In this document: positions 1 to 38,086 of the stretch, piece after piece | Numbering within the stretch: the first letter of the stretch is position 1 | How the letters are laid out: each line of letters begins with the position of its first letter | Origin: a virus | IMG/VR virus record: IMGVR_UViG_3300042914_001451 | Location: 1-38,086 of that record | Strand: one strand, 5' to 3' | DNA: 38,086 nt | Position numbers and translations under genes: made by a program | The notes under the pieces: model-generated | The model's input: the letters and a program-made list of their open reading frames with translations, nothing else | What the model was told of the DNA's origin: nothing | Database searches by the model: none

Positions 1-133
1 CACCCGCGCCCGATACAATCAACTACAGGCAAAACAGCGTGATGTACTTACTCTTGACTATTGCCGCCGCCGTCCTCGTTGAGTGGCTATTTCCCGACGA
101 TAGATAACGCGGGTTCGGCACCCTCCGCCATCC
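1..133. repeat. Terminal direct repeat, left copy
   Basis: These bases recur at 37954-38086. The first 126 bases are identical, then position 127 (G) corresponds to A at 38080, and the last six bases match again. The simplest reading is that the contig is circular and was cut with an overlap. A true short terminal repeat is possible, but the P22-type terminase and portal favour headful packaging with circular permutation. The mismatch turns an Ala codon of the primase-helicase C-terminus (GCG) into Val (GTG). Confidence 0.95.
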
Positions 134-2381
134 GCCGCAGCTCTGACCGCGCAAGGGTTGCAAACTGAGGGTGTGCATAGACATGCTTCTTGGTTGGGAA
201 CTCACGAGAGTGCAGCCGACCACAATCGACCCACCCCGCATCCCGTAGCGCGTGCATGAGCGCGGCAGAGACGACCTTGACGCCGGAGGGTGCCACGCCT
301 TGCAGCCGGTCGCAGATGGCGTAGAACGGCGAGGCAATGACGCCACGGGCAAAGTCGCCTTGGCGTTGGCGAATCATCTCGACTAAAAACGACTCGGCGG
401 TGCTCATCGCCGACTCGATCATGATGATTTTAGCCTCGGTCATGGGCGGCGCAGCGCCGGGGTTGAAGGCCGACACATCGCGGGCGTCGAGCCACGCGGT
501 GACAGCCTGGAAGCCGCCCGCGTAGTACCAATTCCAGAGCGCGCGCGCCTCAGCGGGCGGCATACGGTCGGCCTCGCTCCACACGACGAACCAGCGGCGG
601 TCATCCGAAGGGAGGCTGATGGCGGCGCGCTCGTTGCTGAACGACACCACCAGTACGCGGTTCAAAGCATCGTAAGGGTGCAAGCCCTTGCGGTTGACCG
701 TGAGCAGCTCAGGGGGCGCGGCGATCACGGGCTTGAGGCTGTTTTCAAGCGCGCGGCGGTCTTTAGCCTCGGCCTGACGCAACTCGTTGATAACGATAAC
801 CTCAGATTCCAGCGCGTAGCCCCACTGAGAATTCAGCTCCTCGTTACGCACCGTCGTGACATTGACGCGCTGGTCGCCGCCGATTGCCCAGAAGAAGGGT
901 GCCCAGAGCGTGTCCTTACCGGAGCCTGGCTTGCCCGCGTGCAGCACGGCATGGTTGATTTTCTGGTTGGCGTGCTGGCGCTTGTAGGCCATCACATCAA
1001 GCACATGCTCGCGTTCGGCGGGGTCGGGAATCATGCGCTCGGCGTGAGCGAGCCACGGACTGACATCGCCCGCGCTCACCGCCGGCCGCGCGTCGCGCCA
1101 GCGGTTGCCGTAGACGACGCCGTTACGGCTGACAAGGATGGACTCGCCAGCGGCGAATGTGACGCCCGCGAGCACACGCGCGCCCATCGCCTGACGGTTC
1201 TCGTCAAAGCAGACGGACGCTTCGATGCGTCGGTTGTTGTGGATAGAATGGCAGGTCACGTGCCGGTACAGCGCGTTGAACACCCCGCGCGCGATTTCGT
1301 GACGCTCGCCTAAGTCAAAATACGCGTCATCGCTGAGAACATACGCGAAACGCTCGTACCATTTGGACTTTTCGACGCGACCTAGCTCGCGGCGCTCGAC
1401 CTGGGCGATGACCTCGGCGGCGGTGTCGGGGAACTCCTCGGTTGGGGTAATCTTCGACAAAGCGGCCTCCATCTTCTTCGCAAGCAGGTCATCACGCAGG
1501 CCGTAGCCCGTCTTGGGGCCGCCCTCGGCCTCGACCCAGCGCAAGAACTTCTCGCTGTTCCAGTCGCTGCAATGGCCGTGGAAGCAAGTATAGCTGCGCG
1601 TGACGGGGTGATACCGCCCTTGCGTGTCGGCAGTGGTGTGCTCGGCGTGGTTCGGGCACACAACGCCATACCAGCCCTCGGGGTTGGCCTTGGCGAGCAG
1701 CAGCCCGCGCTCCTGTACCCACTCCAACACGCTGTCAAGGCCGTCATCTTCGATGGCGATGCCCTGTATATACGCCGTGTCAACCTCACCTGGCGTGACG
1801 CCACAGGCTGTAACAATCTGCGTTACGGTAAACTCGCGGTCGGGGTGGAACTCGGTAAGCACGGCGGCGAAGTTGTCGCGGCCTTCCTTAAGATTAACGC
1901 TGCCTTCGATGCGGAAATTACGCACCGGATTTACCGCGCCGGGGTCGGTGAACCCAGCCTCGGCCATAGCCTTGATCGCGGCGCTGAACTCACCCTTGGT
2001 CGGCTGATCGTCAAGCGCGAAGGTGTAACCCCATTGGAAGTTGCCGGGGCTGGTTTCAAGCTTCCACGTGGGCTCAATCGGCGGCACCTTGGACTTGGTG
2101 CCGATGTCATCCAGCACCATAAACGCCACGCGCTCAACATTAGGCGCAGACGCGGACAGCTTGTCCGTCATGCGGTCAACGATGAACGAGCCCGTGTTGG
2201 CATACCACGCCCCCTCGGGGTTGCGCATGTACTTGCCATAAAGCCCCGGCGGCCATGTGTAGCGCGGCGTGCCGTCCTTGTGCTTCAGGTGCTCGCCCTT
2301 GCGGACGATTGGCACCTGGCGCACGAATAAAATTGTTTCCCCTTCTGGAGCGATACTGTTAATATATTCAGCGAACTTCAT
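87..2381 (-). CDS. Primase-helicase (AEP-like primase fused to SF3/DUF5906-type helicase)
   Basis: 764 aa, likely the replicative primase and helicase. The N-terminal half looks like an archaeo-eukaryotic primase: an acidic LDDIG motif near residues 90-94 and an R-x-E-G-S-V-N motif near 156-162. A Cys/His cluster follows at about 242-271 (CPNH, then TCFHGHC), typical of a primase zinc site. The C-terminal half carries a Walker A GKPGSGKDT at 483-491 and a hydrophobic strand ending in NEL near 527-533, as in DUF5906/virulence-E-type phage helicases. The ATG has a GAGGG Shine-Dalgarno about 6 nt upstream. It is the last gene of the minus-strand replication operon and its stop nearly abuts the end of the convergent plus-strand early operon. 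Primase and helicase roles are inferred from motifs; polymerase activity of the primase domain is untested. Confidence 0.85.
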   Translation of the reverse strand: MKFAEYINSIAPEGETILFVRQVPIVRKGEHLKHKDGTPRYTWPPGLYGKYMRNPEGAWYANTGSFIVDRMTDKLSASAPNVERVAFMVLDDIGTKSKVPPIEPTWKLETSPGNFQWGYTFALDDQPTKGEFSAAIKAMAEAGFTDPGAVNPVRNFRIEGSVNLKEGRDNFAAVLTEFHPDREFTVTQIVTACGVTPGEVDTAYIQGIAIEDDGLDSVLEWVQERGLLLAKANPEGWYGVVCPNHAEHTTADTQGRYHPVTRSYTCFHGHCSDWNSEKFLRWVEAEGGPKTGYGLRDDLLAKKMEAALSKITPTEEFPDTAAEVIAQVERRELGRVEKSKWYERFAYVLSDDAYFDLGERHEIARGVFNALYRHVTCHSIHNNRRIEASVCFDENRQAMGARVLAGVTFAAGESILVSRNGVVYGNRWRDARPAVSAGDVSPWLAHAERMIPDPAEREHVLDVMAYKRQHANQKINHAVLHAGKPGSGKDTLWAPFFWAIGGDQRVNVTTVRNEELNSQWGYALESEVIVINELRQAEAKDRRALENSLKPVIAAPPELLTVNRKGLHPYDALNRVLVVSFSNERAAISLPSDDRRWFVVWSEADRMPPAEARALWNWYYAGGFQAVTAWLDARDVSAFNPGAAPPMTEAKIIMIESAMSTAESFLVEMIRQRQGDFARGVIASPFYAICDRLQGVAPSGVKVVSAALMHALRDAGWVDCGRLHSREFPTKKHVYAHPQFATLARSELRRMAEGAEPALSIVGK

Positions 2382-2405
2382 CGTAATCCCTCTAGTTGTG
2401 TGTTT

Positions 2406-2438
2406 AAGCCCGGCCTAACCCGCCGGGCTTTTTTATTT
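2406..2438 (+). terminator. Rho-independent terminator, plus orientation
   Basis: A 9-bp perfect GC-rich stem (2406-2414 with 2422-2430, core AGCCCGGC) with a 7-nt loop is followed by six T residues on the plus strand. In the minus direction, after the DNA polymerase stop at 2433, the stem is preceded by an A-run but followed by only two T residues. It should therefore stop plus-strand transcription better than minus. The nearest plus-strand genes end at 38035, which is about position 82 across the circle, so it would cap early-operon transcripts that run antisense through the primase gene. Confidence 0.75.
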
Positions 2439-4388
2439 ACCGTATCGGCTCATAATCTTGACGCCGGTCTTGAGCGGGAACCCTTTAGCCCACTCGGGCG
2501 CGGTACACATCACTGTATCCAGCACCTCGGCGACAGCCTCGCCGGCCTCGTTCGCACATTCGATAACGATTTCATCATGCACGTGCAGCACCGTTTGTAA
2601 GCCTTGGCTATCTAACTCGCGCAGGCTATGCCTTAGCAGATCGTTAGCCGTGGCCTGTGTGATGTTCTCGCAGGCAAGCCCTTTCCAAAGCCGCGCGCGG
2701 GGCCACTCTTTAGCGTCCTGCGCAGGCTTCCATGCTGCCTTGAGATAACTCACACCGTCCGACTCCAGACGGGCGAACGGGTAACATAACACGCGCCCTG
2801 ATGGCAGCGCGTACCAAAGATGTTGACCGTCAAACATGTACACCACGCGGCCAATTGCGAATTCATGGTTGACATTTCGCATGGCGCGGGTGTAAGTGTC
2901 TTCAAGCTTTTGCCAATAGCGCACGGCCCACGGGTTAGCCCGCCGCCAACGATCCACAATGCGCTGCGCCTCGGGCTCGCTCATGTGTACGCCATACGCC
3001 CGGCCCATAGCACTGAACGCGCCGACGCCGCCCGCGAAGCCGAGCGACAGGATGGCGACCTTGCCAATCTGGCGCTGGTCATCCGTCACGGCGTCCCAGG
3101 TGGTGTTGTAGATACCCGCCGCTTCACGCTTGTAGATGTCGCCGCCAGCGCGGAACACATCCAGCACCGACTCTGCAAGCGGGTCGGCGGAGAGCCAGGG
3201 CGTCGCGCGCGCCTCTATAGCTGCCCAGTCGGCCACGACGAGAACGTTACCTCGGGCGGGGATGAGAGCTGGGCGGAGCATTGATTTAAGAACGTCCGTA
3301 ACGCGCTTGCCGTATCGGGGCACGATACTGTGACCTCGCACCAAGGCTTGACGGGTTGCGTCAGGTTCGGTGCTGCACTTACGCGTAAAGTTATGGACTT
3401 GTGCCCCGTAACTTGAAGCACGCCCGGTGGCACTTCCACCAGCAAAAATAAAGGCTCCTCGGACACGGGCGTCCCCTCCTGCTAACTGCTTCAAGCGGCT
3501 GAACTTAGCCACCGACGATGCCCACAGGTCATCCGCGCACTGCACTACGTCAGCCACGTCTGGCGGCAACTCATCGGGGTTGTCCATAGCGAGCAGGTTG
3601 GCTCGCACGGTCTTGTCGATGCTAAACTTCTTCTCGCCGTCTTTGTAGACGGTCATCAACTTCTTGGCCTCGGGCCCGACGCGGGCGAGCACCCACTCGC
3701 GCATCTTGGGGCTGCGCACGGTCGTAATCTCGCCCTGCGTCACCTCGGCGACCAGCCGTTCGATGTCCTGCAATTCAGCTTCCGCGTGACGGATCGCCGC
3801 CTCGCAAAGCGGTACATCGACGCCGACGCCACGGTCGTTGATGCGCTCGTTGACGTGGTAATCGGCCAGCTCCGTCTCGGACAGGTCACGCATCGCCTTG
3901 CTGATTTCGCGCATGGCGCGCACGTCCTGCTCGCAGTAGGCCACCATCTCGGCGAGCAAATCAGGGTCGTTGTTGAACGTCCCATCGGCGCGGGGGATGG
4001 AGAGCTGCCGGATGAGCTGCGAGCCACGGTAGTCCTTCTTCATCTTGGACGACAAGGCGCGGCCAATGTCCTCAAGGCTGCCAGGCAGGCAGTTAGCCCG
4101 CGCCTGTGCAGATGTACAGTAGAACTGCTCCAGCGCGAACGGGATGTCGAGCACATGCCAGAAGATAAGCCGCTCAAACGCGGCGTTATGCGCGCGGATC
4201 GGCCCCGTCCAGCGCGCCACGCGCTCAGGGAACGGGTACTTGGGCAGCCATGTGTCAACCTCGCCATCGTCAAAGGCGTAGGACATGCACAGCACCTCAG
4301 TGCTTGCGTGCTTGGCGTAGTTGTACGCACCCGCCGCCGGTAGGTCGCAGCGGCTGCGGGTCTCAAAATCTAACCAAAGAGCGGTCAC
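2433..4388 (-). CDS. polA: DNA polymerase, family A, with 3'-5' exonuclease
   Basis: 651 aa from a GTG start, the phage replicative polymerase. The exonuclease domain begins at once with DFETRS (residues 7-12; Exo I) and has YCEQDV as Exo III near 151-156. The polymerase domain shows motif A VVADWAAIEAR (catalytic Asp 387), the O-helix RQIGKVAILSLGF (Lys 443) and motif C HVHDE (Asp 605). At the position equivalent to E. coli Phe762 the residue is Leu (447), and at Tyr766 it is Phe (451). The GTG at 4388 overlaps the methyltransferase stop as GTGA and has AAGG about 7 nt upstream, so I prefer it to ATG codons at 4421 or 4430, which would add residues ahead of the exonuclease fold. No 5' nuclease domain is present, as is usual for phage family A enzymes. 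Confidence 0.95.
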   Translation of the reverse strand: MTALWLDFETRSRCDLPAAGAYNYAKHASTEVLCMSYAFDDGEVDTWLPKYPFPERVARWTGPIRAHNAAFERLIFWHVLDIPFALEQFYCTSAQARANCLPGSLEDIGRALSSKMKKDYRGSQLIRQLSIPRADGTFNNDPDLLAEMVAYCEQDVRAMREISKAMRDLSETELADYHVNERINDRGVGVDVPLCEAAIRHAEAELQDIERLVAEVTQGEITTVRSPKMREWVLARVGPEAKKLMTVYKDGEKKFSIDKTVRANLLAMDNPDELPPDVADVVQCADDLWASSVAKFSRLKQLAGGDARVRGAFIFAGGSATGRASSYGAQVHNFTRKCSTEPDATRQALVRGHSIVPRYGKRVTDVLKSMLRPALIPARGNVLVVADWAAIEARATPWLSADPLAESVLDVFRAGGDIYKREAAGIYNTTWDAVTDDQRQIGKVAILSLGFAGGVGAFSAMGRAYGVHMSEPEAQRIVDRWRRANPWAVRYWQKLEDTYTRAMRNVNHEFAIGRVVYMFDGQHLWYALPSGRVLCYPFARLESDGVSYLKAAWKPAQDAKEWPRARLWKGLACENITQATANDLLRHSLRELDSQGLQTVLHVHDEIVIECANEAGEAVAEVLDTVMCTAPEWAKGFPLKTGVKIMSRYGK

Positions 4389-5359
4389 TTCGTCACCTTG
4401 GCAATGCGCTCTCCAATCCATCTCATGCACGGCACCGCCATGCTATTGCCGAGGGCTTTGTAGCGGGGGCCGTCCGGCGCTTCTGGCTTCTTGCGCCACG
4501 GGATGTTGCTGTAATTGTCCGGGAAGCCTTGCAGCCTCTCGCACTCGGTCGGCGTGAGCTTGCGGACTTGCATGGCGGGCGGCGTCCCCACCCATTGATC
4601 CTGCGTCGCGGCAAGCGTGAAGGCCGTCTCCTCGCTGCCGAGGTAGCCCTTGCCCGCAGCCTTACCCGCCGAATCCACCTCAACGCCGCCACGCACCTTG
4701 AACGCCACCGGCTGGGCGACGGCGGCACGCGTCACGGCTCCCGAGATGCTGCCGTCCGCAGGGCCACCGCCAACGCCTCGGGCGGCGCCTTGCCCCTTTT
4801 CTCTGCTCGGCGCAGGATTCCGGCACACGCTTTCGGACTCAAAAAGAACCGCTGCGGCACTGGTTTGGTCTCCAAGACATCCGACAACGAACACACGGCG
4901 GCGTCTCTGGGCCACTCCGAACCATTGTGCGTCCAAGACCCTAAAGGCCCACCCGTAGCCCAACTCCTCCAGCGCCCCGAGGAAGGTGCCAAAATCCCGT
5001 CCTCCGTTTGAACTGAGGACACCTGACACGTTTTCCCAAACAATCCATCGAGGCCGGTGACGTTCAGCGATTGCAAGAAACGTAAGCATGAGGTTGCCTC
5101 GGGGGTCATCAAGCCCTTTGCGGAGCCCCGCGATTGAGAAACTTTGGCAGGGGGTTCCTCCAACAAGAAGGTCAATTGGTTCAAGATTCCACTCCTTGAA
5201 TTTAGTCATGTCGCCGACATTTGGGACGTCGGGGTAGTGATGCGCGAGAACCGCGCTCGGGAACGGCTCGATTTCGCTGAACGCGACGGGCGTCCAGCCG
5301 AGGTCGTGCCAGGCAACGGTCGCGGCTTCAATGCCGCTACAAACGGAGAGGTATTGCAT
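4385..5359 (-). CDS. DNA (cytosine-5-)-methyltransferase
   Basis: 324 aa, a C5-cytosine methyltransferase using S-adenosylmethionine. The conserved motifs occur in canonical order: motif I SVCSGIEAAT (5-14), motif IV GGTPCQSFS with catalytic Cys 71, motif VI WENV (108-111), motif VIII QRRRR (151-155), and a C-terminal LQGFPDNYS corresponding to motif X. The target-recognition region between VIII and X is about 110 residues. No restriction endonuclease lies next to it, so it is an orphan enzyme, most likely protecting phage DNA from host restriction. It sits in the replication operon and its stop overlaps the polymerase GTG start. No clear Shine-Dalgarno precedes the ATG. Confidence 0.95.
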   Translation of the reverse strand: MQYLSVCSGIEAATVAWHDLGWTPVAFSEIEPFPSAVLAHHYPDVPNVGDMTKFKEWNLEPIDLLVGGTPCQSFSIAGLRKGLDDPRGNLMLTFLAIAERHRPRWIVWENVSGVLSSNGGRDFGTFLGALEELGYGWAFRVLDAQWFGVAQRRRRVFVVGCLGDQTSAAAVLFESESVCRNPAPSREKGQGAARGVGGGPADGSISGAVTRAAVAQPVAFKVRGGVEVDSAGKAAGKGYLGSEETAFTLAATQDQWVGTPPAMQVRKLTPTECERLQGFPDNYSNIPWRKKPEAPDGPRYKALGNSMAVPCMRWIGERIAKVTK

Positions 5360-5395
5360 AGTAAAAGTCGGGGGCCGAGGGCGCCCCCGTCTCCG

Positions 5396-6043
5396 TCACG
5401 CAGCGCGACGCCGACGGGTCGCAGCGGCTGGCGGCGGAGTGTCATCACCACCCTCCGGCTCGTTAGCGACTTCGCCTTCCATGGACACCCACTCGACGAT
5501 CTCAAAGACCGGCGTGAAGATGCGGCCATAGCTCTTGTGCTGGTAGTGCTCCTTCTTCAGATGCACGACCGGCACCGGCTTGCTCTGGTCACGCTCGACC
5601 TGCGCGGCGATGGCTGCTGCCAAAGCCTGCACGGCACGCTTGCCGCCCACCGACGTGGTGCTGTAGCGAGCCTCAAGGCCCACATCCTCACCCGAGATGC
5701 ACTTCAAGCTCATGCCGACCTGCGTCTCCCATCCCTTCTTGCTCTGCGGCGGTGCCGGGTCGAGCTCAGGCAGCGGCTGTGACACCGACACCATCTTCTC
5801 GCCCAAGACCTCGCCGTCGCCCCAGGCAATGAAGCCGTGGACGAACGAGAAAGGATTGATTGCCCACTTGCTATCGCCCTCGGCCTCGGTTTGGTCCGCG
5901 CCGAAAACCCAGTGGCCCGTCTTGTCCATCTTGAGGATGGCCGTACCCGCAGGGCCGACATCCACTTCGATGCTGCGAAGGGCGGTGGACAGGGAAGAAA
6001 CCGCAGGCAATCCTGCTTTTGCAAACGCTGTGATATTAGACAT
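5396..6043 (-). CDS. Replication-module protein, possible ssDNA-binding protein
   Basis: 215 aa, not recognised with certainty. It lies between a Cas4/DUF2800-like nuclease and a methyltransferase-polymerase pair; in many phages that slot is held by DUF2815, an ssDNA-binding protein. The sequence is rich in beta-prone stretches with aromatics (GHWVFGAD, INPFSFVHGFIAWGDG) and ends in an acidic/proline region followed by an arginine-rich tail (TRRRRAA). The ATG has AAGGAG 7 nt upstream, so expression should be strong. The ssDNA-binding role is inferred from position and composition only. Confidence 0.7.
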   Translation of the reverse strand: MSNITAFAKAGLPAVSSLSTALRSIEVDVGPAGTAILKMDKTGHWVFGADQTEAEGDSKWAINPFSFVHGFIAWGDGEVLGEKMVSVSQPLPELDPAPPQSKKGWETQVGMSLKCISGEDVGLEARYSTTSVGGKRAVQALAAAIAAQVERDQSKPVPVVHLKKEHYQHKSYGRIFTPVFEIVEWVSMEGEVANEPEGGDDTPPPAAATRRRRAA

Positions 6044-6054
6044 TACTCTACTCC

Positions 6055-7179
6055 TTACACTAGTTTAGAAAGGGCCGCAGTCAACTGAGACCCGATTTGC
6101 AACACGGCGGGCCGGGGATCGCTCTCCGGCGCCATCGTGTTACCGCTTGAGACCGAGATGACCTGATCGTCCGGCAGGCCGAGCTTCAGCTTTTTGAGCT
6201 TCTTCTCAGCTTGTGCCGGCGAAATCAATGTCGTCTCAGTCACTTCCGTAATCGGCAAGAGCGCCGCAAGCGCCGCCTTTGCCGAGTCCTCATCGCGCCA
6301 CTGCCGCGTGGCACGCTTGGCAACGAGCTTATAGCCCGGCACCGGATTACCTGACTCTAGCACCTGCATCGCTAATGCGCGCAGGTCGCCAATCCAATCT
6401 TCAAGCACTGCCGCACGCTCCAGCATCTGCCCAAGCTGCGCGGCGTCGAGCTCCTTAATCTGCGTCTGCGTGGCGCGATCGACTGCGCCTGTCATCTGCG
6501 GGCAGATGGGCTTGGCCGCACACCAGCGGCAATGCTCGCCAATCTTGAGCGGCGCGTCGGGCTTGGCCGACTGCTTGACGGCGTAGACCAGCTCGCGCTC
6601 AAACTGACGCACGCGGTCAAACGATGTCACCCAGCGCTTGACCCTCGGCGGCTGGACAATGATGCACTCTATTTCCGTGACATCCTTGAATACCCACTCC
6701 AGCTCCGGCGTGCGCAGCGCCGCAGCCGTATAAAATAGAAGCTGAGGGTTTTCCTCCACTTCGACGGCCACGCCATCACCGAATTTCCAATCCAATACAA
6801 TAGCGCGATTGCCAATCCGACCGATAAGATCACAAGAGCCGAACACACCCGGCAGAAGATCACCGAAGCTGACGGTTCGTTCGACTGCGTATTCGAGCTT
6901 CGCTTCAGGGTCGATTTCATTGATTGCGTCCAAGGCTGGGCGAACCTTCTCATCAACCAGGTCGCCGGTAAGTTTGTGGCCGTTGTACTCCATGTCGAGC
7001 ACGTGGCGCAGCTCCTTGTCGGAGCCCAGAAGCTCGGCCATGACGTTGTGCAGCAGCGTACCTTCGTCGGCGTACTTGCTGCTCGGTTTCGGGGGGACTT
7101 GCTGGCACAGCGCGACGCTGCCAGGGCAGTTAATCACGCGCTTGGCGGTAGACCCGCCGACTATGTTGCTATGACTCAT
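6055..7179 (-). CDS. Cas4/RecB-like PD-(D/E)XK nuclease (DUF2800 family)
   Basis: 374 aa, the first gene of the minus-strand replication operon. Nuclease-core residues are visible: His44 in GTLLHNVMAE, Asp117 in GSCD, the LDWKFG motif (Asp130, Lys132) and Gln146/Tyr150 downstream. One Cys near the N-terminus (Cys18, INCPGS) plus a C-x2-C-x5-C cluster (217, 220, 226; HCRWCAAKPIC) recreate the four-cysteine Fe-S arrangement of Cas4/AddB nucleases. The start chosen is the ATG at 7179, with AAAGGAG about 8 nt upstream; a longer reading to 7224 lacks such a site. Likely role: end resection or recombination during phage replication. Confidence 0.88.
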   Translation of the reverse strand: MSHSNIVGGSTAKRVINCPGSVALCQQVPPKPSSKYADEGTLLHNVMAELLGSDKELRHVLDMEYNGHKLTGDLVDEKVRPALDAINEIDPEAKLEYAVERTVSFGDLLPGVFGSCDLIGRIGNRAIVLDWKFGDGVAVEVEENPQLLFYTAAALRTPELEWVFKDVTEIECIIVQPPRVKRWVTSFDRVRQFERELVYAVKQSAKPDAPLKIGEHCRWCAAKPICPQMTGAVDRATQTQIKELDAAQLGQMLERAAVLEDWIGDLRALAMQVLESGNPVPGYKLVAKRATRQWRDEDSAKAALAALLPITEVTETTLISPAQAEKKLKKLKLGLPDDQVISVSSGNTMAPESDPRPAVLQIGSQLTAALSKLV

Positions 7180-7208
7180 CGAGGACTCTCCTTTAGTGTG
7201 TTTGCGTA

Positions 7209-7237
7209 AGCCTAAATCGTACAATTTGGCTTGTCAA
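7209..7237 (-). promoter_or_regulatory. Promoter for the minus-strand replication operon
   Basis: On the minus strand a perfect -35 TTGACA (7237-7232) is followed after 17 nt by TAGGCT (7214-7209), a weak -10. The predicted start lies about 25 nt ahead of the nuclease ATG at 7179. The -35 overlaps that of the divergent promoter. This form, a perfect -35 with a poor -10, resembles the early promoter at 35093-35121. Confidence 0.5.
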
Positions 7238-7259
7238 GCGTTCTGTTACATAATAGTAT
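7231..7259 (+). promoter_or_regulatory. Divergent promoter for the VRR-NUC/SNF2 operon
   Basis: TTGTCA (7231-7236) and TAGTAT (7254-7259) are separated by 17 nt on the plus strand. The -35 shares five bases with the opposing promoter, so the two cannot easily be occupied together. The predicted start falls within a few bases of the ATG at 7266, so the transcript would have almost no leader. Confidence 0.4.
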
Positions 7260-7265
7260 GGAGGC

Positions 7266-7544
7266 ATGAAAGAAGCAGACATCGAACAGCGGTTGGATTG
7301 GGCGGTGCAGCGCGCCGGGGGCAAGACTTGGAAGTTTGTCAGTCCTGCCAATCGCGGCGTATCGGATCGCATCGTTTGTCTGCCAAACGGCGATACCTGG
7401 TTCGTGGAACTGAAGCGCCCCGGCGGTAAGCGCACGGCGTTGCAGGAGCGGTTTGCTAAAGAGATGGTAGGGCTGCGGCAGAAGTACGCTTTGCTGTCAA
7501 GCGCGGAGGAAGTCGATGCTTGGGTTACGTCCATATCAGGCTGA
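7266..7544 (+). CDS. VRR-NUC domain nuclease
   Basis: 92 aa, the usual size of a stand-alone viral-type VRR-NUC protein, a PD-(D/E)XK fold related to structure-specific and Holliday-junction nucleases. The active-site pattern is clear: GVSDRIV (Asp34), then ELK (Glu48, Lys50) and a following Gln60. It opens the short plus-strand operon and overlaps the helicase by 29 nt. Start selection is odd: GGAGG at 7260-7264 is only one base from the ATG. A three-codon reading frame from ATG 7258 ends on this start as ATGA, so initiation may be coupled or leaderless. It probably processes branched DNA during replication or recombination. Confidence 0.9.
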   Translation: MKEADIEQRLDWAVQRAGGKTWKFVSPANRGVSDRIVCLPNGDTWFVELKRPGGKRTALQERFAKEMVGLRQKYALLSSAEEVDAWVTSISG

Positions 7545-8853
7545 CGCCGCCGACTTCCTCTACGCCAACGACCGCGCGATGGTGCTGGCGCCCGTAGGTG
7601 CTGGCAAGACGGCGCTTACCCTTACGGCCATGCGCGACGCGCTGCGCGATGGCGTGGTCAAGCGCTGGCTGGTCGTGGCACCGCTGCGTGTGGCGCAGCA
7701 TGTGTGGCCGGTCGAGGCGCCCAAATGGACGCCCGATCTCACCCTATCCGTTGCCGTAGGCTCGCCCGCGTGGCGCACTAAAGCACTGGCGTCTGACGCC
7801 CGCGTGGTGGTCATCAACTACGACAACTTGCAGTGGTTGGCTAAGCAGAAGATGGACTTTGACGGCGTGGTGTTTGATGAATTGACCCGACTGAAGAATC
7901 CGTCAGGGGTTCGCTTTAAGGCGATTCTGAAGGCATTAGAGCCGATTAAAATTCGGTGGGGGCTGACGGGCAGCTTCACATCAAACGGCCTTGAGGACGT
8001 GTTTGGGCAATGCAAAATCATCAACCAAAGCCTACTTGGACGCAGCAAAGGCGCTTTTCTGCAACAGTATTTTATTTGTCTCAACCGCGAATATGGCGAG
8101 TGGACGCCCGCTACCGGCGCGTTGCCGCAGGTGATGGCGCGGATCAAGCCCGCGACCTATGTGCTAGAGCCTGGCGAGTACAAAGACAAGCTGCCTCCGC
8201 TGCACACCGTGACGCTGCGTTGCGAGCTACTTGACCGCGAGCCCTACGAGAAGATGAAGCGGGACTTCATGGTGGAGTTTCCCGACGTTAGAGCCATCGC
8301 CGCTAACGCTGCCGCCGTCACGGCCAAGCTACAGCAGATGTCTTCGGGGTTTGTCTACGACACGACCCGCACGGCATCAGACCGCCCCGGCAAGTTTGAC
8401 GTAACGCAGAAGACGATGTGGTTTTCAGACCACAAGTTAGAGTTGCTGGAAGACCTGCTCGACGAAAACCAACACGCCAATACGATAATTGTTTACAATT
8501 ACCAAGCCGAGCTAGAAGTGCTCAAGCGTTGGTACCCGCAAGCGCGGACGATTGACGAGCCGGGCGTGATTGACGCCTGGAACCGGGGCGAGGTTGAGCT
8601 GCTGTTGATTCACCCAAAGTCGGCGGGTCACGGCCTAAACCTTCAGCACGGCGGCTGCCGGATGGTGTTTATGTCGCTGCCGTGGTCGCTTGAGGAATAC
8701 GAGCAGACAATCGGGCGGCTGCACCGTAGCGGCCAACGGCACGATGTGTGGGTCTATGTCCTGCAAACGGGCAAGACGATTGACGAGAAGATTTGGGCGG
8801 CGTTGCATGACAAGCGCGCCATGTCGGACGTAGCAATGTGGGAGTTAAAATGA
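7516..8853 (+). CDS. SNF2-family DNA helicase/translocase
   Basis: 445 aa, a minimal two-RecA-domain SNF2 enzyme common in phages. Visible motifs: the entry signature LRPYQADA, Walker A APVGAGKTAL (residues about 26-35), a DEAH-like VFDELTRLKN, motif III GLTGS, motif V SAGHGLNLQHG and motif VI QTIGRLHRSGQ. It overlaps the upstream nuclease gene and the downstream small gene (ATGA), so the three are translationally coupled. Paired with the VRR-NUC nuclease it probably remodels branched DNA or removes bound proteins; this pairing is common, but the exact role is unknown. Confidence 0.93.
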   Translation: MLGLRPYQADAADFLYANDRAMVLAPVGAGKTALTLTAMRDALRDGVVKRWLVVAPLRVAQHVWPVEAPKWTPDLTLSVAVGSPAWRTKALASDARVVVINYDNLQWLAKQKMDFDGVVFDELTRLKNPSGVRFKAILKALEPIKIRWGLTGSFTSNGLEDVFGQCKIINQSLLGRSKGAFLQQYFICLNREYGEWTPATGALPQVMARIKPATYVLEPGEYKDKLPPLHTVTLRCELLDREPYEKMKRDFMVEFPDVRAIAANAAAVTAKLQQMSSGFVYDTTRTASDRPGKFDVTQKTMWFSDHKLELLEDLLDENQHANTIIVYNYQAELEVLKRWYPQARTIDEPGVIDAWNRGEVELLLIHPKSAGHGLNLQHGGCRMVFMSLPWSLEEYEQTIGRLHRSGQRHDVWVYVLQTGKTIDEKIWAALHDKRAMSDVAMWELK

Positions 8854-9047
8854 ACTGGCGCGAACTGAACGCACAACTGAACCAGATGACCGAAACTGAG
8901 GTCAAAGCCCTCCTCGACGTGGAGCTGGTTGACCGCCAGCGCGTCACGTTTGTTGAGCGGCTGCACCAGCGCTATTGCACCCTGCGCGCAACGCGAGAGC
9001 GAACCGAGATGATGGCTCGACTAGCCCCGCCCGCGCAGGTAGCGTAA
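8850..9047 (+). CDS. Small protein coupled to the SNF2 helicase
   Basis: 65 aa, charged and predicted mostly helical (NWRELNAQLNQMTETEVK), with no recognised domain. The ATG overlaps the helicase stop as ATGA and has GGAG 5 nt upstream, which fixes the start. Its last 27 bases overlap the convergent metallophosphoesterase gene, and there is no terminator between the two opposing operons. It may be an accessory factor for the helicase, judging only from coupling. Confidence 0.75.
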   Translation: MNWRELNAQLNQMTETEVKALLDVELVDRQRVTFVERLHQRYCTLRATRERTEMMARLAPPAQVA

Positions 9048-10079
9048 GTATTCCGCGCCCTCCTCGGGCGTCCACCAGACCTTCACCATGTCGGGATGGT
9101 CTGGCGACAGGCTCGGGTTAATCGTTACGAGCGCGCAGGGGCTGAAGGCGTTATCGCGGAAGCCCCGTTCCTTGGCGTAGCGATCGTAGACCTTGTAGCT
9201 GGCGACCTTCATCGTGTGCATGGCGATGCCCGTAATCGGGTCTTTCAGCACCGAATAAGCCGATTCGTGCTTGTGCCCGGCGACGTAGATGTGGTCGCGG
9301 GTGCCCATAATGGCGGCCTTCATCGGCCCGTGCGCGGGGTTCCAGATTGACGAGCCGGTGTGGTCATGCCGGCTGTTGATGCGTACCTCGGCCCCGTTTG
9401 GGAAGCGTAGCGCGATGCGCGCCTCGCTCGACTTGTAGAGCGCGTCCTGTTGCTTAGCAATCCAACGCATCGGATCGCCCGCGCCTGACCACAAGTCGTG
9501 GTTGCCGCCGAGTATCCAAAGCCAGTTGCACCGGCCTACGAACCACTCGGCAAGGCGCCAAGCCTGCGCCGCTGACGTACTCTGCTCGCCGTAGAGCTTG
9601 GCCAAGCGGCCTACCCAGTTGTTCGTGGTGTCGCCTACGTTGACGGCAAACAGCCCGTCGGTATCGGAGACAAGCTGCGTGTGCCGCTCCAGCGCGTCGA
9701 TGTCGGTGCCGTCGTCATCGACGTGCGGGTCGCCAAAGAACAGGATGCCTATGGCGCCAGGTATCTTGATTCGTACGGGGATGAGCTTACTGGCTTCTTC
9801 GTGGTCACGCTTATGCGCAAACTGGCGCTTGCGGTGTTCAATAAGCTGCTCAATCGGCACGTCGTCCATCGGCAGCGGGGTAAACTCAAAGTCTTTCTCA
9901 GGCAACGTAGCCTTGTTGTACGTTGAGTCGGGAACATCAAACCCCTTGGCTTTGAGTCCGTCGATTCGGGCCATGAGGGACCGGGTGTGGACATTCAACA
10001 ATCGCGCCGCTTCAGCTCTAACCCCGTTAGCCTCGCGTAGTGCCTTCATTAGTTGATCGTCGGATACTTTACGAGCCAT
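9021..10079 (-). CDS. Metallophosphoesterase with N-terminal helix-turn-helix
   Basis: 352 aa, the final gene of the late minus-strand operon. The first 45 residues look like a Fis-type helix-turn-helix (EANGVRAEAARLLNVHTRSL). The catalytic domain has the calcineurin-like signature in order: GDPHVDD (Asp117, His119), VGDTTNNW (Asp150), GGNHDLW (Asn193, His194, Asp195), RHDH and AGHKH. These residues bind two metal ions. The combination suggests a phosphatase or nuclease brought to DNA by its own HTH. The ATG has GGAG 6 nt upstream. Substrate unknown. Confidence 0.88.
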   Translation of the reverse strand: MARKVSDDQLMKALREANGVRAEAARLLNVHTRSLMARIDGLKAKGFDVPDSTYNKATLPEKDFEFTPLPMDDVPIEQLIEHRKRQFAHKRDHEEASKLIPVRIKIPGAIGILFFGDPHVDDDGTDIDALERHTQLVSDTDGLFAVNVGDTTNNWVGRLAKLYGEQSTSAAQAWRLAEWFVGRCNWLWILGGNHDLWSGAGDPMRWIAKQQDALYKSSEARIALRFPNGAEVRINSRHDHTGSSIWNPAHGPMKAAIMGTRDHIYVAGHKHESAYSVLKDPITGIAMHTMKVASYKVYDRYAKERGFRDNAFSPCALVTINPSLSPDHPDMVKVWWTPEEGAEYLRYLRGRG

Positions 10080-10082
10080 CGT

Positions 10083-10439
10083 TTACTCCATCGTAGTAAG
10101 CATTTGTTGCAGTAGATGCCCAAGGCGATCCACCAGTTGCTCTTGGCGCGACAAGTCATCGTGCCCTGCAATATCAAGCAACGCATGGACGGCTTCGTGC
10201 GCCCAAACCTGCTGGCGATTCGTGCCTTTACAAGAACTTACAATATGAATCTCATATTTGTCTGGAAGCCACATTCCAACATAATTTTTGCCATGCCGCC
10301 ACTTTGAGGGCGGAATTACTTTTACTTTTATTGTGTGACCGGCAAGTTGGAATTGCCGGGGAACACCGTCGCTACGTGTTACGGCGTTGGTTGCGCCCAC
10401 TTTTGCAGTGCGCGCAGCTTTGCGTTTTGCGCGTCGCAT
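10083..10439 (-). CDS. Small HExxH zinc metallopeptidase-like protein
   Basis: 118 aa. It carries HEAVHALLDIAG with the HExxH zinc motif at about residues 81-85 and a downstream helix with acidic residues that could supply the third ligand, as in ImmA/IrrE- or SprT-like peptidases. The first 14 residues are very basic (MRRAKRKAARTAK). It overlaps the 3' end of the Rz gene by 61 nt in another frame, and its ATG lacks a clear Shine-Dalgarno, so a later start is possible. It lies between lysis genes and the phosphoesterase. Substrate unknown; cleaving a repressor-like protein or a late host protein are options, not evidence. Confidence 0.78.
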   Translation of the reverse strand: MRRAKRKAARTAKVGATNAVTRSDGVPRQFQLAGHTIKVKVIPPSKWRHGKNYVGMWLPDKYEIHIVSSCKGTNRQQVWAHEAVHALLDIAGHDDLSRQEQLVDRLGHLLQQMLTTME

Positions 10440-10840
10440 TGCGCAACTAATTCGCGGAGCTCGGGCCCGATGTCTGGCCCTTGTTCAAGATTTGCTCCAG
10501 CCGATCCTGCACTGCTCCCGGCGGTGGGGGCGGCTCCATCAGCTCCTTCGGGGGCGCTACGGGCTGGCACGACGGCGGGTTGGCGGCACAGCCGGACAGG
10601 AGTAGAACGAACAGGACGACTAGCAAGAACAGCCAGTTCGGATGCGTATGCGCTTGAAGCCATTTCAGCGCGTATACGAGTAGCGCGCTCGGTCCGTAGT
10701 TCAGCTTCCAGACGCTCCACTTGAGGGCGTATTTCTTCACGGCCTTGCTCCCGAAATGTGTGTACCGCGTAGACCGCCAACAACCCTAGGCCGGCGGTCA
10801 AAATCAAATGCGGCGCGTACTTCAGTAACCAGTAAGGCAC
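10379..10840 (-). CDS. Rz: Inner-membrane spanin (Rz-like)
   Basis: 153 aa from a GTG that overlaps the endolysin stop (TAGTG). An N-terminal membrane segment (about residues 8-27, LILTAGLGLLAVYAVHTF) is followed by a charged helix likely to form a coiled coil (residues 30-60) in the periplasm. A second reading frame nested inside encodes the outer-membrane partner. This arrangement and the location after the endolysin define it as an i-spanin, which links inner and outer membranes and fuses them in the last step of lysis. Its 3' end overlaps the metallopeptidase gene. Confidence 0.85.
   Translation of the reverse strand: MPYWLLKYAPHLILTAGLGLLAVYAVHTFREQGREEIRPQVERLEAELRTERATRIRAEMASSAYASELAVLASRPVRSTPVRLCRQPAVVPARSAPEGADGAAPTAGSSAGSAGANLEQGPDIGPELRELVAQCDAQNAKLRALQKWAQPTP
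10447..10740 (-). CDS. Rz1: Outer-membrane spanin lipoprotein (Rz1-like), nested in Rz
   Basis: 97 aa in a different frame wholly inside Rz. It has a hydrophobic stretch ending in the lipobox LLLSGC (Cys51) and then a proline-rich segment (EPPPPPGA), both hallmarks of Rz1. The start used is GTG at 10740 with GGGAG 8 nt upstream. This leaves an unusually long region before the lipid-modified Cys, so a later non-ATG start is possible. After processing the mature lipoprotein would be about 47 aa, tethered to the outer membrane and binding Rz. Confidence 0.82.
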   Translation of the reverse strand: MKKYALKWSVWKLNYGPSALLVYALKWLQAHTHPNWLFLLVVLFVLLLSGCAANPPSCQPVAPPKELMEPPPPPGAVQDRLEQILNKGQTSGPSSAN

Positions 10841-11181
10841 TACTTTACACCATTATGCTCAAAAGAGTAGTGGTTACCGTCATCAAACCGTCCGCCCCAG
10901 CGCGCTAGGGGGTGCTGCTGCTCCCACCACTCGCCTAACGGACGGTGGTCCTCGGACTGTTCTAGGAATTCGCCGTTTCGGAACAGATTTAAGTCGATTG
11001 CCAGCCGCACCTTGTGGGCGCTATTTGGGTGGCTGTAGGACTTACGTACGCCCAAGGCGCCGTGGACCCTGGGGTCTCTATAGGCGTCGCCTAGTGAGAC
11101 CTCATAGCCCAGCTCGTAAGCCTTTTCAATCAGTTTGGCCACCAAGCGGGCGTACACGCGCTGCTTCTGGCCTAGCGTCAC
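10840..11181 (-). CDS. Endolysin, M15-family L-alanyl-D-glutamate peptidase
   Basis: 113 aa from a GTG overlapping the previous stop (GTGA). It is a compact single-domain M15/VanY-type zinc peptidase like the endolysin of phage T5. The zinc motif appears as SAHKVRLAIDLN (His and Asp ligands) and the second as DGNHYSFEH (catalytic acid and last His). No signal peptide or cell-wall binding domain is present, so it depends on the holin to reach peptidoglycan. It sits in the expected order: holin, small membrane proteins, endolysin, spanins. Confidence 0.9.
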   Translation of the reverse strand: MTLGQKQRVYARLVAKLIEKAYELGYEVSLGDAYRDPRVHGALGVRKSYSHPNSAHKVRLAIDLNLFRNGEFLEQSEDHRPLGEWWEQQHPLARWGGRFDDGNHYSFEHNGVK

Positions 11182-11405
11182 GGCTTGTCTGCCTTGTCGT
11201 CCAGCTTGTCGTTTATGCGCATAAGCATCGTTTTAATCTCGTCGATGTCGGCGCGGTAGTCGGCACGGGTCACATACACCAACGGCAGCGCGCGCACGTC
11301 ACGATCCAGTCGTTCAATGCTGCGGCTAATGTTGTTCAGAATCCACCCGCCAAACAAGCCAGCGATTCCTATGATTATGTTAAAGAGAATCTGCCCGTCG
11401 TCCAT
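11178..11405 (-). CDS. Small membrane protein of the lysis cassette
   Basis: 75 aa. One membrane segment near the N-terminus (ILFNIIIGIAGLFGGWIL) is followed by a charged helix ending in a coiled coil (DEIKTMLMRINDKLDDKADK). This layout is common in phage proteins encoded beside holins, but the function is not established. The ATG at 11405 is chosen because GGAG lies 6 nt upstream and it overlaps the preceding stop as TGATG; reading on to 11465 would run into the previous gene. It could be an antiholin or second holin. Confidence 0.8.
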   Translation of the reverse strand: MDDGQILFNIIIGIAGLFGGWILNNISRSIERLDRDVRALPLVYVTRADYRADIDEIKTMLMRINDKLDDKADKP

Positions 11406-11584
11406 CACACGCTCCGTAGCACGAGGGTGACAAGCCAACTTATCAGCGCTCCCGCCGACAGCCACAACAGCTTCTCAACCCAATCAATCCGTTTCTCTAA
11501 TCTTGCTACCCGATCGGCAACAGACTTGACCTTGTAGCCGTAGTCCGTCTTCAGCAGGCGCAAGTCCTTGGGTTCAACCGTCAC
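11405..11584 (-). CDS. Small coiled-coil/transmembrane protein of the lysis cassette
   Basis: 59 aa starting with GTG, which overlaps the holin stop (GTGA) and ends overlapping the next ATG (TGATG). The N-terminal half is a charged helix (VADRVARLEKRIDWVEKLL) with heptad character; the C-terminal 20 residues are a membrane segment (LSAGALISWLVTLVL). The helix-then-anchor layout resembles XhlA-type proteins that accompany holins. That similarity is of layout, not a confident family match. Both junctions are tightly coupled, which is the main evidence that it is real. Confidence 0.75.
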   Translation of the reverse strand: MTVEPKDLRLLKTDYGYKVKSVADRVARLEKRIDWVEKLLWLSAGALISWLVTLVLRSV

Positions 11585-11778
11585 TTCTTATCCGCAAGCG
11601 CCTGCGTCGTGATTGTGCGCAGCACCAGGTTCGTGACCGCACCAACCAGCAGGATTGACGCCGCAACGTCTTGCCCAAACAGCGTTGTCAAGTGACCGGC
11701 GAACATCTCTAGGCTGGCAAGCAGCGCCAGCGCAACGTTCCACCATACCGTTTTGGATTTAAGCGCGCCTTTTAACAT
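11581..11778 (-). CDS. Holin
   Basis: 65 aa with two hydrophobic spans (about residues 12-30 and 37-55) joined by a short turn containing LFGQD, and a short basic N-terminus (LKGALKSKT). It resembles the two-span phage holin group with the ending NLVLRTITTQALADKK. It would form the inner-membrane lesions that release the endolysin and set lysis timing. It is the first gene of the lysis cassette, directly after the ejection proteins, and is coupled to the next two membrane-protein genes. Confidence 0.82.
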   Translation of the reverse strand: MLKGALKSKTVWWNVALALLASLEMFAGHLTTLFGQDVAASILLVGAVTNLVLRTITTQALADKK

Positions 11779-11781
11779 AAA

Positions 11782-13995
11782 TTATCGCCTCGAAAAGTTA
11801 GAGTTTGTAGGTTCCGGTTCCGGTTCCCTCGGGTCAACGGCGAAGGATCGGGCGGCAAGGGCGACATCGCGGCTAAAGCCGTTCCAGCTTTGCGCGTTCT
11901 TAAACTGCGCGAGCACCTTGTTGCGTTCGGCGGTTGGCAAAGCGTCAAGCAACTGCGCGAACGAGCGACCCGACTTAGCGGCGTTGACGACGGCATCGGC
12001 GGTAGCGTCTTGCACCTTGGCTTCAATCGCCGCCAACACTTCGTTGGTAGCCGTTGTGGCTCGGGTGAAAAACGGAAAGCGCAAACGTGCCCCGCGCTTA
12101 GCTTGGATTTTCTCTAAGGAAGCGCGCCCCGCACGGGCTTGCGCCGCCGCTTTAAGGTCAAGGTCAATGATGGACTGCAATTTGTCAAGGAACGGCTTGT
12201 CGCGTGTTATTACTTTGCCAATGTTGTACTTGCCGCCGCCAAAAATCTTTTCGACGACCTTGGGGTCTTGCCCAGAAAGAATATTAAGAATCTTGGTCTT
12301 GGCAGCGGAGGTGCCTTTGCGCCATTCGGTCTGCAAGACATCCGCAAGTTCCATCTCGTCAATCTGCGTCATGCCCTGCTCAAAAGTGCGCAGGTAATCC
12401 TTCCACCCCTTGCCGCCGGCTTTTTCGATGGCGTCGTCCATGACCGGGCGCAACCGCCCGAGGATTTCGGCGGCCATGCGCCGCTGCGCTTGGGCATCGG
12501 CGTTTGGCATCAACTGTTGGATGACGCCGGAGATGCCGTTCTTGCGGATGGCATAGACCGCTTCCGGCGTAATGACGCCATTCTGTGCCGCCCAATCATC
12601 AAACATCTGCCGCACTTGAGGCAGCGCCCTCGCAAGCGTTGGGTTGAGGGCGACATCTGGATCGCGCAGCATACGGTCAATGGCACCCGTAAACTTGTTC
12701 GCCGTAATAGGAGCAAGCCCACGGTCTTTCATACTCTGGAGCGTGTTTTCGGCGGCGCGGGCAGCGCCGCCTGCTTGCAGCGATTCGGCGGCAGCTTCCG
12801 TAGCACGGACATCTGCACGGTCGGCCAACTGGCCGGGGAACGTGTACCTTGCCGGAGGGCGCGGAGCCGCGCCTACCGTTGCAGCGCGAGCGCCGCCGCT
12901 TGCCGACCAGTTCTTTGCCCAATCCAGCGCCCTATCAGCAGCGGGCACAAACCGCCGCACCCGATCCACCGCCCCCTTGGCGGCGGCACGGCTTTCCTCG
13001 GCCAACAACTCAAGCCGAGGCATAACGCGCCCAGTCTGCCCCGCCGCCTCAAACGCTTCCTCGCGCATTGGCGTAGTGATGCGGCCAAGGGTTTCCTTCG
13101 CTCCTGCCCGTGCGGCACGTGCTTCGGTCTGGGTTGCGCCGCCCGACATACGGGCAAGATAGTTGGCGATGTCTTGCGTTTCGTTTTTGCGAAACGCATT
13201 GACCACGCCTGCTGGGTCAGCATCTTCGGCGGTTCGGAGCAATGCTTGAAGCACCGGCAAGTCCAAGTCGGCTGCTACGCGACTAGCGGGGGCATCCGGC
13301 TGCGCCTGCATGGCAACGCGGAGAGCGTTAATCTCGTTGCCGATAGTCTGTTGAACGAGCTTGTTAGCGCTTACGTCAGCAGATCGACCAAGTACGGCAT
13401 CCGCAACAGCCCCCACGCCCTTGGACAACACCTTGGCTACGGGCGGAGCTACAAACGCAATGCCAGTGCTTATTGCCGCGCCGGTACCGGCTTCCTCGGT
13501 GCCTCCGGCAACAGCCCCCGCCGCCGCGCCAGGTACCGCCGCGCCAACAGTTCGCACGCCAATCTGCGCTGCTTTCGGCGCCGTAGTCGCAAGCCCACTC
13601 TGAAAACCGCCAGTCTCAAAGGATTTAGCGGCGGGCAAAAGGTATTTAGCAACGCGAGGCGCGCCAGCGGCTACCGCTCGCAGCCCCGCACCAGCTACGG
13701 GGCCAGCCGCCAAGCCAACACCGAGAGAAAGCGCCGTTGCGCGATCTTCCGGTGTTGTTACCGCGTACTGTCTGGCAAACAAAACAGGGTTGGCGAGGGA
13801 CAACAACAGTTTAGCAACGGGTATAAAACCCGTTTCAGGCTCGGGAGCGGCGGCAGGTTCGGCAATTGCGGCGGGCGCCGGCGTCTCTTGCTGCCGCGCA
13901 AGCGAATAAGCTTGAGCCACCTTGTCAAACTCAGCCGTGCCCTTCTTGTCCTTGTTACGGACAATCCAAGTCGCGTAATCTTGCGCCGAGGCCAT
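11782..13995 (-). CDS. Large ejection (internal virion) protein
   Basis: 737 aa, rich in Ala, Gly, Arg and Glu and mostly helical. The N-terminus (YATWIVRNKDKKGTAEFDKV) followed by a proline/alanine linker is typical of podovirus DNA-ejection proteins. Residues about 85-190 form a low-complexity, Ala/Gly-rich hydrophobic region that could insert into membrane. It is the last of three adjacent ejection-type genes, corresponding by position to P22 gp16/gp20/gp7. No transglycosylase motif was seen. The exact role of each ejection protein cannot be assigned from sequence. Confidence 0.75.
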   Translation of the reverse strand: MASAQDYATWIVRNKDKKGTAEFDKVAQAYSLARQQETPAPAAIAEPAAAPEPETGFIPVAKLLLSLANPVLFARQYAVTTPEDRATALSLGVGLAAGPVAGAGLRAVAAGAPRVAKYLLPAAKSFETGGFQSGLATTAPKAAQIGVRTVGAAVPGAAAGAVAGGTEEAGTGAAISTGIAFVAPPVAKVLSKGVGAVADAVLGRSADVSANKLVQQTIGNEINALRVAMQAQPDAPASRVAADLDLPVLQALLRTAEDADPAGVVNAFRKNETQDIANYLARMSGGATQTEARAARAGAKETLGRITTPMREEAFEAAGQTGRVMPRLELLAEESRAAAKGAVDRVRRFVPAADRALDWAKNWSASGGARAATVGAAPRPPARYTFPGQLADRADVRATEAAAESLQAGGAARAAENTLQSMKDRGLAPITANKFTGAIDRMLRDPDVALNPTLARALPQVRQMFDDWAAQNGVITPEAVYAIRKNGISGVIQQLMPNADAQAQRRMAAEILGRLRPVMDDAIEKAGGKGWKDYLRTFEQGMTQIDEMELADVLQTEWRKGTSAAKTKILNILSGQDPKVVEKIFGGGKYNIGKVITRDKPFLDKLQSIIDLDLKAAAQARAGRASLEKIQAKRGARLRFPFFTRATTATNEVLAAIEAKVQDATADAVVNAAKSGRSFAQLLDALPTAERNKVLAQFKNAQSWNGFSRDVALAARSFAVDPREPEPEPTNSNFSRR

Positions 13996-13997
13996 AT

Positions 13998-15272
13998 TTA
14001 CTGGCTCCCAAGGATAGCGTCAGCTTCAGCAAATATGCTGTCGGTTGCCCCCGCGTCCCCAATTACAAATTGCCCTTGGCGGCGCTCGTACAGTTTTAGA
14101 ATAGTTTTGCCTGCCTCTTTACGGATTTTATTAGGGAGCGTTGGGTCTGCTAACTGACCTGCGGCTTCGCGGTAGCTTTGCGTGTCCGCGTTGGACTGCG
14201 GTCCCTCAAAGCGCGGAACAAGCTTAAGAACTTGATCAGCAAGCGGCTGCAACTTTCCAGTGGCAATAGCTCCTTCCGTGGCTTGTCCAAAAAAGCCCGC
14301 TGCAACATCGGCGGCGCGACCAATGCCGCTGCCCGTAGATTGGTCGATAAGCCCGCCGTCCTTAGTGGCTTCGCGCAAGTTTGCCGTAACTTCAGCAAGG
14401 TCGCGTTGTAAAGTTTCGCGGGCTGCTTTTGTTTTCTCAAACGTAGCCGAAGGTTTGCCAGCGCCCGTTTCGCTTTTTAGCAAGGTGCCAAACTTGTTGT
14501 AGAACCGCACGGTACCATCAGCGGCGGTTTCGGTGCGAGCAACAACATTAAGTTCATCCCCGGCGGCGCGATTCGCCTCCGCCGCAAGCCGTGCCTCCTG
14601 CTGACGCTCCAAGGCGAGGCGCTGTTGCTCGTAAGGTGTCAGCGTGACGTTACCCGACGACCCTGGCACAACGGTCGCGGGGCCACCGCCTCGGGTCGGC
14701 GTAGCAAGCACACGCACAGTCCCGCCAAGGTTCTGCGAGGTGAAAGTCTGCTCGGTCTGCTGCGCGGCGGTCAGCGCCGCCCTTTGAATCTGCTGCAAGC
14801 CTCGCGCTAGAACTTTCGGATCGTCCGGCGCAGCGTCAAACATGGCAGCGGTTTCGGGCGAAAGCAAACCCGACTGCACCGACTGCGCTACCCAAGGTGC
14901 AAGCGTAGTCTTGTTGAGCGCGGTAGGGTTGCTTAAAAACGCGCCGGCTTGACTTGCGACAAGCGCCGCTGCTTTTTCGGCGTTACCTAACTCCGTGCCG
15001 CGCATTGTGGCGCGCTTGCTTGCAATATCAGCCAACGAGGTTGCCACGTCGGCGCCAGGTTTGCCAAACCGCAAAAGCTGGTTCTGCGCGTCGGGCTTGC
15101 TAAGATCAGCGGTGGAAAGAAAGTTGCGCAGCTCTGCGGCGCGTTGCGCTTCCAGCATGGCGGCTTCGTCTACCGCACGCTGCCGGCGTGTCGCGCGCCC
15201 GGCCTCTAGCCCCTGAACGTATTGCCCGAGGACGTTAACGGGCTCCAACTGGGTTGCACCGATGACTGCCAT
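13998..15272 (-). CDS. Ejection (internal virion) protein
   Basis: 424 aa, alanine- and glutamine-rich, mostly helical, with long charged helices at about residues 20-50 and 215-240 (YEQQRLALERQQEARLAAEA). It lies between two other ejection-type genes with 2-3 nt gaps, the same arrangement as the gp7-gp20-gp16 block of P22-like phages. It probably leaves the capsid with the DNA and helps build the trans-envelope channel. Assigned by position and composition. Confidence 0.72.
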   Translation of the reverse strand: MAVIGATQLEPVNVLGQYVQGLEAGRATRRQRAVDEAAMLEAQRAAELRNFLSTADLSKPDAQNQLLRFGKPGADVATSLADIASKRATMRGTELGNAEKAAALVASQAGAFLSNPTALNKTTLAPWVAQSVQSGLLSPETAAMFDAAPDDPKVLARGLQQIQRAALTAAQQTEQTFTSQNLGGTVRVLATPTRGGGPATVVPGSSGNVTLTPYEQQRLALERQQEARLAAEANRAAGDELNVVARTETAADGTVRFYNKFGTLLKSETGAGKPSATFEKTKAARETLQRDLAEVTANLREATKDGGLIDQSTGSGIGRAADVAAGFFGQATEGAIATGKLQPLADQVLKLVPRFEGPQSNADTQSYREAAGQLADPTLPNKIRKEAGKTILKLYERRQGQFVIGDAGATDSIFAEADAILGSQ

Positions 15273-15275
15273 GAC

Positions 15276-16034
15276 TTACCCCATATTCCCGTATTGCGGG
15301 CCCATGTAATTCACCGCTTGAAGGTTAGCGCCGCTCGGCGCGCCGCCGGTCGGGCCAAAGTACCCGCCCCGGTAGAGGCCATAACCAGTAGCTGCCTGCC
15401 CCAGCGCCTGCGCAAGTGCGTTCGATTGGCCAAGGTAGCCCGACGCGCGGGCTTGACCGCCCTGCATGAGCAGGTTGCTGACATTGGTGCCCATCTGGCC
15501 AGCCTGTTGACCAACCTGCTGCGCGGCGGCCTGCCCCGCGCCGTAGAGGCTGCCGAGCGCGCCAAGGCGCGTACCCAGCAGCGCCTGCGCGCGGTTAAAG
15601 GCGTTCATGTACTCCTGCGAACCCATTTCCTGCCCGTAACGGGCACCGGCGCGGATTGCTCCGCCACCCAAATACTGCCCCCGTGCGGCCTGCATACGCC
15701 CCAAAGCCTTCTCGCCTTCCGCCAGACGGAACGCGTAGCCAGGGTCGGCTTGCATCTGCTCCGCCGTAAACGGCGCGCCGATTGACCCGTAGCCCGGTGT
15801 GCCCGCTTCGCCACCGAGGCCAAGCAGTCGAAGCAGCTCGTTTTGCGACGTAATGCCCGCCTGACGGAACGGCTCTTGCAGCTCCGTCTGCCGCTCAAAT
15901 ATGTCCCGCTGAACCTGCGCCGCTGCATCGGCGGCTTGGGTCTGCGCTCGGGCAGCTTTGCTAGCCCCCCGCGATGCGGCAGCACCGCCGATAACAGCGC
16001 TGCCAAGGATTGCTGCTGCGGTTCCAATGCCCAT
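15276..16034 (-). CDS. DNA transfer/ejection protein
   Basis: 252 aa. A Gly/Ala-rich N-terminus (AAAILGSAVIGGAAASRGA) resembles a membrane-active segment; then comes a helix and a glutamine/glycine-rich region (GQAAAQQVGQQAGQMG). This layout is typical of small podovirus DNA transfer proteins such as P22 gp7. The ATG overlaps the acetyltransferase stop as TAATG. A conserved stretch around DPGYAFRLAEGEKAL is common in this phage family. Confidence 0.75.
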   Translation of the reverse strand: MGIGTAAAILGSAVIGGAAASRGASKAARAQTQAADAAAQVQRDIFERQTELQEPFRQAGITSQNELLRLLGLGGEAGTPGYGSIGAPFTAEQMQADPGYAFRLAEGEKALGRMQAARGQYLGGGAIRAGARYGQEMGSQEYMNAFNRAQALLGTRLGALGSLYGAGQAAAQQVGQQAGQMGTNVSNLLMQGGQARASGYLGQSNALAQALGQAATGYGLYRGGYFGPTGGAPSGANLQAVNYMGPQYGNMG

Positions 16035-16492
16035 TACGCCACCTCTCTAATATACGTGCGTTCCATAGGACGAAAGCCTTTTTGCGCATAAAGATTAGCC
16101 ATCTTATCCGCGCGTTCATCTTCAAGGGCAATCATAAAAAGCGCGACTGCGCCTTTTGCGGCTGCCCACGATTCAATCGTTTTGTACATGGCTTGACCAG
16201 CTCCTTTGCCCCGCGATTCGGGGGTCAGCCACCACCACAACTCCTGCACTACCATACTGGTCGGGCTGAAGTACATAGGGTAGAACAATGCACCGGCAAT
16301 GCCAATAATCTTGCCATCGTCTTCAGCCAACCAGACGCCAACCGACGGATCGTGGATGGCGCGTAAGTAAAAGTCTGAATACCCATCCGCGTCAAACGGG
16401 ATGACCCCGTGCATCGGGGACGCCGCGTGGAACGCCTGCGCAAGCGGCAGGTAACGCGGCAAGTCCTCGGCGATGGCGTTGCGGACAATCAC
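16034..16492 (-). CDS. GNAT-family N-acetyltransferase
   Basis: 152 aa with a complete GNAT fold. The acetyl-CoA pyrophosphate-binding motif A is ESRGKGAGQAM (about residues 92-102), preceded by a beta-strand with WWWLTP and followed by a C-terminal YAQKGFRPMERTYIR. GTG start overlapping the upstream stop (GTGA). It is translationally coupled within the structural operon, between a tail protein and the ejection proteins, so it is made late. It may modify a virion protein or a host target; the substrate is unknown. Confidence 0.88.
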   Translation of the reverse strand: MIVRNAIAEDLPRYLPLAQAFHAASPMHGVIPFDADGYSDFYLRAIHDPSVGVWLAEDDGKIIGIAGALFYPMYFSPTSMVVQELWWWLTPESRGKGAGQAMYKTIESWAAAKGAVALFMIALEDERADKMANLYAQKGFRPMERTYIREVA

Positions 16493-16824
16493 GAAATCTC
16501 TCGGCCCGAGGCGCGGATGTTGATGGCCGTGGCCGCTGACGCGATTGTTGAAATCGACCCACCAGGCGCAAGCACGTGGCCGACGATTTCGGGGAACGTG
16601 TACGTCTCCGAAGGCAACAGGGTCTTGCTTTTAATGATTAGGTTCTGGTTGCCGGCGTTATCAAACTGCGTCACAAGGTTGACCGAAATGGTCCGAGCCG
16701 ATGTGTCGTAGTTGGTCGCCGTAAACTTGTCGATGATGGCCGACACGCCCGAGGCGCTGTACTGCGTCGTCTGGCTAGACTCGGCAATCTTGGCCGGAAT
16801 TAAAACTCGTACGTTAACTGCCAT
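16489..16824 (-). CDS. Conserved virion-module protein
   Basis: 111 aa, predicted all-beta (VRVLIPAKIAESSQTTQY, then alternating strands to INIRASGREIS). It resembles a small protein frequently found in the tail or head modules of podoviruses, but I know of no assigned function. It is coupled to the acetyltransferase by GTGA. A structural or accessory tail role is inferred from position. Confidence 0.75.
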   Translation of the reverse strand: MAVNVRVLIPAKIAESSQTTQYSASGVSAIIDKFTATNYDTSARTISVNLVTQFDNAGNQNLIIKSKTLLPSETYTFPEIVGHVLAPGGSISTIASAATAINIRASGREIS

Positions 16825-16832
16825 GTGTCACC

Positions 16833-17459
16833 TTAGAACGTAAAGACCATACGAACGCGGCCATTCCCACCGTTTTCGCCTTCGGCAAAACCGCCGTTGC
16901 CGCCATATCCGGCTGTCAAACTGTTATCGCCAACTATGCCTGTTGCCCCGGCGTTAGTGAACAGAGCTCCGCCGTTGCCAGTCGTCCCCGGCACCGTATT
17001 ACCGCCAGAGGCCGTACCCCCCGCGCCTTGGGTATACGACGGCGTGGAAGTGCCTTGTAGACCACCATTTGCCGTCATGGTCGTAATTGTGTAGGTGCCA
17101 CTGTAGACGTTTGAGAACGTCCCCGCCGTGGCCGGGCCACCGCTGCCCCCAGCGCCTCCGGCGCCAACGGTAAAATTGATTGTTTTTAGGGGGTCGCCAA
17201 CGCCAAGGACAAGTACCGTTTTGGAATACCCGCCGCCACCGCCACCGCCGCCTTCGTAAACTTCCGGCTCTCCAGGCGCGATAAAATACGTGCCGCCGAT
17301 ACCGCCGCCGCCCCCCGCGCCCCAAACTTCAATTGTCGCACCTGTTGCGCCAGCCGGGATCGTTACTGCTCCCGTGCCGGGTTCGCTCGCGTCATAAACG
17401 CCCGCGCCAGCGCCACCAGCACTGCCGTTAAAGAACGCTGCGAGGGTCGCGCCGCCCAT
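16833..17459 (-). CDS. Glycine-rich tail/fibre protein
   Basis: 208 aa from ATG 17459, which overlaps the upstream fibre stop (TGATG); a TTG reading to 17489 would overlap more and has no better Shine-Dalgarno. After a short N-terminus the chain is dominated by glycine runs (WGAGGGGGIGG, EGGGGGGGGYSK, GAGGAGGSGG), as in phage adhesins built from polyglycine sandwich domains (compare T4-type gp38). The C-terminus ends with NGRVRMVFTF. It is probably a distal receptor-contacting protein or fibre cap. Confidence 0.75.
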   Translation of the reverse strand: MGGATLAAFFNGSAGGAGAGVYDASEPGTGAVTIPAGATGATIEVWGAGGGGGIGGTYFIAPGEPEVYEGGGGGGGGYSKTVLVLGVGDPLKTINFTVGAGGAGGSGGPATAGTFSNVYSGTYTITTMTANGGLQGTSTPSYTQGAGGTASGGNTVPGTTGNGGALFTNAGATGIVGDNSLTAGYGGNGGFAEGENGGNGRVRMVFTF

Positions 17460-18259
17460 CAGGTCAATCCTGCTCCGCTGATAAGCCAAGACGTACCGGC
17501 AATCTTAATACAAGTTGCTACGCCATTACGGGCAAGCGTTCGGGTACCAGTCGTCGTGCTGTTAGCCAACGTCAACGTGTCTGAGGTAATTGCAATCGAA
17601 AGGTTAGTCGTGTTGACATTAATAAAAATTATGACCGTGCCGACCGGGAACGGAACTGACGAGTTAGCCGGAATCGTGAGCGTAACGCTGGTGCCGTTCA
17701 TCAAAATTGACTTACCAGCATCCGATGCAATCAGCGTATAGCCCGTCGTTTTGCTGTTCTGCGGCGCGTCTCGATAGCCAACTTCGTAGTTGGTGTTAGC
17801 CGGGGCGTTGTCGGGGACCAAAACCGTGCCTGTAAACGTCGGGCTAGCAATCGGCGCAAACTTGGCGTCCGAGGCCGTTTTGGTGTAGGCGTCCGTGATG
17901 CCGTAACCCGACAGCGTGTCGGGCGTACCGGCGATGTCCGCCCACTCAATGCCCTGCACGCTGAAGTCGTTAACACCCGACACGTCGTCGTACGTGCCAA
18001 TCGTGACGTTTGCCGAGGTCTGAAGAACGAACTTGTATGACGCACCCTGCGTCAGCCAGATTGCATTAGCGGTCCTACCGGCGGCGTTAAGGACGATGGG
18101 GTTGGTATTAGGGGTAGCTCCAGAAGACGACGTATAGGTCGCCTGCGGGGTCGTGGTGCCCGCCGCATACGTGTAGAGCTTGCCGCCCGACAGGATATTG
18201 CCGTTGTTGTCGAAAAACTGCGCCCCGACACCGGCAAAGGGAGAAAGAAATACGCTCAT
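17459..18259 (-). CDS. Tail fibre protein
   Basis: 266 aa. The N-terminal module with FFDNNGNILSGGKLYTYAAG is a widespread phage fibre/spike attachment domain. A central GYGITDAYTK repeat-like motif and SPTFTGTV are typical of fibre shafts. The C-terminal beta-rich part (about 180-266) is probably a receptor-facing tip. Overlaps both neighbours by 1-4 nt. With the glycine-rich gene it forms a second set of adsorption genes apart from the tailspikes at 24365-28561. Confidence 0.78.
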   Translation of the reverse strand: MSVFLSPFAGVGAQFFDNNGNILSGGKLYTYAAGTTTPQATYTSSSGATPNTNPIVLNAAGRTANAIWLTQGASYKFVLQTSANVTIGTYDDVSGVNDFSVQGIEWADIAGTPDTLSGYGITDAYTKTASDAKFAPIASPTFTGTVLVPDNAPANTNYEVGYRDAPQNSKTTGYTLIASDAGKSILMNGTSVTLTIPANSSVPFPVGTVIIFINVNTTNLSIAITSDTLTLANSTTTGTRTLARNGVATCIKIAGTSWLISGAGLT

Positions 18260-18960
18260 ACGTACACCTGCATAACGGTCAATATGATGGATGGAATCGC
18301 CGGCACGGGGGCAGCCGCCGCAAACGTCTGAAGCTGCACGTCAAGGCTGTCCACCGAAAAATATAACTGAAAATAGTCGCCGTTGGATAGCGGCAAGAAA
18401 AAGTTTGCAGCCGAGAAGATTTCGGCGTTGTTGCCCTGAATCTGAATCAACGACCCAGAATTGGCGACCGCCGTGCCGTTGATGGCGGGCCAAATGTAAA
18501 ACCTACCGCTACCGCCTGAAGTCTTGTCCACCTGAATAGAGAACTGCACGTTGTAGATGGCAGGCCGCGCGACTTTGATTTTGCTGCTATCCGCCGGATC
18601 ACGGTAGACGCCATACGCCGTGTCGGCGTTGTTGTAAGTAATGGCTTTAGCCGTATTGATAACGGTCGCCGCTTGAGTCTGGGTTGAAAAAAACGACCCA
18701 AAATTTACTATGTTGGGTTCGGGATACCGAGGCATCAGTTTAAGCGCCTGTATCTCTGACTCCAGCACCGGCACGGTGTCTTCTACCGTAGCCGCCAATG
18801 CCGGGGTCAGCTCAAGGTCCGCCGTCGTGATCTGCGTCGTGCCTGCGCCTGTCAGCGTGAACTGGTTGTTTAGGAACCTAAACCATTCGCGCGAAATGAG
18901 GCCCGTCCGCTCGTCAATGAACGGTACGCGAGGGGCCGGGATGTTAGTGATGTTAGGCAC
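18256..18960 (-). CDS. Tail-associated protein with C-terminal jelly-roll-like domain
   Basis: 234 aa. The N-terminal FIDERTGLISREWFRFLNN motif is common in phage proteins located after the gp10-like tail factor and probably docks to the tail. Residues about 120-234 are beta-rich with the rhythm of a C1q/TNF-like jelly roll (AIYNVQFSIQVDK, RFYIWPAINGTAV, GDYFQLYFSVDS). It overlaps the gp10-like gene by 8 nt. Fold assignment is by eye. Confidence 0.72.
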   Translation of the reverse strand: MPNITNIPAPRVPFIDERTGLISREWFRFLNNQFTLTGAGTTQITTADLELTPALAATVEDTVPVLESEIQALKLMPRYPEPNIVNFGSFFSTQTQAATVINTAKAITYNNADTAYGVYRDPADSSKIKVARPAIYNVQFSIQVDKTSGGSGRFYIWPAINGTAVANSGSLIQIQGNNAEIFSAANFFLPLSNGDYFQLYFSVDSLDVQLQTFAAAAPVPAIPSIILTVMQVYV

Positions 18961-20470
18961 TGGTTCCAGCTATCCTGAGTTCAGCGCCCATGATTGCCGT
19001 CACCATAGGGTCGGCGGCAGATACTTCGTACACGCGATCGCGCGACTTGAGGGTTGCGCCAAGCCGACGCCAGATAACGCGGGTCTGCGTTGCGCCAATC
19101 GGCCCAAGCGACTCCCACCGCTCGTAGCTCCAAGTGTGCCCGCCGTCGTCCGACCAGCGCAGCATGACCTGCGGATTAACGACGCTGTTCTCCGGCTCGC
19201 CCTCGACAACGATGTTGCCAAGGTCTTGCTGCAAGATGTACCCAGGCGCTTGTTGCTCAAGGAAGCCGGGGTCGTCGTATAGCCCGCCCACGCCCGTCTG
19301 GCAGTCAAGCTGCAACTGGTGGTGGATGGTACGGGTTAGGTTGTTCTGGCCGGTCGGCAGCGCGCGCCATGTCCGCAGCCATTTCTGCAACTGCGTGTCG
19401 TCGCGGAAATACCGCAGGTCAAACTCGTAGAGACGGCCATCTTGGAAATCTCCCAAGATTGGCTTGCCCTTAAAACGGGCATGGCAGTTTGAGCGATGGC
19501 GACGGAATTGACCTTTCTCAAACGCTGCGCGTTCATGCCAAGCGCCGGTCGCGGCGTCATACACCCAAGTGGTGTTGGCCGTCGGGAAAATCAGCACGTA
19601 GAACGCGTGGCCGTCTTGCTGATACGTATACGCGATGGCGTCAGACAAATCAGTGTAGTTTTGGATGGCGAACTCGACCGCATGGGTCGAAACGCGCACG
19701 CCTTGATAGCCTTGTGCGCGGTATACGACACCCTGTCCACGGGCGTCTGACCCCAACCAAAACACGCTGTTATCCAGTTTTGCAACCGAATACGGCGCAA
19801 GGCACCCGATTTCGTTGTACGCGCCTTGGATGCGCGTCAACGGGAAGTCGGGGTCGCCCGAGTTGTACCAGACCTCAACGGAGTTGGTGCCAAACAGCCA
19901 CGCTTCGCGGTGGTCTATGATGATGGATACCAAGCCGTCCGGCGAACCTTCGGCTGACGCGAAGTCAAGCGGATCAACCGACAGGCCATCAAGCAGCGCC
20001 GTCACCCATATACGCTGGCTGTTCGGCTCGTTAAATACGAAATAGCCGTCCAAGTAGCCGACCGTGACTGCGCCGGGGAAGTCAGGGTCGGTAATCTCTT
20101 GGAACACGTTGGTGTTGTTGTTGTAGACGTATCCGTTCGGGTTACAGGCTACAAATATCTGGACGCCGTTGTCCGCCATAGACACGGCGTCGTTACCCGC
20201 GATGTCGCCCAGCTTAGTAACGTTAAGGTTCTCGTCAACCTTGTAAAACTCTTGACCCGATGCGACAAACAGCGAGCCGCTAAGCGGGTACAGCCCACGA
20301 ATAGGGCCGCTGCCGACTTGCATAAACCGCCGCATACCAGGGCAACGCTGAAGGTACGCGGGCTCTTTGCCCGCCTCGGGTATGACCTCGGGGTACAGAT
20401 TCACCAGCCGAGCGTCGGCGGCGTTTACGCTGCGTGCAACGTAAGACGATCCGAGAATCGGCGTTTTCAT
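18953..20470 (-). CDS. Packaged-DNA stabilisation / tail accessory protein (P22 gp10-like)
   Basis: 505 aa, similar in length to P22 gp10 (about 470 aa). Features match: an N-terminal YVARSVNAADARLVNLYPE segment and a repeating beta-propeller-like pattern (SGSLFVASGQEFYKV, NGVQIFVACNPNGYVY, DGYFVFNEPNSQRIWV). It would form the hexameric ring below the gp4-like protein that plugs the portal and joins the tail needle or spikes. TAATG overlap with the gp4-like gene supports the order gp4-gp10. No gp26-like needle gene was recognised. Confidence 0.85.
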   Translation of the reverse strand: MKTPILGSSYVARSVNAADARLVNLYPEVIPEAGKEPAYLQRCPGMRRFMQVGSGPIRGLYPLSGSLFVASGQEFYKVDENLNVTKLGDIAGNDAVSMADNGVQIFVACNPNGYVYNNNTNVFQEITDPDFPGAVTVGYLDGYFVFNEPNSQRIWVTALLDGLSVDPLDFASAEGSPDGLVSIIIDHREAWLFGTNSVEVWYNSGDPDFPLTRIQGAYNEIGCLAPYSVAKLDNSVFWLGSDARGQGVVYRAQGYQGVRVSTHAVEFAIQNYTDLSDAIAYTYQQDGHAFYVLIFPTANTTWVYDAATGAWHERAAFEKGQFRRHRSNCHARFKGKPILGDFQDGRLYEFDLRYFRDDTQLQKWLRTWRALPTGQNNLTRTIHHQLQLDCQTGVGGLYDDPGFLEQQAPGYILQQDLGNIVVEGEPENSVVNPQVMLRWSDDGGHTWSYERWESLGPIGATQTRVIWRRLGATLKSRDRVYEVSAADPMVTAIMGAELRIAGTSA

Positions 20471-21267
20471 TAAAAGTTCCCGGCGTAGATGTTGTAGCGA
20501 TTACGCCGCGCCATAAGGCTGTACGGCATAGCCATCAGGTCACGCGGGTTGTTGATACGCTTGAGATTGCGCTTGCTGTACATCGCCACGCGGCGCACTT
20601 CAGGCGCAGGTTCAACGCCAAACTCAGGCGCCAATTCCAGCGCCAAGTTGTAACGGAACGCTCGCAGATAACCTGGCGGCATCAGGATTTGGGTGTCAAG
20701 CGCAGCCGGGTCTAACAGCCGCTGCACTGAGATGAAGTGAAACTCCAGCGTCCGGTTAGGCACTGGATAGACCGACATGGATATGTTCGGGAACGTGTTG
20801 TTTACAAAAATCACCTGCGGATAGGTGCTCTGCACCGTTTTGACCGCGATGTTGTTGTATTGCAACTGGTTAATGAACTTGATGCCGTACGACACGTTGG
20901 TCGTCGGATCACGGAAAAAGGTGGAGTCATCAAGCAGAATCGGACGCTGCTGCTCGGGGACGGGGTTGCCGTCCTCTAGTGACAAGTAGTCGTCATTCTG
21001 CGTAATGATGGGCACTTCGCTTTGAGTGCCGATGACGTACACGAAATCGCCCGTCGGGCCAAGCGTCTGAATACGCTCCCCAGCGGGCCAGAAATAGGTC
21101 TGGTCTTGCGTACAGAACACGGCGAGACGCTCGGTGTTCCAGCTATCGACCATTTGGTCAAACGCCGACAGGGCGTCTTGGGCCATCGCAGCCGAAGGCG
21201 TCTCGCCTTCAGCCAGGATACCGAGCAGACGCAAAGCTCCGTTAATCTGATCGCCTGCGGTTGCCAT
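20470..21267 (-). CDS. Head-tail connector / tail accessory factor (P22 gp4-like)
   Basis: 265 aa. The N-terminal helical region (INGALRLLGILAEGETP, then ALSAFDQMVDSWNTERL) is the usual start of P22 gp4-like head-completion proteins. It binds the portal ring and recruits the gp10-like factor. It is longer than P22 gp4 (about 166 aa), with added beta-rich sequence that is common in environmental podophages. It sits immediately before the gp10-like gene and overlaps it by one base. Confidence 0.83.
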   Translation of the reverse strand: MATAGDQINGALRLLGILAEGETPSAAMAQDALSAFDQMVDSWNTERLAVFCTQDQTYFWPAGERIQTLGPTGDFVYVIGTQSEVPIITQNDDYLSLEDGNPVPEQQRPILLDDSTFFRDPTTNVSYGIKFINQLQYNNIAVKTVQSTYPQVIFVNNTFPNISMSVYPVPNRTLEFHFISVQRLLDPAALDTQILMPPGYLRAFRYNLALELAPEFGVEPAPEVRRVAMYSKRNLKRINNPRDLMAMPYSLMARRNRYNIYAGNF

Positions 21268-21270
21268 AAC

Positions 21271-21468
21271 TTACTCTTTCCTCTTGCGCCGCGCCCTTAA
21301 CTCGTTACTGGCCGCAACAGGTTCCGGCGACGCAGCAGGTTCATCCTGCCGCGCCGCCGGTTCCAAAGGATCATACTCCTCCCAACCGTGCTCGTAGTCC
21401 ATAGCCGCCTCTACATCCGAGATGGCGATTTTCAGTCCGTGAACCGGGTGGCGAAGATATATGTTCAT
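21271..21468 (-). CDS. Small structural-module protein, unknown function
   Basis: 65 aa with an acidic middle (DYEHGWEEYDPLE), Ala/Pro/Glu-rich linker and basic end (RARRKRKE). No recognised domain. It lies with 2-3 nt gaps between a decoration-like gene and the gp4-like gene, so it is part of the operon. Codon use matches its neighbours. Confidence 0.65.
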   Translation of the reverse strand: MNIYLRHPVHGLKIAISDVEAAMDYEHGWEEYDPLEPAARQDEPAASPEPVAASNELRARRKRKE

Positions 21469-21470
21469 AG

Positions 21471-21791
21471 TTACGGCAACAGTCCGTAAGCCTGCAAACG
21501 AGCCTCAAGCTGGCTCACGCGATCCTGAAGGTTCTTGATGACAGAAAGCACCGTGTTGCCTTCGTTCTTCGTAACGAAGCCAAACGGAGTCGTCTGCGTC
21601 AAGTCTTGGATTGCGAAGTCAGCCGGGCTCGGCGCCGTAAACGTAATCGTCGTCGATTGCGTCGTAAGCGCTGCGCCCTTGGCTACCGGAGTCGTGCCGT
21701 AAAAGCCGACCGTACCACCAGAGGTGCCAATGACGGCACCATCAAGCTCGGGGTCGGAGAAGGCAACACCAACTGCCTGTGTATTTGGCAT
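21471..21791 (-). CDS. Small head protein with trimerising C-terminus
   Basis: 106 aa. The N-terminal two-thirds is beta-rich with GFYGTTPVAKGAALTT, a motif common in small phage head-region proteins. The last 30 residues (TVLSVIKNLQDRVSQLEARLQ) form a likely coiled coil, suggesting oligomerisation. The start ATG is preceded by AGAGGA. It follows an 11-bp hairpin separating it from the coat region. A decoration or head-fibre role is inferred. Confidence 0.72.
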   Translation of the reverse strand: MPNTQAVGVAFSDPELDGAVIGTSGGTVGFYGTTPVAKGAALTTQSTTITFTAPSPADFAIQDLTQTTPFGFVTKNEGNTVLSVIKNLQDRVSQLEARLQAYGLLP

Positions 21792-21812
21792 AGATAAGTC
21801 CTCTTAAAGAGT

Positions 21813-21840
21813 GCCCCCTACGGTGTGACCCGTAGGGGGC
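21813..21840 (-). terminator. Strong hairpin after the head genes, likely attenuator
   Basis: A perfect 11-bp GC-rich stem (21813-21823 with 21830-21840, arm GCCCCCTACGG) encloses a 6-nt loop. It lies 3' of the coat and decoration-like genes and 5' of the small head protein. In the minus direction it is followed by CACTCTTTAAG, with no real T-run, so it may pause transcription or stabilise the 3' end of abundant head mRNA rather than terminate fully. Confidence 0.6.
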
Positions 21841-21847
21841 GTTGCCA

Positions 21848-22255
21848 TTACGAAATGCGGTAGCAAGTCCAAGTAGCATCGCCAGTCTTGCGAGCGCGGA
21901 AGTGGGCCGACGTACCGTCAGCAACCACCGCAGCGCCCACAATCGTCCAGCCCGTGCCCGAGAACGTCACGTCGTTTGCTGCGTCGTCACCGAGGTTGAC
22001 GCAGAAAAAGTCAATCGTGCTGCCCACGCGGGCGCTGGCCACTGCTGCGTCCAGCAGCGAAGCCGCTGCGAACGAGTAGGTGCCGGCGCTGGTGCTGCCT
22101 GAGTCTACCGAGAACACGCCGTTCACAAGGTCGGCAACGGCGATGGTGCCCGTCGCACCAGCATACGCCGTCACCGGACCAAGAACGCCCATAAGCGGCT
22201 CGGCAGCATTGCCGACGCCAACCTGATAACCACTAGTACCGTTAGGAAGTGCCAT
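21848..22255 (-). CDS. Capsid decoration-like protein
   Basis: 135 aa, beta-rich, low in charged residues. It begins MALPNGTSGYQVGVGNAAEP and is immediately downstream of the coat gene, where decoration or head-stabilising proteins are usually found. A GGAG lies 9 nt before the ATG. No motif proves the role; the assignment is by position, size and composition. Confidence 0.7.
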   Translation of the reverse strand: MALPNGTSGYQVGVGNAAEPLMGVLGPVTAYAGATGTIAVADLVNGVFSVDSGSTSAGTYSFAAASLLDAAVASARVGSTIDFFCVNLGDDAANDVTFSGTGWTIVGAAVVADGTSAHFRARKTGDATWTCYRIS

Positions 22256-22285
22256 GTTTAGTTACTCCGTGAATAAGGTTAAGAA

Positions 22286-23497
22286 TTAGCCCCAGATGCG
22301 GCAGGCCATCTGCGGGCGGATCACCGAGTAGCCATACAGCACGTCGATACGGCAGGGCATACGGTCGTTGTTGATGTCGTACTGACGGACAACGCGCATG
22401 GAGATGCCGTTGTGAACCTGACGCGACGCCATGTCAACGCCCTGCGGGAGCAGGAGGTCGGCGGTGGCAAACGTAATCGCATCCTTGTGGTACACAAGGT
22501 TCTGAGCGTACTGGCCAGAAGCGGCACCCACGTAGGTCACGACATCACCGGCGGTCGGCAGCTTGCTGACCGTGGCGAGGGCGTGCGTCGGGCCGTACAC
22601 AGCCGGCAGGAACTCCACATCGACGAACTCGGTCGAGGCCGAGGTCACGCTGTTCTGCACCACGAACTGCTGGAGCGCACCAGTGGACTCGCGGGTCTGC
22701 GGGTTGACCGCATACACGCCAGCAATGGTGAACACGTCGCCGGGGACGAGGGTAAGACCATCGGTCACGTTGTCGAGCGTCAGCTTGTTGGCACCGTTGG
22801 TCAGCGTGGTCTTCACGATCGGGGTGTCCGCGCGCGAGGCCGAGCCGTTGGTGTGCTGCTTAATCGACTGAGACATGTTGATTTCGTCGTAGCCGAGGAT
22901 GCCTTCGCCCATCATGCCGTTCTTGAACTGGCGGCTGATTGAATCAACCGGGTTGAACAAGCCCTTCATGCCTTCGACGAGGCCAGCGTTGGCCGCCGGG
23001 TTGACGGTGGCGTAGCGCGGAGCCATGCCAGCGGCAGCTTCGTTCAGCTTCTGCTGCGCCTGCAACAGAACGAGCGAGGTGCCGGGGGTGACGCCAGGCG
23101 TACCGACCGACTGAAACACGTTCTTGTACGAGCTTGCCACGTCGGCGTCGATGCTGGAAGCGAGCTGGCTGATACGCGGCTTGAGCACGCGCTCGGCAAA
23201 GTCGTCCAACTGGAGGGCCATTTCGGCGCTGGTGAAGTTGACGCCGATGTGCTTCTGCGAGGCGACGGTGAGCGTGGTGAACTGCTCGTTGTCGTCCTGA
23301 ACCTGAAGCGCAGCGCCGTCGGTCACAAGAGCGCGATCCGGCAGACGGATGCGGAGGGTCGAACCAATCTTGGCACCTTCGACAGCGAAGCTGTCGTCGT
23401 ACTGACGGTTCACGTTGCGGGTGATTACGAGGTTGTTCTCCAGGATTTCCAGAGCCTTCCGCGTAATCATGTCAATAGTAAGAAGTGTATTAGCCAC
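22286..23497 (-). CDS. Major capsid protein (P22 coat-like)
   Basis: 403 aa, close to the P22 coat protein (430 aa). The N-terminus (ITRKALEILENNLVITRNVN) and the DSFAVEGAKIGSTLRIRLPDR strand match the P22-type HK97-fold coat family. QHKIGV-like and DFAERVLKPRISQLASSIDAD segments follow. The C-terminus ends PQMACRIWG. The start is GTG with GGAG 7 nt upstream. It follows the scaffold gene, as in P22. Likely the most abundant product of the late operon. Confidence 0.93.
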   Translation of the reverse strand: MANTLLTIDMITRKALEILENNLVITRNVNRQYDDSFAVEGAKIGSTLRIRLPDRALVTDGAALQVQDDNEQFTTLTVASQKHIGVNFTSAEMALQLDDFAERVLKPRISQLASSIDADVASSYKNVFQSVGTPGVTPGTSLVLLQAQQKLNEAAAGMAPRYATVNPAANAGLVEGMKGLFNPVDSISRQFKNGMMGEGILGYDEINMSQSIKQHTNGSASRADTPIVKTTLTNGANKLTLDNVTDGLTLVPGDVFTIAGVYAVNPQTRESTGALQQFVVQNSVTSASTEFVDVEFLPAVYGPTHALATVSKLPTAGDVVTYVGAASGQYAQNLVYHKDAITFATADLLLPQGVDMASRQVHNGISMRVVRQYDINNDRMPCRIDVLYGYSVIRPQMACRIWG

Positions 23498-23518
23498 AAT
23501 AAATCTCCAAAAAAGAAG

Positions 23519-24295
23519 TTAGCGGGTACGTCGCGCTTCCCACTGCTTAATCTGCCTCAGACGCTCGGCTTCGATCCACTCCGACGTGCTCATGTCCTTG
23601 ACTGAGCGTGGGTCCGTCGTGTCTCGGGCCGGCGCGCCTACGGTTTTAGCCGTCACAGGCTTAATCGGCGGGGGCGCGTTGGTTGTTCGTTTAACTGGCG
23701 GATTGTCGGTCAATTTGACCTCAATCTTACCAATCTCCTTGGCTTGTAGGTAGGGCGACAAACGGGAAATACGTTCAGCTTCGCGGGGGTTAGAACCTAA
23801 GTAGTATGCTACATCGGGGCCAACATCCGAAGCCTGAATCGTCTCGGCCATAACGTTCGTGATTGGCAGCGATCGGTTGTACACGACCTGTTCAAAGTCG
23901 TCGTACTTGTCAAAAGCCGCTTCTTCACGTTCCTTATAGGCCATCAACAGCTCGCGCTGCTGCCGGTCTGCCTCCCGTTTGGCCAGCAACTCCTCGGCCT
24001 TGCGGGTTGCCAAAGCATCCGCGTAGGCGTCGGGGTCAATGTCCCGGTCAGGCAGCGTGGCGGGCGTCTGAGCTTGGGACTCAGGCGCTTTTAACGCTTG
24101 CTCTCGTTCCCACTTGCGACGTTCCCGTGCAAGCCTCTTGCCTACCAGCGCGTCGAGCTCCTCTTGGGAGAACGTCTTGGCAGGCTTTTCCTCCGGCTGA
24201 GTTGCTTCTTGAGCAACAACTTCGGGTTCCGGTGCTGCCGTAGCTTCCGGTTCCGGCGCGGGTACTTGTTCCGCTACTACTTCATTTTCAGACAT
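23519..24295 (-). CDS. Scaffolding protein
   Basis: 258 aa from ATG 24295, with AAGGA 7 nt upstream. The N-terminal 50 residues are acidic and Pro/Ala/Glu-rich; a highly charged helical region follows (QEELDALVGKRLARERRKWERE, continuing to about residue 135). The C-terminus has mixed charge with basic residues (IEAERLRQIKQWEARRTR), the place where P22 scaffold binds coat. Position directly before coat fits. It would direct procapsid assembly and then leave. Confidence 0.85.
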   Translation of the reverse strand: MSENEVVAEQVPAPEPEATAAPEPEVVAQEATQPEEKPAKTFSQEELDALVGKRLARERRKWEREQALKAPESQAQTPATLPDRDIDPDAYADALATRKAEELLAKREADRQQRELLMAYKEREEAAFDKYDDFEQVVYNRSLPITNVMAETIQASDVGPDVAYYLGSNPREAERISRLSPYLQAKEIGKIEVKLTDNPPVKRTTNAPPPIKPVTAKTVGAPARDTTDPRSVKDMSTSEWIEAERLRQIKQWEARRTR

Positions 24296-24340
24296 TGTGA
24301 TTCCTTCAGAATCCCTGGTGAACCGCACCAGTACGGTTAA

Positions 24341-24368
24341 ATCTTACGCTGTTGCGAAAAAGAGTCAA
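24341..24368 (-). promoter_or_regulatory. Internal late promoter for scaffold and coat
   Basis: On the minus strand TTGACT (24368-24363) and TAAGAT (24346-24341) are separated by 16 nt, the best promoter match inside the late block. The -35 contains the TGA stop of the upstream tailspike gene. The predicted start is about 40 nt ahead of the scaffold ATG. It would give scaffold and coat extra transcription independent of the terminase-tailspike mRNA. Confidence 0.55.
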
Positions 24369-25987
24369 GCGTTTACGCTGCGGGCAACCTCATACCATTT
24401 ACTGCCAATCCGTTGCAAAGTTAGCGTGTCATCAGCGGAAGACGTGAAATTTGTCCCGCCTGCAAGATAGCAGTTATCACGGTTTATCGTGGTGTTGCTG
24501 TCCGTAAAATACAATGTAACAACTTGACTCTGATACCCGTCGTCAAAGTTAGTAATAGTGGTTGCTCCACCATTAGTGATAGACATAAAGGTCGTATTTT
24601 TAACCGATGGGGTAGTGTCGCCGCCAGAATACGCACTACCAAAATTAGACAGCTGCAAGTGCCCAGACTGGACGTTTACTAGGTTGTTGTTGGCAACGGT
24701 AATGATAGACGCTGCGCCGGTACCGCCGGAATTAGCGCCTTTTTCTACGGCCCAATCTGACACATTCGTTGCAATAGCGCTGTTTTCGTAAACAAACGTA
24801 TTGCCAACAATACTGCCTAAGTTGTTAGACGCATACGAATATACGCACCTAGTAGTATCCGTGTCGCTATTTGGATCGGTAATAACATTGCCGGATAAGC
24901 TAAAACTTTCGTTATCAAACTGAAGAACAACACCGACAAGGTTAGGTCGGCGTATGGTGTTACTTACGATTGACAGGTTTCGCGTCCCATAGCACCGAAT
25001 AGCACCTTCAGATGAGTCATTAGCTACGCCATGACCTTCAATTACGTTACCCGTGACCGAAATGTTTTCGGCGTAATCAACCGTAACGCTAGCCTCAAAT
25101 GCGCCGTTAACAATAATGGCCGCGCCTAGTCCAAGGCCATTGTCATCAATGTAATTGTTTGCAATGGTAACTTTTTTTGGCGCGATTGTTCGCAGTCCGT
25201 TTACGTCTCGGTCTGTAACTTTTATGCCGAATTTGCAGTTGTGGACAATGTTATTCGCAACTAACAAATTATGGCCACCGTGGGTATCAATACCCGTCCA
25301 AACCGTAACGTCTTCAATAATGTTTCCAACGATTGTGTTAAAGACCGGGATCGGGTCAGCGGTTACTGAGCCTTCACTACTGCTGACAGATATGCCATAT
25401 CCGTTGCCGCTTGTTCCTGGCGAAATTTGACTTACATGGTTGCTGGAAAAAATGAAACGATTGCAACTCAGCAAATTGGCGCCCATGTAGCCAATCTCAG
25501 TGATTTTGCACCCTTCGATTCGGCCGTATACATTGTATTTGCAGTCAATACCGTAGCTGCCAAATTCCGTAATCTCTACATCAAGAACGGTTGGGCCGGT
25601 TACGTAAGTCGGCGCAGACGGCGTGTTATCTGTTCCATAGCATTTAATCGCAATACCGTTGGCATTGTAGCTGGCGTTGCCCGCGCCAATCAGTTTGAAG
25701 CCAACAAGCGTGACGTTACTGCTCAACGTCAATGCCGTGATATGCCCCGCACTGGAAAAATCTAGCGTTGCGCCGTATCCGGTCACAACTGTGTTTGCGG
25801 GGATTGTCAGTCCAGAGTTGACCTTAAACGTCAACGGCGGCAAATATAGGGTTTTGCCGGAAGCCGCCGTGATAGCGGATTGCAGCGCATCTCTATCATT
25901 TGTTGAGCCGTTTCCGACCGCGCCATAATCCAATGGATTGACGGGCGATCCCGTCACCATGAAATACGATGCTCTAGTTAAACTCAT
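24365..25987 (-). CDS. Tailspike, right-handed beta-helix, second copy
   Basis: 540 aa from ATG 25987. The open frame runs 98 codons further upstream, but that part overlaps the fibre gene and does not look like protein. DYGAVGNGSTNDRDALQSAI (about residues 19-38) is the typical entry to a pectate-lyase-like beta-helix. The middle has repeating N-x-I/V turns (VTIANNYIDDNG, ISVTGNVIEGHG, LSIVSNTIRR), each a rung. The last ~70 residues (NTTINRDNCYLAGGTNFTS, ending KWYEVARS) match the end of the 280-aa gene next door. There is no N-terminal capsid-binding domain, so it probably attaches through a partner. Expected role: bind or cleave host surface polysaccharide. Confidence 0.83.
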   Translation of the reverse strand: MSLTRASYFMVTGSPVNPLDYGAVGNGSTNDRDALQSAITAASGKTLYLPPLTFKVNSGLTIPANTVVTGYGATLDFSSAGHITALTLSSNVTLVGFKLIGAGNASYNANGIAIKCYGTDNTPSAPTYVTGPTVLDVEITEFGSYGIDCKYNVYGRIEGCKITEIGYMGANLLSCNRFIFSSNHVSQISPGTSGNGYGISVSSSEGSVTADPIPVFNTIVGNIIEDVTVWTGIDTHGGHNLLVANNIVHNCKFGIKVTDRDVNGLRTIAPKKVTIANNYIDDNGLGLGAAIIVNGAFEASVTVDYAENISVTGNVIEGHGVANDSSEGAIRCYGTRNLSIVSNTIRRPNLVGVVLQFDNESFSLSGNVITDPNSDTDTTRCVYSYASNNLGSIVGNTFVYENSAIATNVSDWAVEKGANSGGTGAASIITVANNNLVNVQSGHLQLSNFGSAYSGGDTTPSVKNTTFMSITNGGATTITNFDDGYQSQVVTLYFTDSNTTINRDNCYLAGGTNFTSSADDTLTLQRIGSKWYEVARSVNA

Positions 25988-26006
25988 GGAGGTTATACCT
26001 TGTAGA

Positions 26007-26849
26007 TTAACCGTTGGTCGTTGAACGGCAGACTTCGTACCAAGCAGTGCCATCAGACACCAAAAGCAACGTGGCGTTATTGGCCGACGTAAAATTAGCG
26101 CTGCCAGCAAGGTACGCGTTATTGCGCGTAATCGTTGTGTTAGCGTCTCTAAACACCAGCAACAGCATTTGCCCTTCAACCGCGCCAGTAAAATTAGTGA
26201 TAGACGTGGCGCTGGCGTTGGTGATGTCAAGATACGAAACTCCCGCAACCGATGACGTTGTTGCACCGGCAGAATAGACACCCTTGCGATGAGTCAAGCC
26301 GCCGGACAGAACCGACGAAGCAGCTACCGAAGTAGTCGTAACCGCCAGTTTAAGATTTCCAGCAGAGTCCGCGAGACCTTTTCCGCCGGTGCCGACGACG
26401 AGGTTATTGATCAGCTTGACGTTCTGGCTGGTATCAATAATGGCGGCGGCGGATACGTTTGTGCCGATCACCAGAGGGTAGTTACCGTCGGTATAGATTT
26501 GCCCCGTTTCAGTTGATATGCCGTTGGTCAAAGCGGCTGGGCCAGCTCCACCTGAAGAGGTGTATTGAATACGCAAATTGCGTGACGCGTCGTTGGTCGC
26601 AATAACCTGCGCAGTTGCCCCGGCCGATGTAGCCGTGTTTTTTGTAATTAAAGATGCGTTTCCAGCGCTAGAGTATTCAACGCGCACGTTTGCGCTTGAC
26701 GTAACACCATTAGCGTCAACTGCACGACCAGCGGTTAAGTTAGCAACGCTAACTTTGACCGTACTGCCGCCCTGCACAATCGGCAGAACTTCTGTTCCGG
26801 CAAGTGGCGTAGTTGCGCCCGTTAACTGCGAAATTTTCTTGTCAGCCAT
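26007..26849 (-). CDS. Tail fibre/adaptor protein sharing a C-terminal domain with the adjacent tailspike
   Basis: 280 aa. The N-terminus (KKISQLTGATTPLAGTEVLP) is a common phage spike/fibre attachment module. The centre resembles the repeated-strand region of intramolecular-chaperone-type fibres (SAGNASLITKNTATSAG). The C-terminal ~75 residues contain NTTITRNNAYLAGSANFTS and end AWYEVCRS, closely paralleling the 540-aa tailspike. It lies between the two beta-helix spikes and may be the branching adaptor or a spike remnant that kept both ends. Confidence 0.78.
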   Translation of the reverse strand: MADKKISQLTGATTPLAGTEVLPIVQGGSTVKVSVANLTAGRAVDANGVTSSANVRVEYSSAGNASLITKNTATSAGATAQVIATNDASRNLRIQYTSSGGAGPAALTNGISTETGQIYTDGNYPLVIGTNVSAAAIIDTSQNVKLINNLVVGTGGKGLADSAGNLKLAVTTTSVAASSVLSGGLTHRKGVYSAGATTSSVAGVSYLDITNASATSITNFTGAVEGQMLLLVFRDANTTITRNNAYLAGSANFTSANNATLLLVSDGTAWYEVCRSTTNG

Positions 26850-26863
26850 GATTTATCCTCTGT

Positions 26864-28561
26864 TTAAGCGGCCAAGTTTGCCATGGCCTTCCAAGTGCCA
26901 GGCGTACCGCTTGTTACACAAACCCAACCGGGGGTTCCGCCAGCGGCAGGATTTATTTTGTAACAAATATCGCCTTGACTCCACGTTCCGGTAGTGGGGA
27001 CATCTTCGTCATAGGTAATTTTAAGCTTACCAAGCGTAAAATAGTTGACCGCGCGTTGGTAATATACGTTGCCTGTATTGTTAGCTATAAGACCGTAACC
27101 ACGTATGTTATCGGTAATAGCAGAAAGACAAGTGTTGCCCGTAACAGTGCTACCCTCGGCGTTCAAACGAATGTCGTTTGTAGAAAAATTCTTTAGCGAA
27201 TTTCCGGTGATCGAGTTGTTAACGCCTTGAGCATACTCCGCCAAAATTCCGTACGGGCAAGTAAACGCGGAGTACGTAAGTATGTGGTTGTTGCTAATTT
27301 GGCAGCCACGATTTTGAGAGTTTGACACCTGATTTGCGATATGAATACCCGCAACAGATGAAATCCCCGTGGTGTTTGCCAGCGCAATGTAGTTGTTAAT
27401 TACGCTAAAGTTTCCGCCAAAATTTCCTGAGCCGTCGTTTGTGATTGTAATGCCTGACTGATAGTTATAGTCCAAAATGCAGTTTGCAATGTAGACGTGC
27501 GTAGCGCCCGAACCGTAAATGCCGTATCGATTGCCAAAAGTTAGCGTATTGCTAATCATCCAGCCTTCAGTGCCTGAGCCAAGCCCATCTATGAAAATTC
27601 CGGTTCCAGTGTTATCGCCGTTAAACGAACAGTTTGTAACAACATTGTTCGCGCAAAGATACCGCGCTCTAAGCCCGTTAGGCCCGAACCCGGTTCGCAC
27701 ATTGTCAAATACTGCCGACCATATCCAGTCTGCGTATATACCGTACAAAAAGCCGTCTATAAACACGTCTCGGTAACAGTGATTGAACGGCCTGTTTACA
27801 GTGTCGCCAGCAACAAGAATTCCGGTGTAACTGTTTGGCGTCGTCGTATAGCGAACGGCTTGCGCCAACTCCATATCATAGATGTTGACGTTGCTAACTT
27901 TATTGATAACGATGCCGTCGTTAGCTAGACACAGAATTACGCTAAAGTTTTTCTGCGCCCCTTGAATAGTGATCGCTCTGTTAATTTGAAGCGCTGCGCT
28001 GGTGATGTAATTTCCCGGTGGAAAATACAACACTCCGCCAGCAGGGGTTGCATCAATAGCAGCTTGAAGCGCCGCAGTATCGTTGGTAGAGCCGTTACCC
28101 ACGGCGCCAAAATCTTTTACGTTTATCGTGTCTCGCAGTTTAGACTGCACGCTACGCGTAACCGCTCCAGTACCGCCCTGCGTAAACAAAATATTCGCAG
28201 AGCTAGTATCAATAGTGCTGACCGTCTGTACGGTTGAAAACTTAACCAACGCGCCGACGTGCAAGCCCTGCGTAAACGTGACGGTATTGTTGTCGGTCTC
28301 CACGTACGAAGAACCTTCGTACTGGTTGACGCCATCAACAAACACCATCAGGTTGTTTGCGCCAGCGGCGTAGGTCATCGTCGTCAGATTGAAGACCGTC
28401 TGGCCGGCAGTTGCGGTCTGGACTTCCTCAAACCCAACGTAGGTCTGAATGTCCGACGCGTACGCCTTCTTTGTCACGTTGTCTTGAACGACAACGAACA
28501 GATCGGTGCCTTCGACCGGCGAGTCTACAAGCGGAAGGTCTGAAATCTTAACGATTGCCAT
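26864..28561 (-). CDS. Tailspike with N-terminal attachment domain and beta-helix
   Basis: 565 aa. Residues 1-125 form a virion-attachment region (ISDLPLVDSPVEGTDLFVVV and a later DGVNQYEGSSY). A linker and INVKDFGAVGNGSTNDTAAL (about 148-167) open a pectate-lyase-like right-handed beta-helix with regular N-N turns through about residue 500. The C-terminal module (GTWSQGDICYKINPAAGG, then GWVCVTSGTPGTWK) is a carbohydrate-associated ending seen in many tailspikes. Probably depolymerises or binds capsule or O-antigen. The ATG is preceded by GGAG, which lies inside the stop of the upstream small gene. Lower GC than flanking genes suggests exchange. Confidence 0.87.
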   Translation of the reverse strand: MAIVKISDLPLVDSPVEGTDLFVVVQDNVTKKAYASDIQTYVGFEEVQTATAGQTVFNLTTMTYAAGANNLMVFVDGVNQYEGSSYVETDNNTVTFTQGLHVGALVKFSTVQTVSTIDTSSANILFTQGGTGAVTRSVQSKLRDTINVKDFGAVGNGSTNDTAALQAAIDATPAGGVLYFPPGNYITSAALQINRAITIQGAQKNFSVILCLANDGIVINKVSNVNIYDMELAQAVRYTTTPNSYTGILVAGDTVNRPFNHCYRDVFIDGFLYGIYADWIWSAVFDNVRTGFGPNGLRARYLCANNVVTNCSFNGDNTGTGIFIDGLGSGTEGWMISNTLTFGNRYGIYGSGATHVYIANCILDYNYQSGITITNDGSGNFGGNFSVINNYIALANTTGISSVAGIHIANQVSNSQNRGCQISNNHILTYSAFTCPYGILAEYAQGVNNSITGNSLKNFSTNDIRLNAEGSTVTGNTCLSAITDNIRGYGLIANNTGNVYYQRAVNYFTLGKLKITYDEDVPTTGTWSQGDICYKINPAAGGTPGWVCVTSGTPGTWKAMANLAA

Positions 28562-28564
28562 TCA

Positions 28565-28729
28565 TCACTCCAGCAGCAGTTGGCCGCCGTCTTCCTGAAC
28601 CAAGTTGTCGCCAATTTCGGTAAGCAGGTTGCCCACCGAGGCACCGCTATCAAGCGTGCCAGAAAACAGCGTTGCCACGGCCCCAAGGCCGATAGCCACG
28701 CCGTTTCGCAGTGCGACCCCCCAACTCAT
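28565..28729 (-). CDS. Small hydrophobic protein upstream of the tailspike
   Basis: 54 aa. The ATG overlaps the upstream stop as ATGA and its end carries the tailspike ribosome-binding site. The first half is hydrophobic (GVAIGLGAVATLFSG) and may cross a membrane; the second half is acidic (LLTEIGDNLVQEDGG). Not a recognised family. Tight coupling on both sides supports its reality. Confidence 0.65.
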   Translation of the reverse strand: MSWGVALRNGVAIGLGAVATLFSGTLDSGASVGNLLTEIGDNLVQEDGGQLLLE

Positions 28730-29028
28730 CGAATGTTAATCGGCTTCGCGTACACGTCGCCACTATCGGCCACGCGAATCGCGCTTACTCGCCAGGGCGC
28801 GCCAGTGCCTTGCGGCACAATGAACGGAATCGGCGTGAACGCCGGGATTGGAGTGCTGGAGGTCGTCGCGGTGACGCCCTCTCCCACTACCACGTAGGCC
28901 GGGGTCGTGGACCACACCACCACGCCCTGCGGGCCGGACTGCCAAGTCGCCGTAGAGCCGGCGGTGCCCGTGTACGCTACCGTACGACCGGGGTATACGG
29001 CATCGGCCATCGGATTAAGAAGTTCCAT
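28726..29028 (-). CDS. Structural-module protein, unknown function
   Basis: 100 aa, beta-rich with many Val, Thr and Gly (GRTVAYTGTAGSTATWQSG), ending in VYAKPINIR. GAGG lies about 8 nt before the ATG. It sits between portal-linked genes and the tailspike cassette. It could be a small head-tail or spike-base component. No motif recognised. Confidence 0.7.
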   Translation of the reverse strand: MELLNPMADAVYPGRTVAYTGTAGSTATWQSGPQGVVVWSTTPAYVVVGEGVTATTSSTPIPAFTPIPFIVPQGTGAPWRVSAIRVADSGDVYAKPINIR

Positions 29029-29037
29029 GCTTTACCC

Positions 29038-29400
29038 TCACGCTAAAAAGCGCAATTTATACAAAGTGCTCAGATAAAGAGCCACAATTTCGTCAATAAT
29101 GTTCTGAATTGCTGTTTCGTCTTCGTCACAAAACTTGTAGCGATTGGCTTCAATTTCGGCCAAAGACTCCTGCAAGAACTCAGTTACGTTGCCGGTTTTC
29201 TTGGCCGATTGCAATGTAATCGGGCCAATCAAGCCGTGGCGACCCTGATAAGCCTCCGCGAACGAGTCCGCCAAATCTATTACCTTGTCGTAAAACGATC
29301 CCAGAGCTTTGTGCTTAGCATAGCTGCGCGTATTGAGATGCACCGAATGGGTGACATCCCGCGCTAGGAATAAGTGCCCGACAAAATCTGCTGGTTTCAT
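29038..29400 (-). CDS. Ferritin/Dps-like small phage protein (DUF5856-like)
   Basis: 120 aa, predicted all-helical. Conserved-looking elements are THSVHLNTRSYAKHKALGSFYD and LADSFAEAYQGRHGL, in which spaced His, Glu and Asp residues recall a ferritin-like four-helix bundle. Similar small proteins occur beside portals in podophages (DUF5856, as I recall it). The ATG overlaps the portal stop (ATGA). Function unknown; metal binding is an inference from the His/Glu pattern. Confidence 0.7.
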   Translation of the reverse strand: MKPADFVGHLFLARDVTHSVHLNTRSYAKHKALGSFYDKVIDLADSFAEAYQGRHGLIGPITLQSAKKTGNVTEFLQESLAEIEANRYKFCDEDETAIQNIIDEIVALYLSTLYKLRFLA

Positions 29401-31565
29401 TGCGGCGGTAACTCCGTGCCCATTTCAGGCATTGTCCGTTGGGCGGTTGGCGACACAAGCTCGCCGTTGTTCATCATACCGGCCAAAGTGCCCATTATGA
29501 TGTCCTGAATCTGCTGCTCATTCAAGCCGCTTTCGACCGCCTTGATGCGATCGGTCTCAGCGCTATACGCCTTGACCTCTGCCTCAAACTCCTTGATTTG
29601 CACCTCGCGGGCTTCCATAGACTGCTGCACGCGCTGGAGCATCTCTTGCATCATCTGCATTTCTTGCCCCATAACCTCCATCTGCTGCTGGGCAGCCTGG
29701 AGCGCCGGGTCTTCCTCGTCCGCCAAGAGCTTCGGATCAATGACCTTCTGGAGCCGTTTGCTGATTTCTTGCGCGCCCGGCCAGTCCATGTTCTTGACGA
29801 ACAAGTCGCCTGCAACCTGCCACAAGTTCGGGTTGGCCTGCAAAATCTGCCCCATCGCGTCCATCGCTTCCTGGCGCTTGGTCGCGTAGGACGGGCCGGT
29901 CGTGACCGCAACGTCGTACTTACCGACAGACGGGTTGTAAATCTTCTCAATCACGATGCCCGTCTCGTTCATCAACCGACGGACAGGCTCAGCCTGCATC
30001 GGGTTGATTTTGACCGTTGCGGTCTCTCCGTCGATGCCGACGATTCGCGCGATACGCTGGGTATCGTAAATCTTCGGAATCAAATCAACGAGTTGGCGCG
30101 TCCCATAGCGAATAGCACGAGCTAGGTTGTCTACAAAATGATAAGTGCCTGTGTCGCCTTGCCGTTCACGCGCCAAGATGGCCCGACCCGTGCGCTCATT
30201 GGACCGCATACCGAGGCTGGCATCGTACTGGCCGGTCGCGGCCTTGATGTCGTCGGCAGCGCCCATCTTCGCCTGGATCAAGCCCGTCTGGGCAAGCGGC
30301 GGCGGGGCACGTTGTGGCAGCGGCAGGACTGCGCCCTGACCGTCTGTCACGTCGGGATTAACTTCTAGGTACGGCCAGTTTGTCGTGTTGGCCGTCTTCC
30401 ATTGCTGTTCGTAGCCTTCAAACTGGCCGCCGTAGCCGATGAACGGCGCCTTGGGCGCCAAGGCCAGCATCTCTGCTTCCTGCGACACCCAGTAGTTGTA
30501 CATGCGCTGGGCGTCCTTGGCGTTACGCACAAGCCCCGACACGTACATGCGGCCTTCAACTTCAAACTCGTTACCGATTACACGAATGACCGGAATCCAT
30601 TTACCCAGCCATTCCTGTTCTTCAAGAATTTCGTAGCCGTTAGTCTTAACCCATTTGACGCGTTTTACGTCAACTTCGCGCTTGCGGATCGGCTGAAGGC
30701 CGAGCATTTCCAACTCTTGCGCTTCGGGCGACCCGTCAAACGCCGTTTGGTTGCCGGCATACAGATTCAGCGTCTCGCGGGTGTGTTCTTTGTAGAAATA
30801 CTCCGCAATACGGACCGTATTCTCATTAATCCACTGCGACAGCGCCTGATCGCCTACACCGCGCTGCAAAACCGACGAAATCGGCTCTGAATCGGGGTAC
30901 ATACGCTCAAAATCGGCTTTCGGGATATCCTCGGTGATGAAACACCACTCCGCATCCGCGCCACAAGGGTCTTGGATGGTCGGGTCCATGTACACACTGA
31001 AGCTATTTCGGATGCGGCCTATGCGAAGGTCTTGATCGAACGTATTTTCGTCGCAGTATTCCGTCAAAATGCGGAAATACCCTTCGCCGTAGGTGACCTG
31101 GTTGTCGCACGCGGTGTCGTAGGCTACATCCGCATCCGAAATGTACTCAATATGACGGACAATTCCGTCAAAAATCTCAGCGACCTCAATGTCCGCCTTG
31201 TCATCAACGGGGATGACCTTGCCAGATGGCCGGTTCTGCCGCTGATCGTTGGTCACTTGCCGCACGTGCTGCGGCAGCTTGTTGATGGTCAGGCACGGAC
31301 GCGCATTGACCGTCTGTCCTTGCACCGAGCCGCGCGTCGCCAACACGTCTTGGGGCCACTGCCACTGATTGTCCGGCGAGCCTGCCATGAAACGCAGGTC
31401 ATCCAGCTCGTCTTCTCGACTATCAGAGTACGCCGAGAGGGCCATAGTAAGGCGCGAACGCGCCGTGGCCAGTACATCGGCTGGGTCGCGGGAGGCTTTG
31501 CCCCGGTTGGTCGGCGTGTTGGCGACGCGAGCGGCGCCCCTAAGCCCTGTTGGGTCTTTTGCCAT
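29397..31565 (-). CDS. Portal protein (P22 gp1-like)
   Basis: 722 aa, matching the P22 portal (725 aa). Typical stretches: FMAGSPDNQWQWPQDVLATR, PCLTINKLPQHVRQVTNDQR and YGEGYFRILTEYCDENTFDQ near the N-terminus, a stem region before NEQIQDI-like sequence, and a long C-terminal helical barrel rich in Gln/Met/Glu (about 610-680, QQQMEVMGQEMQMMQEML). It forms the dodecameric DNA channel and headful sensor. It is coupled upstream to a small basic protein gene (TAATG). Confidence 0.95.
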   Translation of the reverse strand: MAKDPTGLRGAARVANTPTNRGKASRDPADVLATARSRLTMALSAYSDSREDELDDLRFMAGSPDNQWQWPQDVLATRGSVQGQTVNARPCLTINKLPQHVRQVTNDQRQNRPSGKVIPVDDKADIEVAEIFDGIVRHIEYISDADVAYDTACDNQVTYGEGYFRILTEYCDENTFDQDLRIGRIRNSFSVYMDPTIQDPCGADAEWCFITEDIPKADFERMYPDSEPISSVLQRGVGDQALSQWINENTVRIAEYFYKEHTRETLNLYAGNQTAFDGSPEAQELEMLGLQPIRKREVDVKRVKWVKTNGYEILEEQEWLGKWIPVIRVIGNEFEVEGRMYVSGLVRNAKDAQRMYNYWVSQEAEMLALAPKAPFIGYGGQFEGYEQQWKTANTTNWPYLEVNPDVTDGQGAVLPLPQRAPPPLAQTGLIQAKMGAADDIKAATGQYDASLGMRSNERTGRAILARERQGDTGTYHFVDNLARAIRYGTRQLVDLIPKIYDTQRIARIVGIDGETATVKINPMQAEPVRRLMNETGIVIEKIYNPSVGKYDVAVTTGPSYATKRQEAMDAMGQILQANPNLWQVAGDLFVKNMDWPGAQEISKRLQKVIDPKLLADEEDPALQAAQQQMEVMGQEMQMMQEMLQRVQQSMEAREVQIKEFEAEVKAYSAETDRIKAVESGLNEQQIQDIIMGTLAGMMNNGELVSPTAQRTMPEMGTELPPQ

Positions 31566-31705
31566 TATTTGCGCTTCTTACTTTGTGCCTTACGCTTGAC
31601 CGCATACGCGATCGCCACGGCCTGCTTGACAGGCTTACCCGCATTTACTTCGGCGCGAATGTTCTTGCGAAACGCACCTTTGGTTGCGGACTTAACGAGC
31701 GGCAT
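31565..31705 (-). CDS. Small basic protein (DUF6496-like)
   Basis: 46 aa, strongly basic. The core GKPVKQAVAIAYAVKRKA is a motif I recognise from very small proteins near phage terminases and portals. The ATG overlaps the upstream stop (TAATG) and the stop overlaps the portal ATG (TAATG). Function unknown; binding of DNA or nascent head components is possible given the charge. Confidence 0.75.
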   Translation of the reverse strand: MPLVKSATKGAFRKNIRAEVNAGKPVKQAVAIAYAVKRKAQSKKRK

Positions 31706-31899
31706 TAGCGGGGTCTCCCCCGGTCGCGCATCGGCATGGGCGAGGGGCGAAAGTTCGTCGTCGTGCGGATGATGTCCTCAGACACGCGCCGACGCGGCGT
31801 CGGCATGCGAGGCTGCTGGGCAGCCGGCGCGCCTGACGGCTGAGCCAACATGTTGCCAATAGTAGCGCGTCGAGAAACGCCAACAGGGCCGTATGCCAT
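31705..31899 (-). CDS. Small Arg/Pro-rich protein, unknown function
   Basis: 64 aa, rich in Arg, Pro and Gln (PTPRRRVSEDIIRTTTNF), probably disordered. GAGG lies 8 nt upstream of the ATG, and the stop overlaps the next ATG as TAATG. It belongs to the run of four small genes between terminase and portal. No family recognised. Confidence 0.65.
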   Translation of the reverse strand: MAYGPVGVSRRATIGNMLAQPSGAPAAQQPRMPTPRRRVSEDIIRTTTNFRPSPMPMRDRGRPR

Positions 31900-31901
31900 G
31901 A

Positions 31902-32057
31902 TTACTTCCTCTTTTTGGCCGTCTTGGCCGATTGACGGAACGCCTTATTGGTCGGCGCCCCCTTACTACCCGGTGCGCGCATCTTCTCACCACTACCGGC
32001 TGCAATGCGAGCCCGCTTAGCGTTAATGTTCGCGTAAAGACCTTTATTACTAGCCAT
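31902..32057 (-). CDS. Small Lys/Arg-rich conserved phage protein
   Basis: 51 aa. The sequence GLYANINAKRARIAAGSGEK followed by PGSKGAPTNKAF and a lysine tail is a pattern that recurs in many phages and prophages next to packaging genes. Function unknown. It overlaps the 87-aa gene upstream by one base. Its length kept it below common ORF cut-offs, but the motif and coupling are convincing. Confidence 0.75.
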   Translation of the reverse strand: MASNKGLYANINAKRARIAAGSGEKMRAPGSKGAPTNKAFRQSAKTAKKRK

Positions 32058-32320
32058 TAGCCACACTTCCAGCGTCTAAGCGACGCCTTTGCTCGTTCAG
32101 CCGGCCCCTTGGCCTTGGCCACTACGCCCTTCATGCGCGCACAGAACGACTTTTTACGTCCCGCGTCCGCCTTAGTCTTGGGGCTGGGTGCGGGTGCCTT
32201 GAGCTTACTGCCCGTCTCGCGGTTGTACTTGGCTCGGCCCTTAGCCGTCAAGCCCGCGCCCTTAGAAACAGGCTGTTTCTCTCCCCGACCCACCGACAGA
32301 CTGACCGACTTGCGTGCCAT
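32057..32320 (-). CDS. Small basic protein (DUF6321-like)
   Basis: 87 aa from ATG 32320, which overlaps the terminase stop (TGATG). Lysine-rich, with GLTAKGRAKYNRETGSKLK and KKSFCARMKGV, then an RRWKC end; this matches my recollection of the DUF6321 pattern seen in phage packaging modules. The two conserved Cys might bind metal or form a crosslink. Function unknown. Confidence 0.75.
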   Translation of the reverse strand: MARKSVSLSVGRGEKQPVSKGAGLTAKGRAKYNRETGSKLKAPAPSPKTKADAGRKKSFCARMKGVVAKAKGPAERAKASLRRWKCG

Positions 32321-33849
32321 CAGGCTCCCATCCAACTGCTTGCCATGCCGTTGCCACCCTGGCGGGCGACGACTCGTCTTGGTGCATCGCGTGCCTCACG
32401 GCTTGCGAGCGGGTAGGCAAAGGTGACGGCGAGCGCGTCTGCCGCATCCGGCGACGCTTGACCTCTAGCCTTCATCTCCTTCTTGCCCTCCAAGAAGATT
32501 GTCCCCGACGAGTTAGGCTTGACGTGTGGCCCGCACAGGTCCGACTTGAGTAGCCGATCAGACGGGATGCTCGCCGTGCGTAGCCATTCCCGCATGTCGC
32601 CCCACATCTCGGCGCGCTTGTTGCCCCACATCACGGGGTTCTTGGCCTTCCAGCCAAAGTTTACCCCACGAACCTTATACCTCTGCTCTTTCAATCGGTC
32701 AAGTATGCCATAGCCGAGCCCGCCCTCGTCAATGACCGTGAGCGCCGGGTTGTACTCCTCAATCGCGTCGATGACGCGCCCGACGGTGGCCATAGTGTCC
32801 TCGCCCCGGTAGCGCTTGATTGCTACGATGTCGCGCCCTTGTCGGACGACGATGACGGTGCTGTCGGCGCCGGATCGTGCGGGGTCCACCCCAATGACCC
32901 GAGGAGCTGTCTCATCCTTGTAGCGGGCGCGCGCCACAGCCTCGTCCACAATTCGCGGAGCAATGAACTGGTCGTCTCCGTCGGAAGGGAACTCTCCGTA
33001 GACCTCGACTTTAGCTTGGCTACTATCTGCTCCATACTCGGCGATGATCTGCTCGTAGACGGCTTTGTCCGTGTCTTCGACTTGGCGCGCGTCGATGTTT
33101 TGCGTTTGCCAGAATTGCCTTTTCGCGTTGAAACACTCATAAAAATACCCCTCGTTGCGTCGTGGGTTACTGAAGGCGAGCCAGAAGCGATTAGGCGTGT
33201 TCTCCGTAAAGAAGCCCGCCGTCACCGACCAGATGGGGTCCGGTATACCCGACGCTTCGTCGAAGATGACCATTACACCGTCGAAGTTGTGGACACCGGC
33301 GTACGCGTCGGGGTTCTCCTCCGACCACAGCCGCCCCTCAACCGACCAGTACCGCGTGCCTTTCTTCAGGTCGCGCTCGACGATCTCCGCGAGCCACTTG
33401 GCCGGCATGACGCGCGTCGCGCTGACCTCAAACCAATGACTGTTGAGCAGCAACGAGAGCCACTTAGTCACCTCGGCCCAGGTGACCGAGCGTAGCTGGG
33501 CTTCCGAGTTAGCCGACACGATGATAGTCGAGCCGATGCGCGTCGATAGCATCCACAGGATCAGCCAGGACACCAAGGCCGACTTACCGATGCCGCGCCC
33601 CGAGGCCGTCGCCATGCGCAGCACGTCGTACCCCGTCGCGTTCTTGTTGCGGGCGATGTGAGCGGCCACCTTGCGCAGCACCTCGCGCTGCCACTTGCGC
33701 GGTCCTTGGAAGTTCTCCAGCGGCGTGCCCTTCTGCCCCCACGGGAACGCGAACAGCACGAACGCCTCGGGGTCGTCCTTGACGCTCGGCGACCAGAGCC
33801 GAGTCATCAGTAGCTGCTCGTCCTCGGGGCTATATATCGGAAGTTGCAT
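32320..33849 (-). CDS. terL: Terminase large subunit
   Basis: 509 aa. ATPase domain: Walker A-type TASGRGIGKSAL (residues about 81-92), Walker B VMVIFDEAS (192-200), and an adenine-binding Gln in the RKWQREVL segment (51-58). Nuclease domain: VIGVDPARSGAD (Asp322), VIDEGGLG (Asp374) and ASPDAADAL (Asp468/471), the RNase H-like acidic triad. It drives DNA into the procapsid and cuts it, probably by headful. It overlaps the small-subunit gene by 20 nt. Confidence 0.95.
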   Translation of the reverse strand: MQLPIYSPEDEQLLMTRLWSPSVKDDPEAFVLFAFPWGQKGTPLENFQGPRKWQREVLRKVAAHIARNKNATGYDVLRMATASGRGIGKSALVSWLILWMLSTRIGSTIIVSANSEAQLRSVTWAEVTKWLSLLLNSHWFEVSATRVMPAKWLAEIVERDLKKGTRYWSVEGRLWSEENPDAYAGVHNFDGVMVIFDEASGIPDPIWSVTAGFFTENTPNRFWLAFSNPRRNEGYFYECFNAKRQFWQTQNIDARQVEDTDKAVYEQIIAEYGADSSQAKVEVYGEFPSDGDDQFIAPRIVDEAVARARYKDETAPRVIGVDPARSGADSTVIVVRQGRDIVAIKRYRGEDTMATVGRVIDAIEEYNPALTVIDEGGLGYGILDRLKEQRYKVRGVNFGWKAKNPVMWGNKRAEMWGDMREWLRTASIPSDRLLKSDLCGPHVKPNSSGTIFLEGKKEMKARGQASPDAADALAVTFAYPLASREARDAPRRVVARQGGNGMASSWMGA

Positions 33850-34306
33850 ATTCTGCCGTCAGGGCTCGGGTAGCGAGCGTGGTGGGCGCGCGGGTCAATG
33901 CAGCCGGTTCATCCGGCAATACTCGGCCTTCAATGACGCGAGATTCTGCCTCTTGCAGCGCGGCGATGACGCTGATCTGCTGCTTGACATCGACCTGTAC
34001 CTGTTGCTTGGCCACCCAGCCGTGCACATGCTGGAGGATTGCCAGAGAAGCCTTTGAATCGCCATTGCGAGCCGCGTCACGCAGTTGGTTCGCGGCCTCA
34101 AACTCACTATCTGCACGCCCTTTGGCCTCCGCCATCTCAGCAAGCGGGTCCATCTGACACAGCCGCCGGTACTCCGCCGGCAACAACCCCGCCGCCAGGG
34201 CAAGGCTATCACCTCTCAGCCCGAGGGCCGCTGCGTCATAAATAGCCTGTAGCCGCGCCTCAGTAGCGTTCAGTTGCCGTGGCGCGTGCGGAAGCGATTT
34301 GAACAT
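33830..34306 (-). CDS. terS: Terminase small subunit
   Basis: 158 aa, helical. The N-terminal part (ARLQAIYDAAALGLRGDSLALAAGLL, residues about 17-42) looks like an HTH-bearing region, followed by a central oligomerisation helix (AEAKGRADSEFEAANQLRD). Placed directly before the large subunit and overlapping it, and first in the late operon, next to the non-coding control region. It should recognise the packaging start site. The ATG has only a distant AAAGG, so initiation may be weak. Confidence 0.82.
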   Translation of the reverse strand: MFKSLPHAPRQLNATEARLQAIYDAAALGLRGDSLALAAGLLPAEYRRLCQMDPLAEMAEAKGRADSEFEAANQLRDAARNGDSKASLAILQHVHGWVAKQQVQVDVKQQISVIAALQEAESRVIEGRVLPDEPAALTRAPTTLATRALTAEYATSDI

Positions 34307-34348
34307 GTCGCAACACTACCTTTCATGTAAGCAAAAGACAAGCGATGT

Positions 34349-34363
34349 GCAGGATTGTCCTGC
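34349..34363. repeat. Short hairpin upstream of terS
   Basis: GCAGGA and TCCTGC form a perfect 6-bp stem with a TTG loop, in the 5' leader expected for the terminase mRNA (43 nt ahead of the terS ATG). No T-run follows on either strand. It may be an mRNA leader structure or a protein-binding site. Confidence 0.45.
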
Positions 34364-34735
34364 CGGGAGGCCGCGATCCACAACAACCGTGTGGCCTGTG
34401 TGCCGGGGCGGAGATTGCCTTAGATGGTGGGGCTCATAACCCCTTCAGCTACCTCCCGGTCGCTACGTGCGCATCACGTCAGACATCGCCACGCAAGATT
34501 AGCATAAGGTTTTGGCTTACGGGTTGGTGGTTAAAAAATAAAAAAATTTTGTGCAACCCCTCCGTACCAGGTACAGCCCACGCGCGGGCCGGCCCACCCC
34601 CTCAATTGCAAATGATTCTCGTTCGCATCCCGCCTGGGCGCGGTGGGCTGCGTGGGCAATGTGGGCAACGGCTGCGTGCCTCGCGCTGCTAGCCGCCTAG
34701 CGTGTGGGTCATGTGGGCAATTCTTTGGCCGGAGC

Positions 34736-34788
34736 ATTTGTGGGCAATGTGGGCAATTTGTTTTCGATTGCCCACATTGCCCACAAAT
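34736..34788. repeat. Perfect 22-bp inverted repeat
   Basis: The arms 34736-34757 and 34767-34788 are exact reverse complements with a 9-nt spacer (TTGTTTTCG). Each arm contains one pair of the 9-bp motif flanked by ATTT/AAAT. It could extrude as a cruciform or form a hairpin on ssDNA. No T-run follows on either strand, so it is not a standard terminator. Confidence 0.92.
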
Positions 34789-34879
34789 CGGAGCGCGTGG
34801 GCGATTTGTGGGTCATGTGGGTCAAATGGTCACGGAAAAAAAATCGGAGCGCGCCCAACGAAATGCACGCCACACGATC

Positions 34880-34905
34880 CTGACTGTATGTTTATACAGT
34901 AGTAT
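34880..34905 (+). promoter_or_regulatory. LexA-controlled promoter (SOS box)
   Basis: CTGT-ATGTTTAT-ACAG at 34884-34899 matches the E. coli LexA box (CTGT-N8-ACAG with AT-rich centre). TAGTAT (34900-34905) follows directly, as TATAAT follows the box in the recA promoter. A weak -35 (CTGACT, 34880-34885) is too close for ideal spacing, so the core promoter may be weak. It points towards the early genes beginning at 35155 and its leader would include repeat copies 12-17. Confidence 0.7.
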
Positions 34906-35092
34906 TTCTTTCTTAGCTTAAAGATAAAGAGATAACCCACATTGCCCACAACTCATATCCCGCGCTGTAAATATAGGTACTTGCGCGTGGGCAATTCGAT
35001 CCGAAAACATAGCCCACAACATGACCCACAATGCCCACAACCCTTGCCCGAAAATGCCTTGCACCTTGACAGGCGTCTATGTAAAAGAATCC

Positions 35093-35121
35093 TTGACAGA
35101 CTATGCGCGCGCGACTAACCT
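35093..35121 (+). promoter_or_regulatory. Early promoter
   Basis: A perfect TTGACA (35093-35098) is followed after 17 nt by TAACCT (35116-35121). A second TTGACA lies 27 bp upstream at 35066, without a matching -10. The predicted start is about 30 nt before the ATG at 35155. It is probably the main constitutive early promoter. Confidence 0.55.
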
Positions 35122-35154
35122 ACACACATCGACAACGCAACTGAGGTACACGCC

Positions 35155-35406
35155 ATGTTCGACCATGCAGATTTTGAAACCAACCCGAAAAAGTACGAAC
35201 TGTTCCGCACCGCCCGCGTCAAGTCGCAGGTGTTTACCGAAAACGGTGAAGACGACTTGGCCGCTGGTCAGTTTGTCGCTATCCGCCACATTCGAAACGC
35301 CTACAACGGGATGCGCCGCCGCGATGAGCCCGTTTACAGCATCACCACCGGCGGTAAAGTGTGGGGGGTTATGTTCGCGTCCACTCTCGCCGACTTTACG
35401 CTCTGA
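35155..35406 (+). CDS. First early protein, unknown function
   Basis: 83 aa, mixed alpha/beta, no recognised domain (KKYELFRTARVKSQVF; VYSITTGGKVWGVMFAS). First gene after the control region, with GAGG 8 nt before the ATG. First-position early genes often encode host-takeover or regulatory proteins, but nothing in the sequence proves this. Its leader repeats before the next gene. Confidence 0.75.
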   Translation: MFDHADFETNPKKYELFRTARVKSQVFTENGEDDLAAGQFVAIRHIRNAYNGMRRRDEPVYSITTGGKVWGVMFASTLADFTL

Positions 35407-35416
35407 GGTACACGCT

Positions 35417-35548
35417 ATGAAGTTCTCCAACCTTTTGTTTTGCTGCTCCGCGATCCTCACATTCGGCGCATGGATGGGAGCCGCCACGCTTGGCCTAGCT
35501 CTGTTCGCGCAAGTGAGTGCAATCATTTGTCTTGCGCTGAATGATTAA
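35417..35548 (+). CDS. Small early membrane protein
   Basis: 43 aa, almost wholly hydrophobic, with two possible spans (LLFCCSAILTFGAW and AATLGLALFAQVSAIICLAL) joined by a short MG turn. GAGG lies 8 nt before the ATG inside a 13-bp sequence identical to the leader of the previous gene. It could insert in the inner membrane early in infection, for example to change host physiology or block superinfection; this is inference. Confidence 0.7.
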   Translation: MKFSNLLFCCSAILTFGAWMGAATLGLALFAQVSAIICLALND

Positions 35549-35574
35549 CCTGCTGTAAACTTATCTCGTACAAT
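35545..35574 (+). promoter_or_regulatory. Promoter of the clamp-like gene
   Basis: TTAACC (35545-35550) and TACAAT (35569-35574) are 18 nt apart; the -10 matches five of six consensus bases. The start would lie about 15 nt before the ATG at 35596, leaving a short leader that contains AAAGGA. Confidence 0.5.
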
Positions 35575-35595
35575 CTACTAAAGGAAACTAACACC

Positions 35596-36207
35596 ATGAA
35601 ATTCTCAATTCCCGCCGACACTATTAAGGCCTTGCTCGTTATCGCTGCGAAAAAACATATCCGCCATAACATTAATTCTGTATGCATTGATGTTCGCGCA
35701 TCAGATGCTGTAGCCGTCGCTTGCGACGGTCATAAGCTGCTAGCCCTGCCGCTCACCGCGACCGATGACGCGCCCGCGCTTGTGCCCGGTCAGTACATCA
35801 TCTGGCGTGGGGCGTTGGAATCAGTCAAGGCTGTATTAAAACGCCCGATTTTGGTGACGATCGACGCAACGGCACGCATGGCAACGCTAGAAAACGGCAG
35901 CACCGTGGCATCCTCACCGCTGATGGACGACAAGTATCCTGATTGGCGGCGCGTGGTGCCGCTCACCGTATCGGGCGCGGTGTCGCAATTTAACGCGGAC
36001 TATATCGGCGCGTTCGGCAAGGTTCACAAGCTGCTGGGCGGCGCGTACTCGCCCGCCATCCAACACAATGGCGACGCCGCCGCTCGCGTCATCCTGCCGG
36101 GCGACGCCGTGGGCGTACTCATGCCCCTGCGCGGCAACCCGCAGCCGTTGGATAACCCCACATGGCTGGTCACGCCGTCCGCGACCGTAGCCGCCGAAGC
36201 CGCCTAA
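35596..36207 (+). CDS. Truncated DnaN-like sliding clamp (domains II and III)
   Basis: 203 aa, versus 366 for E. coli DnaN. From its first residue it parallels DnaN domain II: ACDGHKLLALPL (residues 42-53) against the ATDGHRLAV motif, and YIIWRGALESVKAVL against IVPRKGVIELMRML. Next DDKYPDWRRVVP (111-122) matches DGRFPDYRRVLP. The end GVLMPLRG (173-180) matches the C-terminal VVMPMRL. Domain I and much of domain III are missing. It could be a processivity factor for the phage polymerase, forming a ring with more subunits, or a decoy that binds host clamp partners. Own promoter; AAAGGA precedes the ATG. Confidence 0.75.
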   Translation: MKFSIPADTIKALLVIAAKKHIRHNINSVCIDVRASDAVAVACDGHKLLALPLTATDDAPALVPGQYIIWRGALESVKAVLKRPILVTIDATARMATLENGSTVASSPLMDDKYPDWRRVVPLTVSGAVSQFNADYIGAFGKVHKLLGGAYSPAIQHNGDAAARVILPGDAVGVLMPLRGNPQPLDNPTWLVTPSATVAAEAA

Positions 36208-36221
36208 TCATCCGACCCTAG

Positions 36222-36242
36222 GGGCGGTGCTTATGGCCGCCC
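36222..36242 (+). terminator. Hairpin after the clamp-like gene, possible attenuator
   Basis: GGGCGG and CCGCCC form a 6-bp stem around a 9-nt loop, 15 nt after the clamp-like stop. It is followed by ACTCTT rather than a T-run, so it is at best a weak terminator; it may reduce read-through into the next genes or protect the mRNA 3' end. Confidence 0.35.
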
Positions 36243-36270
36243 ACTCTTAACTAAACTGGAGTCTACTCAC

Positions 36271-36570
36271 ATGCAAGCTATTCGCACCCGATACCACGGC
36301 CCCACTAACTCGCGCGGCTCGCGCATCATCGCCAAGTGCGACGCCGGCACGTTCGCCATGCCCTATAACCATGCGCTCGGCATCTGGGAGAATCACGCCA
36401 CGGCCGCCGCAATCCTGTTGGAGCGCCTGAGCTGGGGTAAGCCCTACGCCGGCGGCTGTTTCGGCAATGATTACTATTGGACGGCCGTAATCATCAACGA
36501 AGCGTGGAATGACACGCTCGCGCGCGATTACCGCGCGGCGGCGGCCCGTCACGTATCGGAGGCCGCCTAA
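36271..36570 (+). CDS. Conserved early phage protein, unknown function
   Basis: 99 aa. The opening (MQAIRTRYHGPTNSRGSRI) and a later YNHALGIWENHATAAAILL resemble a small protein common on phages and plasmids, beginning with an Ile/Lys-rich strand and containing a conserved NH-A-A helix. GGAG lies 10 nt before the ATG. Function unknown. Confidence 0.78.
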   Translation: MQAIRTRYHGPTNSRGSRIIAKCDAGTFAMPYNHALGIWENHATAAAILLERLSWGKPYAGGCFGNDYYWTAVIINEAWNDTLARDYRAAAARHVSEAA

Positions 36571-36571
36571 C

Positions 36572-36802
36572 ATGGACGGCCAACGATACGTAGTCCTGAC
36601 ACTTGTCGGCCACCATTACGAAAACGTCTGGGAGCTCGACGGCGAGCCGGAAGTTTTCGAGAGCGCCGGCGAGGCTGAGGCCGCATTGGCCGAACACCTA
36701 CGCGAGTGCCAATGGGCAGTAGACGCCGGGCACCTCGACGACATGCCAACCCGTGACGCGTTCCACATCGCGCCCTATGTTGATACTTTTTTGACCGCGT
36801 AA
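36572..36802 (+). CDS. Small acidic early protein, unknown function
   Basis: 76 aa from ATG 36572, one base past the previous stop; GGAGG lies 11 nt upstream. Strongly acidic (ESAGEAEAALAEHLRE; HLDDMPTRDAFH). The start of the frame further upstream overlaps the previous gene and is not used. Small acidic early proteins can be DNA mimics, but this one has no diagnostic motif. Confidence 0.7.
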   Translation: MDGQRYVVLTLVGHHYENVWELDGEPEVFESAGEAEAALAEHLRECQWAVDAGHLDDMPTRDAFHIAPYVDTFLTA

Positions 36803-36829
36803 ACTAAAACCAACTGGAGACAATAAACT

Positions 36830-37186
36830 ATGAAAACCGCAACAATCGCCGCCGCTTTGGTGGCTACCCTGACCTTGCCCGCCTACGCTGAAATTTTCGC
36901 CACGGCGGGCGTTAAAGGCGACCGTGACGGGCGCACGGTGCTCACGACTGACCCGTGCGAGATTAAATTCGACCTGTTACAGATCGGGCTGAACAAGACC
37001 ACGACCAGCGAGATGCGCCGCGCCTTTTACTACACGAGCGACGGCAAGACGAACGAGGGGTGTTGGAAGCACGACGCCGGGACGGTGGTATTGGTCTGGT
37101 CTGTCGAGCAGATTGCGCGCCGGTGGCCGGTGGATAACTTCAAAGTCGCCGACAAGAAGGCTAGCGCATGGGACGCGCTCCGATGA
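36830..37186 (+). CDS. Secreted/periplasmic early protein
   Basis: 118 aa with a clear Sec signal peptide: MKTATIAAALVATLTLPAYA, cleavage expected after AYA. The mature ~98-aa protein is beta-rich with two Cys (DPCEIKF; NEGCWKHD) that can form a disulfide in the periplasm. I recall similar two-Cys secreted proteins in environmental phages, with the LTDPC and GCW motifs. GGAGA lies 10 nt before the ATG. Possible roles include superinfection exclusion at the envelope. Confidence 0.78.
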   Translation: MKTATIAAALVATLTLPAYAEIFATAGVKGDRDGRTVLTTDPCEIKFDLLQIGLNKTTTSEMRRAFYYTSDGKTNEGCWKHDAGTVVLVWSVEQIARRWPVDNFKVADKKASAWDALR

Positions 37187-37308
37187 TGCGCTGGCTATCG
37201 TGGGTGTACCGGCTAGTGCGTCAGTTGCGGAAGGCACGCGCCGACGACTGGCGGCGCGTGCCGCCGCCTAACTGGGCGTGCCGGCGCGGTGGCCGTGAGT
37301 ATCTTTAA
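37183..37308 (+). CDS. Small basic protein, unknown function
   Basis: 41 aa from ATG 37183, overlapping the previous stop as ATGA. Highly basic with aromatics (RWLSWVYRLVRQLRKAR, then RRVPPPNWACRRGGREYL). It may bind nucleic acid or lie on the membrane surface. No Shine-Dalgarno; reinitiation after the upstream stop would be needed. Confidence 0.5.
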   Translation: MMRWLSWVYRLVRQLRKARADDWRRVPPPNWACRRGGREYL

Positions 37309-37325
37309 CAGTATGAGGTGACAGT

Positions 37326-37661
37326 ATGCACAAGCCGTCAGATGACCCGTTTCTTGACCCAGAGACCATGTACAAAGAGCTGACCCCGCCTAGGCCTGTC
37401 CTCTCGCCGGAGGAGCTGCGCGCTATCTTGGACGAGTCCACCGTAGGCGATGCCATCGACCCCGACCATTACAAGGTTGGCGGGATCGAGACCATCGACT
37501 ATATGAAAGCCAAGAGTACGCCCGAGGAGTTTGAGGGATACTTGCGCCTGTCATCGCTCAAGTACCTATCCAGAGCCGGGCATAAAGGCGAGGCGCTGGA
37601 GGACTACCGTAAGGCGCTTTGGTTCGTTACACGGCTAGTTGAGGAAGGCGAGCGTGAGTAA
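37326..37661 (+). CDS. DUF3310 protein (T7 gp1.7-like)
   Basis: 111 aa. The DUF3310 signature fills the second half: DPDHYKVGGIETIDYMKAK (residues about 45-63), then YLRLSSLKYLSRAGHKGE and DYRKALWFVTRLV. In T7 the related gp1.7 phosphorylates dTMP and dGMP and influences sensitivity to dideoxythymidine, so a nucleotide-kinase role in phage DNA synthesis is likely. The N-terminal ~40 residues are Pro-rich and variable. GAGG lies 7 nt before the ATG. Confidence 0.85.
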   Translation: MHKPSDDPFLDPETMYKELTPPRPVLSPEELRAILDESTVGDAIDPDHYKVGGIETIDYMKAKSTPEEFEGYLRLSSLKYLSRAGHKGEALEDYRKALWFVTRLVEEGERE

Positions 37662-37854
37662 CCTACACAACGCCGCCGAGCGCGCGCTAGAGGCGCTCGA
37701 TAACCTGATACTGGCGTGCGAGCCACCGGCCGACCCTAGCGCACTAGAGTCGGCGGTAGTGGAGGCGGTGCGGGTTGCGTCCGTACTAGCCGCCGCGATT
37801 CGGGCGAGAGGAACGCTAGAGCATGTGACCGATGGCCAGAGTCAATCTGACTGA
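37654..37854 (+). CDS. Small helical early protein
   Basis: 66 aa from GTG 37654, overlapping the DUF3310 stop by 8 nt; AAGG lies 7 nt upstream. Ala/Glu/Leu-rich helices (NAAERALEALDNLILACEP; ESAVVEAVRVASVLAAAIRA). No recognised family. Coupling to the previous gene and the correct codon pattern support it. Confidence 0.6.
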   Translation: MSNLHNAAERALEALDNLILACEPPADPSALESAVVEAVRVASVLAAAIRARGTLEHVTDGQSQSD

Positions 37855-38035
37855 ATGGTGGATACGGCGGCTATGCCGCTATATCGATCTTACCCGGCGG
37901 GAGGCGCGGCGATCCCTTGGTAAGCGCCTCCCGCCGGTCACCGATAAGGCGCACACCCGCGCCCGATACAATCAACTACAGGCAAAACAGCGTGATGTAC
38001 TTACTCTTGACTATTGCCGCCGCCGTCCTCGTTGA
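37832..38035 (+). CDS. Small basic early protein at the end of the operon
   Basis: 67 aa, very basic (WWIRRLCRYIDLTRREARRSL), ATG at 37832 inside the end of the previous gene. It resembles nothing I can name. It is the last larger gene of the plus-strand operon; the convergent primase gene ends only a few bases beyond, across the circle. Its start is not supported by a clear Shine-Dalgarno. Confidence 0.55.
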   Translation: MARVNLTEWWIRRLCRYIDLTRREARRSLGKRLPPVTDKAHTRARYNQLQAKQRDVLTLDYCRRRPR

Positions 38036-38086
38036 GTGGCTATTTCCCGACGATAGATAACGCGGGTTCGGCACCCTCCACCATCC
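37954..38086. repeat. Terminal direct repeat, right copy
   Basis: Copy of bases 1-133 with a single difference (A at 38080, G at 127). See the left copy. It marks closure of the circular genome map and should be counted once. Confidence 0.95.
37995..38060 (+). CDS. Possible 21-aa membrane peptide
   Basis: ATG 37995 opens MYLLLTIAAAVLVEWLFPDDR, a single hydrophobic span with an acidic tail; the same frame is present at 42-107. It overlaps the end of the 67-aa gene and the C-terminal codons of the opposing primase gene. AGG lies about 10 nt upstream. Length alone makes chance likely; included because the hydrophobic pattern and the chain of overlaps fit this operon. Confidence 0.2.
   Translation: MYLLLTIAAAVLVEWLFPDDR

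Follow-up and report, generated by a model that had tools for sequence, protein, structure and literature searches.

A probable iteron origin, with the phage's own primase-helicase as its likely reader, in a family of freshwater podoviruses

The repeat array at positions 34652–35038 of the virus genome analysed here is very probably the iteron part of the phage replication origin, read by the primase-helicase that the phage itself encodes. The tail of that protein is the likely reader because the repeat word and the tail change together among relatives. The system is best read as a self-loading initiator-helicase origin, similar in kind to those of P4 and SaPIs, whose word and reader turn over together unusually fast. 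The window, 38,086 nucleotides in length, is the whole of virus record IMGVR_UViG_3300042914_001451. Its ends (1–131 and 37956–38086) share an overlap of roughly 130 bp, identical but for one difference close to the tip; thus the genome, though classed as linear, is probably complete and either circularly permuted or terminally redundant.

The array lies in a gap of about 0.85 kb between terS, its left neighbor (33830–34306, minus strand), and the first early ORF, which starts at 35155 on the plus strand. It is real, and consists of 17 degenerate 9-bp units of the form GTGGG[C/T]NNN; GTGGG[C/T] is common to all of them, and positions 6–9 vary. An earlier note, made from the sequence of the window, had counted 17 copies of one motif. 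The number of units holds, but the exact word GTGGGCAAT is present in only eight of the 17. Four units differ from it by one mismatch (GTGGGCAAC, GTGGGCGAT, GTGGGCTAT, and GTGGGCATT) and five by two or three (GTGGGTCAT three times, GTGGGTTAT, and GTGGGTCAA). Outside the array the exact word occurs once in the window, at 5859. With up to one mismatch allowed, the whole window contains 20 matches against 9.6 expected, 12 of which fall within the 387 bp of the array.

As the same note had stated, 14 of the 17 units form seven spacer-free pairs, and all seven were located, on both strands and always as direct repeats. Four are on the plus strand: GTGGGCAAT-GTGGGCAAC at 34652–34669 (units starting at 34652 and 34661), GTGGGTCAT-GTGGGCAAT at 34704–34721 (34704 and 34713), a double GTGGGCAAT at 34740–34757 (34740 and 34749), and GTGGGTCAT-GTGGGTCAA at 34808–34825 (34808 and 34817). 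The minus-strand pairs are a second double GTGGGCAAT at 34767–34784 (34767 and 34776), GTGGGCAAT with GTGGGTTAT at 34932–34949 (34932 and 34941), and GTGGGCATT with GTGGGTCAT at 35021–35038 (35021 and 35030). The two double GTGGGCAAT pairs face each other as the left and right arms of a perfect inverted repeat, 34740–34784; Rfam matches over this inverted pair are chance hits to microRNA models, far below gathering scores. Single units are found at 34797–34805 (GTGGGCGAT, plus strand), 34987–34995 (GTGGGCAAT, plus), and 35009–35017 (GTGGGCTAT, minus), and a weak eighteenth unit, GTGGGCTGC, abuts the first pair on its left (34643–34651, plus).

The left and right iteron clusters are separated by a core of 106 bp (34826–34931), whose length is kept in most close relatives. 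Its right half, from 34850, has a GC content of about 41–43%, compared with about 58–60% over most of the genome, and is a candidate unwinding region. GC skew of the window gave no clear origin signal. The core also contains a LexA-box-like palindrome, CTGTATGTTTATACAG (CTGT-N8-ACAG), at 34884–34899. Palindromes of this form occur in the array cores of 31 of 86 loci, where 1.35 would be expected from shuffled sequences; in the GTGGGGTA clade the palindrome is often the perfect LexA box TACTGTATATATATACAGTA, and other clades carry other palindromes (TTTTATGCGCATAAAA).

Between the array and terS, on the minus strand at 34330–34492, lies a separate conserved element of about 150 nt, found at 66 loci with 71–100% identity. 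It folds as a multi-branched RNA whose closing stem and several hairpins keep their pairing in 33 distinct rows, with compensatory changes such as GCGATGT/ACATCGC versus CAACGT/ACGTTGC. The element matches no Rfam family, and taken by itself its folding energy is unremarkable (z −0.94).

Comparison with more than 150 related viruses, including IMG/VR relatives of the primase and terminase, reveals that the array is kept in the same place across a large family of environmental (freshwater) podoviruses. The conserved architecture consists of iteron clusters flanking an AT-rich core, beside terS and the early operon. The word itself differs from clade to clade but is nearly uniform inside one genome. 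About 15 classes can be distinguished, GTGGGYMAT, TTGGGTCAT, ATGGGTCAA, GTGGGGTAG, and GTGGACAAT among them; their assignment was made partly by hand and was checked by eye, since GC-rich low-complexity sequence confused the automatic motif finder. Spacer lengths stay constant within the near clade, where the units, each at its fixed position, change among GTGGGCAAT, GTGGGTCAT, and GTGGGTAAT. The layout persists in farther clades with other words, which include TTGGGCAAT, TTGGGTCAT, ATAGGTCAT, TTAGGTCAA, ATGGGTCAA, GTAGGCAAT, GTGGACAAT, ATGGACAAG, GTTGGCAAT, GTGAGTCAT, GTGGGGTAG, TTGGGGTAG, GTGGGTAGT, and AATTGTCAT. A blastn search of a phage collection with the 0.8-kb region gave no matches.

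The pairs had been taken in the earlier note to indicate a dimeric 18-bp recognition unit, and retention of the paired layout in relatives was set beforehand as the test of that idea. With one representative per cluster, same-strand neighbors are spaced by 9 bp in 120 of 257 cases, the next commonest spacing being 10 bp (27 cases). The paired layout is therefore conserved, as the proposal predicted, though some clades have 10-bp spacing or unpaired units, and GTGGGGTAG and GTGGGTAGT arrays are mostly unpaired in the strict sense.

Three relatives display features of separate interest. In L009 (MW202483) a single intergenic region holds two repeat sets, at 28200–28590 and 28786–28985, with ATGTAAAC-type words and GTTGGTAGT pairs. 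In the cultured Chi-like Salmonella phage iEPS5 (L341), which has a homologous replication module, GGTTACAA repeats flank an AT-rich stretch at about 13700–14150, beyond the primase gene, and are a possible counterpart of the array. The only match to the helicase half in a cellular genome is L337, a contig binned as Rhodoferax, whose array is of the TGTCCACA type. Burkholderiales are thus hinted at as hosts, though the contig may be a phage binned into a MAG.

Were a single protein the reader, it should change whenever the word does. Among the window's genes, those for the primase, SSB, DUF2800, SNF2, and VRR proteins and a 69-aa protein are widespread in the 27 genomes compared. For the primase-helicase, identity over the whole protein is misleading, and the swap becomes visible only when the protein is split into halves. 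In one clade with nearly identical flanks, the primase half (residues 1–330) is mostly 93–99% identical whatever the word, whereas residues 330–764 fall into two types whose C-terminal domains share 44–51% identity. Type one (L155, L144, L152, L142, L220, L227, L228, and G023) is accompanied by GTGGGGTA arrays and type two (G021, G022, L229, and L154) by ATGGGTCA arrays. Searches of all retrievable contigs with each type yielded 33 contigs of type one, 32 of them with GTGGGGTA arrays, and 19 of type two; TGGGTCA arrays are present in all 18 type-two contigs that reach the array. The association has a Fisher p of 7e-13, uncorrected for relatedness.

Plain physical linkage does not account for this association, since the early genes between the helicase end and the array are 92–100% identical across the two types and the genes on both outer sides are likewise shared; for these early genes and the primase half together, identity across the types spans 90–100%. 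In L142–L155 and L230–L275, phages that are otherwise similar have reassorted the small genes of their early operons almost freely, yet array and helicase type remain locked. The one exception is L151, a ATGGGTCA array with the other helicase type. Taken alone, this contig first spoke against the primase as reader; it was overruled by the additional contigs and by the position of a single switch, for L151 agrees at 98.5% with a GTGGGGTA-type contig until about 5.6 kb, where it reaches the array, and then changes over. A chimeric contig or a single real crossover would explain it.

The C-terminal half of the primase-helicase is thus the most likely reader of the array, and the earlier suggestion that the repeats are iterons of a replication initiator gains support from the way the word tracks this half. 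That note had named four possible readers. The primase-helicase survives, and TerS, the HTH-phosphoesterase, and an early protein do not. The HTH-phosphoesterase was not found in 17 of the 30 records searched (four short contigs may not reach the gene), and is missing from full-length array-bearing records, including G021, G022, G023, and G025. Neither the family-A polymerase nor the sliding-clamp homologue, also considered, follows the word.

The note had further held that no Rep-like protein is recognizable in this genome. That view no longer stands: judged by its predicted fold, the primase-helicase is a recognizable initiator-type protein, with an SF3/D5-like helicase and a C-terminal winged helix. 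The gene (87–2381, minus strand) encodes 764 residues that comprise an N-terminal primase half, the helicase (PF19263, DUF5906), and the winged helix, predicted for residues 650–764 (codons at 90–434); the protein matches PF19263 and PHROG DNA primase families. An AlphaFold2 model of residues 331–764, built with 56 homologues, shows the helicase and winged helix with a pLDDT of 89.9. The best solved match to the fold of the helicase plus C-terminal half is the NrS-1 CTR (TM 0.63, about 14% identity), and the SaPI5 primase-helicase (7ola) matches more weakly. A search of the PDB with the isolated winged helix yielded weak, non-significant matches, most of them to winged-helix proteins.

The model also places R726 (codon at 204–206, minus strand) in the wing, between its two strands. 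In a scan of 86 non-identical C-terminal domains with an assigned word, in 40 clusters, this residue is the best predictor, among all C-domain columns, of G at iteron position 1, a rule that had been spotted by eye beforehand on the same data. Arginine occupies the position in all 42 sequences whose word begins with G, and is replaced by K, G, A, V, P, Q, S, T, or H in 39 of the 44 that have another base there; arginine also accompanies a non-G word in L073/L084, L331, and L112. Inside the window clade itself, L036 (word TTGGGCAAT) has changed R to K (SKE) alongside G to T. A counter-example outside the scan, MW202483, lacks the arginine and has the word GTTGGTAGT; it failed the motif filter. 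Phylogenetically independent contrasts on a tree of the helicase part only gave five changes in the same direction and none opposite (p 0.0625, which misses 0.05 with a small n). A contact between the wing arginine and G1 is put forward as a candidate. Weaker signals tie H724 to positions 3–4 and link V704/S705, where the recognition helix begins, with positions 6–7; these pairings are offered as hypotheses.

We infer that binding, ring loading, melting, and the start of replication all take place at the array. The winged-helix domain (about residues 650–764) would bind the 9-bp units, two to each 18-bp direct pair, and the bound primase-helicase would load helicase rings to the left and right of the AT-rich core. 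Once the rings had melted the core, the same protein would prime, and the phage family-A polymerase would then copy the DNA. In relatives, reader domain and repeat word are swapped or mutated jointly.

It might be argued instead that the array is an operator, bound by a protein that regulates both the early operon and, divergent from it, the terS operon, and that its link to the initiator is incidental. The array does occupy a divergent intergenic region immediately upstream of the early genes, towards which its right-hand units keep a conserved spacing. However, none of the early genes tracks the word; they are freely exchanged between word classes, with identities of up to 100% across two of them, and the word follows the helicase C-terminal half instead. 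A consensus promoter scan gave nothing above chance, and no promoter is therefore claimed for the region. We regard an operator in place of an origin as unlikely. Autoregulation by initiators is common, so that an operator role may be additional to the origin.

Still less probable is a host reader such as DnaA. The reverse complement of the window word, TTGCCCACA or TTACCCACA, resembles the DnaA box TTATCCACA, which the window clade fits at seven of nine positions (eight of nine for the TTACCCACA variant), and the early operon of MW202483 encodes a small DnaA-like HTH protein. Yet the words of other clades, such as GTGGGGTAG, AATTGTCAT, and ATAGGTCAT, are unlike the box. DnaA boxes hardly vary between hosts, and TTATNCACA-type 9-mers are conserved among them, whereas the array word changes by clade; nor would a host reader explain why the word follows a domain of the phage. 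A packaging (pac) site read by TerS, suggested by the adjoining terS gene, is very improbable indeed: the word does not follow TerS, which is 96–97% identical between contigs whose words differ. Finally, the DUF2800 RecB/Cas4-like nuclease, which alone seemed to follow the word in a first comparison of G021/G022 with G023 and might have read the array as Chi-like sites, is refuted to the point of near certainty by L220, L227, and L228, where the nuclease of the ATGGGTCA group (97–99% identity) is paired with GTGGGGTA arrays.

The origin proposed here, with the primase-helicase as its reader, most resembles the Rep-ori systems of SaPIs and other PICIs. There, as in the window phage, an SF3/D5-like helicase is often fused to a primase (SaPI5 has the fused form), and a C-terminal winged helix is likewise predicted with high confidence in the window protein. 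SaPI Rep and, in vitro, SCCmec Cch2 bind origin iterons through the C-terminal domain (PMC7581432), and the word specificity of this domain is paralleled in the window family by co-segregation. In Gram-negative PICIs two iteron sets always flank an AT-rich region (PMC6092414), as they do in the window array. The differences are also clear. The SaPI/PICI origin lies directly downstream of rep, but in the window about 3 kb, with a convergent early operon in between, separates the 3′ end of the initiator gene from the array, which adjoins terS; the iterons are abutting pairs of 9-bp words, and even close relatives have different words.

Other initiators share some of these features. P4 alpha, with its ori/crr, combines primase, helicase, and an origin-binding winged helix in one protein, the winged helix binding the origin repeats (PMC4234260). 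According to the literature its primase is of the Toprim type, but Pfam and NCBIfam scans matched no Toprim family in the window protein. The P4 origin-binding domain is not among the best 50 fold matches of the isolated winged helix in the PDB. NrS-1 primase-polymerase, whose CTR is the best solved match over the whole helicase and C-terminal half despite the low identity, is proposed to start at 8-nt recognition sites that occur twice per genome (PMC7102993) rather than at an iteron array. The Vibrio PLE satellite is a known case in which the origin covaries with the DNA-binding domain of its initiator, the two being swapped as a set while an origin-directed nuclease exerts pressure on them; cognate pairing has been shown experimentally (PMC8263062). 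The PLE RepA, however, is a satellite protein of the RepA_N family with no predicted helicase or primase activity, and its iterons are semi-palindromes of about 30 bp, in contrast to the 9-bp words of the window array. In its mode of action the proposed system resembles those of SaPI/PICI, SCCmec, P4, and PLE. It departs from them in how far the array lies from the initiator gene, in having its 9-bp words paired, and in how many word classes there are.

Since reader domain and word change together, the origin of one phage can probably not replace that of a close relative. It is conceivable, if on the whole doubtful, that this turnover is the product of an arms race, in which origins are re-keyed against satellites, competing phages in the same cell, or nucleases that are directed to the origin and mimic the initiator; the array would then be an identity tag that determines which genomes an initiator replicates, and wing and helix would form a readable code for the choice of bases.

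For a large family of freshwater podoviruses, most of them uncultured, the analysis identifies a probable origin and a probable initiator. The relatives further supply a natural data set of about 15 initiator–iteron pairs, among them a near-isogenic domain swap, along with a candidate contact between a wing arginine and G1. These pairs make directly testable how an origin and its initiator can change jointly without loss of function.
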